Notes under the pieces: generated by a model
Seen by the model: only the letters and a program-made list of their open reading frames with translations
Databases searched by the model: none
What the model was told of the DNA's origin: nothing
Program-made: the position numbers and the translations under genes
Assembly: GCF_023544665.1 (NCBI RefSeq)
Contig: NZ_JAMJFL010000015.1
Coordinates: 62,001-126,000, forward strand
Direction of reading: 5' to 3'
Source: Streptomyces sp. YS415
Lineage (GTDB): Bacteria; Actinomycetota; Actinomycetes; Streptomycetales; Streptomycetaceae
DNA: 64,000 nt
In this document: positions 1-64,000 of the stretch, one piece after another
How the letters are laid out: each line of letters opens with the position of its first letter
How positions within the stretch are numbered: the first letter of the stretch is position 1

Positions 1-9
1 GATCTTGCC

Positions 10-342
10 ATGCGTAACTCCAGCTCTCGGCTCATGTTCGAGCTGTACAACCCCACGAACAACACGGTGTATGAGCCGACGGGCAGCGCGGCGAGCGAGT
101 CGATCACTCAGGCTTTGGCCCAGCTCCTCCGCGCAAGACGCTACTTGAATGAGATCCCGCACGAGCAGCCGCTCCATCTGATGGTGCTGGCACCGGCCCT
201 TCCCCAAGCAGATCTCCGCGACCTGCTCACCGAGCATGGGATTGGCCTCGTGTACCGCAACGACAGCGGCGGCTTCTCTGAGTTTGCGGAAGGCACTTTT
301 ACGCGTTCCTTCCGCTGCGTGGATTGCCCCGTGCCCGCATAG
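10..342 (+). CDS. Hypothetical protein, possibly 5'-partial
   Basis: An open frame of 110 residues that I do not recognise. The reading frame is open back to base 1, so the true start may lie outside the window and the ATG at position 10 is only the first one visible. The protein is soluble-looking, with no signal peptide or membrane segment. It ends in a Cys-x-x-Cys pair close to the C-terminus (FRCVDCPVPA). It faces the HATPase gene tail to tail with a gap of about 30 bases. Its position next to an ATPase/HTH/DUF397 triad suggests an accessory regulatory protein, but that is inference only. Confidence 0.6.
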   Translation: MRNSSSRLMFELYNPTNNTVYEPTGSAASESITQALAQLLRARRYLNEIPHEQPLHLMVLAPALPQADLRDLLTEHGIGLVYRNDSGGFSEFAEGTFTRSFRCVDCPVPA

Positions 343-375
343 GTGTCCGGGTGGGGTTATGCCTCACCCCACCCC

Positions 376-1029
376 TCATGTGGCGGCCCCCGTCTCCACC
401 TCGAAGTGAGTCTGCGCGCGGTCCAACGCGTCATCCACGTCATAGCCATGCACCCGAAGCCAGCGGAGGAAATCCGCGATGGCGGCGATGGCGACGTCCT
501 CCGCCTGGCCCGCTGAAAGGCGATGCACTGCTGAGCGAGGAGGCCGTTTCACCGACGTATAGACGCCGAGCAGGGCCTCGGCGCGCGATACGCCGGGGCT
601 CTCCACATGACCGTTCGGAGTAGAAAGCCCCGTCGCCAACTCGCACCACGTGACCTTGTGATCGGGCCGGAGTTGTACGCCCCAGCGGTCAGCGACCGCG
701 TTCACCAGAGCCATCCCTCTGCCGCCTTCCGCCTCCGGGGCCGCGTCGAGCAGCGTGGGCAGAGCGCGCGTGTCAGGGTCGTGCACCTCGATACGCAGGT
801 AGGTGCCGCTCATAGAGACAGCCAACGTGGCCGGTGTGCCGCGCCCGGTGTGGGTGATGACGTTGGTGACCAGCTCACTAACGCACAACTGAGCCTGGTC
901 GACCGTGCCGTGCAATCCCCAGGCCCCCAGATGGAGCCGCATGACACGGCGCAGCGCGGCCACCTCCGCAGGCTCGGCGGTGAAGGCCAAGTCCCACGGC
1001 CTGCGTGGCATGCATGCCTCGTGAGTCAT
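376..1029 (-). CDS. ATP-binding protein, HATPase_c anti-sigma/SpoIIAB-like
   Basis: A 217-residue protein with a GHKL-type ATPase domain. The N box is at residues 52-60 (ELVTNVITH), a G1-like Asp motif at about 82-90 (VHDPDTRAL), and a Gly-rich G2 motif at 102-109 (GGRGMALV). In Streptomyces such stand-alone ATPases are usually anti-sigma or regulatory kinases, very often paired with a Scr1-type HTH gene as here. About 80 residues after the ATPase domain form an extra C-terminal tail I cannot assign. I chose the ATG at 1029 because a good ribosome site (AGAGGGG) lies about 6 bases upstream. A start at 1080 is also open but lacks one. It is divergent from the HTH gene. Confidence 0.85.
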   Translation of the reverse strand: MTHEACMPRRPWDLAFTAEPAEVAALRRVMRLHLGAWGLHGTVDQAQLCVSELVTNVITHTGRGTPATLAVSMSGTYLRIEVHDPDTRALPTLLDAAPEAEGGRGMALVNAVADRWGVQLRPDHKVTWCELATGLSTPNGHVESPGVSRAEALLGVYTSVKRPPRSAVHRLSAGQAEDVAIAAIADFLRWLRVHGYDVDDALDRAQTHFEVETGAAT

Positions 1030-1221
1030 GGGGCCCCTCTCGTCGCAGCGGCTCTTGAAAGAGCACAGCGTTATGGACACTCACGTTGAGTTGCTTCCAC
1101 TCAGAGTGACGAAATCCCATCCCGTCATGCAATGTGCAGCTCGGGATTCCCACTTATGAGTGATTGGCATCCCCATCCCTTGGCGCAAGACTGAACGCCC
1201 GCTATCCGAAAGAGGGTTGAG

Positions 1222-2070
1222 ATGGCCGGTTCACCGACGGCACGTCGCCGGCGTCTGTCGATCGAGCTGAAGAAGCTGCGCGAGAAGAGCTCCCTGACCT
1301 GCGCGCAGGTTGGCGAAGCCCTGGACTGGAGCGGCTCGAAGGTCAACCGGATGGAGACGGGGAGCGGTCGGGTTCAACCGTCCGACATCGACGCGCTGTG
1401 CCGCTTCTACGGCACCACCGACGAGTTGCGCGAGTTCCTCAGATCATTGGCCCGTCAGGCCAAAATGCGCGGTTGGTGGCAGGTCCATGGCACAGGCGTG
1501 CCGGAATGGTTCAACATTTACATCGGCCTAGAACAGGACGCGACCACATTCCGTCAATACCAGTGCGAGCTGATCCCCGGCCTGATGCAGACAGAGCCGT
1601 ACGCCTGCGAACTTCACAAGGCCGGGGGGCACATGGCCGCGGAGGACATCGACAGGGCGGTACGCGTACGCATGGAGCGCCAAGCCATGCTGGCACGGCC
1701 CGACGCCCCCGATGCCTGGTTCATCGTGAGCGAAGGCGCTCTGCGCCACGTCATCGGCGACCGCGGGGTGATGCGGGCGCAGCTCGAACGAGTGCTGGAG
1801 ACGGCCGAGTTGCCCGCCGTAACCTTGCAGGTCCTTCCCTTCGATTCAGGCACCTGTCCGGTCACGGGCTCATTCACCATGCTGGGCTTCCCTGCGCCGG
1901 AAGATCCGGACATCGTGTACAGGGACGGCATCACCGACGCCGTGTATCTGGAAGGCGAGCATCATGTGCGGGAGTACACCAGGGCGTTCGACAGACTTCG
2001 GGCAGCGGCTTTGAGCCCTCAGCGCTCGGCCGGGTTGATCGAATCGATCGTGAAGGAATACGCAAAGTGA
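1222..2070 (+). CDS. Helix-turn-helix regulator, Scr1/XRE type with DUF5753
   Basis: A 282-residue regulator. An XRE-like helix-turn-helix covers about residues 10-70 (LTCAQVGEALDWSGSKVNRM forms the recognition region). It is followed by the long alpha/beta DUF5753 effector region typical of Streptomyces Scr1-like proteins. The ATG at 1222 has AGAGGG just upstream. Its stop overlaps the start of the DUF397 gene by four bases, so the two are co-translated. The divergent HATPase gene shares the 190-base promoter region. Family members (WhiJ- and AbaA-associated regulators) affect development and antibiotic production. The specific role here is inferred from context only. Confidence 0.9.
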   Translation: MAGSPTARRRRLSIELKKLREKSSLTCAQVGEALDWSGSKVNRMETGSGRVQPSDIDALCRFYGTTDELREFLRSLARQAKMRGWWQVHGTGVPEWFNIYIGLEQDATTFRQYQCELIPGLMQTEPYACELHKAGGHMAAEDIDRAVRVRMERQAMLARPDAPDAWFIVSEGALRHVIGDRGVMRAQLERVLETAELPAVTLQVLPFDSGTCPVTGSFTMLGFPAPEDPDIVYRDGITDAVYLEGEHHVREYTRAFDRLRAAALSPQRSAGLIESIVKEYAK

Positions 2071-2303
2071 GCGATGCAATATCCAACGAACGTAACGGGC
2101 TGGAGTGGTTCACCTCGTCGTACAGCAACGGCGCCGGGGGTGAGTGCGTCGAATGTGCGCTGAGTGACGGCCGCGCCCATGTGCGGGACTCCAAGATTAC
2201 AAGGGGGCCAGTGGTCACGTCGGCCCGCGGGCCTTGGCAGGCCTTCATACGTGCGGTGGGACAGGATCAGTTCGCGATGCCCGGAGGGCGGCGGGCTCGC
2301 TGA
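2067..2303 (+). CDS. DUF397 protein
   Basis: A 78-residue protein starting with GTG at 2067, in a GTGA overlap with the stop codon of the HTH gene. It has the DUF397 signature: an early Trp-Phe-x-Ser-Ser-Tyr-Ser box (WFTSSYSNGAGGECVE), a central VRDSK motif and a Trp-x-x-Phe motif near the C-terminus. Such proteins are small partners of Scr1-type HTH regulators in Streptomyces, as in whiJ-type loci. Biochemical function is not firmly known, and an antitoxin-like or modulator role has been proposed for the family. Confidence 0.85.
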   Translation: MSDAISNERNGLEWFTSSYSNGAGGECVECALSDGRAHVRDSKITRGPVVTSARGPWQAFIRAVGQDQFAMPGGRRAR

Positions 2304-2446
2304 GTTCCACGACGTCCTGATGAGCGGCCGCACGCGGCAGCTGGTCACCGGAGTCAGGCCGGGCCCGATGCCGTGTCGCTTCCCCAGAAGCTGACATAAC
2401 GTGTCACCTACGCCCAGACGAACCGCAGCTGAACCCCGGGGGCCCC

Positions 2447-4123
2447 ATGCTCAAGGTCAGCGTCGTAGTGCCCGTGTACAACGCGGGTGAATACCTGGCC
2501 CGCTGCGCCCCCTCCCTCCTCGACCAGAGCATCGGCCGCGACGCCTACGAGATCGTCTACGTCGACGACGGGTCGACCGACGGTTCCGGCGCGCACCTGG
2601 ACCGGCTGGCGGCCCGGCATCCGCACGTCCGCGTCGTGCACCAGGAGAATTCCGGCTGGCCGGGCAGACCCCGCAACGTCGGTGTCCGGCACGCCAGGGG
2701 CGAGTACGTGCAGTTCGTGGACCAGGACGACGAGCTGACGCCGACGGCGCTGGAGGACCTGTACCGCCTCGCCGCGCGCAACGGCTCGGACATCGTCCTG
2801 GGCCGGGTGATCGGCACGATGCAGGCGCCCAGCAGGGTGTTCAGACGTACGGTGGACCGCTGCACCGCCGCCGACGCCCCGCTCTTCGAGAGCCTGACCC
2901 CGCACAAGATGTTCCGCCGGGCCTTCCTCCTCGAACACGGCATCGAGTTCCCGGAGGGCCGGGTACGCCTGGAGGACCAGCTGTTCATGGCCCGCGCCTA
3001 CGTCCGCGCCAGGACCGTCTCGATCCTCGCCACCCCCTGCTACGTCTGGAACCGCCGCGAGGACGGCGGCAACACTAGCGCCTCGGCCACGAGTCCGGAG
3101 GCGTACTACGGCTACCTGCGCACGGTGGTGGACGCGGTGAAGGAGGGCACGGAGCCCGGCCCCCTCCAGGACGACTTCCTGCGCCGCTCCTACCGGGTGG
3201 AACTCCTGCGCCCGGTGAGCGAGCCGAGGGTCCTCCAGCGCACCGGCCCGGCCCTGAACCGCTACTTCAGCACAGTCCGCCGTATGGCCCTCGACTGCTT
3301 CCCGCCGGGCGTACGGGAGGGACTGCCCCCGATCTCCCGCCTGCGCGGCGCGCTGCTGGAGGAGGGCCGGCTGGACTCCCTGATCGAGCTGGCCCGGCGG
3401 GTACGGGGGATCAGGCCGCGCCTCACGGTGGAGGACCTCCACTGGAGCGACGGGAGGCTCCGCCTCACCACGACGATCGAGATGCTCCGCCCGGACGGCG
3501 AACCTCTCACGCTGTACGAACGCCAGGACGGCCGTCTCTGCCTGGACCCCGAGTTCCTGGACGGCATCGAGGGCGCCGAGGACTGGGAGGTCCGGGACCC
3601 CCTGGCGTACGCCGAGGGCGAACTGCTGACCCATGACACGGCCCGCGACGCGTGGTGGTTCCCGGACGGCGACCTGACACCGAGGACCCAACGCGCGGGT
3701 GACGGCCGCCATCGCGTCCTGCTGTCGGGTACGACGACCATCGACCCGCTGACCCTGGCCGCGGGCGAGCCCCTGCCCCCCGGTACCCACCTGGCGTGGG
3801 CGAGCGCGCAGCTCCTGGGGGTGGGCCGCCGCGCACGGGTCGTCCTGGACGACACCCTCGGCAGGACGCCCACCGTGACGGTGGGCCGGCCGCCCCGCCT
3901 GGTCATCCCGACCCGGACACCCCGTGACGCGCAACTCGGCCTGTCGGTGGGCCCGCCGGGGAGCACGGCCCTCCACCACCGCCTCCTCCTCCACGCGGCC
4001 ACCTCCCCCGACCTGCGCCGAACGACCCGCAAGCTCCTGCACCGCCTCCCACCGTCACTGCGCCGCAGGGCGGGCGGACTGGCACGGCGGGCGGATCCCT
4101 GGAGCACCCCGAAGGGCGGCTGA
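2447..4123 (+). CDS. Family 2 glycosyltransferase
   Basis: A 558-residue protein with an N-terminal GT-A domain. The nucleotide-binding start VVPVYNAG is at residues 6-13, a DDGSTDGS motif at about 41-48, and the DxD-like metal site DQDD at about 91-94, so nucleotide-sugar transfer is likely. The C-terminal half (about residues 300-540) resembles the extra beta-rich domain that follows GT2 domains in actinobacterial teichoic-acid or wall glycan transferases, but I cannot name it. It has no membrane segment. The donor and acceptor sugars are unknown. The gene appears monocistronic. Confidence 0.88.
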   Translation: MLKVSVVVPVYNAGEYLARCAPSLLDQSIGRDAYEIVYVDDGSTDGSGAHLDRLAARHPHVRVVHQENSGWPGRPRNVGVRHARGEYVQFVDQDDELTPTALEDLYRLAARNGSDIVLGRVIGTMQAPSRVFRRTVDRCTAADAPLFESLTPHKMFRRAFLLEHGIEFPEGRVRLEDQLFMARAYVRARTVSILATPCYVWNRREDGGNTSASATSPEAYYGYLRTVVDAVKEGTEPGPLQDDFLRRSYRVELLRPVSEPRVLQRTGPALNRYFSTVRRMALDCFPPGVREGLPPISRLRGALLEEGRLDSLIELARRVRGIRPRLTVEDLHWSDGRLRLTTTIEMLRPDGEPLTLYERQDGRLCLDPEFLDGIEGAEDWEVRDPLAYAEGELLTHDTARDAWWFPDGDLTPRTQRAGDGRHRVLLSGTTTIDPLTLAAGEPLPPGTHLAWASAQLLGVGRRARVVLDDTLGRTPTVTVGRPPRLVIPTRTPRDAQLGLSVGPPGSTALHHRLLLHAATSPDLRRTTRKLLHRLPPSLRRRAGGLARRADPWSTPKGG

Positions 4124-4193
4124 GCGGACGCCATGACGTCGTCCTTGAGGCCCTGCGGCAGTGCCACGGGACCGGAGGGTGCAGGATGGGGGT

Positions 4194-4691
4194 ATGACGA
4201 CCAAGGTCTATTTCGACATCACCATCAACGGCGAGCCCGCCGGACGCATCAACTTCAACCTCTTCGACGACGTCGTCCCGAAGACCGCGGAGAACTTCCG
4301 CGCCCTCGCCACCGGCGAGAAGGGCTTCGGTTACGCCGGGTCCTCCTTCCACCGCGTCATCCCGGAGTTCATGCTCCAGGGCGGTGACTTCACCCGGGGC
4401 GACGGCACCGGCGGCAAGAGCATCTACGGCGAGAAGTTCGCCGACGAGAACTTCAAGCTCAAGCACGACCGCCCGGGCCTGCTCTCGATGGCCAACGCCG
4501 GCCCGAACACCAACGGCTCCCAGTTCTTCGTCACGACCGTCGTGACGGGCTGGCTGGACGGCAAGCACGTGGTGTTCGGCGAGGTCGCCGACGAGACCAG
4601 CATGCAGCTCGTGAAGAAGATCGAGTCGCTGGGCTCCCAGAGCGGCAAGCCGTCCGCGAAGGTGACGATCTCGGCGTCGGGTCAGCTCTGA
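4194..4691 (+). CDS. cypA: Cyclophilin-type peptidyl-prolyl cis-trans isomerase
   Basis: A 165-residue cytosolic cyclophilin of standard single-domain length. It accelerates proline isomerisation during protein folding. Catalytic and ligand-site features are visible: [17 protein letters not shown] contains the catalytic Arg, Phe and Gln; [11 protein letters not shown] follows; and [10 protein letters not shown] carries the Trp that confers cyclosporin A binding in this family. The ATG at 4194 is preceded by AGGATGGGG at good spacing, so I prefer it to an upstream ATG at 4161. A strong terminator hairpin follows. Confidence 0.95.
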
Positions 4692-4712
4692 CGAGCGACA
4701 TCCACCGCTGAC

Positions 4713-4740
4713 GGCCGGGGCATGCACCATCGCCCCGGCC
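4713..4740 (+). terminator. Rho-independent-type terminator after cypA
   Basis: A perfect 9-bp inverted repeat, GGCCGGGGC / GCCCCGGCC, with a 10-base loop, followed by TTCTC. It lies 21 bases after the cyclophilin stop codon. Confidence 0.75.
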
Positions 4741-4845
4741 TTCTCACATCCCGGCGTCATGATCACGTCCAGGCGCCTCGAGTGAGTGTCGAGCGTGATG
4801 ACTAGCCTCGTGCCACACCAGTCACACAGCAGGAGGCAGACAGAC

Positions 4846-5151
4846 ATGGCGAAGATTCCCAGCGCGATGATCGCCGCGGGCGGGCTCGTCGGCGGGTACG
4901 GCGTGGCCCGGTGGACGAAGAAGCGGCCGCTCGGCGGGGTCGTGCTGGCCGCCGCCGGGGCTGCCGCGGCGCAGCAGTGGCGGCAGCGGGCCGGCGGACC
5001 GGCCGCGGGCGCGCTGACGGCGGCGTACGTCGCCGGGTTCGCCGGATCGCACCCCCTCGCCAAGAAGGTCGGCGCCTGGCCCGCCGTGCTCGGCGTGGCC
5101 GGCGCCGTGGCCCTGGCGTCCTGGGCGGTGGCCGACCGCAACGGCGGCTGA
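4846..5151 (+). CDS. Small Ala/Gly-rich membrane protein
   Basis: A 101-residue protein with about three hydrophobic stretches (residues 5-20, 27-42 and 55-95) separated by short basic loops such as ARWTKKRP and QQWRQR. It is probably an inner-membrane protein of unknown function. The ATG at 4846 follows a full AGGAGG ribosome site nine bases upstream. It stands alone between the cyclophilin terminator and a shared terminator with the convergent AhpD-like gene. I do not recognise a named family. Confidence 0.75.
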   Translation: MAKIPSAMIAAGGLVGGYGVARWTKKRPLGGVVLAAAGAAAAQQWRQRAGGPAAGALTAAYVAGFAGSHPLAKKVGAWPAVLGVAGAVALASWAVADRNGG

Positions 5152-5202
5152 AGCCGGAGGGGGCATCGGCCCGTACGGCCGGCTACGGCCGCCGGACAGG
5201 TC

Positions 5203-5226
5203 GGGGGCGCTCACCTCGGCGCCCCC
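5203..5226. terminator. Bidirectional terminator between convergent genes
   Basis: GGGGGCGC and GCGCCCCC form an 8-bp perfect stem with an 8-base loop between the stop codons of the small membrane protein and the AhpD-like gene. Confidence 0.65.
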
Positions 5227-5254
5227 GCTCCCCGCTCTCGCTCCCCGACCGGAC

Positions 5255-5728
5255 TCAGCCGAACATCCCCACCTCGTAGTCCCCCGCCGGCTGCTGGAGG
5301 ATCACGTTGACCCGGTTGTACGTGTTGATCAGCGCGATGATCGCCACCAGCGCCCCGAGCTGCTCCTCGTCGTAGTGCTTGGTGGCGTTCTCCCACACCT
5401 CGTCCGGGACACCGCCGGCGGCGTCGGCGATGCGGGTGCCCTGTTCCGCCAGTTCGAGCGCGGCGCGCTCCGCCTCGGTGAAGACCTTGGCCTCGCGCCA
5501 GACGGCGACCAGGTGGAGGCGCTGGGGGGTCTCCCCGGCCGCCGCGGCGTCCTTGGTGTGCATGTCGGTGCAGAAGCCGCAGCCGTTGATCTGGCTGGCG
5601 CGGATCTTCACCAGCTCCAGGGTGGACTCGGGCACGCCCGCGCCCGACACCGCCTTGGCCGCGGCGTTGACGTGCCGGAAGACCTTGGCCAGGACCGGGT
5701 TCTCGAAGAGGTTCAGACGGGCTTCCAT
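5255..5728 (-). CDS. AhpD-like carboxymuconolactone decarboxylase family protein
   Basis: A 157-residue helical protein of the AhpD/CMD superfamily. The redox motif C-G-F-C (Cys50, Cys53) followed by His57 in NGCGFCTDMHTKDA is intact, which points to alkylhydroperoxidase-type thiol peroxidase or disulfide reductase activity rather than decarboxylase activity. The ATG at 5728 is preceded by GAGGAG. It is the last gene in a minus-strand pair behind the MFS transporter, 133 bases away. Two perfect copies of a palindromic 14-mer sit 22-52 bases upstream of its start and look like an operator for a redox or electrophile sensor. Confidence 0.88.
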   Translation of the reverse strand: MEARLNLFENPVLAKVFRHVNAAAKAVSGAGVPESTLELVKIRASQINGCGFCTDMHTKDAAAAGETPQRLHLVAVWREAKVFTEAERAALELAEQGTRIADAAGGVPDEVWENATKHYDEEQLGALVAIIALINTYNRVNVILQQPAGDYEVGMFG

Positions 5729-5750
5729 GACGGGCTCCTCTGTCGTCGTC

Positions 5751-5780
5751 GGGTGAGTACACCCTCGGGTGAGTACACCC
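5751..5780. promoter_or_regulatory. Duplicated palindromic operator upstream of the AhpD-like gene
   Basis: GGGTGAGTACACCC occurs twice, at 5751-5764 and 5767-5780, with a centre-to-centre distance of 16 bases. Each copy is itself a palindrome (GGGTG-N4-CACCC). The position in the 5' region of the AhpD-like gene suggests a repressor site of the TetR or MarR kind. The regulator is not in the window. Confidence 0.55.
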
Positions 5781-5861
5781 CTATGACGGGTCAGCCCGAG
5801 CCCGTGTGACACGGTCACGTGTGACCCGTGCCACAGCAGCCGTCCTCCCCTGCTCCGCAGG

Positions 5862-7376
5862 TCACGCCGTCTTCTGCGAAGCCCCGGGGGAAGCTCCGGC
5901 CGAAGCCCCGGCCTCGACCTCCGACAGGGGCCGCGCGATGTCCTCCAGCGACCGCCGTTCCGCGTTCACCGCCAGGAACGCCGCCACCAGACCCGCCGCG
6001 CACATCAGCCCGGCGCCGATCTGGAAGGCCAGCACGGTGTCCCCGACCACGCCCGACTCCGTCAGGTCGGCGAAGATCAGCGGGCCGCTGATGCCGCCGG
6101 CGGCGGTACCGAGGGCGTAGAAGAAGGCGATGGCCATGGCGCGGGTCTCCATCGGGAAGACCTCCGAGACCGTGAGATACGCGCTGGACGCGCCCGCCGA
6201 GGCGAAGAACAGCACCACGCACCAGCAGGCCGTCAGCGTGGTCGCGCTCAGCGAACCGCGGTCGAAGAGCCAGGCCGTGCCGAACAGCAGCAGGCCGGAG
6301 AGCAGATACGTCGAGCTGATCATGATCCGTCGGCCGGCCGTGTCGAAGAGCCGGCCGAGCAGCAGCGGGCCGAGGAAGTTCCCGGCGGCGATGACGGCGA
6401 AGTAGTAGCCGGTGCGGCCGGGCGGGATGTCGTAGAACGTCGTCAGGATGGCGCCGAAGCCGAAGGTGATGGCGTTGTAGAGGAAGGCCTGGCCGATGAA
6501 GAGGGAGAGGCCCAGGACCGCGCGGCGCGGGTAGCGGGCGAAGACCGTGCGGGCGATCAGGCCGAAGCCGATGCTCTTGCGCTGATGGATGGTGATCTCC
6601 GCGCCCGGGGGCGGCAGCGGCCGGCCCTTCTCGCGCTCGATCTCGCGCTCCACCCCGGCCACCAGTTCCTCCGCGTCCTCGCCGCGGCCGTGGATGAACT
6701 GCCAGCGGGGACTCTCCGGGACATGGCGGCGTACCAGCAGGATGACCAGGCCGAGGACGACGCCGAGGGCGAAGCTGAGCCGCCAGCCGAGGTCCTTGGG
6801 GAAGATCGCGGTGTCCAGCATCACGATGGAGAGCAGGGCGCCGCCGACCGCGCCGAGCCAGTAGCTGCCGTTGATGATCAGGTCGACCCGGCCGCGGTAG
6901 AGGGAGGGGATCAGCTCGTCGATCGCGGAGTTGATGGCCGCGTACTCGCCGCCGATGCCGAAGCCGGTGAGGAACCGGAAGAGGAAGAACCACCAGGACT
7001 CGAAGGACAGGGCGGTCAGCGCGGTCGCCGCCAGGTAGACGGCGAGCGTCACCATGAAGAGCTTCTTGCGGCCGTAGCGGTCGGTCAGACGGCCGAAGAA
7101 GAGGGCGCCGGTGCAGGCTCCGGCCACGTACAGCGCGGCGGCGGTGCCGGTGACCTGGGCGGAAGTGATGTCGAGGCCGCTGCCCTCCTCGGCGAGGCGG
7201 CCGGCGACATTGCCGACGATGGTGACTTCGAGACCGTCCAGGATCCAGACCGTGCCGAGGCCGATCACGATCATCCAGTGCCACCGGGACCACGGCAGCC
7301 GGTCGAGTCTGGCCGGTACGGCGGTGGTGACGGTGCCGGTCTCTCCTGGCACGGACGCGGACGCTGTTGCTGTCAT
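5862..7376 (-). CDS. MFS transporter, sugar/metabolite:H+ symporter type
   Basis: A 504-residue integral membrane protein with about 12 transmembrane helices. It carries the major facilitator signature in loop 2-3 (GRLTDRYGRKKLF) and the equivalent loop in the second half (GRLFDTAGRRIM). A PESPRW motif after helix 6 (RRHVPESPRWQF) is characteristic of the sugar porter and aromatic/dicarboxylate symporter branches. The substrate is unknown. I place the start at ATG 7376 because GGAGGGA lies nine bases upstream; a GTG at 7382 would be too close to that site. The AhpD-like gene follows downstream. Confidence 0.88.
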   Translation of the reverse strand: MTATASASVPGETGTVTTAVPARLDRLPWSRWHWMIVIGLGTVWILDGLEVTIVGNVAGRLAEEGSGLDITSAQVTGTAAALYVAGACTGALFFGRLTDRYGRKKLFMVTLAVYLAATALTALSFESWWFFLFRFLTGFGIGGEYAAINSAIDELIPSLYRGRVDLIINGSYWLGAVGGALLSIVMLDTAIFPKDLGWRLSFALGVVLGLVILLVRRHVPESPRWQFIHGRGEDAEELVAGVEREIEREKGRPLPPPGAEITIHQRKSIGFGLIARTVFARYPRRAVLGLSLFIGQAFLYNAITFGFGAILTTFYDIPPGRTGYYFAVIAAGNFLGPLLLGRLFDTAGRRIMISSTYLLSGLLLFGTAWLFDRGSLSATTLTACWCVVLFFASAGASSAYLTVSEVFPMETRAMAIAFFYALGTAAGGISGPLIFADLTESGVVGDTVLAFQIGAGLMCAAGLVAAFLAVNAERRSLEDIARPLSEVEAGASAGASPGASQKTA

Positions 7377-7433
7377 GGGCACGGCTCCCTCCGACGCGTG
7401 GAACCCGTGTCGGGTGCCCCGGCCTGCGAGGAC

Positions 7434-8813
7434 TTACGCCCCGAGCGCGCGGGACACCGTGTAGATGACCAGTCCGGCCAGCGAGCCGACCACCGTGCCG
7501 TTGATCCGGATGAACTGGAGGTCGCGGCCGATGTTCGCCTCGATCTTCCGGGTCGTGTGCTCCGCGTCCCAGCCGGCCACGGTGTCCGTGATCAGGGAGG
7601 TGATCTCCTTGCGGTAGGTGGTGACGACGTAGACCGCCGCGCCCTCCAGCCAGGTGTCGACCTTGCCCTGCAGCTTCGGCTCGACCGCCATCCGGGCGCC
7701 CAGCGACAGCAGCGAGGCCCGCACCCGCAGCCGCAGCTCGCTGCGCTCGTCCTCCGCCGCCGAGACGATCATGGATCGTACGGCCGTCCAGGCGGACGCG
7801 ATCAGGTCCTGCACCTCGCCGCGGCCGAGCACCTCGCCCTTGAGGCGCTCCACGCGGGCCCGGGTGTCGGTGTCGGACTGGAGGTCGGAGGCGAAGTCGG
7901 CGAGGAAGCGGTCGAGGGCGCCGCGGGCCGGGTGGGAGGGCATGTCCCGCATCTCGGTGACGAACCGCAGCAGCTCCTTGTAGACGCGCTCGCCGACCCG
8001 CTTGTCGACGAAGCGGGGGGTCCAGCCGGGCGCCCCGCCCTGGACGGCGTCCATGACCTGCTCGTCGTGCAGGATCAGCCAGTCGTGCGCCCGGGAGACC
8101 ACGAGGTCGACGACCCGCCGGTGGCCGCCGTCGGCCACCACCTTCTCCAGCATCTTGCCGATGCCGGGGCCGATCTCCTGCGCGTCGGCCCGCCGGGTGA
8201 TCGCCTCCCCGACCACCGCCTGCACGTCCGAGTCGCGCAGCACCGTCAGCGCGCCCCTGAGCGCCGCCGACAGCTCCGCCGTCACCCGGTCGGCGTGCTC
8301 GGGATCGGCCAGCCAGGCGCCGAGCCGGCTGCCGATGCCGACGGCGCGCAGCCGCTGCCGTACGACGTCCTCGGAGAGGAAGTTCTCGCCGACGAACTCG
8401 CCCAGGGAGACGCCGAGCTGGTCCTTCTTGGTGGGGATGATCGCGGTGTGCGGGATGGGGATGCCGAGGGGGTGGCGGAACAGGGCGGTGACCGCGAACC
8501 AGTCGGCCAGCGCGCCGACCATGCCGGCCTCGGCGGCGGCGGCGACATAGCCGGTCCATGCGCCGCCCCCGGAGTTCTGGGCCCATTTGGCGAGGACGTA
8601 GACCACCGCCACGAACAGCAGCAGGCCGGTCGCGGTGAGCTTCATCCGGCGTACGCCGCGCTGCTTCTCCACGTCGGCGGCGCTGAAGGTCGTCATCGCA
8701 CGGACGGCCGATGCGGGGGCGCCGGCAGGGTTGGCCGGTGCGTCCTGCCGGGCATGCTCCTCCACGTCCGATGACTCCGTTTCGCCCGTTTTCGATCGTT
8801 CCATCCGCTCCAC
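7434..8813 (-). CDS. DUF445 family membrane protein
   Basis: A 459-residue protein with an N-terminal low-complexity tail, a single transmembrane helix (about residues 58-76, LTATGLLLFVAVVYVLA), then a long DUF445 region. The family hallmark GALADWFAVTALFRHPLGIP (about residues 100-119) and the IIPTKKDQ motif just after it are clear. A second hydrophobic segment at the extreme C-terminus may re-enter the membrane. DUF445 proteins have no established function. GTG 8813 and ATG 8804 are both possible starts. It lies upstream of and parallel to the MFS gene. Confidence 0.88.
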   Translation of the reverse strand: MERMERSKTGETESSDVEEHARQDAPANPAGAPASAVRAMTTFSAADVEKQRGVRRMKLTATGLLLFVAVVYVLAKWAQNSGGGAWTGYVAAAAEAGMVGALADWFAVTALFRHPLGIPIPHTAIIPTKKDQLGVSLGEFVGENFLSEDVVRQRLRAVGIGSRLGAWLADPEHADRVTAELSAALRGALTVLRDSDVQAVVGEAITRRADAQEIGPGIGKMLEKVVADGGHRRVVDLVVSRAHDWLILHDEQVMDAVQGGAPGWTPRFVDKRVGERVYKELLRFVTEMRDMPSHPARGALDRFLADFASDLQSDTDTRARVERLKGEVLGRGEVQDLIASAWTAVRSMIVSAAEDERSELRLRVRASLLSLGARMAVEPKLQGKVDTWLEGAAVYVVTTYRKEITSLITDTVAGWDAEHTTRKIEANIGRDLQFIRINGTVVGSLAGLVIYTVSRALGA

Positions 8814-9021
8814 CCGTTCGCGAGCCCCCTACATATTGTCCCTTCATGACCGACTACTGGAACGAAACGAGAGTTCCCGGCGTCTGTTCCGTGGGGGGAG
8901 CACACTGGGGAACTCCACGGTCCAATGGGGGGCCTGTTCATGTCCTCCCACCCTCATGACGCATCATGAGGTGATCACATCGGAGCCTCGGGCTCCCATC
9001 GTCCGAGGAGAACCGCACCGC

Positions 9022-10356
9022 ATGACCAGGCGTCACGGTTATGCCCTGCTTTCCGCCATCGTCGCCCTCGTCCTGGGGCTGTCCGCGGCGATCTACGTCG
9101 GAGTCGCCGCCGACGACGGCAGCACCCACCGGTCCACGCTGGCCGGCGGGAACACACCCCGCAATCCCGCCGCACCGGTCTCCACCGGCACCTGGGTGGG
9201 CGCCTGGTCGGCCTCCCCGGCCGCCGCCGAACCGGGCACCGAGACGGACGGCATGGCGGGCCGCTCGGTCCGCAACGTCGTCCACACCGGCGTCGGGGGT
9301 ACGAGTGCCCGCGTCACGCTGTCCAATCTCTACGGCCAGTCCCCGCTGACGATCACGCACGCGTCGGTCGCCGTCGCCGCGGGTTCCGGCACGGCCGCCG
9401 CGGTGACGCAGTCCATGCGCCGGCTCACCTTCGGCGGCAACACCACGGTCGTGATCCCGCCGGGCGGGCAGGTGATGAGCGACGCCGTCCGCGTGAACAT
9501 CCCCGCGGACACGAACGTCCTGGTCACGACCTACTCCCCCACACGCTCCGGCCCGGTCACCCACCACCCGCACGCACGCCAGACCTCCTACGCCGCCCTG
9601 GGCGACCGGACCGAGGACGTCACCGGCGCGGCCTACACGGAGGAAGTCGGGTCCTGGCGCTATCTCACCGCGCTGGACGTGCTCAGCAAGGACGCGAACG
9701 GCACCGTGGTCGCCCTCGGCGACTCCCTCACCGACGGGATCACCTCCACATCGGGCGCCAACCGCCGCTGGACGGACGTCCTTTCCCGGCGGCTGCGCGC
9801 AGCGATCGCGGCCGGGGAGGACGTGCCCCGCTACAGCGTGGTGAACCAGGGGATCAGCGGCAACCGGATCCTGGTCGGCGGGCTCGGCCGGCCCGCGGAC
9901 AACCCGAGCGGCCTGGACCGCTTCCGCCGCGACGTCCTGGACCGCACCAACGTCAAGGTCGTCGTCATCGCCCTCGGCGTCAACGACATCCTGCGCGACC
10001 CCGACCTGGCCGACCCGGAGCTGATCCTGGAGGGCATGCGCACCATGGTCGGCCAGGCGCACGCCCGCGGCCTGAAGGTGGTCGGCGCGACGCTGATGCC
10101 GTTCCAGGGCCACCGGGGCTACACGGACGGGCGGGAAGCGGTCCGCGGGCAGATCAACGCGGAGATCCGGGCCGGCCGGGTCTTCGACGCGGTGGTGGAC
10201 TTCGACGAGGCCCTGCGCGACCCGTACAACCCCCGCAAGCTGCGCCCCGAGTACGACTCGGGCGACCACCTCCACCCCAGCGACCTGGGCTACGCCCGCA
10301 TGGCCGAGGCCCTCGACCTCAAGGACCTGAAGGGCACGGCCCCGGCGAAGCTGTGA
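9022..10356 (+). CDS. Secreted SGNH/GDSL-family hydrolase
   Basis: A 444-residue exported esterase/lipase-type enzyme. The N-terminus is a signal peptide (MTRRHGY, then a hydrophobic core to about residue 32). All four SGNH blocks are visible: block I ALGDSLTDG with the nucleophile Ser near residue 233, block II NQGISGNR, block III LGVNDI, and block V SGDHLHPSD with the Asp-His pair. About 200 residues before the catalytic domain form a beta-rich region found in Streptomyces secreted SGNH proteins. ATG 9022 has GAGGAG upstream; in-frame upstream starts would remove the signal peptide from the N-terminus. Confidence 0.92.
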   Translation: MTRRHGYALLSAIVALVLGLSAAIYVGVAADDGSTHRSTLAGGNTPRNPAAPVSTGTWVGAWSASPAAAEPGTETDGMAGRSVRNVVHTGVGGTSARVTLSNLYGQSPLTITHASVAVAAGSGTAAAVTQSMRRLTFGGNTTVVIPPGGQVMSDAVRVNIPADTNVLVTTYSPTRSGPVTHHPHARQTSYAALGDRTEDVTGAAYTEEVGSWRYLTALDVLSKDANGTVVALGDSLTDGITSTSGANRRWTDVLSRRLRAAIAAGEDVPRYSVVNQGISGNRILVGGLGRPADNPSGLDRFRRDVLDRTNVKVVVIALGVNDILRDPDLADPELILEGMRTMVGQAHARGLKVVGATLMPFQGHRGYTDGREAVRGQINAEIRAGRVFDAVVDFDEALRDPYNPRKLRPEYDSGDHLHPSDLGYARMAEALDLKDLKGTAPAKL

Positions 10357-10403
10357 CGCACCCGCGCTTGCCCGTGCGCATGCACGCACGGCGCGGGCCG
10401 GTG

Positions 10404-11120
10404 TCAGGAGTCGTCCGAGGGCCCCCGGCCGTGGAACCCGTGCCCGTGCAAGCCCCGCCGCGGACCCTTGCCCTCCAGCTTCTCGCGGCGGCGCTCCTCC
10501 CGCAGCCGCTGCCGCTCCGCCTTCGTGGCCTTGCGCTCCACACCGACCCCGCCCCAGAAGGCGAACCCGGTCACGATCACCCGAGGGGCCCCGGGATCAC
10601 CCGGTACGCCCTCCTCGCGATGGTCGAAGCCGCCCATGACGCCGATGCCGCGCACCACGACCTCGACACCCGGCGGCACGATCACATTCATGCCGCCCAT
10701 GATCGCCACGCAGTTGATGACGACCTCGCCGTCCGCGAAGTCCGCCTCCCGCAGGTCCAGTTCCCCGCCGCCCCAGAAGGCGAAGCCGGTGAAGCGGCGC
10801 GGCACGGTCCAGCGGCCCTTGCGCTCGAACCCGGACATCACCGCCACACCCCACGTCGACGACCCCTCGCCGCCGACGATCCGCCCGCGCCAACTCCCGT
10901 CGGCGACCGGCCCCTTCACCATGCTCACGGCGGGCGACGCGGGCAGGTCCCGGGTGATCGGCGCCAGTTCCCCGTACGTCCGCGCCTTGTAGGTGGCGTC
11001 CAGGCGCTCCTCGAACTCCTCCATGTCGAGCCGCCCCTCGGCCAGGGCGTCCCGCAGGATCTCGGCGACTCGCTCACGATCGGCGTCGGATGCTCTCAGC
11101 TCCGGGAGGTCGTCGGTCAT
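10404..11120 (-). CDS. DUF1707 protein with LiaF-like C-terminal domain
   Basis: A 238-residue protein. Residues 5-60 match the DUF1707/SHOCT-like helix pair (LRASDADRERVAEILRDALA, then GRLDMEEFEERLD and TYGEL). The C-terminal part has beta-strand repeats with alternating Gly motifs (FTGFAFWGGGELDL, VAIMGGMNVIVPPGVEV, GIGVMGGFDHR) typical of the LiaF/cell-wall-active antibiotic response domain. Such proteins sense or report envelope stress. No membrane segment is evident. The gene lies upstream of the ABC-2 exporter, on the same strand but separated from the ATPase gene by its 3' end. Confidence 0.82.
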   Translation of the reverse strand: MTDDLPELRASDADRERVAEILRDALAEGRLDMEEFEERLDATYKARTYGELAPITRDLPASPAVSMVKGPVADGSWRGRIVGGEGSSTWGVAVMSGFERKGRWTVPRRFTGFAFWGGGELDLREADFADGEVVINCVAIMGGMNVIVPPGVEVVVRGIGVMGGFDHREEGVPGDPGAPRVIVTGFAFWGGVGVERKATKAERQRLREERRREKLEGKGPRRGLHGHGFHGRGPSDDS

Positions 11121-11152
11121 GGCAGCAGCCTACGAGTTCCACCGGCCCGGCA

Positions 11153-12112
11153 CTACGCACCGGCCCTTTCCGCGTACATCCGTGCGATCACCGCCTCGAT
11201 GTCCGGCTCCCGCACCGACAGGTCCACCAGCGGATACTCCGCCGCGACCCGCGCCACCAGTCCCGCCGCCGACTCCCCCGCCGGGAACGCCAGCCACTGC
11301 CGCGGCCCCTCCACCCGCACCACCCGTGCCGCGGGGCCCACCTCGATCGGTGGCAGCTCCCGCTCCAGGTCCACCACCAGGGTCCGCTCGCTGCCGCCCG
11401 CCTCGTGCAGCCCGGCGAGCGCGCCGTCGTAGACCATGCGCCCGTGGTCGATGACCATCACCCGCGAGCAGAGCTGCTCGATGTCCTGGAGGTCGTGCGT
11501 GGTCAGCAGCACCGTCGTGCCGCGCTCCCCGTTCAACTCCCGCAGAAACCCGCGCACCTTCGCCTTCGAGATCACGTCCAGGCCGATCGTCGGCTCGTCC
11601 AGGTACAGCACCTCGGGGTCGTGCAGCAGCGCCGCCGCGATGTCCCCGCGCATCCGCTGCCCCAGCGACAGCTGCCGGACCGGGACCTCCAACAGGCCGC
11701 CCAGCTCCAGCAGTTCCACGCACCGGTCGAGGTTCTCCCGGTACCGGGCGTCCGGGATCCGGTACATCCGGTGCATCAGCCGGTAGGAGTCGATCAGCGG
11801 CAGGTCCCACCACAGGGTGGTGCGCTGCCCGAAGACCACGCCGATGCGGTGCGCCAGGCGCCTGCGCTCCCGGGACGGATCGATACCGGCGACCCGCAGC
11901 CGGCCCCCGCTCGGCGTTAGGATCCCCGTCAGCATCTTGATCGTCGTCGACTTGCCCGCGCCGTTCGGCCCGATGTACCCGACCATCTCGCCCCGCGCCA
12001 CGGTGAAGGAGATCGAGTCGACCGCCCGCACCTGCCGCCGTTCCCGTTTCAGGAACCCGGTCTTCCTGCGCACGTCGAAGACCTTCTCGACACCGTCCAC
12101 CTCAATGAACAC
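11153..12112 (-). CDS. ABC transporter ATP-binding protein (ABC-2/DrrA-NatA-like)
   Basis: A 319-residue ATPase with Walker A GPNGAGKST at about 49-57, Q-loop region VVFGQRT, signature LSLGQRMRGD and Walker B VLYLDEP. The C-terminal 80 residues are the extra domain usual in drug/lipid exporter ATPases. It starts with GTG six bases after the stop of the adjacent permease gene, so the three minus-strand genes (two permeases, then this ATPase) form one operon encoding a complete ABC-2 exporter. The substrate is unknown. Confidence 0.93.
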   Translation of the reverse strand: MFIEVDGVEKVFDVRRKTGFLKRERRQVRAVDSISFTVARGEMVGYIGPNGAGKSTTIKMLTGILTPSGGRLRVAGIDPSRERRRLAHRIGVVFGQRTTLWWDLPLIDSYRLMHRMYRIPDARYRENLDRCVELLELGGLLEVPVRQLSLGQRMRGDIAAALLHDPEVLYLDEPTIGLDVISKAKVRGFLRELNGERGTTVLLTTHDLQDIEQLCSRVMVIDHGRMVYDGALAGLHEAGGSERTLVVDLERELPPIEVGPAARVVRVEGPRQWLAFPAGESAAGLVARVAAEYPLVDLSVREPDIEAVIARMYAERAGA

Positions 12113-12118
12113 GCACCC

Positions 12119-12940
12119 TCAGCTCCCCGTACTCCGATACGCCCGAAGCCCCGCCCGCCAGGCCAGCCCCGCCAGCACCCCGAACGCGCCCGCCACCACC
12201 GGCGACGCGAACGCCGCCCAGTCCGGCAGCCCCAGCGGATAGGGCCGCCCCAGCACATACGAGGCCGGCACCCAGTTGATGAAGGCGAGCGGCAGCAGAA
12301 AGGTCACCCCGCGCACCAGATCCGTCCCGAACACCGTCGGCGGATACTGCAGCAGCGTGCCCCCGCCGTAGGTGAACGCGTTCTGCACCTCGGCCGCGTC
12401 CTGCGCCACGAACTGGAAGGCCGCCCCCGCCACGAACAGCGACCCGAAGATCACCGCCCCGCAGACCACCATCACCGGCACCAGCAGCACCTTCGCCGCC
12501 GTCCACTCCACGTCCACCGCCGCCAGCGCCCACCCCAGCACCAGCAGGCCCTGGGTGATCCGGCCCAGCCGGCGCAGCGCGAACCGGTCCGCGCCGACCT
12601 GCGCGAGCACCGGCGCCGGCCGCACCAGCAGCGTGTCGAAGGAACCGTCCCGGATCCGGCCGCCCAGCACGTCCATCGAGCCGAGCAGCAGATCCGCGAA
12701 GCCGAACGCGGTCGCCGACAGCCCGTACAGCAGGGCGACCTCGGGCAGCGTCCAGCCGCCGAGCGAGTCGACCTGCGAGAACATCAGCAGGATCGCGGCG
12801 AAGTCCAGCCCCGTGATCAGCAGGTTGCCGACCACCGTGAGCGCGAAGGAAGTGCGGTAGGTCATCGTCGAGCGGATCCACATCCCGGCGATCAACCGGT
12901 AGGCCCGCAGCCCCTCCCCCACCCGGGACGCCTCAGCCAC
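12119..12940 (-). CDS. ABC-2 family permease
   Basis: A 273-residue membrane protein with about six hydrophobic helices and an ABC-2 permease profile, including the conserved GRIRDGSFDTLLVRP loop after helix 2. The GTG start at 12940 overlaps the stop of the other permease by eight bases, indicating translational coupling. It pairs with that permease as a heterodimeric channel energised by the downstream ATPase. Confidence 0.9.
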   Translation of the reverse strand: MAEASRVGEGLRAYRLIAGMWIRSTMTYRTSFALTVVGNLLITGLDFAAILLMFSQVDSLGGWTLPEVALLYGLSATAFGFADLLLGSMDVLGGRIRDGSFDTLLVRPAPVLAQVGADRFALRRLGRITQGLLVLGWALAAVDVEWTAAKVLLVPVMVVCGAVIFGSLFVAGAAFQFVAQDAAEVQNAFTYGGGTLLQYPPTVFGTDLVRGVTFLLPLAFINWVPASYVLGRPYPLGLPDWAAFASPVVAGAFGVLAGLAWRAGLRAYRSTGS

Positions 12941-13733
12941 CCTGCACCACCACCCGCCGCGTCGCCGCCGACTGCAGCAGCCGTCCCGCCGCCAGCAGGA
13001 CCACCGCCCAGCCGGCCTGGAAGGCGTACGCCGACCACGGCGAGACCTCCCCCATCAGCACATCCGCCGGCATCTGCAGCTGCGCCGCCCACGGCAGCGC
13101 CTGCACGATGTCCCCGAACGGGTCCGGGAAGGCGTTCAGCGGCAGCGTCATGCCGGAGCAGAAGATCCCGGCGATCGCCAGCGTCTGGGCGATGCCCCGG
13201 TCGTCCATCAGCCAGAACATCAGCAGCGCCGCGAGATAGCGGATCCCGAAACTGACGACCATCGCCAGCGCCACCGCGACCAGGAAGGCCGCCCAGGTGC
13301 CGACGTCCCCGGGCAGCGCCATCGGGAAGAACAGCGCACCGAAGGCGAAAGGGATCACCCCACGGCCCAGCAACTGGAACACCGACCGGCCCACATCGCT
13401 CGCCAGCCACCACAGTTGCAGGTCGGCGGGCCGGTACAGATCGACCGCGATCTCCCCGGTGCGGATCCGGTCCATCAGGTCCTTCTCCGCGCCGCCGCCC
13501 TGGATCGCCAGCGTCGAGTACAGGGCCTGGCCGAGCCACGCATAGGTGACGGCCTGTGTCTGGTCGTACCCCCCGAGGTGCGGTCTCTCGTCCCACAGCG
13601 CCAGGTACGTGTACACCAGGATGATCCCGAAGACCGTGTTGGTGAACACCCCGGCGGCGGTGGCCGCCCGATAGGTCGCGTACCGTCTGAATCCGCCCGC
13701 CGCGACGGCCGCGTACAACCGTCCGGAACCCAC
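12933..13733 (-). CDS. ABC-2 family permease (first gene of exporter operon)
   Basis: A 266-residue membrane protein with about six helices. It has the same signature loop as its partner (MDRIRTGEIAVDLYRPADL), which is typical of paired ABC-2 permeases. The frame is open upstream to 13952, but GTG 13733 follows GAGGAGG at eight bases and gives a length equal to the partner permease, so I use it. It is divergent from the penicillin-binding protein gene. Confidence 0.87.
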   Translation of the reverse strand: MGSGRLYAAVAAGGFRRYATYRAATAAGVFTNTVFGIILVYTYLALWDERPHLGGYDQTQAVTYAWLGQALYSTLAIQGGGAEKDLMDRIRTGEIAVDLYRPADLQLWWLASDVGRSVFQLLGRGVIPFAFGALFFPMALPGDVGTWAAFLVAVALAMVVSFGIRYLAALLMFWLMDDRGIAQTLAIAGIFCSGMTLPLNAFPDPFGDIVQALPWAAQLQMPADVLMGEVSPWSAYAFQAGWAVVLLAAGRLLQSAATRRVVVQGG

Positions 13734-13884
13734 TGCCTCAGCCTCCTCGGCCCGCCGCACACCAAAGCGCAGGAGCCTAGTGCGCAGGTGGTGACGCACG
13801 CCACGCATTTTCCGCCGCCGAAGCGTGCCGTGATCAGGGAACGGAACACGTGGTGCGAGAGTCTTCAACAGGGGGCGCAGAACG

Positions 13885-13910
13885 CGTACGAGGTCGTACG
13901 GGAACGTACG
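13885..13910. repeat. Three helically phased CGTACG hexamers upstream of the PBP gene
   Basis: CGTACG occurs at 13885-13890, 13895-13900 and 13905-13910, exactly ten bases apart, 27-52 bases before the PBP start codon. Each hexamer is a palindrome. Such spacing places all three on one face of the helix and suggests a binding site in the promoter or leader. Confidence 0.5.
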
Positions 13911-13936
13911 AGTCGAAACAGGAGTCCGTGCACGAA

Positions 13937-16276
13937 ATGAGCGACGAGCCACAGCCGCAGCAAGACCAGCCGAACGAGAGGCCCAAGCGGCCCAAGCGCA
14001 CCGGCTGGCGCCGGCTGATCCCGACCTGGCGGATGGTGCTCGGGACGTTCGTCGTCGGCGTACTGCTCCTGGCCGGCCTGTTCTTCCTCGGCTACTCCCT
14101 GGTCAAGATCCCGCCGGCCAACGCGCTCGCCATCAAGCAGAGCAACGTGTTCCTGTACGCCGACGGCTCCCAGCTCGCCCGCGACGGCGAGGTCAACCGG
14201 GAGAGCGTCAACCTCGCGCAGATCTCCAAGGACGCCCGCAACGCCGTACTGGCCGCCGAGGACCGCGACTTCTACAGCGAGTCCGCGATCGACCCCAAGG
14301 CCATGCTGCGGGCCGGCTGGAACACCGCCACCGGCAAGGGCAAGCAGTCCGGCTCCACGATCACCCAGCAGTACGTGAAGAACTACTACCTGGCCCAGGA
14401 GCAGACCGTCACCCGCAAGGTGAAGGAGTTCTTCATCTCGGTCAAACTGGACCGCACGGAGTCCAAGGACCACATCCTCGAGGGCTACCTCAACACCAGC
14501 TACTTCGGCCGCAACGCCTACGGCATCCAGGCCGCCGCCCACGCCTACTACGGCGTCGACGCCTCCGAACTCACCGCCGCCCAGGGCGCCTACCTGGCCG
14601 CCCTGCTCAACGCGCCCAGCGAGTACGACGTCGTCGCCCACCCGCAGAACAAGGCGGCGGCGCAGGCCCGGTGGAACTACGTCCTGGACGGCATGGTCAA
14701 GGAAGGCTGGCTCGGCGCGTCCGAGCGGGCGGACCAGAAGTTCCCGATGCCGAAGGAGGCGACGGTCTCCACCAGCCTGTCCGGGCAGCGCGGTTACCTC
14801 GTGCAGATCGTCAAGGACTACCTGATCACCAACCGGATCGTCGACGAGGACGAACTCGACGCCGGCGGCTACCGCATCACCACCACCCTGCAGAAGTCCA
14901 AGCAGGACGCCTTCGTCAAGGCCGTCGACGACCGGCTGATGGACAAGCTCGACCCCAAGGCCCGCAAGGTCGACTCCTACGTCCGCGCGGGCGGCGCCAG
15001 CGTCGACCCCCGCACCGGCAAGGTCGTCGCGATGTACAACGGCATCGACTACGTCAAGCAGTACACCCCCAACGCCACCCGCCGCGACTTCCAGGTCGGC
15101 TCCACCTTCAAGCCGTTCGTGTTCACCTCGGCCGTCGAGAACGAGGCCACCACCCAGGACGGCCGCACCATCACCCCCAACACCGTCTACGACGGCACCC
15201 ACAAGCGCCCCGTCGAGGGCTGGACCGGCGAGACGTACGCCCCGGAGAACGAGGACTACGTCTCCTACGGCGACATCACCGTCCGCGAGGCCACCGGCAA
15301 GTCGGTGAACTCCGTGTACGCGCAGATGGCCGTGGACGTCGGCCCCGAGAAGGTCAAGCAGACCGCGATCGACCTCGGCCTGCCCGACAGCACCCCCGAC
15401 CTCGAGCCCTACCCGTCGATCGCGCTCGGCACCGCCACCGCCAGCGTCCTCGACATGGCCCAGGCCTACGCCACCCTCGCCAACCACGGCAAGCACGGCA
15501 CGTACACCATGATCGAGCGGATCACCAAGGACGGCGCCGACGTCATCGACCTGCCCAAGCGCAAGACCTCGCAGGCTGTCAGCCGGCAGGCCGCCGACAC
15601 CACCACCGCGGTGCTGCGGAGCGTCGTCGAGTCCGGCACCGCCACCGCCGCCCAGGCCGCGGGCCGCCCGGCCGCCGGCAAGACCGGCACCGCGGAGAAG
15701 GACAAGGCGGCCTGGTTCGCCGGCTACACCCCCGAACTCGCCACCGTCGTCGCCGTGATGGGCCAGGACCCGGTCACGGCCGACCAGAAGTCGCTGTACA
15801 ACGTGATGGGCCTGCCCCGCATCAACGGCGGCGGGGCACCCACGGAGATCTGGGCGCAGTTCACCAAGGACGCCCTCAAGGGCAAGCCGGTCACCGACTT
15901 CGACCTGGAGCTCCAGGACGGCGCCGACGTCGTCCAGCCGCCGCCCGCGGAGCCGTCCGACCAGCCGACCGCGGACGAGACGCAGAGCGACGAACCGACA
16001 CCGGGCGACGAGACGCCGACGGGCGACCCGACCGCGGGCGGCACCCCGACCGCCGAGGACGGCACGGCAACCGGCGGCGGAACGACGGACGGCGGCACCG
16101 GCGACGGGGGGACGACGGACGGCGGCACCGGCGACGACGGGGGGACGACGGACGGCGGCAGCACGGACGGCGGCACCACCGGCGACGACACCACGACCGG
16201 CGGCGGCACGGCGGACGGCGGGCTCACCGACGGGACGACGGCGGGCGCGTTCTACTGGCCCCGGCGCGGCGACTGA
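13937..16276 (+). CDS. Bifunctional penicillin-binding protein (GT51 transglycosylase/transpeptidase)
   Basis: A 779-residue class A PBP that polymerises and cross-links peptidoglycan. It has a short basic cytoplasmic tail, one transmembrane helix (about residues 33-58), then the GT51 domain with EDRDFY near residue 108, GSTITQQYVKNYYL, and EGYLNTSYFG. The transpeptidase domain has SxxK (GSTFKPF) near 388, SVN near 455 and KTGT near 581. From about residue 670 the protein ends in a low-complexity Gly/Thr/Asp tail with repeated TTDGGTGDGG units. ATG 13937 was chosen over GTG 13928, which would sit only three bases from the AGGAG site. Its stop abuts the stop of the convergent sugE gene. Confidence 0.93.
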   Translation: MSDEPQPQQDQPNERPKRPKRTGWRRLIPTWRMVLGTFVVGVLLLAGLFFLGYSLVKIPPANALAIKQSNVFLYADGSQLARDGEVNRESVNLAQISKDARNAVLAAEDRDFYSESAIDPKAMLRAGWNTATGKGKQSGSTITQQYVKNYYLAQEQTVTRKVKEFFISVKLDRTESKDHILEGYLNTSYFGRNAYGIQAAAHAYYGVDASELTAAQGAYLAALLNAPSEYDVVAHPQNKAAAQARWNYVLDGMVKEGWLGASERADQKFPMPKEATVSTSLSGQRGYLVQIVKDYLITNRIVDEDELDAGGYRITTTLQKSKQDAFVKAVDDRLMDKLDPKARKVDSYVRAGGASVDPRTGKVVAMYNGIDYVKQYTPNATRRDFQVGSTFKPFVFTSAVENEATTQDGRTITPNTVYDGTHKRPVEGWTGETYAPENEDYVSYGDITVREATGKSVNSVYAQMAVDVGPEKVKQTAIDLGLPDSTPDLEPYPSIALGTATASVLDMAQAYATLANHGKHGTYTMIERITKDGADVIDLPKRKTSQAVSRQAADTTTAVLRSVVESGTATAAQAAGRPAAGKTGTAEKDKAAWFAGYTPELATVVAVMGQDPVTADQKSLYNVMGLPRINGGGAPTEIWAQFTKDALKGKPVTDFDLELQDGADVVQPPPAEPSDQPTADETQSDEPTPGDETPTGDPTAGGTPTAEDGTATGGGTTDGGTGDGGTTDGGTGDDGGTTDGGSTDGGTTGDDTTTGGGTADGGLTDGTTAGAFYWPRRGD

Positions 16277-16597
16277 TCAGTGCCCGCCGGTCGCCTTGAG
16301 CCCCACCACGGCGACCAGCAGCAGACAGACGAAGAAGATCCGGGCGGCGGTCGCCGGCTCACCGAGCGCCACCATGCCGACCACCGCCGCACCGGCCGCC
16401 CCGATGCCGACCCACACCCCGTAGGCGGTGCCGATGGGCAGGGAACGGGCCGCATAGGACAGCAGCAGCATGCTGGCGACGATGCCGGCGCCGGTGAGCA
16501 GGCTCGGCACCAGGCGGGTGAACCCGTCGGTGTACTTCATCCCGACCGACCAGCCGACCTCGAGCAGACCGGCGACGACGAGCAGAACCCAGGCCAT
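16277..16597 (-). CDS. sugE: SMR-family guanidinium exporter (Gdx/SugE)
   Basis: A 106-residue four-helix small multidrug resistance protein of the SugE/Gdx branch. Glu13 (VAGLLEVGWSVGMKY) is the proton/substrate-coupling residue, and GTAYGVWVGIGAAGAAVVGM marks the SugE rather than EmrE type. Gdx proteins export guanidinium in exchange for protons. The ATG at 16597 has GGAGG upstream. A sequence matching the guanidine-III riboswitch lies about 50 bases upstream, which independently supports guanidinium as substrate. Its stop codon directly abuts that of the PBP gene. Confidence 0.93.
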   Translation of the reverse strand: MAWVLLVVAGLLEVGWSVGMKYTDGFTRLVPSLLTGAGIVASMLLLSYAARSLPIGTAYGVWVGIGAAGAAVVGMVALGEPATAARIFFVCLLLVAVVGLKATGGH

Positions 16598-16648
16598 GGG
16601 GAAACCTCCGGAGACGTGAAACGCGGACGGAAACGGACGGACGTCGGT

Positions 16649-16691
16649 GCGTCGTCTTTTCCTTGGCCCGGTACGGCGCGTCTCGTCGGGG
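16649..16691 (-). promoter_or_regulatory. Guanidine-III (ykkC-III) riboswitch candidate
   Basis: On the minus strand the segment reads CCCGACGAGACGCGCCGTAC, then CGGGCCAAGGAAAAGACGACGC. From memory this aligns nearly base for base with the Thermobifida fusca guanidine-III aptamer (ACGAG, GCGCCGUAC, AAGACG core). Stem P1 (CCCG/CGGG) forms. The pseudoknot helix GCGCCGU/ACGACGC forms with one C-A mismatch. It lies in the 5' leader of sugE, whose ribosome site is about 40 bases further on. Confidence 0.8.
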
Positions 16692-16760
16692 TTGCCTTCA
16701 ACGCTAGCAAAGGAACGCCGAAAGAGGCCGGTGACGACGGTCACCGACCCCTTTCACCTG

Positions 16761-16820
16761 CGTATCTACAAGTACGGACCAGTCTCTACAGGTACAGACC
16801 CGTCTCTACAAGTACAGCCC
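16761..16820. repeat. Three tandem 20-bp repeats between the GroES-like gene and sugE
   Basis: Three consecutive 20-base units, at 16761-16780, 16781-16800 and 16801-16820, share the core TCTACARGTACRGMCC. The last unit overlaps the final codons and stop of the GroES-like gene (its C-terminal Leu-Tyr-Leu). They sit upstream of the riboswitch in the likely sugE promoter region. Confidence 0.6.
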
Positions 16821-17159
16821 CGTGGAGTCCTCGGACCCCTCGAACCGGTCGGCGGCCACCGCGTGCAGATCGCGCTCGCGCATCAGCACATAGGCGATGC
16901 CCCGCACCTCCACCTCGGCCCGGTCCTCCGGGTCGAACAGGACCCGGTCACCCGGCTCCACCGTCCGTACGTTCTGCCCCACCGCGACGACCTCGGCCCA
17001 GGCCAGCCGGCGACCGACCGCCGCGGTGGCCGGAATCAGGATCCCGCCACCGGAACGCCGCTCGCCCTCGCTGGTGTCCTGCCGCACGAGCACACGGTCG
17101 TGCAGCATCCGGATGGGCAGCTTGTCGTCATGGGGGGTGTCGTTTCTGTTGGCGCTCAC
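16806..17159 (-). CDS. GroES-like (Cpn10-fold) protein
   Basis: A 117-residue protein with a recognisable co-chaperonin fold: LHDRVLVRQD near the start, a mobile-loop-like GERRSGGGILIP segment, then EVVAVGQNVRTVEPGDRVLFDPED. It lacks an adjacent groEL, and its C-terminus (about 20 residues) is longer and more acidic than that of canonical GroES. It may be a divergent GroES paralogue with a different partner. It begins with GTG, and is parallel to the DUF3618 gene. Confidence 0.75.
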   Translation of the reverse strand: MSANRNDTPHDDKLPIRMLHDRVLVRQDTSEGERRSGGGILIPATAAVGRRLAWAEVVAVGQNVRTVEPGDRVLFDPEDRAEVEVRGIAYVLMRERDLHAVAADRFEGSEDSTGLYL

Positions 17160-17202
17160 GCCTCGAACCTACCTGCCTTCACCGTGCCCGTACGCCGCCG
17201 GG

Positions 17203-17532
17203 TCAGCGCTTGCGGCGCCGGGTGCCGACGGTGAGCAGGCCCACGACGCCGACCAGCAGCACCGCGACCGGCACCACCCGCTCCAGCCGGGGCGCGCCCT
17301 CCTCGTCGACGAACTGCGCCCTGACGTCACTGACGACGCGGTTGGCCTGGACGTAGGCCCGCCCGAGGGTGTGGTCGATGTTGGAGACCACCTTGGCCCT
17401 GGCATCGCCGACGATGGTCTTCGGGTGGACCCGAACCCCGATCTCGTCGAGCGTCTCGGCCAGCACTTCGCGGCGGCGCCTGATGTCCGCCTCGATCTGC
17501 GCCGGGGTTCTCGTGTCCGACGTTTCCGCCAC
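17203..17532 (-). CDS. DUF3618 small membrane protein
   Basis: A 109-residue protein. The N-terminal amphipathic region has the DUF3618 pattern (RTPAQIEADIRRRREVLAET, LDEIGVRVHPKTIVGDA), and a single C-terminal transmembrane helix (about residues 84-102, VPVAVLLVGVVGLLTVG) ends in basic residues. The GTG start at 17532 has GGAGG seven bases upstream. Function is unknown, though the family is widespread in actinobacteria and is likely a membrane-tethered accessory protein. It is divergent from bcp. Confidence 0.85.
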   Translation of the reverse strand: MAETSDTRTPAQIEADIRRRREVLAETLDEIGVRVHPKTIVGDARAKVVSNIDHTLGRAYVQANRVVSDVRAQFVDEEGAPRLERVVPVAVLLVGVVGLLTVGTRRRKR

Positions 17533-17625
17533 CGTACGGCCTCCGAAGTCAGCTGAAACTGTTGCGGACAGTCTGTCAGCTCTCCGCGCCATCGCACTGT
17601 CAGGACCCCCCGTTACGCTAGCGGG

Positions 17626-18093
17626 ATGAGCGAGCGACTCCAGCCCGGCGACGTGGCCCCCGCCTTCACCCTCCCCGACGCCGACGGCAACGACGTCTCC
17701 CTGTCGGACCACAAGGGACGCAAGGTGATCGTCTACTTCTACCCGGCGGCCCTGACTCCCGGCTGCACCAAGCAGGCCTGCGACTTCACCGACAACCTGG
17801 ACGTCCTGGCCGGCGCCGGCTACGACGTCATCGGCATCTCCCCCGACGCCCCGGAGAAGCTGGCGAAGTTCCGCGACAAGGAATCGCTGAAGGTGACGCT
17901 CCTGGCCGACCCGAAGAAGTCGGTCACCGAGTCCTACGGCGCCTACGGCGAGAAGAAGAACTACGGCAAGACCTACATGGGCGTCATCCGCTCCACGATC
18001 GTCGTGGACGAGGAGGGCAAGGTGGAACGGGCCCTGTACAACGTCCGCGCGACCGGCCACGTGGCCAAGATCATCAAGGATCTGGGCATCTGA
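17626..18093 (+). CDS. bcp: Thioredoxin-dependent peroxiredoxin Bcp
   Basis: A 155-residue peroxiredoxin of the Bcp/PrxQ type that reduces peroxides using thioredoxin. The active site reads PAALTPGCTKQACDF, with peroxidatic Cys47 and the resolving Cys52 five residues on, the PrxQ arrangement. Length is standard and there is no signal peptide. A strong terminator follows. Confidence 0.94.
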   Translation: MSERLQPGDVAPAFTLPDADGNDVSLSDHKGRKVIVYFYPAALTPGCTKQACDFTDNLDVLAGAGYDVIGISPDAPEKLAKFRDKESLKVTLLADPKKSVTESYGAYGEKKNYGKTYMGVIRSTIVVDEEGKVERALYNVRATGHVAKIIKDLGI

Positions 18094-18106
18094 CTCCCCC
18101 TGCCGA

Positions 18107-18140
18107 GCGGCCCGCACCGGGAACTCCGGGTGCGGGCCGC
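18107..18140 (+). terminator. Terminator after bcp
   Basis: GCGGCCCGCAC and GTGCGGGCCGC form an 11-bp stem, followed by TTT, 14 bases after the bcp stop. Confidence 0.75.
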
Positions 18141-18225
18141 TTTGCCATGCCACCCGTGACTGTCCGATAAACGGTTCGTTACTCCGTACGAGCTGCGAAC
18201 ACGCAGCCGGGACGGAGGGGGCGCG

Positions 18226-18867
18226 ATGGGGGCCAGTACGTACACGAGGGAGCGGCTGGAGGAGGCGGCTCGGGGGGCTCGGACGTTGTCGGAGGCTTGT
18301 GTGCGGTTGGGGGTGGATCCGCGGAGTCCGACCCGCCGGTACGTCATGGGGCGGATGAGGAAGCTGGGCGTGGATGTGTCGCACTTCGAGCGGGAGGGGG
18401 TCAAGTGGACGAGGGAGATCCTGCAGGCGGCGGTGTCGGCCTCCACGAACATGTGCCAGGTGCTGCGCCATCTCGGGCTTGAGGTCGTCGGCGGACACCA
18501 CACGCACATCAGCCGACGGATCAAGGCGTACGGCATCGACACCTCGCATTTCCAGGTGCCGACACGGCGCGGCAAGGCATGGCGGCCCCGGACACCGGAG
18601 GCGCTGCTCGTCGAACAGCCACTGGGCGCGGCCCGGCGGATCCCGAGCGACCGCCTCAAGTGGGCGATGACCGCGCTGGGCCTGCGGGAGCAGTGCGCCA
18701 TGTGCGGCATGAACGCCGTCTGGCGGGGCTGCCCCCTCCCCCTGGAGGTCGACCACATCAACGGCAACTGGCGAGACAACCGCATCGAGAACCTGCGGTT
18801 CCTCTGCCCCAACTGCCACTCGACGACGGACAATTACCGGGGACGGGGCAAGGGCGGGGCCCTGTGA
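18226..18867 (+). CDS. HNH endonuclease family protein with duplicated N-terminal module
   Basis: A 213-residue protein with a C-terminal HNH domain. Zinc ligands appear as CAMC and CPNC, and the catalytic block is LEVDHINGNW followed by ENLRFLCPNCH. The N-terminal 110 residues contain two copies of a helical module, each with an EACVRLG or QVLRHLG helix-turn-helix-like core and ending in DVSHF or DTSHF (near residues 48 and 108). This looks like tandem DNA-binding units, as in phage-type homing nucleases. It overlaps the next gene by GTGA and sits upstream of tRNA-Leu. The target is unknown. Confidence 0.85.
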   Translation: MGASTYTRERLEEAARGARTLSEACVRLGVDPRSPTRRYVMGRMRKLGVDVSHFEREGVKWTREILQAAVSASTNMCQVLRHLGLEVVGGHHTHISRRIKAYGIDTSHFQVPTRRGKAWRPRTPEALLVEQPLGAARRIPSDRLKWAMTALGLREQCAMCGMNAVWRGCPLPLEVDHINGNWRDNRIENLRFLCPNCHSTTDNYRGRGKGGAL

Positions 18868-19370
18868 GCCGACCATGCCGGTTGCCTCGCCCCACAACCG
18901 AGGAGCTGCGCAGGGCCGTGACCGAGTCCGTCTCCGTAGCCGGGGTGCTACGCAATCTGGGGCGCCCCGACACCGACAGGCAACGCGCACTGCTACGGCA
19001 GTGGATCGCGGAGGAAAACCTGACGACCGAGCACTTCCTGGGGCAGGCACACCAGCGAGGCAAGCCCGGCACGGTCCCCGTCAAGCGCCCCGAAGAGATC
19101 CTGGTCAAGCACGACGGCGAACGCCGGACACGGACGCATCTGCTGCGCCGGGCGCTGCGCGAGGTCGGCGTCCCGGAAGTGTGCGCGGAGTGCGGGGTCG
19201 GAGCGGAATGGCTCGGCAGGCCGATGACGCTTGAGGTCGATCACGTCAACGGGGACTGGAGCGACGACCGGCGGGAGAATCTGCGGTTGCTGTGCCCCAA
19301 CTGCCATGCCATCACCAACACCTGGTGCAGAGGTGGTCAGCGACGCACCCGCCGACTCCCAGTAGAGTAG
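18864..19370 (+). CDS. Second HNH endonuclease family protein
   Basis: A 168-residue paralogue of the preceding protein. It starts with GTG in a GTGA overlap with the first gene's stop, so both are one translational unit. It carries a single N-terminal module (VAGVLRNLG to LTTEHFLGQ) and the same C-terminal HNH domain (CAEC, LEVDHVNGDW, ENLRLLCPNCH). The catalytic His, Asp and Cys residues are retained. It ends 12 bases before the tRNA-Leu gene. A tandem, co-translated HNH pair of this design suggests a two-subunit nuclease or recent duplication. Confidence 0.82.
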   Translation: MSRPCRLPRPTTEELRRAVTESVSVAGVLRNLGRPDTDRQRALLRQWIAEENLTTEHFLGQAHQRGKPGTVPVKRPEEILVKHDGERRTRTHLLRRALREVGVPEVCAECGVGAEWLGRPMTLEVDHVNGDWSDDRRENLRLLCPNCHAITNTWCRGGQRRTRRLPVE

Positions 19371-19382
19371 GCAGCGCTGCAC

Positions 19383-19465
19383 GCGGCCGTTGCTGAATGG
19401 TATAAGCAGAGGTTTTAGGTGCCTCGGGGCATTTGCCCATGTGGGTTCGACTCCCATCGGCCGCA
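19383..19465 (+). tRNA. tRNA-Leu, anticodon UAG
   Basis: Acceptor GCGGCCG/CGGCCGC pairs perfectly, with discriminator A at 19465. The anticodon stem-loop GAGGT-TTTAGGT-GCCTC carries UAG. A long class II variable arm (GGGC/GCCC) and a T-arm GTGGG-TTCGACT-CCCAT are present. CCA is not encoded. The tRNA reads CUA and CUN leucine codons, rare in this genome. Confidence 0.93.
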
Positions 19466-19473
19466 CACGTCGA

Positions 19474-19497
19474 GGGGCCGCCCAGCTGGGCGGCCCC
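19474..19497. terminator. Terminator between tRNA-Leu and rdgB
   Basis: GGGGCCGCCC-AGCT-GGGCGGCCCC is a perfect 10-bp hairpin with a 4-base loop, placed to stop transcription from both the tRNA and the convergent rdgB gene. Confidence 0.8.
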
Positions 19498-19507
19498 TTA
19501 CGTGCGC

Positions 19508-20110
19508 TCAGCCCAGCAGCTCCCGAACCACCGGTACCAACCCCCGGAACGCCTTCCCCCGGTGGCTGATCGCGTTCTTCTCGTCCGGGGTGAGTTCCGC
19601 GCAGGTGCGGGTTTCGCCCTCCGGCTGGAGGATCGGGTCGTAGCCGAAGCCGTTCGTGCCGGTGGGCGTGTGCCGTAGGACGCCCCTCAGTTGACCTTCC
19701 ACCACCCGGTCCCGCCCGTCCGGCAGGGCGAGGGCCGCCGCGCACGCGAAGTGGGCGCCGCGGTGTTCGTCGGCGATGTCGGACAGTTGGGCCAGCAGGA
19801 GTTCCAGGTTGGCACGATCGTCTCCGTGCCTGCCCGCCCAGCGGGCGGAGAAGATGCCCGGGGCGCCGTTCAGGACGTCGACGCAGAGGCCGGAGTCGTC
19901 GGCGACCGCGGGCAGGCCCGTGGCCTGGGCCAGGGCGTGGGCTTTGAGCAGCGCGTTCTCCGCGAACGTCACTCCCGTTTCCTTGACGTCCGGGATGTCC
20001 GGGAAGGCGTCCGCGCCGACCAGGTCATGGCTCAGACCTGCGTCGGCGAGGATGGCTTTCAGCTCGGTGATCTTTCCGGCGTTGCGCGTGGCGAGGATCA
20101 GGCGGGTCAT
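19508..20110 (-). CDS. rdgB: XTP/dITP diphosphohydrolase (non-canonical purine NTP pyrophosphatase)
   Basis: A 200-residue HAM1/RdgB enzyme that removes dITP, XTP and similar damaged purines from the nucleotide pool. The start LILATRNAGKITELKAIL, the mid motif VADDSGLCVDVLNGAPGIFS and the C-terminal motif FGYDPIL and SHRGKA are complete. It is grouped with rph (tRNA 3' maturation) as in mycobacteria and many bacteria. It lies on the minus strand just downstream of a small lipoprotein gene. Confidence 0.95.
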   Translation of the reverse strand: MTRLILATRNAGKITELKAILADAGLSHDLVGADAFPDIPDVKETGVTFAENALLKAHALAQATGLPAVADDSGLCVDVLNGAPGIFSARWAGRHGDDRANLELLLAQLSDIADEHRGAHFACAAALALPDGRDRVVEGQLRGVLRHTPTGTNGFGYDPILQPEGETRTCAELTPDEKNAISHRGKAFRGLVPVVRELLG

Positions 20111-20120
20111 GTCCCCAGTA

Positions 20121-20519
20121 TCAGGGGGTGCAGACCTTGGTGAGTTCGCCGGCCGCGTCGGTGACCGGGCTGAGGTCGGGGGTCTCGTCGCCGTTCTCGA
20201 TGGCCGTGCGGACGTTCCCGACCGCGGCGGCGAGGTCGTCGACCGCCTTGTCGACGTCGGCGTTGTCGGTCTTGTCGCCGATGTCGTTGAGGTTCTTGTC
20301 GATGGAGTCGAGGGACTCGTCGATCTGCGTCGGGTCGTTCGCCGCGCTTTCCATGGCCTGCTGGAGGTCGGTCACGCTGTCGGCGACGGCCTCGGCGGTC
20401 TGGACGCAGTCCAGGGCCTTGGTGACGGCGTCGCAGCCGGTGGTCAGTCCGGCGGTCAGCCCTACCGCCACCGCGGCGACAATGGTGATACGGCTCCGAC
20501 GGCGTCGGCTTGCGCCCAT
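20121..20519 (-). CDS. Predicted lipoprotein
   Basis: A 132-residue protein with a twin-basic start (MGASRRRRSR), hydrophobic core and lipobox LTTGC, giving a lipid-modified Cys29. The mature part is acidic, helical and rich in Asp, Ala and Val with heptad-like spacing, suggesting a coiled coil, and ends with a lone Cys. The sequence does not tell its function. It sits between rdgB and rph on the same strand, though the gaps (10 bases to rdgB, 144 from rph) suggest co-transcription with rdgB. Confidence 0.82.
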   Translation of the reverse strand: MGASRRRRSRITIVAAVAVGLTAGLTTGCDAVTKALDCVQTAEAVADSVTDLQQAMESAANDPTQIDESLDSIDKNLNDIGDKTDNADVDKAVDDLAAAVGNVRTAIENGDETPDLSPVTDAAGELTKVCTP

Positions 20520-20663
20520 GCTGGTGTCCCTCCGGTGCTCAGGCCTTCCACAGGCCCCCGTGCCTGGCCGGGCGTACGACGGTGTGTCGTACGCCCGTAC
20601 CCCTAGTGACGCGGGGGCGGTCGGCGTGGTTGCCCGTGCGGGACGCCCTGCTTGGTGCGTCCT

Positions 20664-21401
<738 letters not shown>

Positions 21402-21498
21402 GGCGATGAGCCTAGCGGGACATCCGGAAGGGGCCCCTCCCGCGGTGGGAGGGGCCCTCAGGGGTGAGCGGTGTGCTCGGCCGGGGTGAGCGGTGTGC

Positions 21499-21732
21499 TC
21501 ACATCATGTCTTCGATCTCTCCCGCGATCGGGTCGGCGTCGGTGCCGATGACGACCTGGATCGCGGTGCCCATCTTGACGACGCCGTGGGCGCCGGCCGC
21601 CTTGAGGGCCGCTTCGTCGACGAGGGAGGCGTCGCTGACCTCGGTGCGCAGGCGCGTGATGCAGCCCTCGACCTCTTCGATGTTGTCGATACCGCCGAGT
21701 CCGGCAACGATCTTCTCAGCCTTGGTGGCCAT
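21499..21732 (-). CDS. nagF: PTS N-acetylglucosamine EIIB component
   Basis: A 77-residue EIIB domain of the glucose/GlcNAc family. The phosphorylation site is [10 protein letters not shown] (Cys about 23). It passes phosphate to GlcNAc during entry through the EIIC permease. ATG 21732 is used; upstream residues in the frame run through the promoter. It is divergent from nagE1 with a shared DasR-type site in between. Naming follows the S. coelicolor nagF-nagE1-nagE2 locus. Confidence 0.92.
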
Positions 21733-21823
21733 TTCGGTCTCCTCACGCACAGTTGGCCCAACTTTTCGAGCGATTGCGCCGTACGTACCGAAAGATGACG
21801 TCACAGCAACCCAATCGTCGATA

Positions 21824-21839
21824 ACTGGTCTACACCACC
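21824..21839. promoter_or_regulatory. DasR-responsive element (dre) between nagF and nagE1
   Basis: ACTGGTCTACACCACC resembles the DasR consensus ACTGGTCTAGACCACT, with 14 of 16 matching. It is 20 bases upstream of the nagE1 start and 92 upstream of nagF, fitting GlcN-6-P-relieved repression of both. Confidence 0.8.
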
Positions 21840-21859
21840 TGACAGGCGGTCGCCAACTG

Positions 21860-23152
<1,293 letters not shown>

Positions 23153-23177
23153 CGAAAGCCTCGAATAACGGTTGCGC

Positions 23178-23209
23178 AACCCGCGGTTCCGGTGACGGAA
23201 TCGCGGGTT
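23178..23209 (+). terminator. Terminator after nagE1
   Basis: AACCCGCGGTTCCG and CGGAATCGCGGGTT form a 14-bp stem with one G-T pair and a 4-base loop, followed by CCTT, 25 bases past the stop. Confidence 0.75.
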
Positions 23210-23236
23210 CCTTATGCGCCCTTCATCGTGCTACAA

Positions 23237-23267
23237 CAGGTCTACACCACTGAGTGGTGTAGACCAT
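23237..23267. promoter_or_regulatory. Double, inverted dre (DasR site) upstream of nagE2
   Basis: Two dre-like sites lie back to back. GGTCTACACCAC (23239-23250) and its exact reverse complement GTGGTGTAGACC (23254-23265) are separated by TGA. Each matches the DasR consensus core. They are about 80-110 bases before the nagE2 start codon. The pair could also fold as a hairpin in RNA. Confidence 0.85.
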
Positions 23268-23346
23268 GCGGTGTTTCCGCGTGGCAAAGAGACGCCGCCG
23301 TCCCCATCCATGTCCCCGGGCGGCGCCATGCCCTCTGGAGGAAGTT

Positions 23347-24612
<1,266 letters not shown>

Positions 24613-24627
24613 CCCGTACGGCATGAC

Positions 24628-24662
24628 GAAGGCCCCGGAACCGAGCAGGTTCCGGGGCCTTC
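24628..24662. terminator. Terminator between nagE2 and the convergent MBL-fold gene
   Basis: A perfect 15-bp stem, GAAGGCCCCGGAACC / GGTTCCGGGGCCTTC, with loop GAGCA. It can act in both directions. Confidence 0.85.
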
Positions 24663-24675
24663 GCGCGTGCGGGTG

Positions 24676-25428
24676 TCAGATCTCGTACGTCCGCCTCGGC
24701 TCCGCCAGTTCCACCGGGCCGTCGTAGACCGCGCGCGCGTCGGCCAGGTTGACCTGGGGATCGGTCCACGGGGGGATGTGGGTCAGGACCAGGCGGCGGG
24801 CGCCTGCCCGGGCCGCCGTCTCTCCCGCCTCGCGGCCGTTGAGGTGCAGGTCGGGGATGCTCTCCTTGCCGTGCGTGAAGGCCGCCTCGCACAGGAAGAA
24901 GTCGGTTTCGCGGGCGAGTTCGTCGAGCGTGGCGGTGACCCCGGTGTCGCCGGAGTACGTCAGGGACCGCCCGCCGTGCTCGACGCGGATGCCGTACGCC
25001 TCCACCGGGTGGGCCACGCGTTCCGTGTGCACCGTGAACGGGCCGAGCTCGAAGGTGGACGGCTTGACGGTGTGGAAGTCGAAGACCTCGCTCATCGAGG
25101 AGGCCGAGGGGGTGTCGGCGTAGGCCGTGGTGAGCCGGTGCTCGGTGCCCTCGGGGCCGTAGACCGGGATCGGGGCGCAGCGACCCCCGTCGTGCCGGTA
25201 GTACCGCGCGACGAAGTAGGCGCACATGTCGATGCAGTGGTCGGCGTGCAGATGGCTCAGGAAGATCGCGTCGAGGTCGTAGAGACCGCAGTGGCGCTGC
25301 AGCTCGCCGAGGGCGCCGTTGCCCATGTCGAGAAGCAGCCGGAAGCCGTCGGCCTCGACGAGGTAGCTCGAGCAGGCCGATTCCGCGGACGGGAACGACC
25401 CCGAGCAGCCGACGACGGTGAGCTTCAT
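24676..25428 (-). CDS. Metallo-beta-lactamase-fold hydrolase, Rv1339-like
   Basis: A 250-residue MBL-fold enzyme. The metal motif SHLHADHCID (His59, His61, Asp63, His64), later TYSGDTGV and LTHIPPW complete the zinc set. Start MKLTVVGCSGSFPS at ATG 25428 has GGAGG upstream. By neighbourhood it corresponds to M. tuberculosis Rv1339, which sits beside rph and rdgB and has been reported as an atypical class II cAMP phosphodiesterase. A cAMP-hydrolysing role here is inference. An RNase Z-like role is the alternative. Confidence 0.88.
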   Translation of the reverse strand: MKLTVVGCSGSFPSAESACSSYLVEADGFRLLLDMGNGALGELQRHCGLYDLDAIFLSHLHADHCIDMCAYFVARYYRHDGGRCAPIPVYGPEGTEHRLTTAYADTPSASSMSEVFDFHTVKPSTFELGPFTVHTERVAHPVEAYGIRVEHGGRSLTYSGDTGVTATLDELARETDFFLCEAAFTHGKESIPDLHLNGREAGETAARAGARRLVLTHIPPWTDPQVNLADARAVYDGPVELAEPRRTYEI

Positions 25429-25640
25429 GAAGCAGAAACCTCCGCTGGCGGGAAATCCGGATAGGGGGCGACGGGGGTCGTGCGGTTCGTCGAGCGTAAG
25501 GCGCGAAAGGGCCGGTCGCTCCTCCGCCAAGGGCTGTTGTGGGCGAACTCACCTGTGGTGTCACGCGTTCGGCTGGCAGCGGGGCGTATGAGGCGCGAGA
25601 AGGGCGCGCGCAGGTGAGCGCGCGCCGGTAACGTCGTCGT

Positions 25641-26069
25641 ATGGACACGTCATGGTGGCTGGCGCTCGCGGCGGTGGTGCTGCTCGCGCTCGTCGCCGCA
25701 CTCGTGGACGGCTGGGGGCGCAGGCCTCCGGGGCGGCTGGACCGGCGCCGGCCGGCCGTGCGGCCGCGGCCCACGGAGATCTGGTGGGCGAGCGTGCCGT
25801 TCGAGGACCGGCCGGGGGCGAAGGACCGGCCGTGTCTGGTGCTGGCGGTGCACGGCAGGCGGGTGCGCGTCGCGAAGATCACCAGCCAGTACCACGACGA
25901 GCGGTCCGGGGTGATCCCGCTGCCGCCGGGTGCGGTGAGCGACGCTCAGGGACGGGCGAGCTTCCTGGAGACGGACGAGCTGCGCGAGGTGCCGGTGCGG
26001 GACTTCCGCCGGAAGGCGGGGGTGGTGGACCCGGTCCTGTGGGACCAGGTCCGACACTTGGCCGGCTGA
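25641..26069 (+). CDS. PemK/MazF-like protein with N-terminal membrane anchor
   Basis: A 142-residue protein. Residues 5-23 (WWLALAAVVLLALVAALV) form a transmembrane helix, followed by an Arg/Pro linker and a PemK/MazF-like domain (PTEIWWASVPFED, KDRPCLVLAVHGRRVRVAKI). MazF-type proteins are mRNA interferases, but no antitoxin gene is adjacent and the membrane anchor is not typical of them. It is divergent from the MBL gene and convergent with cysM (four bases between stops). Confidence 0.78.
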   Translation: MDTSWWLALAAVVLLALVAALVDGWGRRPPGRLDRRRPAVRPRPTEIWWASVPFEDRPGAKDRPCLVLAVHGRRVRVAKITSQYHDERSGVIPLPPGAVSDAQGRASFLETDELREVPVRDFRRKAGVVDPVLWDQVRHLAG

Positions 26070-26073
26070 GCGG

Positions 26074-27030
<957 letters not shown>

Positions 27031-27318
27031 TCAGACCATGCCGCCGGCCACGGCCGGCAGGATCGTGACGCTGTCGCCGTCGGTGAGCTTGGTGTTGATG
27101 CCGTCGAGGAAGCGGACGTCCTCGTCGTTGAGGTACACGTTCACGAAGCGGCGCAGCTGCTCGCCGTTCGCCTGGTCGATGAGCCGGGCCTGGATGCCCG
27201 CGTGACGGGTCTCGAGGTCGGTGAACAGGTCGGCAAGGGTGTCACCGCTGCCCTCCACCGCCTTCTGACCGTCGGTGTACTGGCGGAGGATGGTGGGGAT
27301 GCGGACCTCGATGGCCAT
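27031..27318 (-). CDS. cysO: Ubiquitin-like sulfur carrier protein CysO (MoaD/ThiS fold)
   Basis: A 95-residue ubiquitin-fold protein that carries sulfide as a C-terminal thiocarboxylate for CysM. The start is AIEVRIPTILRQYTDGQKAV; NVYLNDEDVRFLDG and TILPAVAGG follow as in M. tuberculosis CysO. The M. tuberculosis protein (recalled) ends in Gly-Gly, whereas this one reads Gly-Gly-Met-Val before the stop, so two residues must be removed before activation. ATG 27318 is used; the ribosome site AGGAG is ten bases upstream. The protease gene mec is upstream. Confidence 0.93.
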   Translation of the reverse strand: MAIEVRIPTILRQYTDGQKAVEGSGDTLADLFTDLETRHAGIQARLIDQANGEQLRRFVNVYLNDEDVRFLDGINTKLTDGDSVTILPAVAGGMV

Positions 27319-27413
27319 GGCAAGGGGCTCCTGTCGGAAAAGTGGTCTGGTCTCAGTGGGCGCGCGTCGACGGCGCGCCGCGGCTACACGGCCGTACGGC
27401 TGCAGCGGGACGG

Positions 27414-27509
27414 TCAACAGATGGCGCTGTTCAGCCTGCACAGGTCGACGTGCAGCCGCGCAACGAGCAGCGTGCCCGGCGCCTTGTCGCTCACGTCGAG
27501 AAGAACCAT
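27414..27509 (-). CDS. Putative cysteine-rich-tail leader peptide, likely leaderless
   Basis: A 31-residue ORF in the gap between mec and cysO. Its C-terminus is LHVDLCRLNSAIC, the pattern of the widespread Streptomyces putative leader peptides, with Cys codons at residues 24 and 31, the last before TGA. On the minus strand TACGAT (27516-27521) lies six bases upstream of the ATG, placing a -10 element so that transcription would start at or beside the start codon, as in leaderless mRNAs. About 95 bases separate the stop from cysO. A GGCGCG/CGCGCC hairpin lies in that gap. Confidence 0.75.
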   Translation of the reverse strand: MVLLDVSDKAPGTLLVARLHVDLCRLNSAIC

Positions 27510-27598
27510 GGGCTCATCGTATCGATTCCCGGACCGGCTCCAGGAGTGTGATCTCATCATCCGGACGCAAATCATCCATCATTCGGGATTCGCGGGAT

Positions 27599-28021
27599 TC
27601 AGTAGGCCTCCACGACCCTGACCTCCTCCTCCGTGACCTCGCCTTCCAGGATCCGGAACGAGCGGAACTGGAACTCGCCGAGGCCGTCGGTGTCGGCGGT
27701 GGAGACGAGGACGTAGTGCGCGCCGGGCTCGTTGGCGTAGGAGATGTCGGTGCGGGAGGGGTAGGCCTCGGTGGCCGTGTGGGAGTGGTAGATGACCACC
27801 GGCTCCTCGTCCCGGTCGTCCATCTCGCGGTAGAGCTTGAGCAGGTCGCCGGAGTCGAACTCGTAGAACGTGGGCGACATGGCGGCGTTGAGCATCGGGA
27901 TGAAGCGCTCGGGGCGGTCGGCGCCGGCCGGCCCCGCGATGACGCCGCACGCCTCGTCGGGATGGTCCTTGCGCGCGTGCGCGACGATCTGGTCGACGAG
28001 GGCCTGGGTGATGGTCAGCAT
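27599..28021 (-). CDS. mec: JAMM/MPN+ metalloprotease Mec
   Basis: A 140-residue JAMM metalloprotease. The catalytic set is Glu23, His79-Ser-His81, Ser89 and Asp92 (HSHTATEAYPSRTD), complete for a zinc hydrolase. In M. tuberculosis Mec releases cysteine from the CysO-cysteine adduct. In Pseudomonas QbsD, a relative, also trims residues after Gly-Gly of its sulfur carrier. Because CysO here ends GGMV, Mec could do both. It is upstream of the leader peptide and cysO, in the same direction. Confidence 0.92.
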   Translation of the reverse strand: MLTITQALVDQIVAHARKDHPDEACGVIAGPAGADRPERFIPMLNAAMSPTFYEFDSGDLLKLYREMDDRDEEPVVIYHSHTATEAYPSRTDISYANEPGAHYVLVSTADTDGLGEFQFRSFRILEGEVTEEEVRVVEAY

Positions 28022-28041
28022 GCCCGCCAGGATAAGCAGAA

Positions 28042-28078
28042 GGGCGGCTCCGTACCGAGGAGTGGTACGGAGCCGCCC
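28042..28078. terminator. Terminator between the permease gene and mec
   Basis: GGGCGGCTCCGTACC and GGTACGGAGCCGCCC form a perfect 15-bp stem with a 7-base loop. It separates the upstream permease transcript from mec, so mec must have its own promoter. Confidence 0.8.
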
Positions 28079-28098
28079 ACATGCTAGGACGCTGCTGG

Positions 28099-29523
28099 TC
28101 AGCCGACCTTGTCGAACTCCGGCTCACGGCGCTGCGTGACCTCGGGGTTCCGGGACTTCAGCACCAGCCAGCCGATGCCCAGGGCCGCCGCCCAGCCCGC
28201 CATGACGTACAGGCAGACGCGGGAGTCGGCGTCGTAGGCGATGATGCCGGTGACGAAGAGCAGGAAGGCGATGGCGACCCAGCTGCACTTCGCGCCGCCG
28301 GGGGCCGGGAAGGACGAGGCCGGCAGCCGGCCCGCGTCGACCGCGCGGCGGTACAGCACGTGGCTGACCAGGATCATCAGCCAGGTCCAGATGCCGGCCG
28401 CGGTGGCGACGGAGACGACGTAGCCGAAGGCCTTCTCCGGGACGACGTAGTTCAGGATCACGCCGATGCCCATGAAGAGCATGGAGACGGTGATGCCGAA
28501 GGCCGGGGTCTTGGTGGAGGAGAGCTTCTTGAAGACCGCGGGGGCCTCACCGCTCTCGGCCAGGTTCCGCAGCATGCGGCCCGTGGAGTACATGCCCGAG
28601 TTGCAGGAGGACAGGGCGGCGGTCAGCACCACGAAGTTGACGATGGCCGCGCCCGCCGGGATGCCGATCTTGGCGAAGGCCGCGACGAAGGGGCTGACGC
28701 CCTCGCTGAACTCGGTCCACTTGACCACGCACAGGATGACGGTGAGGGCACCGACGTAGAACAGGGCGATCCGCCAGGGCAGGGTGTTGATCGCCTTGGG
28801 GAGGGTCTTCTCCGGGTTCTCGGACTCGCCCGCGGTGACACCGACGAGCTCGACGGCGAGGTAGGCGAACATGACGCCCTGGAGGGTCATCAGGGACGAG
28901 CCGACGCCCTTGGGGAAGAAGCCGTCGAAGGCCCAGAGGTTGGAGACCGCGGCGGTGTCACCGGCGGAGCTGAAGCCGAAGGTGAGCACCCCGAGGCCGA
29001 TCACGATCATGCCGATCAGCGCGGTGACCTTGACCATCGAGAACCAGAACTCGATCTCGCCGAACAGCTTCACCGAGATCAGGTTGGCGGCGAACAGCAC
29101 CAGCAGGAAGACCAGGGCCGTGACCCATTGCGGGATCCCCGGGAACCAGTAGTTGACGTAGATCGCGGCGGCCGTCAGCTCGGCCATGCCGGTGACGACC
29201 CACATCAGCCAGTAGGTCCAGCCGGTGAAGTAGCCGAAGAACGGGCCGAGGAACTCGCGGGAGTACTCCGCGAAGGAACCCGAGACCGGGCGGTAGAGGA
29301 GCAGCTCACCGAGCGCCCGCATGATGAAGAAGATGATGACGCCGGCGAGGGCGTACATGAGGATGAGGCTGGGACCGGCCTTGGCGATGTTCGCCCCGGC
29401 ACCCAGGAAGAGGCCGACGCCGATGGCGCCGCCGATGGCGATCATCTGGACCTGGCGGCTGCCGAGGCCGCGCTCGTAGCCCTCTTCCGGAGCCTTCTCC
29501 GTGTCGACCTGAGCGGAGGTCAT
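28099..29523 (-). CDS. Amino acid permease (APC superfamily, AAT type)
   Basis: A 474-residue membrane protein with 12 predicted helices. The family start QMIAIGGAIGVGLFLGAG and the loop GELLLYRPVSGSFAEYSREF, with AESGEAPAVFKKLS after helix 8, match proton-coupled permeases of the D-Ser/Ala/Gly and aromatic amino acid group. The precise substrate is not visible. A terminator follows. The upstream intergenic region carries a short inverted repeat. Confidence 0.9.
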   Translation of the reverse strand: MTSAQVDTEKAPEEGYERGLGSRQVQMIAIGGAIGVGLFLGAGANIAKAGPSLILMYALAGVIIFFIMRALGELLLYRPVSGSFAEYSREFLGPFFGYFTGWTYWLMWVVTGMAELTAAAIYVNYWFPGIPQWVTALVFLLVLFAANLISVKLFGEIEFWFSMVKVTALIGMIVIGLGVLTFGFSSAGDTAAVSNLWAFDGFFPKGVGSSLMTLQGVMFAYLAVELVGVTAGESENPEKTLPKAINTLPWRIALFYVGALTVILCVVKWTEFSEGVSPFVAAFAKIGIPAGAAIVNFVVLTAALSSCNSGMYSTGRMLRNLAESGEAPAVFKKLSSTKTPAFGITVSMLFMGIGVILNYVVPEKAFGYVVSVATAAGIWTWLMILVSHVLYRRAVDAGRLPASSFPAPGGAKCSWVAIAFLLFVTGIIAYDADSRVCLYVMAGWAAALGIGWLVLKSRNPEVTQRREPEFDKVG

Positions 29524-29857
29524 GTGTTCGTGCGCCTTTCTCCACGCCGACCCCCGGCCTGTCGTCGGCCGCGGACCGGATCTCGATCCCCCCGGATTGA
29601 ATGGAGCGTTCTGCCTGACCAGCGGTCTGCCGGTCGGTGGCGCACCCGGGCGGAACGTGGGTGGTGTTCGCCGGGCGGTCGTGAAGATTTATCACGGCCG
29701 CAATCTTGATCGTCCGGGCGATTTGTGGCGCGTTGCACAGGGAGAAGTGGGCAAAGAGGGGCCGAAAGGGACACAGCAGGCCGGGAGGGTGACGGGATCG
29801 TTATCCGGATTTGAGCGTCCGCTGAGCGAACACATCAGTCGGCCACAACCGTCACGA
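29524..29857. promoter_or_regulatory. Intergenic region upstream of the permease gene
   Basis: This 334-base stretch holds no convincing gene. It contains the perfect inverted repeat CGTGA-AGATTTA-TCACG at 29680-29696, in an AT-richer patch that may be the promoter of the permease gene. I see no riboswitch or tRNA. Confidence 0.4.
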
Positions 29858-30460
29858 TCAGGGCATGAGTGTGGAGACGAGGGTCTCCTGGAGGCCGCCC
29901 AGCCAGAGGTAGGCCATCACCATCGGCTTGCGCGGGTCCTCGTCCGGCAGCCGGTAGAGCAGGTCGGTGTCGTCCTCGTCGACGATGTCGAGGCGCGAGC
30001 CGATCGCCAGGCGCAGGTCGTTGAGGGCGCTGAGCCACTGGCGGGACCGGTCGGGGGACAACTTCAACACCGCCCCGCCGTCGCCCGCGGAGCGGAGCTC
30101 GTCCAGGGAGCGGATCACCGCGAGGGCGTTGTCCCGCTTGCCGGCCCTCAGGTCGTTCTCGGTGTAGCGGCGGAACTCGGCGGAGTACGCGCGCTGCTCC
30201 TCGGCCTGCTCGGGGCCGGGGGTGCCCTCGGGGTCGCTGTAGGCGTCCGGGAACAGCCGGCGCAGGACGGGATCGGCGGGCGGTTCGCTGGGGCCGTCGG
30301 CGAAGAGTTCGGCGAGCGGGTCGTCGCTGGTCTCCGCGCCGGGTCCGGGCCCGATCAGCTCCAGGAGCTGGACGGCCAGCGACCGGATGATGGAGATCTC
30401 GACGTCGTCGAGGGCGACGGCCGCGCCGCCGCCGGGAAGAGGTTCGAAGGTTCCTGGCAT
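29858..30460 (-). CDS. DUF2017 protein
   Basis: A 200-residue acidic, mostly helical cytosolic protein. VEISIIRSLAVQLLELIGP near residues 20-38 and LNDLRLAIGSRLDIVDEDD near 145-163 are typical of DUF2017. The family has no known activity but almost always follows clpS in actinobacteria, as here (12 bases between genes), so a link with N-end-rule degradation is suggested by context. Confidence 0.9.
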   Translation of the reverse strand: MPGTFEPLPGGGAAVALDDVEISIIRSLAVQLLELIGPGPGAETSDDPLAELFADGPSEPPADPVLRRLFPDAYSDPEGTPGPEQAEEQRAYSAEFRRYTENDLRAGKRDNALAVIRSLDELRSAGDGGAVLKLSPDRSRQWLSALNDLRLAIGSRLDIVDEDDTDLLYRLPDEDPRKPMVMAYLWLGGLQETLVSTLMP

Positions 30461-30472
30461 CAGCGGTCGTCG

Positions 30473-30790
30473 CTACTTCCGGTCCTGCTGGAGGGTGGCC
30501 CACAAGCCGTAGCCGTGCATGGCCTGGACATCGCGTTCCATCTCCTCGCGGCTGCCGCTGGAGACGACCGCACGGCCCTTGTGGTGGACGTCGAGCATGA
30601 GCTTGGTGGCCTTGTCCTTGGAGTAGCCGAAGTACGACTGGAAGACGTACGTCACATAGCTCATGAGGTTGACCGGGTCATTGTGGACGATCGTGACCCA
30701 GGGGACGTCGGGCTCGGGGACGGCGGATACCTCTTCCGCCGACTCGGTGCGTTCGATCTCTACGGGAGCGGGTGACGTCACATGGCCCAT
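30473..30790 (-). CDS. clpS: ClpS adaptor protein
   Basis: A 105-residue ClpS. After a 25-residue disordered N-terminus comes the fold with [19 protein letters not shown] (the Asn and Asp contact N-degron residues) and [18 protein letters not shown]. ClpS delivers N-end-rule substrates to ClpA/ClpC-ClpP. It precedes the DUF2017 gene and is divergent from pncB, sharing a 57-base promoter gap. The ribosome site is weak, so the start could be a few codons off. Confidence 0.92.
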
Positions 30791-30847
30791 GCTGCCACGG
30801 GCACCATAAATCGTCACACTGACGCGAAGTGGGGTACAGTCCTTGCC

Positions 30848-32194
30848 ATGAACACAGCGGACCTTGGGCTGCCGGTGGACGTTCCCTCGACGGCGCTCTT
30901 CACGGACCAGTACGAGCTGACGATGCTCCGGGCCGCCCTGAAAGCGGGCACGGCCGAACGGCGGAGCGTCTTCGAGGTCTTCGCCCGCCGACTGCCGGAG
31001 GGGCGCCGCTACGGCGTGGTCGCGGGCACCGGCCGGGTGCTGGACGCCGTGGAGAACTTCCGTTTCGACCCGGCCGTCCTCGGCTTCCTGCGCGAGCGGG
31101 CCATCGTCGACGAGGAGACCCTGGACTGGCTCGCCGGCTACCGCTTCAGCGGCGACATCTGGGGCTACCCCGAGGGCGAGGTGTACTTCCCGGGCTCGCC
31201 GATCATGCGGGTGGAGGGCTCCTTCGCCGAGTGCGTGCTGCTGGAGACGGTGATCCTGTCGATCCTCAACCACGACTCGGCCATCGCCGCGGCCGCCTCC
31301 CGGATGTCCTCGGCGGCCGGGGACAGGCCGCTGATCGAGATGGGCGCCCGGCGCACCCATGAGCTGGCCGCGGTCGCCGCCGCGCGCGCCGCGTACGTCG
31401 GCGGCTTCACCACCACCTCCGACCTGGCGGCCGGTTTCCGTTACGGCATCCCGACCGTCGGCACCTCCGCGCACGCCTTCACCCTGCTGCACGACCGCGA
31501 GCGGGACGCCTTCCGGGCCCAGGTGGACGCGCTCGGCCGGGGCACCACCCTGCTGGTGGACACCTACGACGTCACCGAGGCGGTCCGTACGGCGGTGGAG
31601 GTCGCCGGACCCGAGCTGGGCGCCGTCCGCATCGACTCCGGGGACCTGCTCCTGGTGGCGCACCGGGTGCGCCAGCAGCTCGACGAGCTGGGCGCCCGGG
31701 ACACACGGATCATCGTGACCTCGGACCTCGACGAGTACGCCATCGCCTCGCTGGCGGCGGCGCCGGTCGACGCGTACGGCGTCGGCACCCAGCTGGTGAC
31801 CGGCTCCGGGCACCCGACCTGCTCGATGGTCTACAAGCTGGTCGCCCGCGCCGAGTCCGCCGACCCGAGCGCCCCGCTGGTGCCGGTCGCGAAGAAGTCC
31901 TCCGGCGGCAAGACCTCCATCGGCGGCCGCAAGTGGGCGGCGCGCCGCCTGGACGCGTACGGCATCGCGGAGGCCGAGGTCATCGGCACCGAGGCGGTGC
32001 CCGCGGAGCTCGCCGACCGGCAGCTGCAGGTGGAGCTGGTCAAGGGCGGGGAGGTGGTGGCCCGGGAGCCGCTGGACGTCGTACGGGACCGGCACATCGC
32101 CGCCCGGGCGGGGCTGCCGCTGTCCGCGACCCAGCTGTCCCGAGGGGAACCCGTCATTCCGACGGAGTACCTCCCGGTGCGGTCGGGTAGCTAA
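30848..32194 (+). CDS. pncB: Nicotinate phosphoribosyltransferase
   Basis: A 448-residue enzyme that converts nicotinic acid, PRPP and ATP into nicotinate mononucleotide for NAD salvage. It has [13 protein letters not shown] near the start, [32 protein letters not shown] containing the His residue phosphorylated in this family, and [12 protein letters not shown]. Start ATG 30848 follows ClpS's divergent promoter. The nicotinamidase gene follows, so this is a two-gene NAD salvage unit. Confidence 0.93.
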
Positions 32195-32269
32195 ATGCGG
32201 TGCCCCTTCCCGCAGTGCCGCCTAAGTCTCTAGGCTCGTGAGTTCACCCTTAGTCGAAGGACAGCCACC

Positions 32270-32860
32270 ATGCGCCGCGCCTTGATCGTCGTAGACGTGC
32301 AGAACGACTTCTGCGAGGGGGGCAGCCTCGCGGTGGCCGGGGGCGCGGATGTCGCCGCCGCCATCACCGAGCTGGTCGGGCAGGCCGCCGGTTCCGGCTA
32401 CCAGCACGTGGTGGCCACCCGCGACCACCACATCGCGCCCGGCGGCCACTTCGCCGACAACCCGGACTACACGCACTCCTGGCCGGCGCACTGCGTGGCC
32501 GGCACCGAGGGCGTCGGCTTCCACCCGAACTTCGCCCCCGCGGTCGCCTCCGGCGCGGTCGACGCCGTCTTCGACAAGGGGGCGTACGCGGCCGCCTACA
32601 GCGGCTTCGAGGGGGCCGACGAGAACGGCGTGACGCTCGCCGACTGGCTGCGGGCCCGGGAGGTCTCCGAGGTGGACGTGGTGGGCATCGCCACCGACCA
32701 CTGCGTCCGGGCCACGGCCGTGGACGCGGCCCGGGAGGGTTTCCGTACGCACGTGCTGCTGGACCTGACCGCGGGAGTCGCCGAGGAGACCACCGGCCGC
32801 GCCCTGGAGGAGATGCGCGAGGCCGGCGTCGAACTGACCGGGAAGCCGGTCGTCGCCTAG
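32270..32860 (+). CDS. pncA: Nicotinamidase (isochorismatase fold)
   Basis: A 196-residue cysteine hydrolase. Asp9 (VDVQNDF), Lys near residue 104 (FDKGAYAAAYSGFEG) and Cys near residue 145 (TDHCVRATAVDA) form the catalytic triad. The metal-site histidines occur in TRDHHIAPGGHFAD. It deamidates nicotinamide to nicotinic acid, feeding PncB. It is 75 bases downstream of pncB in the same direction. Confidence 0.92.
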   Translation: MRRALIVVDVQNDFCEGGSLAVAGGADVAAAITELVGQAAGSGYQHVVATRDHHIAPGGHFADNPDYTHSWPAHCVAGTEGVGFHPNFAPAVASGAVDAVFDKGAYAAAYSGFEGADENGVTLADWLRAREVSEVDVVGIATDHCVRATAVDAAREGFRTHVLLDLTAGVAEETTGRALEEMREAGVELTGKPVVA

Positions 32861-32873
32861 GTCCGGTGCGCGG

Positions 32874-33218
32874 CTAGGCCTGGGCCGTCGGTCTTCGCAG
32901 CAGGGCTCTGATCGGGCGCCACAGCTCCTGGGCGAGGTCCGGGGCCAGGGCGACACCGTTGTCAGGGGCCGTCCGCCATATCAGACCGTCGGGGTGGTGC
33001 AGGACCGCGGTGATCTCGTCCGGGGTCGGCGGGGCGGCGTTGCCGCGCAGGTAGACCGCGCGCAGGCCCAGATTGCGGAGCCTGGTCAGGGCTCGCGCAC
33101 GGTTCTGGGCGTGCACCAGGAAACGGACCGAGCCGGTGCCGCTCGCGGTGGGCATCGGCAGGTTCAGCGCCACCACCACGCTGCCGGTCGGCAGCTTGCA
33201 GAAACCTCCTGCGGCCAT
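32874..33218 (-). CDS. Hypothetical protein
   Basis: A 114-residue protein of mixed alpha/beta composition without signal or membrane segments. I do not recognise a family. Visible features are an early CKLPTG turn and basic helices (RARALTRLRNLGLRAVY) followed by a C-terminal RPIRALLRR tail. It is convergent with pncA, 13 bases between stops. In this chromosomal neighbourhood a conserved small gene occupies the same place between pncA and the secreted protease. Confidence 0.6.
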   Translation of the reverse strand: MAAGGFCKLPTGSVVVALNLPMPTASGTGSVRFLVHAQNRARALTRLRNLGLRAVYLRGNAAPPTPDEITAVLHHPDGLIWRTAPDNGVALAPDLAQELWRPIRALLRRPTAQA

Positions 33219-33339
33219 GCGGTCACATCCCCGTGTGCGTCGGTGTCAATAAGAGAGCCACAGGACGCACCTAAACACGGATCGGCGGCAACCCGCCAGG
33301 GGTCACCGCCGATACGCTTCTGACCTGCGAAAATGACGC

Positions 33340-35712
33340 TTACTTCACCGCGGGCCCGACCTCGACCGAGATCGTCGAGCCGTTCTTGGCCTCCTTGACG
33401 ATCTTGATCTTGGTGTTGGTGTCAGTGACGTTGACACCGGCCAGCGGGGTCGCCTTGTCGTAGTAGGTGTGCGTGTGGTCGTTGAAGACCGGCACCCCCT
33501 TCGACGAGGGGATCCTGGTCGCGACGTCCGCGTTGTGCAGCGTGATGCCGTCCGTGCGGTACAGGCTGAACGGCGAGTCGTAGGACTGGATCCGGCTGCG
33601 CATCGGCGTGCCGTCGGACCACTTCAGCGCCGCCGGGTGCGAGTCGACCGGCAGGATCAGGCCGGTGCCCGGGTGCACGCTGGTGTTGTTGTCCGCCTGG
33701 GAGGTGTCCCACTTCCAGATCAACAGGCCGTTCTGGTACGGGTAGTGCTCCACCCAGCTCGGACGGGTCGTCGAGAAGCCGAAGTTGTACGGGCCGACCT
33801 TCAGGGTCTTGTCGTACGACACGTACTGGCGGTTCTCGGCGATGTAGTACTGCGCGTAGTCCTTGGTGAACGACGCACCCATGCGCTGGAAGCCGTTCGC
33901 CGTCCAGGCCGCGTCCGCCGTCTCGGCGGTGTCGGTGAACAGCGCGGTGCCTCCCCCAGAGGGGGTACCCCCAGCAATGACCGAGATCCGGTCGGCCGCG
34001 AAGCCCTTCTCGGCCACGCCGCCGTCGGTGGCGTAGCGGAAGCGCAGGTCGATCTTCTTGCCGGCGTAGGCGTCCAGCGGGAAGGACAGCTTCTTGTACG
34101 TCTCCGAGAAGCCGCTCAGCGCGGGCTTGTCGCTGCCGTCGCGCGGGATGGCCTGGCCGTCCGCGGTGCCGTCCAGGGCGGTCCAGTTGGCGCCGCCGTC
34201 GGTGGAGACCTCGGTGTAGAGGTAGTCGTAGCCCGCCTCGATGGCGTACCAGCCGTCGAAGGCCAGCGTCGCCGAGGACGTGCCGGTGAGGTCGACGGAA
34301 CGGGTCAGCGTGTTCTTGAGGTTGTCACCGCTGCCGCTCCACCACTGGTGCGTGCCCTCGGCCGGGGCGACGATCTCGGTCGTCACCGCCTTCTTGGGCA
34401 GCTCGACGATGAGCGCCTGCTTGTTCTTGGTGTTGTACTCGGCGACGCCCAGCTTGTGCTTCGACCTGGTCGCGGCCTTCGCCGTGGCGTAGTCGAGCCA
34501 GCCCAGCTGGAGCTTGTCCCAGGAGGTCATGTCACCGGGCAGGTCGCCGATGGCCTCCTTGCCGGTGCCGAGCCAGGAGCCGGAGGACATGAGGGTCCAG
34601 AAGCCGGTGGAGTTCTCGCCGCCGCCGGTGGTGTCGTAGTGGTCCGGCAGACCGAGGTCGTGGCCGTACTCGTGGGCGAAGACGCCGAGTCCGCCGTTCT
34701 CCGGCTGGACCGTGTAGTCGCCGACCCAGATCCCGGTGTCGCCGATCTGCGCGCCGCCGAGCCGGTTGCCGTCGGGGCCGGTGGCGCCGGCGTCGGTGCC
34801 GAAGGCGTACCAGCGGTGGGCCCAGATCGCGTCCTCGCCCTGGGCGCCGCCACCCGCGGACTCGTCCTCACCGGCGTGCACGACCTGGAAGTGGTCGATG
34901 TAGCCGTCGGACTCGTTGAAGTCGCCGTCGCCGTCGAAGTCGTAGCGGTCCCACTGGTCGAACTGCTTGACGTCCGCCTGGATCTCGGCGTCGGTCCGCC
35001 CCGCTGCCTTCTGCTGGGCGACCCAGGCCGTCACACCGTCGCTGACGATGTTCCACACGCTCGGGCAGTTGGTCTCGCCGCACTTGTTGTTGCCGTAACG
35101 GGCCTCGTTGTAGGGGACCTTGACCCAGTCGGAGACCTCGCCCTCGATGGAGTAGCGGCCCGAGGACTGCTTCTCGTAGTACTTCCTCATCGACTCGACA
35201 CCCTTGCCGGTGCCGAAGTAGAGGTCCTCGAAGTGCTTCTGGTTGTAGTCCGCCTGCCAGGCCGTGCTGTTGTCCTGGGTGCGGTCCGGCTCGGCTATCT
35301 CGTTGTGCAGCGGGCCGGGGGTGCCGCCGAACTCGGGCTTGGTCTGCTCGCCGAACTCCACCAGGATCGTGAAGATCTTGTCGGTCTTCTCGCGGCCGAG
35401 CTCGACGTACTTGCTGTCGCCCTTCCGGCTCTTGAGCTCGACGACCTTCGAGCCCTCGCGCTCCTTCACCTCGGCCTTGCCCGAGATGACCTGCTTCAGG
35501 GCCTCTTCGCGCTGGGCGTCCTGGGTCTTGCTCAGCGGGCCTTCGAGGTCGTGCTCGTGCTCCTGGTGCACCGGCGCCGGGTCGTGCCGGTCGATGGGGC
35601 TCGAGGCCGTGTCGTCGGCCTGGGCCGTGGTGAACGCCGAGAGCGTGGCGGTGGCCGCCGCGAGCGCGACAGCCGTCGCGGCCGCTCTGAACGTCCAGTT
35701 CCTGTTCGTCAC
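33340..35712 (-). CDS. Secreted M6-family metalloprotease (immune inhibitor A type)
   Basis: A 790-residue exported protease. The signal peptide MTNRNWTFRAAATAVALAA, with cleavage likely after AQA, is followed by a propeptide-like acidic region. The zinc site HEYGHDLGLPDHYD lies near residue 345, in the HExxHxxGxxD pattern, so activity is expected. The C-terminal half contains the beta-sandwich domains common to InhA proteins (DGWYAIEAGYDYLYTEVSTD and the partner repeat). A short GC-rich palindrome lies inside the coding region. Probably degrades extracellular protein during growth or sporulation. Confidence 0.92.
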   Translation of the reverse strand: MTNRNWTFRAAATAVALAAATATLSAFTTAQADDTASSPIDRHDPAPVHQEHEHDLEGPLSKTQDAQREEALKQVISGKAEVKEREGSKVVELKSRKGDSKYVELGREKTDKIFTILVEFGEQTKPEFGGTPGPLHNEIAEPDRTQDNSTAWQADYNQKHFEDLYFGTGKGVESMRKYYEKQSSGRYSIEGEVSDWVKVPYNEARYGNNKCGETNCPSVWNIVSDGVTAWVAQQKAAGRTDAEIQADVKQFDQWDRYDFDGDGDFNESDGYIDHFQVVHAGEDESAGGGAQGEDAIWAHRWYAFGTDAGATGPDGNRLGGAQIGDTGIWVGDYTVQPENGGLGVFAHEYGHDLGLPDHYDTTGGGENSTGFWTLMSSGSWLGTGKEAIGDLPGDMTSWDKLQLGWLDYATAKAATRSKHKLGVAEYNTKNKQALIVELPKKAVTTEIVAPAEGTHQWWSGSGDNLKNTLTRSVDLTGTSSATLAFDGWYAIEAGYDYLYTEVSTDGGANWTALDGTADGQAIPRDGSDKPALSGFSETYKKLSFPLDAYAGKKIDLRFRYATDGGVAEKGFAADRISVIAGGTPSGGGTALFTDTAETADAAWTANGFQRMGASFTKDYAQYYIAENRQYVSYDKTLKVGPYNFGFSTTRPSWVEHYPYQNGLLIWKWDTSQADNNTSVHPGTGLILPVDSHPAALKWSDGTPMRSRIQSYDSPFSLYRTDGITLHNADVATRIPSSKGVPVFNDHTHTYYDKATPLAGVNVTDTNTKIKIVKEAKNGSTISVEVGPAVK
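33950..33974. repeat. Small palindromic GC repeat inside the M6 protease gene
   Basis: CCTCCCCCAGAGGGGG followed by TACCCCCAG. CCCCCAGAGGGGG and GGGGGTACCCCC nest as overlapping palindromes. It resembles the short palindromic units scattered in Streptomyces genomes. Here it is in frame and adds Gly-Gly-Thr-Pro-Ser-Gly-Gly-Gly. Confidence 0.55.
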
Positions 35713-35794
35713 TTGAGATCCTCCCCCGCGTTCGAGCGCGCACGACGGGAGGGTTCCGGGTCATGGATTTCGCGCGCGCGTGATCAACGCGTGT

Positions 35795-35859
35795 AGTCAA
35801 GTGACGACATTTGACTAGAGGTTCACGGGAAAAGACAGACCTTGACTTGAACAGGTCAA
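35795..35859. promoter_or_regulatory. Inverted TTGAC repeats upstream of the M6 protease gene
   Basis: AGTCAA-N10-TTGACT at 35795-35816 and TTGAC-N8-GTCAA at 35842-35859 lie 83-147 bases upstream of the protease start. They resemble operator half-sites and could also contain -35 elements. The remaining intergenic DNA (35713-36106) shows no gene. Confidence 0.4.
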
Positions 35860-36106
35860 CTGCACTATGCGGAGTCGAGGTCCGCTTTACGGACACTCGC
35901 GAGCCCCCGGACAGGCGCGTGACGCCGTCCACTGGGTGGACGCCATGACTCCGTGCGCCCCCCATGCACCGGTACTGTTGGTTAGGTCACGCTTACTGTT
36001 CGTTCCGCTCGGGCATGCAGGCGATTAGAGTCGACTGGCGGAACGCCCGATAGTTGGCGGATTGCCAGGCCCACACCCCCCGTGTACCCCCGAATCCGAG
36101 GACACG

Positions 36107-36373
36107 ATGACCATGCCTCGTCCGACCGCCGCACAGCTCGCCTACGGTTCGTGCACCGTGCTCCTGTCGACCCTCGCCATGCTGCTGCTGTCACAGACGA
36201 GTTCGGGTGCGGGGATCGCACTCATCGCCGTCGCGGCGCTCGTCCTCGGGCTGCTGGTCGCGCTGACCGTGCCGACGCCCAAGGCCCGCGTGATCGCCAT
36301 GCGCAGGCCGTCCCCGGTCCCCGCCGAGGACGCGCCCGCCCCCGCCCAGGTACCCGAGCGGGCCGCCTCCTGA
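36107..36373 (+). CDS. Small two-helix membrane protein
   Basis: An 88-residue protein with two transmembrane helices (about residues 15-32 and 36-56) and a Pro/Ala-rich cytoplasmic tail. The start ATG 36107 has GAGGAC upstream; ATG 36113 is also possible. Function is unknown. It is convergent with the first RDD gene. Confidence 0.7.
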   Translation: MTMPRPTAAQLAYGSCTVLLSTLAMLLLSQTSSGAGIALIAVAALVLGLLVALTVPTPKARVIAMRRPSPVPAEDAPAPAQVPERAAS

Positions 36374-36382
36374 CGTCCGGGC

Positions 36383-37045
36383 CTAGCGGGTGCTGACCAC
36401 CACCGTCTTGGCCGCCTTGTCGTGCAGGCCCTGCTTGTAGGGCCGGTCGAAGAAGCTCCAGCCGCCGCAGATCGCGGTCCAGACGCAGGCGCAGCAGAAG
36501 GCGAACGGGATCCACAGCACCAGGGAGCGGACCAGCGCGGTCTGCGTGGAGGGCGTGGCGCCGTTGTCCAGGTTGGCCACCCGCATGCCCAGCCACTTCT
36601 TGCCGAGCGTCTGCCCGGACTTGGCGATCATGAAGGTGTCGTAGCCGATGTAGAGCAGGGCGGCGATCAGGGACTGCCCGAAGGACTTGCCGTAATCGAC
36701 GTCGTCGGCGTTCATGTCCAGCTCGCTGACCCGGAACGCCCAGGTGAGCAGCCAGACCACGACGGCCACCATCACCATGTCGATGATCCGGGCGAGCGTG
36801 CGCTTGCCGCTGTCGGCGAGCGGGGGCATGCCCGCGAGCGGATCGGCCGGGAAGCCTCCACCGCCGCCGTAGGGGTCACCGCCGTAGGGTCCGCCGTACG
36901 GCGGCGGCTGGCCGCCCTGGCCCCCGGGCGGGGCGTCGTAGGGCGAGCCGGCGCCCGCACCGGGTTCCCCGGACGGGGGCTGCTTCCTGAACGGGTCGTC
37001 TTCCGGCGGCTGCTGACCGGATCCGGGGGGCGGTTCGCTGCTCAT
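36383..37045 (-). CDS. RDD family membrane protein
   Basis: A 220-residue protein. The first 75 residues are Pro/Gly-rich and disordered (GGPYGGDPYGGGGGF). The RDD domain follows, with ARIIDMVMVAVVV, GYDTFMIAKSGQTLGKKWLGM and KQGLHDKAAKTVVV, spanning about three helices. RDD proteins are poorly characterised; some may be Na+(Li+)/H+ antiporters. The second RDD gene lies just upstream on the same strand. Confidence 0.88.
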   Translation of the reverse strand: MSSEPPPGSGQQPPEDDPFRKQPPSGEPGAGAGSPYDAPPGGQGGQPPPYGGPYGGDPYGGGGGFPADPLAGMPPLADSGKRTLARIIDMVMVAVVVWLLTWAFRVSELDMNADDVDYGKSFGQSLIAALLYIGYDTFMIAKSGQTLGKKWLGMRVANLDNGATPSTQTALVRSLVLWIPFAFCCACVWTAICGGWSFFDRPYKQGLHDKAAKTVVVSTR

Positions 37046-37134
37046 GGCCCGAGTCGACCGCGAACCTCGCGCCCGCGCATCCGGCGAGCGGCCGTCCGGG
37101 GTACGGCATCAGCCCGGCGGCTCGCCGTACCCCG

Positions 37135-38814
37135 TCATCCCGAGACGAACGTGCCCGCGGCCTTGTCGTGCCAGCACTGGCGCCACGGCTTGTCGAACAG
37201 GCACCACAGGATGCCGACGACCCCGATGACGAGCAGTCCGGGGACGCTGTAGACGAGCCACCGGCGCAGGGCCCCGCCGAAGGACGGCGGTTCGTGCGCC
37301 TCGATGTCCCGCACCTCCAGGCCGAACAGCTTCTTGCCCAGGGTGCGGCCCCACTTGGCGGTGGGCAGCGCCTCGTAGAGGGCGCCGAAGACCAGCAGGA
37401 CGGCCAGCACGATGCCGAGGTACATCGACGTGGTGGCGTCCAGCAGCCATACGGTGACGGTCTCGCCGGAGAGCTTGGCCGCGTCGATCTTCTCGTCGAC
37501 GTGGTCGATCGCCTTGAGGCCGAGCGGTACGGCGGCCACGCCGGTCACGCCCGCGAGGACGACGGTGTCGAGCAGCCGGGCGGCGAACCGCTTGCCGAGG
37601 GAGGCGGGCCGCGCGGACGCCTGGCGCCGGGCGGCCGCCTGGAAGATGTCCTCGACCGGCGGCTTCCAGGGCGCGACGGGCTGCTCCTCGCCGGGCGCTC
37701 CGGCGAGCCGGTGCACCTGCTGCGCCCAGGAGGGCTGGCCGCCGCCGGGGCCACTGGTGAGGGGGGTCCCGGCCGGGGCGCCGCCGCCCTGAGCCGGGAC
37801 CTGGGATGCGGCCTGCGGGGCGGACTGGGGGCCGGGCTGCGGGCCGGACCGGGGGTTCGACCGGGGGCTCGACTGCAGGCCCTGCGGGCCCGACTGCTGG
37901 GGGACCGCCGAGGCCGCCTGCGGGCCGGAGAGGGCGGTGGGGGCGGCGGCTTGGGCCTGCTGCCCCTGCACGGCGGCCCGGTCCACGGCGGCCTTGCCCG
38001 CGGCGAACCCGGGGCCCTGGGCGGCGGGGGCGCCGAATCCACTGGCACCGGCTGAGGCAGCGGCACCCGCCGACGCCGTACCGGCCCCGGGATGCGCGCC
38101 GAAACCGCCTGCACCACCGGCACCAGCACCCGGACCAGGCGCGCCCGCCGCAGCCGTACCCGCCACGTCATTGGCCCCCTGGCCGGGAGGCGCGGCCGGG
38201 GTGCGCCCCTGGTGTGCTCCGGGCGCCCCGTCCTGGCGACCCGTGCGCGGGGACACGGCGCGGAACGTCATGGTGCCCTGGTCCGTGTCGGGGGCCCCGG
38301 GGTCGGGGGTGCCCTGTGCGGCCGGGCCCGGGGTCGGGCGGCGGAAGACGAAGGTGTTGTTGGCGGCCGCGTCCTCGGCCGGCGGGATCGTGGCCGTGCC
38401 GTCCGTCCGCGGGGCGGTGCCGTCGGCCGGGGCCGGGGTGCGCGGGTCGGGGGCGCCGCCCCAGGAGACCCGGCGGTCCTGGTCGCCGCCGAAGCCGGAC
38501 TGACGGGAGCGGTCGGCGCCCCACGCCACGGCGGGCTCGGGGCGGTTGCCGTGCTGGGACCGGCCCTGGGCCGGGGCGGGTTCGCCGACCGGGTCCTCGT
38601 CGAAGAAGTGCGGACCCGTCTCCTCGACCGGGGCCGGGGCCGGGGCCGCGCCGGACGGCGGGGCGAGCGGTTCGCCGTCCGTGGGCGCCGGACGGCTGGT
38701 GCCCGGTACCCAGGAGGCACCGTTCCAGTACCGGACATATCCAGGAATGGACGGGTCCGGGTAATACCCTTCGCGGGGCCTGTCGTCACCGGGGGCCGGG
38801 GTTGGGGCGCTCAT
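37135..38814 (-). CDS. RDD family membrane protein with DUF2510 and long disordered region
   Basis: A 559-residue protein. Residues 10-38 match DUF2510 (YYPDPSIPGYVRYWNGASW). About 330 residues of Ala/Gly/Pro/Gln-rich, repetitive sequence follow. The C-terminal 150 residues carry the RDD domain, with KRFAARLLDTVVLAGVTG and WGRTLGKKLFGLEVRD. It pairs with the downstream RDD gene. The long linker is unusual in length and may span or bind the wall. Function is unknown. Confidence 0.87.
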   Translation of the reverse strand: MSAPTPAPGDDRPREGYYPDPSIPGYVRYWNGASWVPGTSRPAPTDGEPLAPPSGAAPAPAPVEETGPHFFDEDPVGEPAPAQGRSQHGNRPEPAVAWGADRSRQSGFGGDQDRRVSWGGAPDPRTPAPADGTAPRTDGTATIPPAEDAAANNTFVFRRPTPGPAAQGTPDPGAPDTDQGTMTFRAVSPRTGRQDGAPGAHQGRTPAAPPGQGANDVAGTAAAGAPGPGAGAGGAGGFGAHPGAGTASAGAAASAGASGFGAPAAQGPGFAAGKAAVDRAAVQGQQAQAAAPTALSGPQAASAVPQQSGPQGLQSSPRSNPRSGPQPGPQSAPQAASQVPAQGGGAPAGTPLTSGPGGGQPSWAQQVHRLAGAPGEEQPVAPWKPPVEDIFQAAARRQASARPASLGKRFAARLLDTVVLAGVTGVAAVPLGLKAIDHVDEKIDAAKLSGETVTVWLLDATTSMYLGIVLAVLLVFGALYEALPTAKWGRTLGKKLFGLEVRDIEAHEPPSFGGALRRWLVYSVPGLLVIGVVGILWCLFDKPWRQCWHDKAAGTFVSG

Positions 38815-38909
38815 GTCCGTCGTCCCGTATCTGCTCGGGGGTCATTTGGGGGCCTCCACATCTATCAGACGCGGGCAACCCCCACCGCCAGTCCCGCGGT
38901 ACCCACCCC

Positions 38910-38957
38910 TTTCGGGAGACGTTTCGGGAGACGTTTCGCGAGACCTTCCGGGAGACG
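38910..38957. repeat. Four 12-bp direct repeats upstream of ssgG
   Basis: TTTCGGGAGACG twice exactly (38910-38921, 38922-38933), then TTTCGCGAGACC and TTCCGGGAGACG (38934-38957). The array ends 88 bases before the ssgG start. The flanking gap 38815-39045 has no gene. The gene on the other side (the second RDD gene) is divergent. Confidence 0.6.
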
Positions 38958-39045
38958 GAGAAAAAGTCGCGCGGACCCGCGTAATGCTCCGGGCCCGCCC
39001 CTCTCTCCCCTCGTACGAGACGTCACCAGAGAGGACACCGACGCC

Positions 39046-39522
39046 ATGCACCCCACCGTGGTGGAGCGGGAGCTGGAGCTCAAGCTCGTCCTGTCGCCCG
39101 AGCGCAGCATCCCGGTCCCGGCCCGGCTGAGCTACCGCAGCGACGACCCGTACGCCGTCCACGTCGCCTTCCACATCAACTCCGACCGCCCCGTCGACTG
39201 GACCTTCGCCCGTGAACTCCTCGTGGAGGGGGTGTTCCGCCCGTGCGGCCACGGGGACGTACGGGTGTGGCCGACGAAGGTCGAGGGCCGCAACGTCGTG
39301 CTGATGGCGCTGAGTTCACCCGACGGGGACGCCCTGCTGGAGGCCCCGGCCGCGCAGGTGTCGGCCTGGCTGGAGCGGACCCTGCGGGTGGTCCCGCCGG
39401 GCTCCGAGGCCGAGCGGCTCGGCATCGACGACGGCCTGGCCGAGCTGCTCGCCCCGACCCCGGCCGACGACCTGTGGCTGCGCGACCCCTGGCCGAGCGA
39501 CGAGTCCACGGACGGGGAGTGA
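39046..39522 (+). CDS. ssgG: SsgA-like sporulation protein SsgG
   Basis: A 158-residue SALP family protein with the conserved start MHPTVVERELELKLVLSPE, LSYRSDDPYAVHVAFHIN, VDWTFARELLVEGV and the C-terminal acidic tail. SALPs control septum formation and spore-wall assembly in Streptomyces; SsgG guides septum placement in S. coelicolor and the gene sits in the same neighbourhood there. ATG 39046 has AGAGAGG upstream. Assignment as SsgG rests on context and sequence. Confidence 0.85.
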   Translation: MHPTVVERELELKLVLSPERSIPVPARLSYRSDDPYAVHVAFHINSDRPVDWTFARELLVEGVFRPCGHGDVRVWPTKVEGRNVVLMALSSPDGDALLEAPAAQVSAWLERTLRVVPPGSEAERLGIDDGLAELLAPTPADDLWLRDPWPSDESTDGE

Positions 39523-39534
39523 GCCCCGCAGGCG

Positions 39535-40905
39535 TCAGAAGAGCTTTCCCGGGTTCAGGATGCCGAGCGGGTCGAAGACCTGCTTGATCCCCCGCTGCAG
39601 CTCCACTCCCACCGGGCCGATCTCGCGCGCCAGCCACTCCTTCTTCAGGACGCCGACGCCGTGCTCGCCGGTGATGGTGCCGCCGAGTTCCAGACCGAGC
39701 GCCATGATCTCGTCGAAGGACTCGCGGGCGCGCCGGGACTCGTCGGGGTCCTGCGCGTCGAAGCAGACCGTGGGATGGGTGTTGCCGTCGCCCGCGTGCG
39801 CGACGACACCGATGGTCAGCTGGTACTTCTCGGCGATCCGGTCGACGCCCTCGAGCATGTCGCCGAGCCGGGACCGCGGCACGCACACGTCGTCGATCAT
39901 CGTCACGCCCCGCACGGCCTCCAGCGCGGTGAGGGACAACCGCCGCGCCTGGAGGAGCAGTTCGGACTCGGCCGGGTCCTCGGCGGGGACGACCTGGGTG
40001 GCGCCCGCGGCCTCGCACAGGGCGCCCACCGCGGCGAGGTCGGGGGCCGGGTCCGGGGTGTCGAAGGCGGCGAGGAGAAGGGCCTCGGTGGTCTCCGGGA
40101 GCCCCATGTGCGCCAGGTCGTTGACGGCCTTGACGGTCGTACGGTCCATCAGTTCGAGGAGGGACGGGACGTGTCCGCCGGCCATGATCCGGCACACCGC
40201 GTCGCAGGCCTCGGCCGCGGAGGCGAACTCGGCCGCCAGCGCCAGCTGCCGCGGCGGCTGCGGCTTCAGCGCCAGGACGGCCCGTACGACGATGCCCAGT
40301 GAGCCCTCGGAGCCGACGAACAGGCGGGTCAGGTCGTAGCCCGCGACCCCCTTCGCCGTACGGCGGCCGGTGGTCATCAGCCGTCCGTCGGCGAGGACGA
40401 CGTCGAGGCCGAGGACGTACTCGGCCGTCACCCCGTACTTCACACAGCACAGGCCCCCGGAGGCGGTGCCGATGTTGCCGCCGATCGTGCACTGCTCCCA
40501 GCTGGAGGGGTCCGGCGGGTAATACAGGCCGTGTTCGCCGACCGCGCGGGACAGGGCGGCGTTGACGACGCCCGGTTCGACGACGGCGATGCGGTCGACC
40601 GGGTTGATCTCCAGGATCCGGTCCATCCGGGTCAGGGACAGCACGATGCAGCCGTCGCTGGCGTTGGCCGCGCCGGACAGGCCGGTGCGGGCGCCCTGCG
40701 GGACGACCGGCACGCGCAGGTCGGTGGCGGTGCGCATGACGTGCTGGACCTGCTCGACCGTCCGCGGCAGGACGACCGCGGCCGGGACGCCCGCCGGGCA
40801 GAAGCTGGCCATGTCGTGCGCGTAGGAGCCCGTGATGTCGGGGTCGGTGAGGACCGCCTCGGCGGGCAGAGCGGTGAGCAGCCGGTTGACGAGGTCGTGG
40901 CTCAT
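39535..40905 (-). CDS. FAD-linked oxidase (GlcD/D-lactate dehydrogenase type)
   Basis: A 456-residue oxidase of the PCMH-FAD family (glycolate or D-lactate oxidase subunit type). FAD-binding segments include VVPQGARTGLSGAANASDG and GGNIGTASGGLCCVKYG. The C-terminal half contains VGVVAHAGDGNTHPTVCFDA, with the substrate/iron-ligand-like His residues of this family. The end GEHGVGVLKKEWL and FDPLGILNPGKLF are complete. No accompanying Fe-S subunit is adjacent. It is divergent from the TPR gene and convergent with ssgG. Confidence 0.9.
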   Translation of the reverse strand: MSHDLVNRLLTALPAEAVLTDPDITGSYAHDMASFCPAGVPAAVVLPRTVEQVQHVMRTATDLRVPVVPQGARTGLSGAANASDGCIVLSLTRMDRILEINPVDRIAVVEPGVVNAALSRAVGEHGLYYPPDPSSWEQCTIGGNIGTASGGLCCVKYGVTAEYVLGLDVVLADGRLMTTGRRTAKGVAGYDLTRLFVGSEGSLGIVVRAVLALKPQPPRQLALAAEFASAAEACDAVCRIMAGGHVPSLLELMDRTTVKAVNDLAHMGLPETTEALLLAAFDTPDPAPDLAAVGALCEAAGATQVVPAEDPAESELLLQARRLSLTALEAVRGVTMIDDVCVPRSRLGDMLEGVDRIAEKYQLTIGVVAHAGDGNTHPTVCFDAQDPDESRRARESFDEIMALGLELGGTITGEHGVGVLKKEWLAREIGPVGVELQRGIKQVFDPLGILNPGKLF

Positions 40906-41003
40906 GATCACAGCCTGACACCGGGGGCCATCGGTGTGAACCCCGCTGGCGGGGGGCTTTCGGTACGGGAATGTGGTCGTCGTACTGGCGCACAGTGAGC
41001 GCC

Positions 41004-44132
<3,129 letters not shown>

Positions 44133-44194
44133 GGTGAGCCGGCGGTCGAGGGGCCCGGGAGCGGAGCTGACCGTCGAGCGGCTGGGGTGAGCGT

Positions 44195-44842
44195 GTGAAC
44201 TTCTGGGAGTACCTGGCCACCCGCCACCAGCAGTTGCTCACCGACGCCTACCAGCACGCGAGCGCCGTGTTCCAGTGCATGGTCATCGCGACCCTGCTGG
44301 GCGTGCTGATCGGGGCCGTCACCTATCGCAGCGACTGGGCCGGGAACCTCGCCACGACGACCACCTCGGCCATCCTGACCATTCCGTCGCTCGCCATGAT
44401 CGGTCTGCTCATCCCGATCGTCGGCCTCGGCGTCCCGCCCACGGTGATCGCGCTGACGCTGTACGGGCTGCTGCCGATCGTGCGCAACGCGATCGTCGGA
44501 CTGCGCGGGGTCGATCCCACCCTGGTGGACGCGGCCAAGGGCATCGGGATGTCCCGGCTGATGCGGCTGGCCCGGATCGAGCTGCCGCTGGCCTGGCCGC
44601 CGATCCTGACCGGCATCCGGGTCTCCACACAGATGCTGATGGGCATCGCGGCGATCGCGGCCTACGCCTCGGGTCCCGGCCTCGGCAACGAGATCTTCCG
44701 CGGCATCGCCTCGCTGGGCAGCAAGAACGCGCTCAACCAGGTGCTGGCGGGCACGCTCGGGATCATCGTCCTGGCCCTGCTGTTCGATGCCGCGTACGTC
44801 CTGATCGGACGGCTGACCATTCCCAGGGGGATCCGTGCCTGA
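44195..44842 (+). CDS. Glycine betaine/osmolyte ABC permease (OpuCB-like)
   Basis: A 215-residue permease with about five helices and the inner-membrane loop GVDPTLVDAAKGIGMSRLMR, the coupling motif of the OpuC/ProW family. It starts with GTG 44195, downstream of GGCTGGGG. Its end overlaps the ATPase gene by eight bases. With the other three genes it forms an operon for compatible solute import. Confidence 0.92.
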   Translation: MNFWEYLATRHQQLLTDAYQHASAVFQCMVIATLLGVLIGAVTYRSDWAGNLATTTTSAILTIPSLAMIGLLIPIVGLGVPPTVIALTLYGLLPIVRNAIVGLRGVDPTLVDAAKGIGMSRLMRLARIELPLAWPPILTGIRVSTQMLMGIAAIAAYASGPGLGNEIFRGIASLGSKNALNQVLAGTLGIIVLALLFDAAYVLIGRLTIPRGIRA

Positions 44843-46082
44843 GTCCAGTACGTCCGGTACGTCCGGGGCCTCGATCGAGCTGGAGAACCTGACCAAGCGG
44901 TATCCGGGCAGTCCTGCCCCGGCCGTCGACAACGTCAACATGGAGATCCAGGCGGGCGAGATCGTCATCTTCGTGGGCCCGTCGGGGTGCGGGAAGTCCA
45001 CGACGCTCAAGATGATCAACCGGTTGATCGAACCGACCGGTGGCCGGATCCGGATCGGCGGTGAGGACGTCACCGACATCGACCCGGTGAAGCTGCGCCG
45101 GAAGGTCGGGTACGCCATCCAGTCGGCCGGTCTGTTCCCGCACATGACGGTCGCGCAGAACATCGCGCTGGTGCCGAAGATGGTCGGCTGGCCCAAGGGG
45201 CGGATCAAGAACCGGGTGGAGGAGCTGCTCGACCTGGTCGGGCTCGACCCGGGGGAGTTCCACGGCCGCTATCCGCGCCAGCTCTCGGGCGGTCAGCAGC
45301 AGCGGGTGGGCGTGGCCCGGGCGCTGGCCGCCGATCCCCCGGTCCTGCTGATGGACGAGCCGTTCGGCGCGGTCGACCCGATCACCCGGGACCATCTGCA
45401 GGACGAGCTGATCAGGTTGCAGCACGAGCTGCACAAGACGATCGTCTTCGTCACCCACGACTTCGACGAGGCGATCAAGCTCGGTGACCGGATCGCCGTG
45501 CTGCGCGAGCACTCGCACATCGCCCAGTTCGACACCCCGGAGGCGATCCTCACCAACCCGGCCGACGACTTCGTCTCCGGGTTCGTCGGCGCCGGCGCGG
45601 CGCTGAAGCGGCTGAACCTGACGCGCGTACGGGACGTGGAGATCACCGACTACCCGACGGTGACCGTGGACGACCCGCTCCAGGAGATCTTCAACAAGCT
45701 CCGCTCCAGCGGCACCAACGAGATCCTGCTGCTCGACAAGCGCGGCCGGCCCTACAAGTGGCTGCGGCGGGGCGACCTGATGCGGGCCAAGGGCTCCCTG
45801 GCCCGCGCGGGCACGCTGGTGCACGACACGGTCACCCGGGACGCCACCCTGCGCGACGCCCTGGAGGCGGTCCTCACCGACAACGCGGGCCGGGTCGCGG
45901 TCACCGGGCGGCGCGGCGCGTACGAAGGCGTCGTCGACATGGAGACGCTGATGAACTCCGTGCACGAACTGCTGGAGGCGGACCGGCTGGAGGCGATGGA
46001 GCACCAGCACGATCTGGAGTCGGCGCGGGCGCCCCAGACGCACGCCGAGCAGGAGGGCATGGGAGGGGAGGAGAAGGCGTGA
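44835..46082 (+). CDS. Glycine betaine/osmolyte ABC ATP-binding protein (OpuCA-like)
   Basis: A 415-residue ATPase. Walker A is GPSGCGKSTTLK near residue 50, the signature is LSGGQQQRVGVARAL and Walker B is PVLLMDEPFGAVD. A C-terminal CBS domain pair lies at about residues 255-375, which in OpuCA senses ionic strength. GTG 44835 overlaps the upstream permease. The last codons overlap the next permease start (GTGA). Confidence 0.92.
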   Translation: MPESSTSGTSGASIELENLTKRYPGSPAPAVDNVNMEIQAGEIVIFVGPSGCGKSTTLKMINRLIEPTGGRIRIGGEDVTDIDPVKLRRKVGYAIQSAGLFPHMTVAQNIALVPKMVGWPKGRIKNRVEELLDLVGLDPGEFHGRYPRQLSGGQQQRVGVARALAADPPVLLMDEPFGAVDPITRDHLQDELIRLQHELHKTIVFVTHDFDEAIKLGDRIAVLREHSHIAQFDTPEAILTNPADDFVSGFVGAGAALKRLNLTRVRDVEITDYPTVTVDDPLQEIFNKLRSSGTNEILLLDKRGRPYKWLRRGDLMRAKGSLARAGTLVHDTVTRDATLRDALEAVLTDNAGRVAVTGRRGAYEGVVDMETLMNSVHELLEADRLEAMEHQHDLESARAPQTHAEQEGMGGEEKA

Positions 46083-46936
46083 GCACCTCCCCCGAGCAGC
46101 GGCAGCGCCCCGAGGGCGAACACGAGGTCAAGGGGCTCGCCTTCCGTGACGACGACGAGGCCGAACCGGAGGCGCCCCCGCCGCGGGCGGTCACCGCCCG
46201 CCGGGTGAGCTGGCAGAAGCTGACCTTCCTGCCGGCGCTGCTGGTGGCGGTGCTGCTGGCGACCTGGCTCTGGTTCCGGCAGGCCGACCTGGACCCGATC
46301 TCCGAGAACGCGCTCGCCGACGGCCAGGTGTCCAAGGCGCTGTGGCAGCACATCGAACTGACCGTGGTCTCCACCTTCTTCGTGCTGATCATCGCGATCC
46401 CGCTGGGGATCCTGCTGACCCGCAAGGCGTTCCGCAAGGCGACCCCGGTGGCGATGACCATCGCCAACATGGGCCAGGCCACCCCCGCGATCGGCCTGCT
46501 CGCCCTGCTGGTGATCTGGCTGGGCACGGGCACGAGGTCGGCGCTGATCGGCATCACCCTCTACGCGATCCTGCCGGTGCTGTCGAACACGATCGCGGGC
46601 CTGAAGGCGAACGATCCGACGCTGCTGGAGGCGGCGCGCGGCATCGGTATGTCCTCAATGGGCGTGCTGTCCCGGGTCGAGCTGCCGCTGGCGGTCCCGC
46701 TGATCCTGGCCGGGGTCCGCACGGCCCTCGTCCTGAACGTGGGCACGGCGACTCTGGCGACCTTCGGCGGGGGCGGCGGCCTGGGGGTGCTGATCACCAC
46801 CGGCATCACCAACCAGCGCATGCCGGTGCTGGTGCTCGGCTCGATCCTCACGGTGTCGCTGGCCCTGCTGGTGGACTGGCTGGCCTCGCTGGCCGAACTG
46901 CTGCTCAGGCCGCGCGGACTGGAGGTGGGGACATGA
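46079..46936 (+). CDS. Glycine betaine/osmolyte ABC permease (OpuCD-like)
   Basis: A 285-residue permease with a 55-residue cytoplasmic N-terminal tail rich in Glu and Pro. Six helices and the coupling loop ANDPTLLEAARGIGMSSMGV follow. GTG 46079 lies in the GTGA overlap with the ATPase gene, and its last codon overlaps the substrate-binding protein start by four bases. Confidence 0.9.
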   Translation: MSTSPEQRQRPEGEHEVKGLAFRDDDEAEPEAPPPRAVTARRVSWQKLTFLPALLVAVLLATWLWFRQADLDPISENALADGQVSKALWQHIELTVVSTFFVLIIAIPLGILLTRKAFRKATPVAMTIANMGQATPAIGLLALLVIWLGTGTRSALIGITLYAILPVLSNTIAGLKANDPTLLEAARGIGMSSMGVLSRVELPLAVPLILAGVRTALVLNVGTATLATFGGGGGLGVLITTGITNQRMPVLVLGSILTVSLALLVDWLASLAELLLRPRGLEVGT

Positions 46937-47892
46937 GACGGGCCGCGTGTCTGCTGCTGACCGGGGCGCTGGTGTCCGCCTGCGGGTTGACCAGCGGCTC
47001 CCCCATGGTCGACGACGTCCGGCCCGGCTCGATCGGCAAGGGCGAGCCGCTGAAGGGCGCCGATCTGACCGTCACGTCCAAGGAGTTCAGCGAACAGCTG
47101 ATCCTGGGGGCGATCATGGGCATCGCCTTCCAGGCGGCCGGCGCTGATGTGCTGGACCGCACCGGGATCCAGGGCTCGATCGGCTCGCGGGAGGCGGTCA
47201 AGAGCGGCGCGGCGGACGCGGACTACGAGTACACCGGCACCGGATGGATCAACTACCTCGGCAACACCGAGCCGTTGCCCGATCCGCGCGAGCAGTGGGA
47301 GGCGGTGCGGGACGCGGACCGCGAGAACGGGGTGACGTGGCTGGAGCCGTCACCTTTGAACAACACCTACGCCCTGGCGATGAACCGGGCCAACGCCGAG
47401 AAGTACGGCACGAAAACGCTGTCGGACGTGGCGGAGCTGGCGAAGAAGGACCCGGGCGCGGTGACGCTGTGCGTGGAGAACCAGTTCGCCAACCGGGCGG
47501 ACGGGCTGCCGGGCATGGCGAAGGAGTACGGCATGGACATCCCGGCGAAGAACGTCACCCAGATGGACACCGGGATCATCTACACGCAGGCGGCGAAGGG
47601 CAGCTGCACCTTCGGCGAGGTCTTCACCACCGACGGCCGGATCAAGTCGATGGACCTGGTGGTGATGGAGGACGACAAGAAGTTCTTCCCCAACTACAAC
47701 GCCGCCCCGATGGTCCACACGAAGACGCTGGAGGAGTACCCGGAGATCGCGGACATCCTGGCCCCCGTCACGAAGAAGCTGAACAACACGGTGGCGCGGG
47801 AACTGAACGCGAAGGTGGACGTGGAGGGCGAGGACCCGCACGAGGTCGCGCTGGAGTGGATGCTGCAGGAAGGGTTCGTCGAGGAGGGCTGA
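46933..47892 (+). CDS. Glycine betaine/osmolyte substrate-binding lipoprotein (OpuCC-like)
   Basis: A 319-residue lipoprotein with lipobox LVSAC (Cys20). The mature part is a periplasmic-binding fold of the OpuAC family, with TVTSKEFSEQLILGAIMG and DADYEYTGTGWINYL typical of quaternary-amine binding. It is the last gene of the four-gene operon. Convergent with the Lon-domain gene. Confidence 0.92.
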   Translation: MRRAACLLLTGALVSACGLTSGSPMVDDVRPGSIGKGEPLKGADLTVTSKEFSEQLILGAIMGIAFQAAGADVLDRTGIQGSIGSREAVKSGAADADYEYTGTGWINYLGNTEPLPDPREQWEAVRDADRENGVTWLEPSPLNNTYALAMNRANAEKYGTKTLSDVAELAKKDPGAVTLCVENQFANRADGLPGMAKEYGMDIPAKNVTQMDTGIIYTQAAKGSCTFGEVFTTDGRIKSMDLVVMEDDKKFFPNYNAAPMVHTKTLEEYPEIADILAPVTKKLNNTVARELNAKVDVEGEDPHEVALEWMLQEGFVEEG

Positions 47893-47895
47893 GCG

Positions 47896-48687
47896 CTAGC
47901 AGCTCGGCACGTTGCCCTCGCCCTTCTCCAGGGCGATCAGGGAGTCGATGGTGCCCTGGAGGGTGGTGACCGGGATGAGGCGCAGGCCCTTGGGGAGTTC
48001 CGCCTTCGCGTCCGAGCACTCCGCCTCGGGGACGAGGAAGACGGTCGCGCCGTCCCGGCGGGCGGCCTGCGTCTTCAGGGCGACTCCGCCGACGGCGCCG
48101 ACCTTGCCGTCGGCGTCGATGGTGCCCGTACCGGCGATGCTGCGGCCGCCGGTGAGATCGCCGCCGCTGCCGTCGCCGTCCAGCTTGTCGACGATGCCGA
48201 GGGAGAAGAGCAGGCCGGCGCTGGGTCCGCCGACGTCGGCGAGTTCCAGGCCGACCTTGATCTTCCTGGCGTCGAGGTCGAGGTAGTTCAGGGCGGCCTC
48301 GGTGGCGTCGTCCTGGGACTCGCGCATCTGCTCGGTGTTGTACTTCTCGATCTCGTCGGTGCTCTTGTCGCTGGGGTAGACCGCGTCCCGGGGCATGACG
48401 GCGCGGTCGGTGCGGAACCAGGAATCGAGGATGTCCGGGAGGGACACGCTGGTGTCGGGGCCGGTGGCCTCGATGGTGGTCATCCGCAGCTGCCCGCTGG
48501 TCTTCCGGGTGGCCGCCCCGGAGATCGTGATCACCGGCTCCCCCTTGTTCTCCCCGAGCACGTTCGCCGTCATCCCGGGCTGGGTGAGGGAGAACGGCAG
48601 CGGCACGAAGGCGGCCGAGGCCAGCAGCCCGACGACGGGCAGGGCGCACACCGCGAGGGCCCGGGGGCGAGAGAGACGAGAGAGCAC
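47896..48687 (-). CDS. Membrane-anchored Lon-type (S16) protease-domain protein
   Basis: A 263-residue protein with an N-terminal membrane helix (residues 10-30). The C-terminal S16 proteolytic domain has the catalytic Ser in DVGGPSAGLLFSLG and the Lys in GKVGAVGGVALKTQAA. It resembles YlbL/PDZ-Lon proteins, but no PDZ domain fits in the short region before it. No ATPase part is present. Probably processes proteins at the outer membrane face. Confidence 0.85.
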   Translation of the reverse strand: MLSRLSRPRALAVCALPVVGLLASAAFVPLPFSLTQPGMTANVLGENKGEPVITISGAATRKTSGQLRMTTIEATGPDTSVSLPDILDSWFRTDRAVMPRDAVYPSDKSTDEIEKYNTEQMRESQDDATEAALNYLDLDARKIKVGLELADVGGPSAGLLFSLGIVDKLDGDGSGGDLTGGRSIAGTGTIDADGKVGAVGGVALKTQAARRDGATVFLVPEAECSDAKAELPKGLRLIPVTTLQGTIDSLIALEKGEGNVPSC

Positions 48688-48734
48688 GGAGTCAATCTAA
48701 CGTGACGCCGAACGCCCCGGGCGGACAGGCGGCG

Positions 48735-49376
48735 TCAGCGCAGCGCCTCCGCCACCTCCCGGGCCGCGTCCACCACACGCGGGCCGACCCGTTCCGGGAC
48801 CGCGTCCGCCAGCATGACCACGCCGACGCTGCCCTCGACGCCGGTCACCCCCAGCAGCGGCGCCGCGGCCCCGCTCGCGCCGGCCTCCAGCTCGCCGTGG
48901 GTCAGCGTGTACCCGGGCTCCTCCGGCGACTGCCGCCGGGCCTCCAGGATCGCCTTGCCGGCGGCCCCGCGCTCCAGCGGATGCCGGAAGCCGGCCCGGT
49001 AGGCCACGTGGTAGTCCGTCCACGTCGGCTCCACCACCGCCACGGCCAGGGCCTCGGCCCCGTCCACCAGCGTCAGGTGGGCCGTCGCCCCTATGTCCTC
49101 GGCCAGCGAGCGCAGCGCGGGCAGCGCGGCCTCCCGGACCAGCGGATGCACCTGGCGGCCGAGGCGCAGCACCCCCAGCCCGACCCGGGCCCGGCCGCCC
49201 AGGTCCCGGCGTACCAGGGCGTGCTGCTCCAGCGTGGCGAGCAACCGGTAGACAACGGTCCGGTTCACACCCAGTTTGTTGGATAGCTCGGTGACGGTCA
49301 GCCCGTGGTCCGTGTCGGCCAGCAGCTTGAGGACGCGCAGTCCCCGGTCGAGCGTCTGAGAGGTCTCCGCGGTCAC
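48735..49376 (-). CDS. IclR family transcriptional regulator
   Basis: A 213-residue regulator: winged helix-turn-helix LTVTELSNKLGVNRTVVYRL in the first 60 residues, then the effector domain typical of IclR (ATAHLTLVDGAEALAVAVVEP). GTG 49376 has AAGGAG eight bases upstream; the ORF also opens at 49385 but overlaps the ribosome site. The target is unknown. A perfect inverted repeat lies upstream. Confidence 0.87.
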   Translation of the reverse strand: MTAETSQTLDRGLRVLKLLADTDHGLTVTELSNKLGVNRTVVYRLLATLEQHALVRRDLGGRARVGLGVLRLGRQVHPLVREAALPALRSLAEDIGATAHLTLVDGAEALAVAVVEPTWTDYHVAYRAGFRHPLERGAAGKAILEARRQSPEEPGYTLTHGELEAGASGAAAPLLGVTGVEGSVGVVMLADAVPERVGPRVVDAAREVAEALR

Positions 49377-49423
49377 GACGCCCACTCCTTAGTGGTGAGG
49401 TCGACGGCCCCCTCGCGGCAGAT

Positions 49424-49449
49424 GCGTCACCGAGTCCCGTCGGTGACGC
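49424..49449. promoter_or_regulatory. Inverted repeat upstream of the IclR gene
   Basis: GCGTCACCGA-GTCCCG-TCGGTGACGC, ten-base perfect arms, 48-73 bases before the IclR start. It could be an operator or the terminator of the helicase transcript. The surrounding gap 49377-49677 has no gene. Confidence 0.5.
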
Positions 49450-49677
49450 GCTTCAGAGGCCGCCGATCGGCCGGCGGTCCGGCCTGTCCGGACCGCGTCG
49501 CTTCACGGCTGCGCTCCGCGGCGGCGCTGCCACGGGGCGTGTGCGTAGCGGGACAGTAGCGAAGCCGGTTCGCTGAGCGGAAGGCTCCGTCCAGAATCCG
49601 GGCACCGGCCGGTACGGCCTGCTTGTGTTTGTCCAGTTACGTACGGCACACGAATCCTCCGGGCCGCGCGCCCGGGC

Positions 49678-51471
49678 TCACCGCATCCGGGTCGCCCACT
49701 CCTGGACCTTCGCGATGCGCTGCCGCAGCTGGCCGGCCGTCGCCTCGGCGCTCGGCGGTCCCCCGCACACCCGCCGCAGCTCGGTGTGGATCACTCCGTG
49801 CGGCTTGCCGCTCTGGTGGACGTACGCGCTGACCATCGTGTTGAGCTTCTTGCGCAGCTCCATCATCTCCTTGTGCGAGACGACGGGCCGCCGCTCGGCG
49901 GGCAGTTCGAGGAGGTCGGCCTCGGTGTCCGGCTTCTTGCGGCTGTGCGCGATCTGCCGGGCCTGCCTCTTCTGGAGCAGCAGCTGGACCTGGTCGGGTT
50001 CCAGCAGTCCGGGAATGCCGAGGTAGTCCTGCTCCTCCTCGCTGCCCGGGTGCGCCTGCATGCCGAACTCGGCGCCGTCGTAGAGGACCCGGTCGAAGAC
50101 GGCCTCGGACTCCAGCGCCTCGAAGGAGAACTGCTCCTGCTCGCCGGTGTCCTCGTCCTGCTCCTTGTTCGCCTCCTCCATCTCCTTCTCGGACTCGGCG
50201 TAGGGGTCCTCCTCGCCCTCCTTCTTCGGCTTGTCGAGGGCGTGGTCGCGTTCCACCTCCATCTCGTTGGCGAAGGTGAGGAGGTCGGGGACGGTCGGCA
50301 GGAACACCGAGGCGGTCTCGCCGCGCCGCCGGGACCGCACGAAACGGCCGACCGCCTGGGCGAAGAAGAGGGGCGTGGAGATGGTGGTGGCGTACACGCC
50401 GACGGCGAGCCGGGGCACGTCGACGCCCTCGGACACCATGCGGACGGCGACCATCCAGCGGTCGTCGCTGCCGCTGAACTCGTCGATCCGCTTCGACGCT
50501 CCGATGTCGTCGGACAGCACGAGGGTCGGCCTGGTGCCGGTGATCTCGCGGATGAGCTTGGCGTAGGCGCGGGCGGAGTCCTGGTCGGAGGCGATGACGA
50601 GGGCGCCCGCGTCCGGGATGCCCTTGCGGACCTCGGTCAGGCGCTGGTCGGCGGCGCGCAGCACGCTCGGCATCCACTCGCCGCGCGGGTCGAGCGCGGT
50701 GCGCCAGGCCTGCGAGACGGCGTCCTTGGTCATCGGCTCCCCGAGCCGGGCCGCGATCTCGTCGCCGGCCTTCGTCCGCCAGCGCATGTTGCCGCTGTAG
50801 GAGAGGAAGATGACGGGCCGCACGACCCCGTCCGACAGGGCCGTCCCGTAGCCGTAGGTGTAGTCGGCGGCCGAGCGCCGGATGCCCGCGTTGTCCTCCT
50901 CGTAGGTGACGAAGGGGATCGGGTTGGTGTCGGACCGGAAGGGCGTACCGGTCAGCGCGAGCCGGCGGGTGGCGGGCTCGAACGCCTCCAGGCAGGCCTC
51001 GCCCCAGGACTTGGAGTCACCGGCGTGGTGGATCTCGTCGAGGATGACGAGGGTCTTGCGCTGCTCGACACGGTTGCGGTGCAGCATCGGCCGTACGCCG
51101 ACGCCCGCGTAGGTCACCGCGACGCCGTGGTAGTCCTTGCCGAGGGGGCCCGCGCTGTACTCGGGGTCGAGCTTGATCCCTATCCGCGCGGCCGCGTCCG
51201 CCCACTGCTTCTTCAGGTGCTCGGTCGGCGCGACCACGGTCACCTGCTGCACGACATGGTGGTGCAGCAGCCAGGAGGCGAGGGTGAGGGCGAAGGTCGT
51301 CTTGCCGGCGCCCGGGGTCGCCACCGCGAGGAAGTCACGCGGCTGCTCCTGGATGTACTTCTCCATCGCCCCCTGCTGCCAGGCACGCAGCTTGCCGGCG
51401 GTACCCCAGGGGGCCCGGCCGGGGAAGGCGGGGGAAAGGTGGTGCGAGGAGGAAGCGGCGGTGGTAGTCAC
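49678..51471 (-). CDS. SF2 DEAD/DEAH-box helicase
   Basis: A 597-residue superfamily 2 ATPase. Motif I ATPGAGKTT is at residues 51-59, motif II DEIHH near 145, motif III ALTGTPFR, and motif VI QAVGRFVRSRRRGE. The C-terminal 170 residues after motif VI are charged and coiled (a long Glu/Lys run around EEDPYAESEKEMEEANKEQD) and may mediate partner contacts. No nuclease domain is visible. Resembles helicases in restriction or repair systems, but it has no partner here. Confidence 0.9.
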   Translation of the reverse strand: MTTTAASSSHHLSPAFPGRAPWGTAGKLRAWQQGAMEKYIQEQPRDFLAVATPGAGKTTFALTLASWLLHHHVVQQVTVVAPTEHLKKQWADAAARIGIKLDPEYSAGPLGKDYHGVAVTYAGVGVRPMLHRNRVEQRKTLVILDEIHHAGDSKSWGEACLEAFEPATRRLALTGTPFRSDTNPIPFVTYEEDNAGIRRSAADYTYGYGTALSDGVVRPVIFLSYSGNMRWRTKAGDEIAARLGEPMTKDAVSQAWRTALDPRGEWMPSVLRAADQRLTEVRKGIPDAGALVIASDQDSARAYAKLIREITGTRPTLVLSDDIGASKRIDEFSGSDDRWMVAVRMVSEGVDVPRLAVGVYATTISTPLFFAQAVGRFVRSRRRGETASVFLPTVPDLLTFANEMEVERDHALDKPKKEGEEDPYAESEKEMEEANKEQDEDTGEQEQFSFEALESEAVFDRVLYDGAEFGMQAHPGSEEEQDYLGIPGLLEPDQVQLLLQKRQARQIAHSRKKPDTEADLLELPAERRPVVSHKEMMELRKKLNTMVSAYVHQSGKPHGVIHTELRRVCGGPPSAEATAGQLRQRIAKVQEWATRMR

Positions 51472-51577
51472 GGTCTCCGTGGGGGTCGGGCTACGTATGA
51501 CAACCGGGCCACCCTACCGGCGCCGGGGTCCCGTCCATGTGCGGACGAGGCCCGGCGACCGGCGGGTGGGATCCACA

Positions 51578-51885
51578 TCACAACTGCCGCAGCCGCCCCG
51601 CGATCACCGCGATGTCGCTCTCGCCTCCGGAGGCGACAGCGATGACCAGGTCGTACGCGGTGTCCTGGTCGCAGTCGACGAGGGGGTGGTTCATGGCGAG
51701 GGCGTGCAGGAGCGCGGCGGCCTGCTCGTACGGATCGACGCAGGCCTGCGTGCCGACCATCCGGGCGCGCGGCCGGCGCACGGCGGAGGCGAGCACCCCG
51801 GCGTCCCGCACTGCGGGGCCCGTCCGCCGAAGGCGATCCGGGCCATGGTCCCGACCTCGGCGACGGTGAGGTACCCGTCGTTCGC
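51578..51885 (-). pseudogene. Decayed Doc/Fic-type toxin gene
   Basis: Translating the minus strand gives a clear Doc-like protein in two frames. One frame reads NDGYLTVAEVGTMARIAFGG, and a one-base shift in the GGGCCCC run near 51815 puts the rest, VRDAGVLASAVRRPRARMVG, in the other frame. The tail continues through PYEQAAALLHALAMNHPLVD to AYDLVIAVASGGESDIAVIA. The Fic catalytic stretch that should follow NHPLVD (the GNKR motif and about 25 residues) is deleted. No antitoxin gene is adjacent. Both the frameshift and the deletion indicate a dead gene. Confidence 0.75.
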
Positions 51886-51963
51886 CGAGCCTGCGCAGCA
51901 GACCGGCGGCGGCCCGCACCGGCGAGGCCACCGCCGCCACCCGCTGCGCCACGCCGCCGCCGA

Positions 51964-53424
51964 TCATTTCGCCACGACGGATTCACGGTTCACGCCGGGG
52001 CCCAGCCGGGTCGTCACCCACACACCCGCCAGCGCCACCGCCGCCATCGGCAGGAACACCGCGGCGAAGGCCGCCGGATGCGAACCGGAGGCCCCGGCGG
52101 CCGTGTGGCCCGCCGTGCCGCCGCCGAGGGCGGCGAAGGCGGCGCCGCCCACGGAGAGCAGGACGACGTTGGACAGGGCGTCGGAGATCTGCAGGGAGGC
52201 GGAGTTGGTGCCGGCCTCCTCGGGCGCGGAGAGCTTCAGCAGCAGCACGCTGGCGGAGGAGATCACCAGGCCCATCCCGAAGCAGCCGAACGACCAGACG
52301 ACGGCCAGGGTCCACACGGGCACGGCGTCGATCAGCACGGTCGGCGCGGCGGCGACGGCGGCGGCCACCAGCACCATCCCAAAGGTGGTCAGCCGCTCCC
52401 GGTACGGCTCCAGGCGCGGCCTGGACTGCACCCAGGAGCCCGCCGCCCAGGTCCCGCCGCCGGCCGCGAGGGAGAACCCGGCCAGCGTCGGGGAGAGCCC
52501 GCGCTGGGTGACCAGCATCAGCGGGACGAACGACTCGGCGGCGATGAAGGAGCCCGAGGCGACCCCGCGCAGCAGCACGACGGACGGCAGGCCCCGGGCG
52601 GCGCGGTAGGTGCCGGGCGGGAGGAGGCCCAGGGCGGCCGGGACGAGCAGCGCGGCGCCCACCAGGCCGGGCAGCAGGGAGAGCGGGCGCAGGTCCTGGG
52701 CGGCGTACTGGAGGAGGCCCGCGCCGAGGGAGATCCCGAGGGCGAGCCGGATGCGGCGGCGGTCTAGGGCGGGGGCCGTGCCGGCCACCGGCCCGGAGGC
52801 GCGGCGCCTTATCTGCGGCAGGGCGAGGGCCAGGGGGAAGACGACGAGCACCGGGATGCCGAGGAACACCCACCGCCACCCGAGCTGCTCGGTCACCACT
52901 CCGGAGGCCAGCGGCCCGACGATCGACGGCACGACCCAGCTCGCCGCGAAGGCGGCCACGATGGCGGGCCGCAGCCGGTCGGGATAGGCCCGCCCGATCA
53001 CCACGTACAGCCCGACGATGACCAGCCCGCCGCCGAACCCCTGCACCGCCCGCCCGAGCACGAACGCCCACATCACGGTGGCCGTCCCGGCCAGCAGCAG
53101 CCCGGCGGCGAATGCCCCGATCCCGGCGGTCACCGGCCCCAGCGGCCCCCGCCGGTCCGCCCACTGCCCGGCCAGCACCATCGCGAACAGGGAGGTGGTG
53201 AAGAACCCGGAGAAGGCGAAGGCGTACGACGCCACGCCGTCCAGCTCCCGGGCCGCGACCGGCATGGCCGTCCCCACGGCCGTCGCCTCGAACGCGATCA
53301 GCAGCACCACGGACACGATCCCGATGCTGAGCGCCCGGTAGGACCGGCTCAGCACGGTGTCGGCCGGGTCGGGCTCGTCGGATGTCGTCAGGGCATCGGT
53401 GTCACGCGGATCAAGGGCGGCCAT
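51964..53424 (-). CDS. MFS multidrug/metabolite exporter
   Basis: A 486-residue protein with about 14 helices, of the drug:H+ antiporter type. Loop GQWADRRGPLGP is the MFS loop motif, and AVQGFGGGLVIVGLYVVIGR resembles motif C region of DHA2 exporters. ATG 53424 is used. It is placed between the Doc remnant and tRNA-Cys. The substrate is unknown. Confidence 0.87.
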   Translation of the reverse strand: MAALDPRDTDALTTSDEPDPADTVLSRSYRALSIGIVSVVLLIAFEATAVGTAMPVAARELDGVASYAFAFSGFFTTSLFAMVLAGQWADRRGPLGPVTAGIGAFAAGLLLAGTATVMWAFVLGRAVQGFGGGLVIVGLYVVIGRAYPDRLRPAIVAAFAASWVVPSIVGPLASGVVTEQLGWRWVFLGIPVLVVFPLALALPQIRRRASGPVAGTAPALDRRRIRLALGISLGAGLLQYAAQDLRPLSLLPGLVGAALLVPAALGLLPPGTYRAARGLPSVVLLRGVASGSFIAAESFVPLMLVTQRGLSPTLAGFSLAAGGGTWAAGSWVQSRPRLEPYRERLTTFGMVLVAAAVAAAPTVLIDAVPVWTLAVVWSFGCFGMGLVISSASVLLLKLSAPEEAGTNSASLQISDALSNVVLLSVGGAAFAALGGGTAGHTAAGASGSHPAAFAAVFLPMAAVALAGVWVTTRLGPGVNRESVVAK

Positions 53425-53626
53425 GCCCGCCAGTGTGCGGCCCGATCCCACCCCTGCCCCCTGCCGGAAGTCCCCCCGCCCCTCGGACCTTGGTCGTAGG
53501 ACCGCCTTCGTGAACGCGGCATGGCAGTCCCGTTGCGGCCCCCGGCGATCCCTTGTCCCCCTCCCCCACCCCTGCCTACGGTCGGACCATCGAACACGGC
53601 AGCAAGCCAGGACCGAGTTCGCACAA

Positions 53627-53701
53627 GGCCGTGTGCCCGAGTGGTTCAGGGGCTCGCCTGCAAAGCGAGTTACGTGGGTTCGAATCCCGCCACGGCCTCC
53701 A
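53627..53701 (+). tRNA. tRNA-Cys, anticodon GCA
   Basis: Acceptor GGCCGTG pairs with CACGGCC. The anticodon arm CTCGC-CTGCAAA-GCGAG has anticodon GCA, and the discriminator is U (53698), the identity base for Cys. CCA is encoded at 53699-53701. Confidence 0.95.
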
Positions 53702-53747
53702 CGAGGCTTCCGTGATCAGGTGGCCGCCCGGCGCTGTCGCTCGCGCC

Positions 53748-54266
53748 TCAGGGGCGGTTCGTGCACCCGTGCAGCAGCCACAGGGTGAAGGCCAGGGTGG
53801 AGATGTCCGCGTCCAGGGGCTGGGGGCGGGCGGCGGGGGTCCAGAGCAGGAGGCCGCCGGAGTCGCCGTCCAGGAGGAGGCGGTGGGGGCGGTCGAGGTG
53901 GCCCAGGAGGATCAGGCGGTCCGCCTCCGCAGGGAGGTGCGGGACGGGCTCGTCCGCGTAGGCCTCCGTCAGGGTCGGGAGGACCGAGTCCGGGTGCAGG
54001 CGGAACAGGGCGTGTTCGTCCGGCAGGCCCGTCTCGCGCAGGAAGCGGCGGGTCGGTTCGTGGGTGAGGGCCGCCGGGAAGTCGACGTCCTCGAAGCGCA
54101 TCACCCCGGCCCGGCCGAACTCCTCGGCGAGCAGCCGCGGCGGGACCGAGACCGCGAGTCCCGACGCCGCCGGCCCGGCCGGTTCCGGGCCCGCGACCAG
54201 CGCCAGGGTGCTGATCAGACGTCCGCCCCGCAGCAGCGGATCCGGCCTGGTGATCGTGGCGTTCAT
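53748..54266 (-). CDS. SUKH-4-like immunity protein
   Basis: A 172-residue protein with a SUKH-like pattern: MRFEDVDFPAALTHEPTRRF in the first third, then LILLGHLDRPHRLLLDGDSG and a C-terminal LWLLHGCTNRP. The SUKH-4 family often gives immunity to contact-dependent nuclease toxins, but no toxin gene is nearby. ATG 54266 has a GGGGGG ribosome site. The assignment is a family resemblance from memory. Confidence 0.65.
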   Translation of the reverse strand: MNATITRPDPLLRGGRLISTLALVAGPEPAGPAASGLAVSVPPRLLAEEFGRAGVMRFEDVDFPAALTHEPTRRFLRETGLPDEHALFRLHPDSVLPTLTEAYADEPVPHLPAEADRLILLGHLDRPHRLLLDGDSGGLLLWTPAARPQPLDADISTLAFTLWLLHGCTNRP

Positions 54267-54337
54267 GGTGTCCCCCCGTACGTGTCCCGACACCTCGGAA
54301 CAGTACGCCGCACCACTGACAACGCCCCTCCGGCGCG

Positions 54338-56650
54338 TCAGGCGCCGCCCGTCACCACCGCCGCCTGCGGGCGGATCGGCAGCCGGTTCACGGGGCGGCC
54401 CGTCGCGGCGCGCACCGCCGACGCGATGGCCGCGGGCGACGCGACCACCGGCACCGCGCTGACCGACTTCGCGCCGAACGGCGCCACCACGTCCCGCTCC
54501 TCCACCAGCTTCACGATCTTGATGTCCGGCGCGTCCAGGGCCGTCGGCAGGGCGTACCCCGTCAGGTCCGGGTGCCGGATCGAGCCGCGGGCCGTGCGCA
54601 GGTTCTCCGTGAGCGCTATGCCGACGCCCTGCGTGACGCCCGCCTCGATGCGGGCCGCCAACTGGGCCGGGTTGAGGATCCGGCCGACGTCCTGGGCGAG
54701 CGCCAGCTCCACCACACGCACCGACCCGAGTTCGATGTCGACGTCCACGACCGCGCGGACCGCGCAGAACGCCATGCCCACGAAGGCGTCGCCCTGCCCC
54801 GACTCGTCCAGCGGCTCGGTGGGATGCGGGCGGCACTGCGCGGTCGCCCACAGCTCCTTGCCGTCCAGCGCCTCGGACACAGTGGTCGACAGGACGCCGT
54901 CGTACGACGTGATCTTGCCGTCGGTGATCTGGAGGAGCTCGGTGGACATGCCGAACTTGTGCGCCAGCGGCTGGAGCAGCTGGGTGCGGACCATCTTCGC
55001 CGCGCGCTCCACCGCGCCGCCCGACACCCAGGTGTGGCGTCCGCGGCAGCCGGCGCCCGCCGGGGGCTGGTCGGTGTCGACGGGGGCCACATGGACCTCA
55101 TCGATGCCGAGGGTGTCCTGGACGATCTGCCGGGCCAGCGTCGTGAAGCCCTGCCCGGTCTCGACCGCCGCGCACAGGACCGTGGCGACCCCGTCGTGCA
55201 CCTTGACGGTGGCCGTGGAGACCTCGTCGGCGCCCTCCGCGCCCAGCATGTGCACCATGCCGAGCCCGTAGCCCACGCCCCGGCGCACCGCGCCCGGTTC
55301 ACCGGCGCCCTCGGGCCCGCCGGGCAGCAGCCACTCGTCCTCGGGGGTGTCCTTGGGCAGCGGGGGCAGCGGGAAGTCGCGTACCGCCTGGAGGAGTTCG
55401 GCGACCGGCGCCGGGCAGGTCACCGTCTGGCCGGTGGGCAGGACGTCGCCGGTGGCGAGGGCGTTGCGCAGGCGCAGCTCCGCCGGGTCGACGCCGAGCT
55501 TCTTGGCCAGCTTGTCCATCTGCGCCTCGTAGGCGGCGGCCACCTGCATGGCGCCCTCGCCGCGGACGTGGCCGGAGGGCGGGTTGTTGGTGCGGACCGC
55601 CCAGCCCTCGATGAAGGCGTTGGGGACGACGTACGGGCCGCAGGCGAAGGCGACCGCGGCGGCGAGCGCCTCCGAGGAGGTGTCCGCGTACGCGCCCGCG
55701 TCCAGCAGGATCTGCGCCTCGACCTTGACCAGCGTGCCCTCGGCGTCCGCGTGGTGGCGGTATCTGAGCAGCGTCGGATGCCGGTGGACGTGGCCGAGGA
55801 AGGACTCCTCGCGGGTGGCCGTCAGCTTCACCGGGCAGCCGGTCCGCAGCGCCAGCAGGCCGAGCGGGAGCTGGAAGCCCTGGTCCTCGCGGTCGGCGGT
55901 GGCGCCGGGCACGCCGGTGACCACGACCTTGACCTGCTCGGGCGCCAGGCCGTAGCAGGCGGCGGCGGTGTCGCGGTCGGTGTGCGGGTCGGTGGAGGCC
56001 ACGTACAGCTCCACGCCGCCGTCCGGGCGGGGCACCGCGAGGCCCGCCTCGGCGCCGATGGGCGCCGGGTCCTGGCGGCCGATGCGGTAGAGGCCCTCGA
56101 CGACGATCTCGCCGGTCGCGTCGGGGTCGCCGTGGCGCAGCGGGATGTGCCGGATCAGGTTGCCGTCGGGGTGCAACGGCTCGGCCTCGAAGGCGTGCTC
56201 GGGGTCGGTGACCGGGTCGAGCACTTCGTACTCGACGATGACGGCCGCCGCGGCCATGCGCGCGGTGTCGGGGTGGTCGGCGGCGACGGCGGCGATGGGC
56301 TCGCCGTGGTGGCGCACCACCTCGGAGGCGAAGACCGGGCGGTCGGCCCTGCCGCGGCCGTGCACCGGGGTGCCGGCGACGTCCTCGTGGGTGACGACGG
56401 CGTGCACGCCGGGCATCTCGCGCGCGTGGGTGGTGTCGATCGACAGGATGCGCGCGTGCGCGTGCGGGGAGCGCAGCACGGCCGCCCACAGCAGGCCCTC
56501 GGCCCACAGGTCGGCCGCGTAGGGGAAGGTGCCCTCGGTCTTGGCCCGGGCGTCGGCGGCCGGCAGGGAGACGCCGAGGCCGTGCGGGATCGGTTCGCGG
56601 GTGGGGGCTGTCTCCGCGGGAGTGGGCGCGGTGGCGGCTTCGTTGCTCAC
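54338..56650 (-). CDS. Xanthine dehydrogenase-type molybdenum-binding subunit
   Basis: A 770-residue subunit with aldehyde oxidase/xanthine dehydrogenase Mo-cofactor domains. SSHAHARILSID-like N-terminal segments, SGHVRGEGAMQVAAAYEAQM and QPPAGAGCRGRHTWVSGGAV lie in the Mo-binding and active-site parts. The C-terminal Glu-bearing region GAKSVSAVPVVASPAAIASAV is complete. It is the last gene of the operon, overlapping the FeS subunit by four bases. It likely oxidises a purine or an aldehyde; the natural substrate is unresolved. Confidence 0.9.
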   Translation of the reverse strand: MSNEAATAPTPAETAPTREPIPHGLGVSLPAADARAKTEGTFPYAADLWAEGLLWAAVLRSPHAHARILSIDTTHAREMPGVHAVVTHEDVAGTPVHGRGRADRPVFASEVVRHHGEPIAAVAADHPDTARMAAAAVIVEYEVLDPVTDPEHAFEAEPLHPDGNLIRHIPLRHGDPDATGEIVVEGLYRIGRQDPAPIGAEAGLAVPRPDGGVELYVASTDPHTDRDTAAACYGLAPEQVKVVVTGVPGATADREDQGFQLPLGLLALRTGCPVKLTATREESFLGHVHRHPTLLRYRHHADAEGTLVKVEAQILLDAGAYADTSSEALAAAVAFACGPYVVPNAFIEGWAVRTNNPPSGHVRGEGAMQVAAAYEAQMDKLAKKLGVDPAELRLRNALATGDVLPTGQTVTCPAPVAELLQAVRDFPLPPLPKDTPEDEWLLPGGPEGAGEPGAVRRGVGYGLGMVHMLGAEGADEVSTATVKVHDGVATVLCAAVETGQGFTTLARQIVQDTLGIDEVHVAPVDTDQPPAGAGCRGRHTWVSGGAVERAAKMVRTQLLQPLAHKFGMSTELLQITDGKITSYDGVLSTTVSEALDGKELWATAQCRPHPTEPLDESGQGDAFVGMAFCAVRAVVDVDIELGSVRVVELALAQDVGRILNPAQLAARIEAGVTQGVGIALTENLRTARGSIRHPDLTGYALPTALDAPDIKIVKLVEERDVVAPFGAKSVSAVPVVASPAAIASAVRAATGRPVNRLPIRPQAAVVTGGA

Positions 56651-58086
56651 GCCTGGCCTCCGTCCTGTCTGTACGCCTGGTCATGCGGTGCCTGGCGGGG
56701 CTCGAAGGCCGACGGATGCACCCCGCCGGCGCCGGGGCCCGCCTGGTGCGGGATGCGTGCCTCGTCGGAGTCGCCGTCGCCGGCGCTGTGCGCCTCGCGT
56801 TCGGCGACGACCTCCTTGACCGCGTCGACGACGCCCCGGTAGCCGGAGCAGCGGCACAGGTTGCCGCACAGCGCCTGGCGGGTCTCCAGCTCGGTCGGGG
56901 CGGGGTTGCCCTCCAGCAGGTCGTGCACGGTCATCGCCATGCCGGGCACGCAGAAGCCGCACTGGACGGCGCCGCACCGGGCGAGCGCGCGCTGCACGTC
57001 GGAGGGCTGTCCGTCGGCGGCGAGCCCCTCGACGGTACGGACCTCGCTGCCGGCGGCGGTCACGGCGGGCACCAGGCAGGAGGCGACGAGCCGTCCGTCG
57101 ACCTGGACGTTGCAGGCTCCGCACTCGCCCTGCGAGCAGCCGTCCTTGGCGCCCGCGAGCCCGAGCCGCTCCCGCAGCACGTACAGCAGCGACTCGCCGA
57201 TCCAGGCGTCGGTGACGGGCCGGTCGGCGCCGTTGACCCGCAGCACGTAGGAGGCGAGCGGGTGTTCCTCGCCGGGCAGCGAGGACTCGGAGGACGCGGA
57301 CGGCTCTACGGCGCTCTCGGCGGCGTTCCCGGCTTCCGCGGGCTCCTGGGCCCTCTCGTCGGCCCCGTCGGCCTCACGGGCCTCTGGAGCGTCCTGTGAG
57401 GCCCCCTGGGCGTCCTCGGGGGCGTCGTGCGGGGGCTGTTCGGGTTCGGCTGCCCCGGCGTCGGCGGGCACGTGCGTGTGCGGGGCGTTCTCCTCGGCGG
57501 TGTGCTCCGCCGGTTCGGGCGGCTGCGGTCCCCACGGTTCGCCGATCGCCTGGGTCGCCCAGGGCGCGGCGGCGCCGCCGGGGAGGGTGGCCGGCGGGGT
57601 GCCGCCCCACTGCTCGACCAGTGCGGAAGTGGTGAACTCGCCCGATTCGTCCGGAAGGTCGCCGCCCGCGACGGGGATCGACCACTGGCCGGTGACGTCA
57701 TGGCCGGGCGCGCTCCCGGTGGCCGGGGCGTCCTCGAAGGTCCACTGCCCGGTGGCGCCGGGGTTGTACCTGAACCGGTCGTTCCCGGCCTCCTCGGTCC
57801 CCGCGTTCGCGTCGGGCCACTGGACGCCGCCCGGGGGCAGCGTCCAGGTGCCGGTGGCCGCGGGATCGGTGCCCGCGGTGGTGGCGGGCGTGACCGTTAT
57901 GGGCGGCGGCACGTAGCCGTGGCCGGGTGCGGCCAGCGGACTGTCGGCGGAGGCCAGCAGGGCGTCGACGCCGCCCTCGGGAAGCTCCACGAAGGCGGTG
58001 GCCCCGTCGTCGTAGTCGCCCTGCGGCAGCGGGTCCCAGCGGCCCGCGCCCTGCCGGGCGCCCTCTCCGTGCTGGTCGTCGGTCAC
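56647..58086 (-). CDS. Xanthine dehydrogenase-type [2Fe-2S] subunit with long N-terminal extension
   Basis: A 479-residue protein. The C-terminal 200 residues are the two [2Fe-2S] domains: DGCSQGECGACNVQVDGRLV with four cysteines and GAVQCGFCVPGMAMTVHDLL with LCRCSGYRGV. The first 275 residues are a Pro/Gly/Glu-rich extension with three repeats of the type TGTWTLPPGG, TGQWTFEDAP and TGQWSIPVAG, not found in standard XdhC-like subunits. GTG 58086 overlaps the FAD subunit stop (GTGA). Confidence 0.88.
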   Translation of the reverse strand: MTDDQHGEGARQGAGRWDPLPQGDYDDGATAFVELPEGGVDALLASADSPLAAPGHGYVPPPITVTPATTAGTDPAATGTWTLPPGGVQWPDANAGTEEAGNDRFRYNPGATGQWTFEDAPATGSAPGHDVTGQWSIPVAGGDLPDESGEFTTSALVEQWGGTPPATLPGGAAAPWATQAIGEPWGPQPPEPAEHTAEENAPHTHVPADAGAAEPEQPPHDAPEDAQGASQDAPEAREADGADERAQEPAEAGNAAESAVEPSASSESSLPGEEHPLASYVLRVNGADRPVTDAWIGESLLYVLRERLGLAGAKDGCSQGECGACNVQVDGRLVASCLVPAVTAAGSEVRTVEGLAADGQPSDVQRALARCGAVQCGFCVPGMAMTVHDLLEGNPAPTELETRQALCGNLCRCSGYRGVVDAVKEVVAEREAHSAGDGDSDEARIPHQAGPGAGGVHPSAFEPRQAPHDQAYRQDGGQA

Positions 58087-58976
58087 GACAGCGCCCTCCC
58101 CAGTGCTCGTCGGGCCAGCGCGGCGACGGTGCGCCGCAAGTGCAGTACGGCGGGCGGCAGCGGCTCCACGGAGCCGTCCTGGGCCGGCACCGGATCGGGG
58201 ATGCAGGCGGCGGCGACGTACTCGCCGAAGGCGGCCAGCGCCTCCGGGACGATCGCGCGGTCGTTGTCCCAGTCGATCAGCTGCGCGACCCACTGCTCGG
58301 CCTCCAGGGGCCGCAGCGGCATCGGCGCTATGGCACCCACGGCGCACCGCACCCCGCGCCGGGCGGGGTCGAGGACCAGCGCCACGGAGGCCAGGGCGCG
58401 CCCGGGTCCGGTGCGCCCGGTCGCCTTGAGGAAGACCTGGGGGGCGTGCAGCAGCGGCACGCGCACGTAGCCGATGAGTTCGCCGGCCCGCAGCATCTCC
58501 ATGCCGGCCAGCAGATGCGACACGGGGATCTCCCGGCGGGCCCCGCCCGGTCCGGCGATGATCAGCGTCGCCTCCAGGGCGGCCAGCACCGGCAGCGCGT
58601 CGCCGGTGGGGGCGGCGGTGGCGATGTTGCCGCCCAGGGTGCCGGCGTTGCGGATCTGCGGCGGGCCCGCGGCGCGCGCGGACGCGGCGAGCGCCGGGAT
58701 GAGGGCGGCGAAGTCGGGGCGGCCCATGCGGGCGTGGGTGAGCCCCGCGCCGAGCAGGGCGTGGCCGTCCTGGTACTGCCAGCCGCGGATCTCGCTGATC
58801 TTGCCGAGGCCGACGAGCGCGGCGGGCCTGAGCTGCCCGGAGTTGACGGAGGCCATCAGATCGGTGCCGCCGGCCACGGGAACGGCGGCCGGCATGACGG
58901 CGAGCGCCGCCACGGCCTCGTCCAGTGTCGTGGGCAGCGTGACGGCCTGCCCCGCCTGCGGTGCGTGCGTGGTCAA
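58083..58976 (-). CDS. Xanthine dehydrogenase-type FAD-binding subunit
   Basis: A 297-residue FAD-binding subunit. AVPVAGGTDLMASVNSG binds the FAD pyrophosphate, and PPQIRNAGTLGGNIATAAP is the family signature. It takes electrons from the Fe-S subunit. TTG 58976 is preceded by GGAAGGGG and gives MTTHAPQAG; GTG 59066 would add 30 unlikely residues. It is the first gene of the three-gene operon. Confidence 0.88.
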   Translation of the reverse strand: MTTHAPQAGQAVTLPTTLDEAVAALAVMPAAVPVAGGTDLMASVNSGQLRPAALVGLGKISEIRGWQYQDGHALLGAGLTHARMGRPDFAALIPALAASARAAGPPQIRNAGTLGGNIATAAPTGDALPVLAALEATLIIAGPGGARREIPVSHLLAGMEMLRAGELIGYVRVPLLHAPQVFLKATGRTGPGRALASVALVLDPARRGVRCAVGAIAPMPLRPLEAEQWVAQLIDWDNDRAIVPEALAAFGEYVAAACIPDPVPAQDGSVEPLPPAVLHLRRTVAALARRALGRALS

Positions 58977-59201
58977 ACCGGCTGCCCCTTCCCGCTGCCC
59001 CACCTGGTCCCACCTGTTGCTGCCGTACGGTACGTGCTGACAGGGCGGACGTGGCAACTCTGGCACATCTTCGCAGGGCTCGAACGCGGGGGTCCGCTAG
59101 GAGGCATTCGCCCACTTCACCGGGGAGATGGTCCGTTTTGGTGCGGCATCTCCGGTGCGCGCGAATTGCCTCTCTTCGGTGACCCTGCCGCGGTTTCTCC
59201 G

Positions 59202-60833
59202 CTACCTGTTCGGGGGCGGCCCGTCGAGCGGGCGGCCGAGCACTCCGGGACGCCGCTGCCACGGACGCGGTCCGGTGGGCGGGCGGTAGGCGACACCCAG
59301 GGCGTCGAGGCGGGCGTAATGGGCCGTCATCCGCCGCTCGAAGCCGGCGAAGTCCCGCTCCTGCGGGGCCGGCAGGCGGCTCCACGCCACCTCGGCGAAG
59401 GCCGCGAGCCGGGGAAACGCCTGGTAGTCCACGCGCCCCTGGTCCTCCATCACCTCGGTCCACACATTGGCCTGCGTCCCGAGCACATGCCGCGCCTCCT
59501 GCTCGGTCAGGGCGGGCGGAACGGGCTCGAACCGGTAGACGTCCTCCAGGGTGCGGACGTACCCGATGGGCACCGGCTCGTCCTCGCCCCCGTCCTGGCG
59601 GTGGTCCAAGTACACGTACTGCTCGGGGCACATGACGACGTCGTGTCCCGCGCGCGCGGCGGCGATCCCGCCCTGGTAACCGCGCCACGACGAGACCGCG
59701 GCGCCCTTGGCGAGGCCGCCCTCGAGGATTTCGTCCCAGCCGATGAGTCTGCGCCCGCGCGCGGAGAGCCAGTTGTCGAAGTGCCCGATGAACCACGCCT
59801 GGAGTTCGTCCTCGTCGGCGAGTCCGAGTTCGGCGATACGGGCCTGCGCGGCCGGTGACTGCCGCCACTGGTCCTTCAGGCATTCGTCGCCGCCGACATG
59901 GACGAACTCCGAGGGGAACAGCTCCAGGAGTTCCTCGAACACCCCCTCGTAGAAGCGCAGGGTGCTGTCAGTGGGGGCGAGTACGTTGGCGGTGATTCCC
60001 CAGCTGTCCCAGACCGTCAGGGAGGTGGTGTCGATGACGTCGGTGTTGCCGAGTTCCGGGTATGCGGCGATGGCGGCCTGCGAGTGCCCGGGTACGTCGA
60101 TCTCGGGGACCACGGTGATATGCCGCTCGGCGGCGTAGGCGACGATTTCCCGGATGTCGTCCTGGGTGTAGTAGCCGCCGTGCGGCTTCTCCTCCCACAA
60201 CGGTGAGGCGCGGTGGCCGAATTTCGTACGGGCCCGCCAGGAGCCGATTTCGGTGAGCCGGGGGTACCTCTTGATCTCGACGCGCCAGCCCTGGTCGTCG
60301 GTCAAGTGGAGGTGGAGGACGTTGAGTTTGTGCGCGGCCATCAGGTCGAGGTAGCGCAGGACCCCGTCCTTGGGCATGAAGTGCCGGGCCACGTCGAGCA
60401 TGAGGCCGCGCCAGGCGAAGCGGGGCGCGTCCGCGATCTCCACCTCGGGCAACTCCCATGCGGTGCGCCCCAGGTGGGCCCGGCGGAAGGCGTCGGGGCC
60501 GAGCAGCTGCCGCAGCGTCTGGGCGCCGTGGAAGGCGCCGGCCGGGTCACCGCTCCTGATCAGCGCGCGGTCGTCGCGGACGGTGATGCGGTACCCCCCG
60601 GGCGGGAGCGCGTGGTCGTGGCGCAGCTCCACCGAGTTCGGCGCGGCCCGTCCGGGCGGCCCGGGTTCGCCCTGCCGGAGCGGCAGGCCGGTGGCCGCCT
60701 GCAAGGTCGTACGCAGCCAGCGTTCGGCGCTGCCCACACCCGGTCCCGCCGTGAGCGTGGTGTCCTCGTCGAGCGTGAACACCCGCTCGCCGTACGCCGT
60801 GACGCTCAAGGGCGCCGGAATCAATTCGGTCAC
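59202..60833 (-). CDS. Beta-N-acetylhexosaminidase (GH20)
   Basis: A 543-residue glycoside hydrolase 20. The catalytic Asp-Glu pair is in HVGGDECLKD near residue 317, and other GH20 marks are RGLMLDVARHFMPKD, HLHLTDDQGWRVEIKRYP and VVPEIDVPGHSQAAIAAYPE. It releases GlcNAc from chitobiose and murein sugars. No signal peptide is evident, so it probably acts in the cytoplasm. A DasR-like site lies upstream, linking it to the GlcNAc PTS. Confidence 0.92.
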   Translation of the reverse strand: MTELIPAPLSVTAYGERVFTLDEDTTLTAGPGVGSAERWLRTTLQAATGLPLRQGEPGPPGRAAPNSVELRHDHALPPGGYRITVRDDRALIRSGDPAGAFHGAQTLRQLLGPDAFRRAHLGRTAWELPEVEIADAPRFAWRGLMLDVARHFMPKDGVLRYLDLMAAHKLNVLHLHLTDDQGWRVEIKRYPRLTEIGSWRARTKFGHRASPLWEEKPHGGYYTQDDIREIVAYAAERHITVVPEIDVPGHSQAAIAAYPELGNTDVIDTTSLTVWDSWGITANVLAPTDSTLRFYEGVFEELLELFPSEFVHVGGDECLKDQWRQSPAAQARIAELGLADEDELQAWFIGHFDNWLSARGRRLIGWDEILEGGLAKGAAVSSWRGYQGGIAAARAGHDVVMCPEQYVYLDHRQDGGEDEPVPIGYVRTLEDVYRFEPVPPALTEQEARHVLGTQANVWTEVMEDQGRVDYQAFPRLAAFAEVAWSRLPAPQERDFAGFERRMTAHYARLDALGVAYRPPTGPRPWQRRPGVLGRPLDGPPPNR

Positions 60834-60934
60834 GTCAGCCCTTCACCGCTCTGTCCGCGTTGCACCATGCGCAATAGCTGTTCTGCTCTGCACAACGACA
60901 GCGGAAGGCTATGGACTGCGGGAACCTGTCCACA

Positions 60935-60950
60935 AGAGGTCTCGACCACT
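60935..60950. promoter_or_regulatory. dre-like DasR site upstream of the GH20 gene
   Basis: AGAGGTCTCGACCACT matches the DasR consensus ACTGGTCTAGACCACT at 13 of 16 positions, 102 bases before the GH20 start. It suggests DasR control of chitobiose breakdown with GlcNAc uptake. Confidence 0.65.
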
Positions 60951-61042
60951 TGGTGCCCACGCGAAGGCCCCCGTGACGCGCCTCGGCGCGCCCCGGGGGC
61001 CTTCGAAGAGTCGGACGACCGCAGGGCCGGACGACGGGCGGT

Positions 61043-61351
61043 CTACTTCTTGTCGCCGCCCTTGCCCTTGCCCTTGTCGTCGCCACCGCCGGCGCCCATG
61101 GACTCGTAGATCTCCTTGCACATGGGGCACACGGGATACTTCTTCGGGTCGCGGCCGGGCACCCAGACCTTGCCGCAGAGCGCCACGACGGGGGTCCCGT
61201 CGAGGGCGCTCGCCATGATCTTGTCCTTCTGGACGTAGTGGGCGAAGCGCTCGTGATCGCCGTCGCCGTGGGACACCTGCGGCGTCGGCTCTACGAGGGT
61301 CCCCGTACCAGTCCCGCGCTGCGGCTGGGTCTCAGGCTCAAGAGTGCTCAT
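61043..61351 (-). CDS. DUF3039 zinc-ribbon-like protein
   Basis: A 102-residue protein with a central zinc-ribbon-like pattern (CGKVWVPGRDPKKYPVCPMC) and a Lys/Gly-rich tail. DUF3039 is a conserved actinobacterial family without known function. ATG 61351 is used. It lies between GH20 and the YqgE gene, with 30 bases to the YqgE stop; both are on the minus strand. Confidence 0.85.
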   Translation of the reverse strand: MSTLEPETQPQRGTGTGTLVEPTPQVSHGDGDHERFAHYVQKDKIMASALDGTPVVALCGKVWVPGRDPKKYPVCPMCKEIYESMGAGGGDDKGKGKGGDKK

Positions 61352-61381
61352 AACAACCAAGAGTACTGAAGCTCACAGGGG

Positions 61382-61954
61382 TCAGTTGAGCGAAGGGTCG
61401 TCCGGATACGTGGCCACCATCGCGAGCTCGTTGCGCTGGCGGCGCAGGACCTCGCGCCAGAGCCGCTCGGGGGCCGGGGAGGACACATCACCGGGCTCCG
61501 ACTCCACGACGTACCAGGCGCCCTCCACCAGCTCGTCCTCCAGCTGACCAGGCCCCCAGCCGGCATACCCGGCGAAGATCCGCAGCGAGCCGAGGGCGGA
61601 GGCGAGCAGCTCGGGCGGGGCCTCCAGGTCCACCAGCCCGATCGCGCCGTGCACCCGGCGCCAGCCCAGCGGCGCGCTCTCGCCGCTCGCCCCGCCGGGG
61701 ATGACGGCGACGCCGAGAGCGGAGTCGAGGGAGACCGGACCGCCCTGGAAGACGACCCCGGGGGCGCCGGCCAGCTCGCCCCACCCCTCCAGGATGTCGC
61801 CCACGTCCACCGGGGTCGGACGGTTGAGGACGACGCCGAGGGAGCCCTCCTCGTCGTGGTCGAGGAGCAGCACCACCGCACGGTCGAAGTTCGGGTCCGC
61901 CAGGGCGGGCGTTGCCACGAGCAGCCGCCCTGTGAGCGAGGACACCTCGGTCAT
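61382..61954 (-). CDS. YqgE/AlgH family protein
   Basis: A 190-residue YqgE/AlgH protein: SLTGRLLVATPALADPNFDR at the start, GSLGVVLNRPT and IFAGYAGWGPGQLEDELVEG are all conserved. The function of the family is not settled. ATG 61954 gives the usual start; ATG 61963 is equally possible. It is divergent from murA, with no gene in the 250-base gap. Confidence 0.9.
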   Translation of the reverse strand: MTEVSSLTGRLLVATPALADPNFDRAVVLLLDHDEEGSLGVVLNRPTPVDVGDILEGWGELAGAPGVVFQGGPVSLDSALGVAVIPGGASGESAPLGWRRVHGAIGLVDLEAPPELLASALGSLRIFAGYAGWGPGQLEDELVEGAWYVVESEPGDVSSPAPERLWREVLRRQRNELAMVATYPDDPSLN

Positions 61955-62206
61955 GCCAGACATGATCCCGCATCTTCCCTTCGCATGGGGAGGCAATCCG
62001 GGTAAGGGAGTGAACGCAGCTCAGCGACGGATCGAGCGCCCCCGGCGCACACCGGCCCCCGGTGACCGCTCGTGCCCGCCGGCGAACCGTTCGTGTTGTG
62101 ACACAGCCATGACGTATCCGGGCCGTCCTCGGGCTTACAGAAGGGGGGCCCACGGCGATTACCCTGTTTCCTCGGCCCCTGCCCCACTCATCGGAACGCG
62201 AGATAC

Positions 62207-63547
62207 ATGACCGTCAACGACGATGTCCTGCTTGTCCACGGCGGAACCCCGCTGGAGGGCGAGATCCGTGTCCGCGGCGCGAAGAACCTCGTGCCGAAGG
62301 CGATGGTCGCCGCCCTGCTGGGCAGTGAGCCAAGTCGGCTGCGCAATGTTCCGGACATCCGTGACGTGCGTGTCGTACGCGGGCTGCTCCAATTGCACGG
62401 GGTGACGGTCCGTCCGGGCGAGGAGCCCGGCGAACTGGTGATGGACCCCTCGCACGTGGAGAGCGCGAACGTCGCCGACATCGATGCCCACGCGGGTTCC
62501 TCGCGCATCCCCATCCTCTTCTGCGGCCCGCTCCTGCACCGCCTCGGGCACGCGTTCATCCCGGGTCTCGGCGGCTGCGACATCGGCGGCCGGCCCATCG
62601 ACTTCCACTTCGAGGTGCTGCGGCAGTTCGGGGCGACGATCGAGAAGCGGGCGGACGGCCAGTTCCTGCAGGCTCCGCAGCGGCTGCGCGGCACGAAGAT
62701 CCGGCTGCCGTACCCGTCGGTGGGCGCGACCGAGCAGGTGCTGCTGACGGCCGTCCTCGCGGAGGGCGTCACGGAGCTCTCGAACGCGGCCGTCGAGCCG
62801 GAGATCGAGGACCTGATCTGCGTCCTGCAGAAGATGGGCGCCATCATCGCGATGGACACCGACCGGACGATCCGCATCACCGGTGTGGACAAGCTCGGCG
62901 GCTACAACCACCGCGCGCTGCCGGACCGGCTCGAGGCGGCCTCCTGGGCGTCCGCGGCGCTGGCGACCGAGGGCAACATCTACGTCCGGGGCGCCCAGCA
63001 GCGCTCGATGATGACGTTCCTGAACACCTACCGCAAGGTGGGCGGCGCCTTCCAGATCGACGACGAGGGCATCCGCTTCTGGCACCCCGGTGGCCAGCTG
63101 AAGTCCATCGCGCTGGAGACGGACGTGCACCCCGGCTTCCAGACGGACTGGCAGCAGCCGCTGGTGGTGGCCCTGACCCAGGCGACAGGCCTGTCGATCG
63201 TCCACGAGACGGTCTACGAGTCCCGCCTCGGCTTCACCTCCGCGCTCAACCAGATGGGCGCCCACATCCAGCTCTACCGCGAGTGCCTCGGCGGCTCCGA
63301 CTGCCGCTTCGGGCAGCGCAACTTCCTGCACTCGGCGGTCGTGTCGGGCCCCACCAAGCTCCAGGGCGCCGACCTGGTCATCCCCGACCTGCGCGGCGGC
63401 TTCTCCTACCTCATCGCCGCCCTCGCGGCCCAGGGCACGTCCCGCGTCCACGGCATCGAACTCATCAACCGCGGCTACGAGAACTTCATGGAGAAGCTTG
63501 TCGAGCTGGGCGCGAAGGTGGAACTGCCGGGCAAGGCGCTCGGCTAG
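62207..63547 (+). CDS. murA: UDP-N-acetylglucosamine 1-carboxyvinyltransferase
   Basis: A 446-residue EPSP-synthase-fold enzyme that makes the first committed step of peptidoglycan synthesis, transferring enolpyruvate to UDP-GlcNAc. Catalytic residues are visible: Lys26-Asn27, Cys124 in GGCDIGGRP (fosfomycin target), the Asp in GFQTDWQQP and the Arg in DLRGGFSYL. The KNLVPKAMVAALL start is typical of the actinobacterial type. A strong terminator follows. Confidence 0.94.
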   Translation: MTVNDDVLLVHGGTPLEGEIRVRGAKNLVPKAMVAALLGSEPSRLRNVPDIRDVRVVRGLLQLHGVTVRPGEEPGELVMDPSHVESANVADIDAHAGSSRIPILFCGPLLHRLGHAFIPGLGGCDIGGRPIDFHFEVLRQFGATIEKRADGQFLQAPQRLRGTKIRLPYPSVGATEQVLLTAVLAEGVTELSNAAVEPEIEDLICVLQKMGAIIAMDTDRTIRITGVDKLGGYNHRALPDRLEAASWASAALATEGNIYVRGAQQRSMMTFLNTYRKVGGAFQIDDEGIRFWHPGGQLKSIALETDVHPGFQTDWQQPLVVALTQATGLSIVHETVYESRLGFTSALNQMGAHIQLYRECLGGSDCRFGQRNFLHSAVVSGPTKLQGADLVIPDLRGGFSYLIAALAAQGTSRVHGIELINRGYENFMEKLVELGAKVELPGKALG

Positions 63548-63569
63548 CCTGCGCCGTACGAAAACGCCG

Positions 63570-63605
63570 ATGGGGCGGTCACCCTGGTCAGGGTGACCGC
63601 CCCAT
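63570..63605. terminator. Bidirectional terminator between murA and hup
   Basis: ATGGGGCGGTCACCCT-GGTC-AGGGTGACCGCCCCAT is a perfect 16-bp hairpin between the convergent genes. Confidence 0.85.
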
Positions 63606-63710
63606 ACGCGTTCACTGCACGCCGGTCAGGGGGCGCGGGGAACTGCGCGAGACACCACAACGGGTCCGCAGTCGCCCACGGCGCCGAGCCGCAACGGCGA
63701 ACAGGCGTCC

Positions 63711-63992
63711 TTACTTGCCCTTGGCGGCTTCCTTGAGCTTCGAGCCCGCGGAGACCTTCACGCTGTAGCCGGCCGGGATCTGGATCGGGTCGCCGGTCTG
63801 CGGGTTGCGCGCGGTGCGAGCGGCACGGTGGGTGCGCTCGAAAGTCAGGAAGCCGGGGATGGTGACCTTCTCGTCGCCCTTGGCAACGATCTCGCCGACG
63901 GTCTCGGCGAACGCGGCCAGCACGGCATCGGCGTCCTTGCGGGTCACCTCGGCGCGGTCGGCCAGGGCGGCCACCAGCTCACTGCGGTTCAT
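63711..63992 (-). CDS. hupA: HU family DNA-binding protein
   Basis: A 93-residue histone-like HU. RSELVAALADRAEVTRKDAD, the FLTFERTHRAARTARNPQTG arm and IQIPAGYSVKVSAGSKLKEA are typical. It lacks the Lys-rich tail of the HupS type, so it is the HupA-like vegetative HU. It ends eight bases before the window end; its promoter lies outside. Confidence 0.95.
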   Translation of the reverse strand: MNRSELVAALADRAEVTRKDADAVLAAFAETVGEIVAKGDEKVTIPGFLTFERTHRAARTARNPQTGDPIQIPAGYSVKVSAGSKLKEAAKGK

Positions 63993-64000
63993 GTTGTTAC

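Follow-up and report, generated by a model that had tools for sequence, protein, structure and literature searches.

A leader open reading frame (ORF) of 31 codons was found on the minus strand between mec and the cysO-cysM genes in a window of 64,000 nucleotides from Streptomyces sp. YS415 (contig NZ_JAMJFL010000015.1, positions 62,001 to 126,000). We propose, with a probability of about 0.6, that it is a cysteine-sensing leader of the HVDLxR type (NCBIfam NF042934) that controls cysO-cysM and is fed by two overlapping promoters. The ORF runs from an ATG (27509 to 27507) to a TGA (27416 to 27414), has Cys codons at positions 24 (TGC, 27440 to 27438) and 31 (TGT, 27419 to 27417), and ends 95 bases ahead of the cysO ATG (27318, minus strand). 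Its neighborhood, with the flanking genes assigned by Pfam, is as follows.

27599 to 28021, minus strand: mec, JAB-family protein (Prok-JAB, PF14464), upstream of the leader
27414 to 27509, minus strand: leader peptide ORF MVLLDVSDKAPGTLLVARLHVDLCRLNSAIC with its stop codon, predicted leaderless 5′ end at 27509
27435 to 27452, minus strand: HVDLCR motif, codons 20 to 25 (NF042934 match, conserved class-wide)
27438 to 27440, minus strand: Cys24 codon TGC (78 of 78 aligned loci)
27417 to 27419, minus strand: Cys31 codon TGT, located nine codons past Asp22 and a candidate for the regulatory codon (77 of 78 cysO leaders, 75 of 75 family-wide)
27356 to 27400, minus strand: conserved GC-rich hairpin region in the leader-cysO gap (consensus fold)
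27328 to 27336, minus strand: Shine-Dalgarno (SD) context of cysO, CGACAGGAG, near-invariant across Streptomyces loci
27031 to 27318, minus strand: cysO, ThiS-family sulfur carrier (PF02597)
26074 to 27024, minus strand: cysM, PLP-dependent cysteine synthase (PALP, PF00291)

The first-pass annotation, which left the strand unstated, had described a 31-codon ORF between mec and cysO with Cys at position 24 and at the end, a TACGAT −10 hexamer exactly six bases before the ATG, a 95-base gap to cysO, and downstream genes that make cysteine. Each of these elements is present on the minus strand, TACGAT at 27521 to 27516, and Pfam identifies the downstream genes as cysO (ThiS) and cysM (PALP). A longer in-frame ORF of 53 amino acids (from 27575) is also present, but it runs through the conserved promoter DNA. 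The gap region at 27356 to 27400 (minus strand) consists of GC-rich GCCGTACGGCCGTG(A)GCCGCGGCG followed by CGCGCGCC; the element is retained at most Streptomyces loci, where it folds into a hairpin.

In the proposed mechanism, mRNA from a housekeeping-type promoter (TACGAT-N6) would begin on the ATG of codon 1 (27509), and mRNA from a SigR-type thiol-stress promoter (GGGAAT-N18-GTT) would begin on the GTG of codon 6 (27494). Both transcripts would be leaderless and in frame and would encode the same peptide C terminus. When Cys-tRNA is short, the ribosome would stall on Cys codons, chiefly on the TGT nine codons after Asp, and cysO-cysM expression would rise; when Cys-tRNA is plentiful, the leader would be finished and expression would stay low. 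SigR would contribute a thiol-oxidation signal and the leader a cysteine-supply signal, and stalling may reach cysO through exposure of the ribosome-binding site (RBS) or escape from Rho. If correct, Streptomyces cysO-cysM would join SigR thiol-oxidation signaling to a direct readout of cysteine supply within about 120 bases, the range of cysteine-responsive leaders would widen beyond mycobacteria to take in the main antibiotic-producing genus, and two promoters would have a compact way to feed one leaderless sensor ORF.

Two overlapping promoter patterns and in-frame start codons

The block GGGAATCGATACGATGAGCCCATGGTT holds both promoter patterns, TACGAT-N6-ATG and GGGAAT-N18-GTT, one overlapping the other. 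The elements at and ahead of the leader start are as follows.

27552 to 27566, minus strand: candidate NdgR-like operator GTCCGGATGATGAGA (13 of 15 positions, compared by hand with the published 15-bp motif read as its reverse complement)
27525 to 27530, minus strand: SigR-type −35 element GGGAAT (80 of 80 loci)
27516 to 27521, minus strand: housekeeping-type −10 element TACGAT, six bases before the ATG (TANNNT in 80 of 80 loci and in other genera, inner bases differing)
27504 to 27506, minus strand: GTT, leader codon 2 and SigR-type −10 element (80 of 80 loci)
27492 to 27494, minus strand: GTG at codon 6 of the leader, where the SigR 5′ end and a second leaderless start (VSDKAPGTLLVARLHVDLCRLNSAIC) are predicted

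The 80 leader-bearing loci comprise 79 loci from named Streptomycetaceae genomes and the window itself. In every one, the leader starts with ATGGTT and TANNNT lies exactly at −12 to −7. TACGAT-N6-ATG agrees with the TAnnnT consensus of Streptomyces −10 elements (PMC8079986); a −35 element for this housekeeping promoter was looked for at the leader, and none was found. The consensus of SigR thiol-stress promoters is GGAAT-N18-19-GTT (PMC9205884), and it is present at the leader, with GGGAAT, the N18 spacing, and GTT each found in 80 of 80 loci. Because 0.23 occurrences are expected per window by chance, against the one found, the weight of the SigR pattern rests on its conservation and register. 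GTT is a rare Val codon, used for none of the 99 Val residues of four neighboring coding sequences, and its invariance at codon 2 is attributed to its double service as the SigR-type −10 element.

In SigH and SigR promoters, the T of GGAAT is located at −31 (PMC10012870), which places the predicted SigR +1 on the first base of codon 6. This codon is GTG in 80 of 80 loci, and across all 97 loci with an intact leader, two other genera included, it is one of the start codons GTG and ATG. We also compared a second set of 19 cysO loci, drawn from divergent Streptomyces and from other genera within the order; of these, 17 have an intact leader, and all 17 have TANNNT six or seven bases before the ATG, keep GTT, and carry GTG or ATG at codon 6. 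These loci differ in their start-region DNA (ATGCGTTCCCCCGATGTG, ATGCGTTCTCCCGGCATG), with codon 6 changing from Val to Met, and one of the two other genera has a weaker −35 element, GGGAT. Where the leader is missing (L192 and L203), both promoter elements are present and codon 6 is TGC or ACG, neither a start codon. Counting against the codon 6 argument, a locus with a truncated leader (L069) still contains both promoters and GTG at codon 6.

The predicted starts at codons 1 and 6 are 15 bases apart and in frame. From the register of both patterns on in-frame start codons, two leaderless starts are predicted, and we lean slightly toward both being used. The leaderless promoter picture of the first-pass annotation fits in its spacing and in the TANNNT of all 80 loci, but it was incomplete, as it lacked the overlapping SigR-type promoter and the second start at codon 6.

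It could instead be that the SigR promoter alone is real, with TACGAT a mere spacer, the mRNA beginning at codon 6, and the ATG never used. The SigR/SigH consensus with N18 in 80 of 80 loci agrees with this, as do GGGAAT...GTT-like elements that precede cysO in genera without a leader of this kind and the finding that S. coelicolor cysM is hardly expressed without diamide and induced by it (PMC4340878). We nevertheless consider it unlikely, since bases 1, 2, and 6 of the −10 element are kept while the inner bases vary (TACGAT, TAACAT, TAGAAT, TAGACT, TATCAT), and this varying element always lies six or seven bases before the ATG.

The same paper (PMC4340878) describes binding of NdgR at the SCO2910-2912 unit by ChIP-seq in S. 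coelicolor, along with the 15-bp motif. The NdgR-like site falls in the conserved block upstream of the leader, and this sequence resemblance is offered as a lead only.

Conserved cysteine codons in the HVDLxR leader family

The leader peptide was detected at E values of ≤0.01 in 148 of 150 Streptomyces genomes. A search for the leader upstream of cysO in relatives, as suggested by the first-pass annotation, recovered it at 79 of 80 loci of named Streptomycetaceae genomes, with the C-terminal Cys codons conserved. Cys24 is TGC in 78 of 78 aligned loci and Cys31 is TGT in 77 of 78; the sole exception (L098) has gained a second Cys nearby (CRC). Overall synonymous conservation shows no real excess (mean modal codon frequency of 0.914 in the leader versus 0.897 in cysO), and only the codons GTT2, GTG6, TGC24, and TGT31 stand out.

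The peptide matches NF042934 (cis_reg_atten, "putative leader peptide") over residues 13 to 31 with 35.7 bits, against a curated cutoff of 27 bits, and it precedes cysO as the short ORFs of this family precede sulfur-metabolism genes. The expectation that HVDLxR peptides occur elsewhere in Streptomyces was borne out within the same genome by eight such leaders, seven passing NF042934 and one just under the cutoff. Mostly sulfur-related-looking genes follow them: an LLM-type monooxygenase, a sulfonate-type binding protein, cysO-cysM, a cysteine-dioxygenase-like protein, a sulfite/nitrite reductase, a putative GST-like protein, a rhodanese-type sulfurtransferase, and a sulfite-oxidase-like protein, with cysO alone named by profile search and the others by reading of the sequence. 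Class-wide, NF042934-type members were found at E values of ≤0.001 in 110 of 148 genomes and 59 of 81 genera.

Several members of the family have features of their own. The leader ahead of the apparent cysteine dioxygenase (L005, C35:33869; VTDTCVHLWRKVHVDLVRYAGCMCTRSC) precedes what looks like a cysteine-degrading enzyme, for which induction upon cysteine starvation would be counterintuitive. Downstream of the leader that precedes the sulfonate-type binding protein (L003, C67:19286), CTGTCGGCC, which covers the putative regulatory Cys codon of that leader, recurs several times. In another family of the class (L179, L182, and L225), a related leader of the LVARLHVDLLRVASARC type lies 295 to 360 bases upstream of cysO, which is too far for the arrangement to be the same as that of Streptomyces.

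The cysO leader is very probably a genuine ORF of the translated type. A small ORF without a regulatory role, whether promoter DNA that is open by chance or only an aid to reinitiation at cysO, is conceivable insofar as promoter constraint accounts for part of the N-terminal conservation and the leader core is missing from two Streptomyces species (L069 and L203) that keep both promoter elements. This explanation is highly improbable, because HVDLCR, SAIC, and the Cys codons are conserved far downstream of both promoter patterns and the same motif is located ahead of many sulfur genes across the class. At L203, the SD context is also altered, from CGACAGGAG to GATCTGGAG.

A codon rule extends beyond the cysO leaders. 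We compared 76 family leaders (L002 to L009 and L228 to L296) from many genera and with differing downstream genes. Where a Cys stands nine residues beyond the Asp of the [V/I]D-L-x-R motif, its codon is TGT in 75 of 75 cases, the 76th leader having Gly (GGT) there, while the remaining Cys codons of these peptides comprise 93 TGC versus 18 TGT and those of cysM in the Streptomyces loci 161 TGC versus 1 TGT; the counts cannot be treated as independent, as they come from related sequences. Directly 3′ of this TGT, 72 of 75 leaders have C or T and none has G, and G is the first base of 40% of codons in neighboring genes. The avoidance of G is not absolute, since G does follow TGT in a divergent leader-like ORF next to L009. 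This ORF, VSKPENPAARLIVDLRRQSSARCADCCRTH, adjoins the leader of the sulfite-oxidase-like gene (C11:62941 to 65991), and its Cys at +9 is likewise TGT.

The rule could be explained by wobble decoding, by a distance effect of the nascent chain, or by an RNA motif, and no report of it was found in the literature searched. As a fixed codon, TGT would provide a simple, testable rule for the cysteine-sensing position across the whole actinobacterial family. We put forward tentatively the fuller proposal that the nested starts, a housekeeping ATG at codon 1 and a SigR start at codon 6, operate together with pausing of the whole HVDLxR family at a fixed, wobble-decoded UGU that is set by the nascent peptide. 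Alternatively, HVDLxR might be a peptide that arrests ribosomes from within the exit tunnel, at a set distance from the +9 codon, and the signal sensed could be cysteine itself and not simple starvation for Cys-tRNA. The nine residues between Asp and the TGT-encoded Cys, fixed across many genera and target genes, would suit arrest, as would the flexible N terminus and C-terminal tail and the many members with few Cys codons; the motif may instead serve RNA pairing or elongation speed, and we regard arrest as rather improbable.

Probable cysteine response and possible coupling to cysO

By analogy with mycobacterial leaders, cysteine-responsive control of cysO-cysM is likely. Leaderless, Cys-rich short ORFs in mycobacteria slow ribosomes at low cysteine and control downstream genes (Canestrari 2020, as presented in PMC9031893 and PMC13236596), in support of the precedent named in the first-pass annotation. 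The polycysteine likeness drawn there fails, since the leader has two Cys codons seven apart and no run; having only two counts against attenuation. Cysteine attenuation remains the best reading by the mycobacterial analogy, while the RNA switch proposed with it, in which stalling would change folding in the gap, was not demonstrated by folding tests that were negative or near noise.

RNAalifold on 54 leaders pairs codons 24 to 31 with the cysO RBS CGACAGGAG and the cysO start. Synonymous-codon shuffles pair equally well, the real leader-RBS pairing in single sequences being no stronger (mean of 0.26 versus 0.30 for shuffled sequences), and with modeled stalling the SD becomes scarcely more exposed (0.27 versus 0.23) and the ATG less exposed. 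When leader-RBS complementarity was scored over 60 diverse loci, the z score was −2.8, which is counted as unproven because it is within the range of the control windows (−2.9 to +2.7); one control value probably stems from overlapping windows. RBS sequestration was accordingly rejected as a proven switch. As the coupling step it has somewhat less than even odds.

No intrinsic terminator (a hairpin followed by a U-tract) was found in the leader-cysO gap, and Rfam covariance models gave no match at E values of ≤1 in positions 27200 to 27700. With the same leader, coupling could proceed by Rho-dependent termination, a released ribosome opening the gap to Rho and a stalled one shielding it. The lack of an intrinsic terminator in the region and the negative RBS sequestration tests are in line with this, and Seliverstov 2005 proposed Rho for hairpin-less mycobacterial cys leaders (PMC1262725). 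The attenuation described for mycobacterial cysteine genes is, on the other hand, translational (PMC13236596), and we judge the Rho route unlikely.

Comparison with known systems

The peptide belongs to an annotated family and the principle of attenuation is published, and to that extent the system is already known. At the level of the peptide, the cysO leader does not differ from NF042934; the family name is an annotation, and promoter and target are outside the model. No paper describing the cysO-cysM leader was found, nor any description of the two nested leaderless starts or of TGT as the fixed codon, in a search covering few subscription papers and leaving out those on the SigR regulon.

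The M. tuberculosis mec-cysO-cysM operon is under direct SigH control (PMC4803200). It and S. coelicolor cysM (PMC4340878) have the genes and the promoter consensus in common with the window, and the parts of the two papers examined describe neither a leader peptide nor a leaderless start for the promoter. The candidate cys-operon leaders of Mycobacterium, Propionibacterium, and Bifidobacterium reported by Seliverstov 2005 (PMC1262725) likewise precede cysteine genes and lack an obvious terminator, but they contain runs of Cys codons, and Streptomyces cysO-cysM was not reported there. Leaderless leader peptides occur in Streptomyces lividans as well (leuL1 and leuL2); its eight tabulated attenuators do not include cysO-cysM (PMC8079986, Table 4).

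Like the cysO leader, the mycobacterial families Ms4527A (NF042936) and Ms5788A (NF042933) carry Cys codons toward the end, lie upstream of sulfur genes, and have a start of the leaderless type, which for the cysO leader is predicted from promoter spacing. Their motif is related, with E values of 0.006 and 0.03 and scores of 16.2 and 14.1 bits that are below the 45-bit cutoffs. In contrast to their run of adjacent Cys codons, the cysO leader has Cys at positions 24 and 31 only, and it adds an overlapping SigR-type promoter and a second in-frame start.
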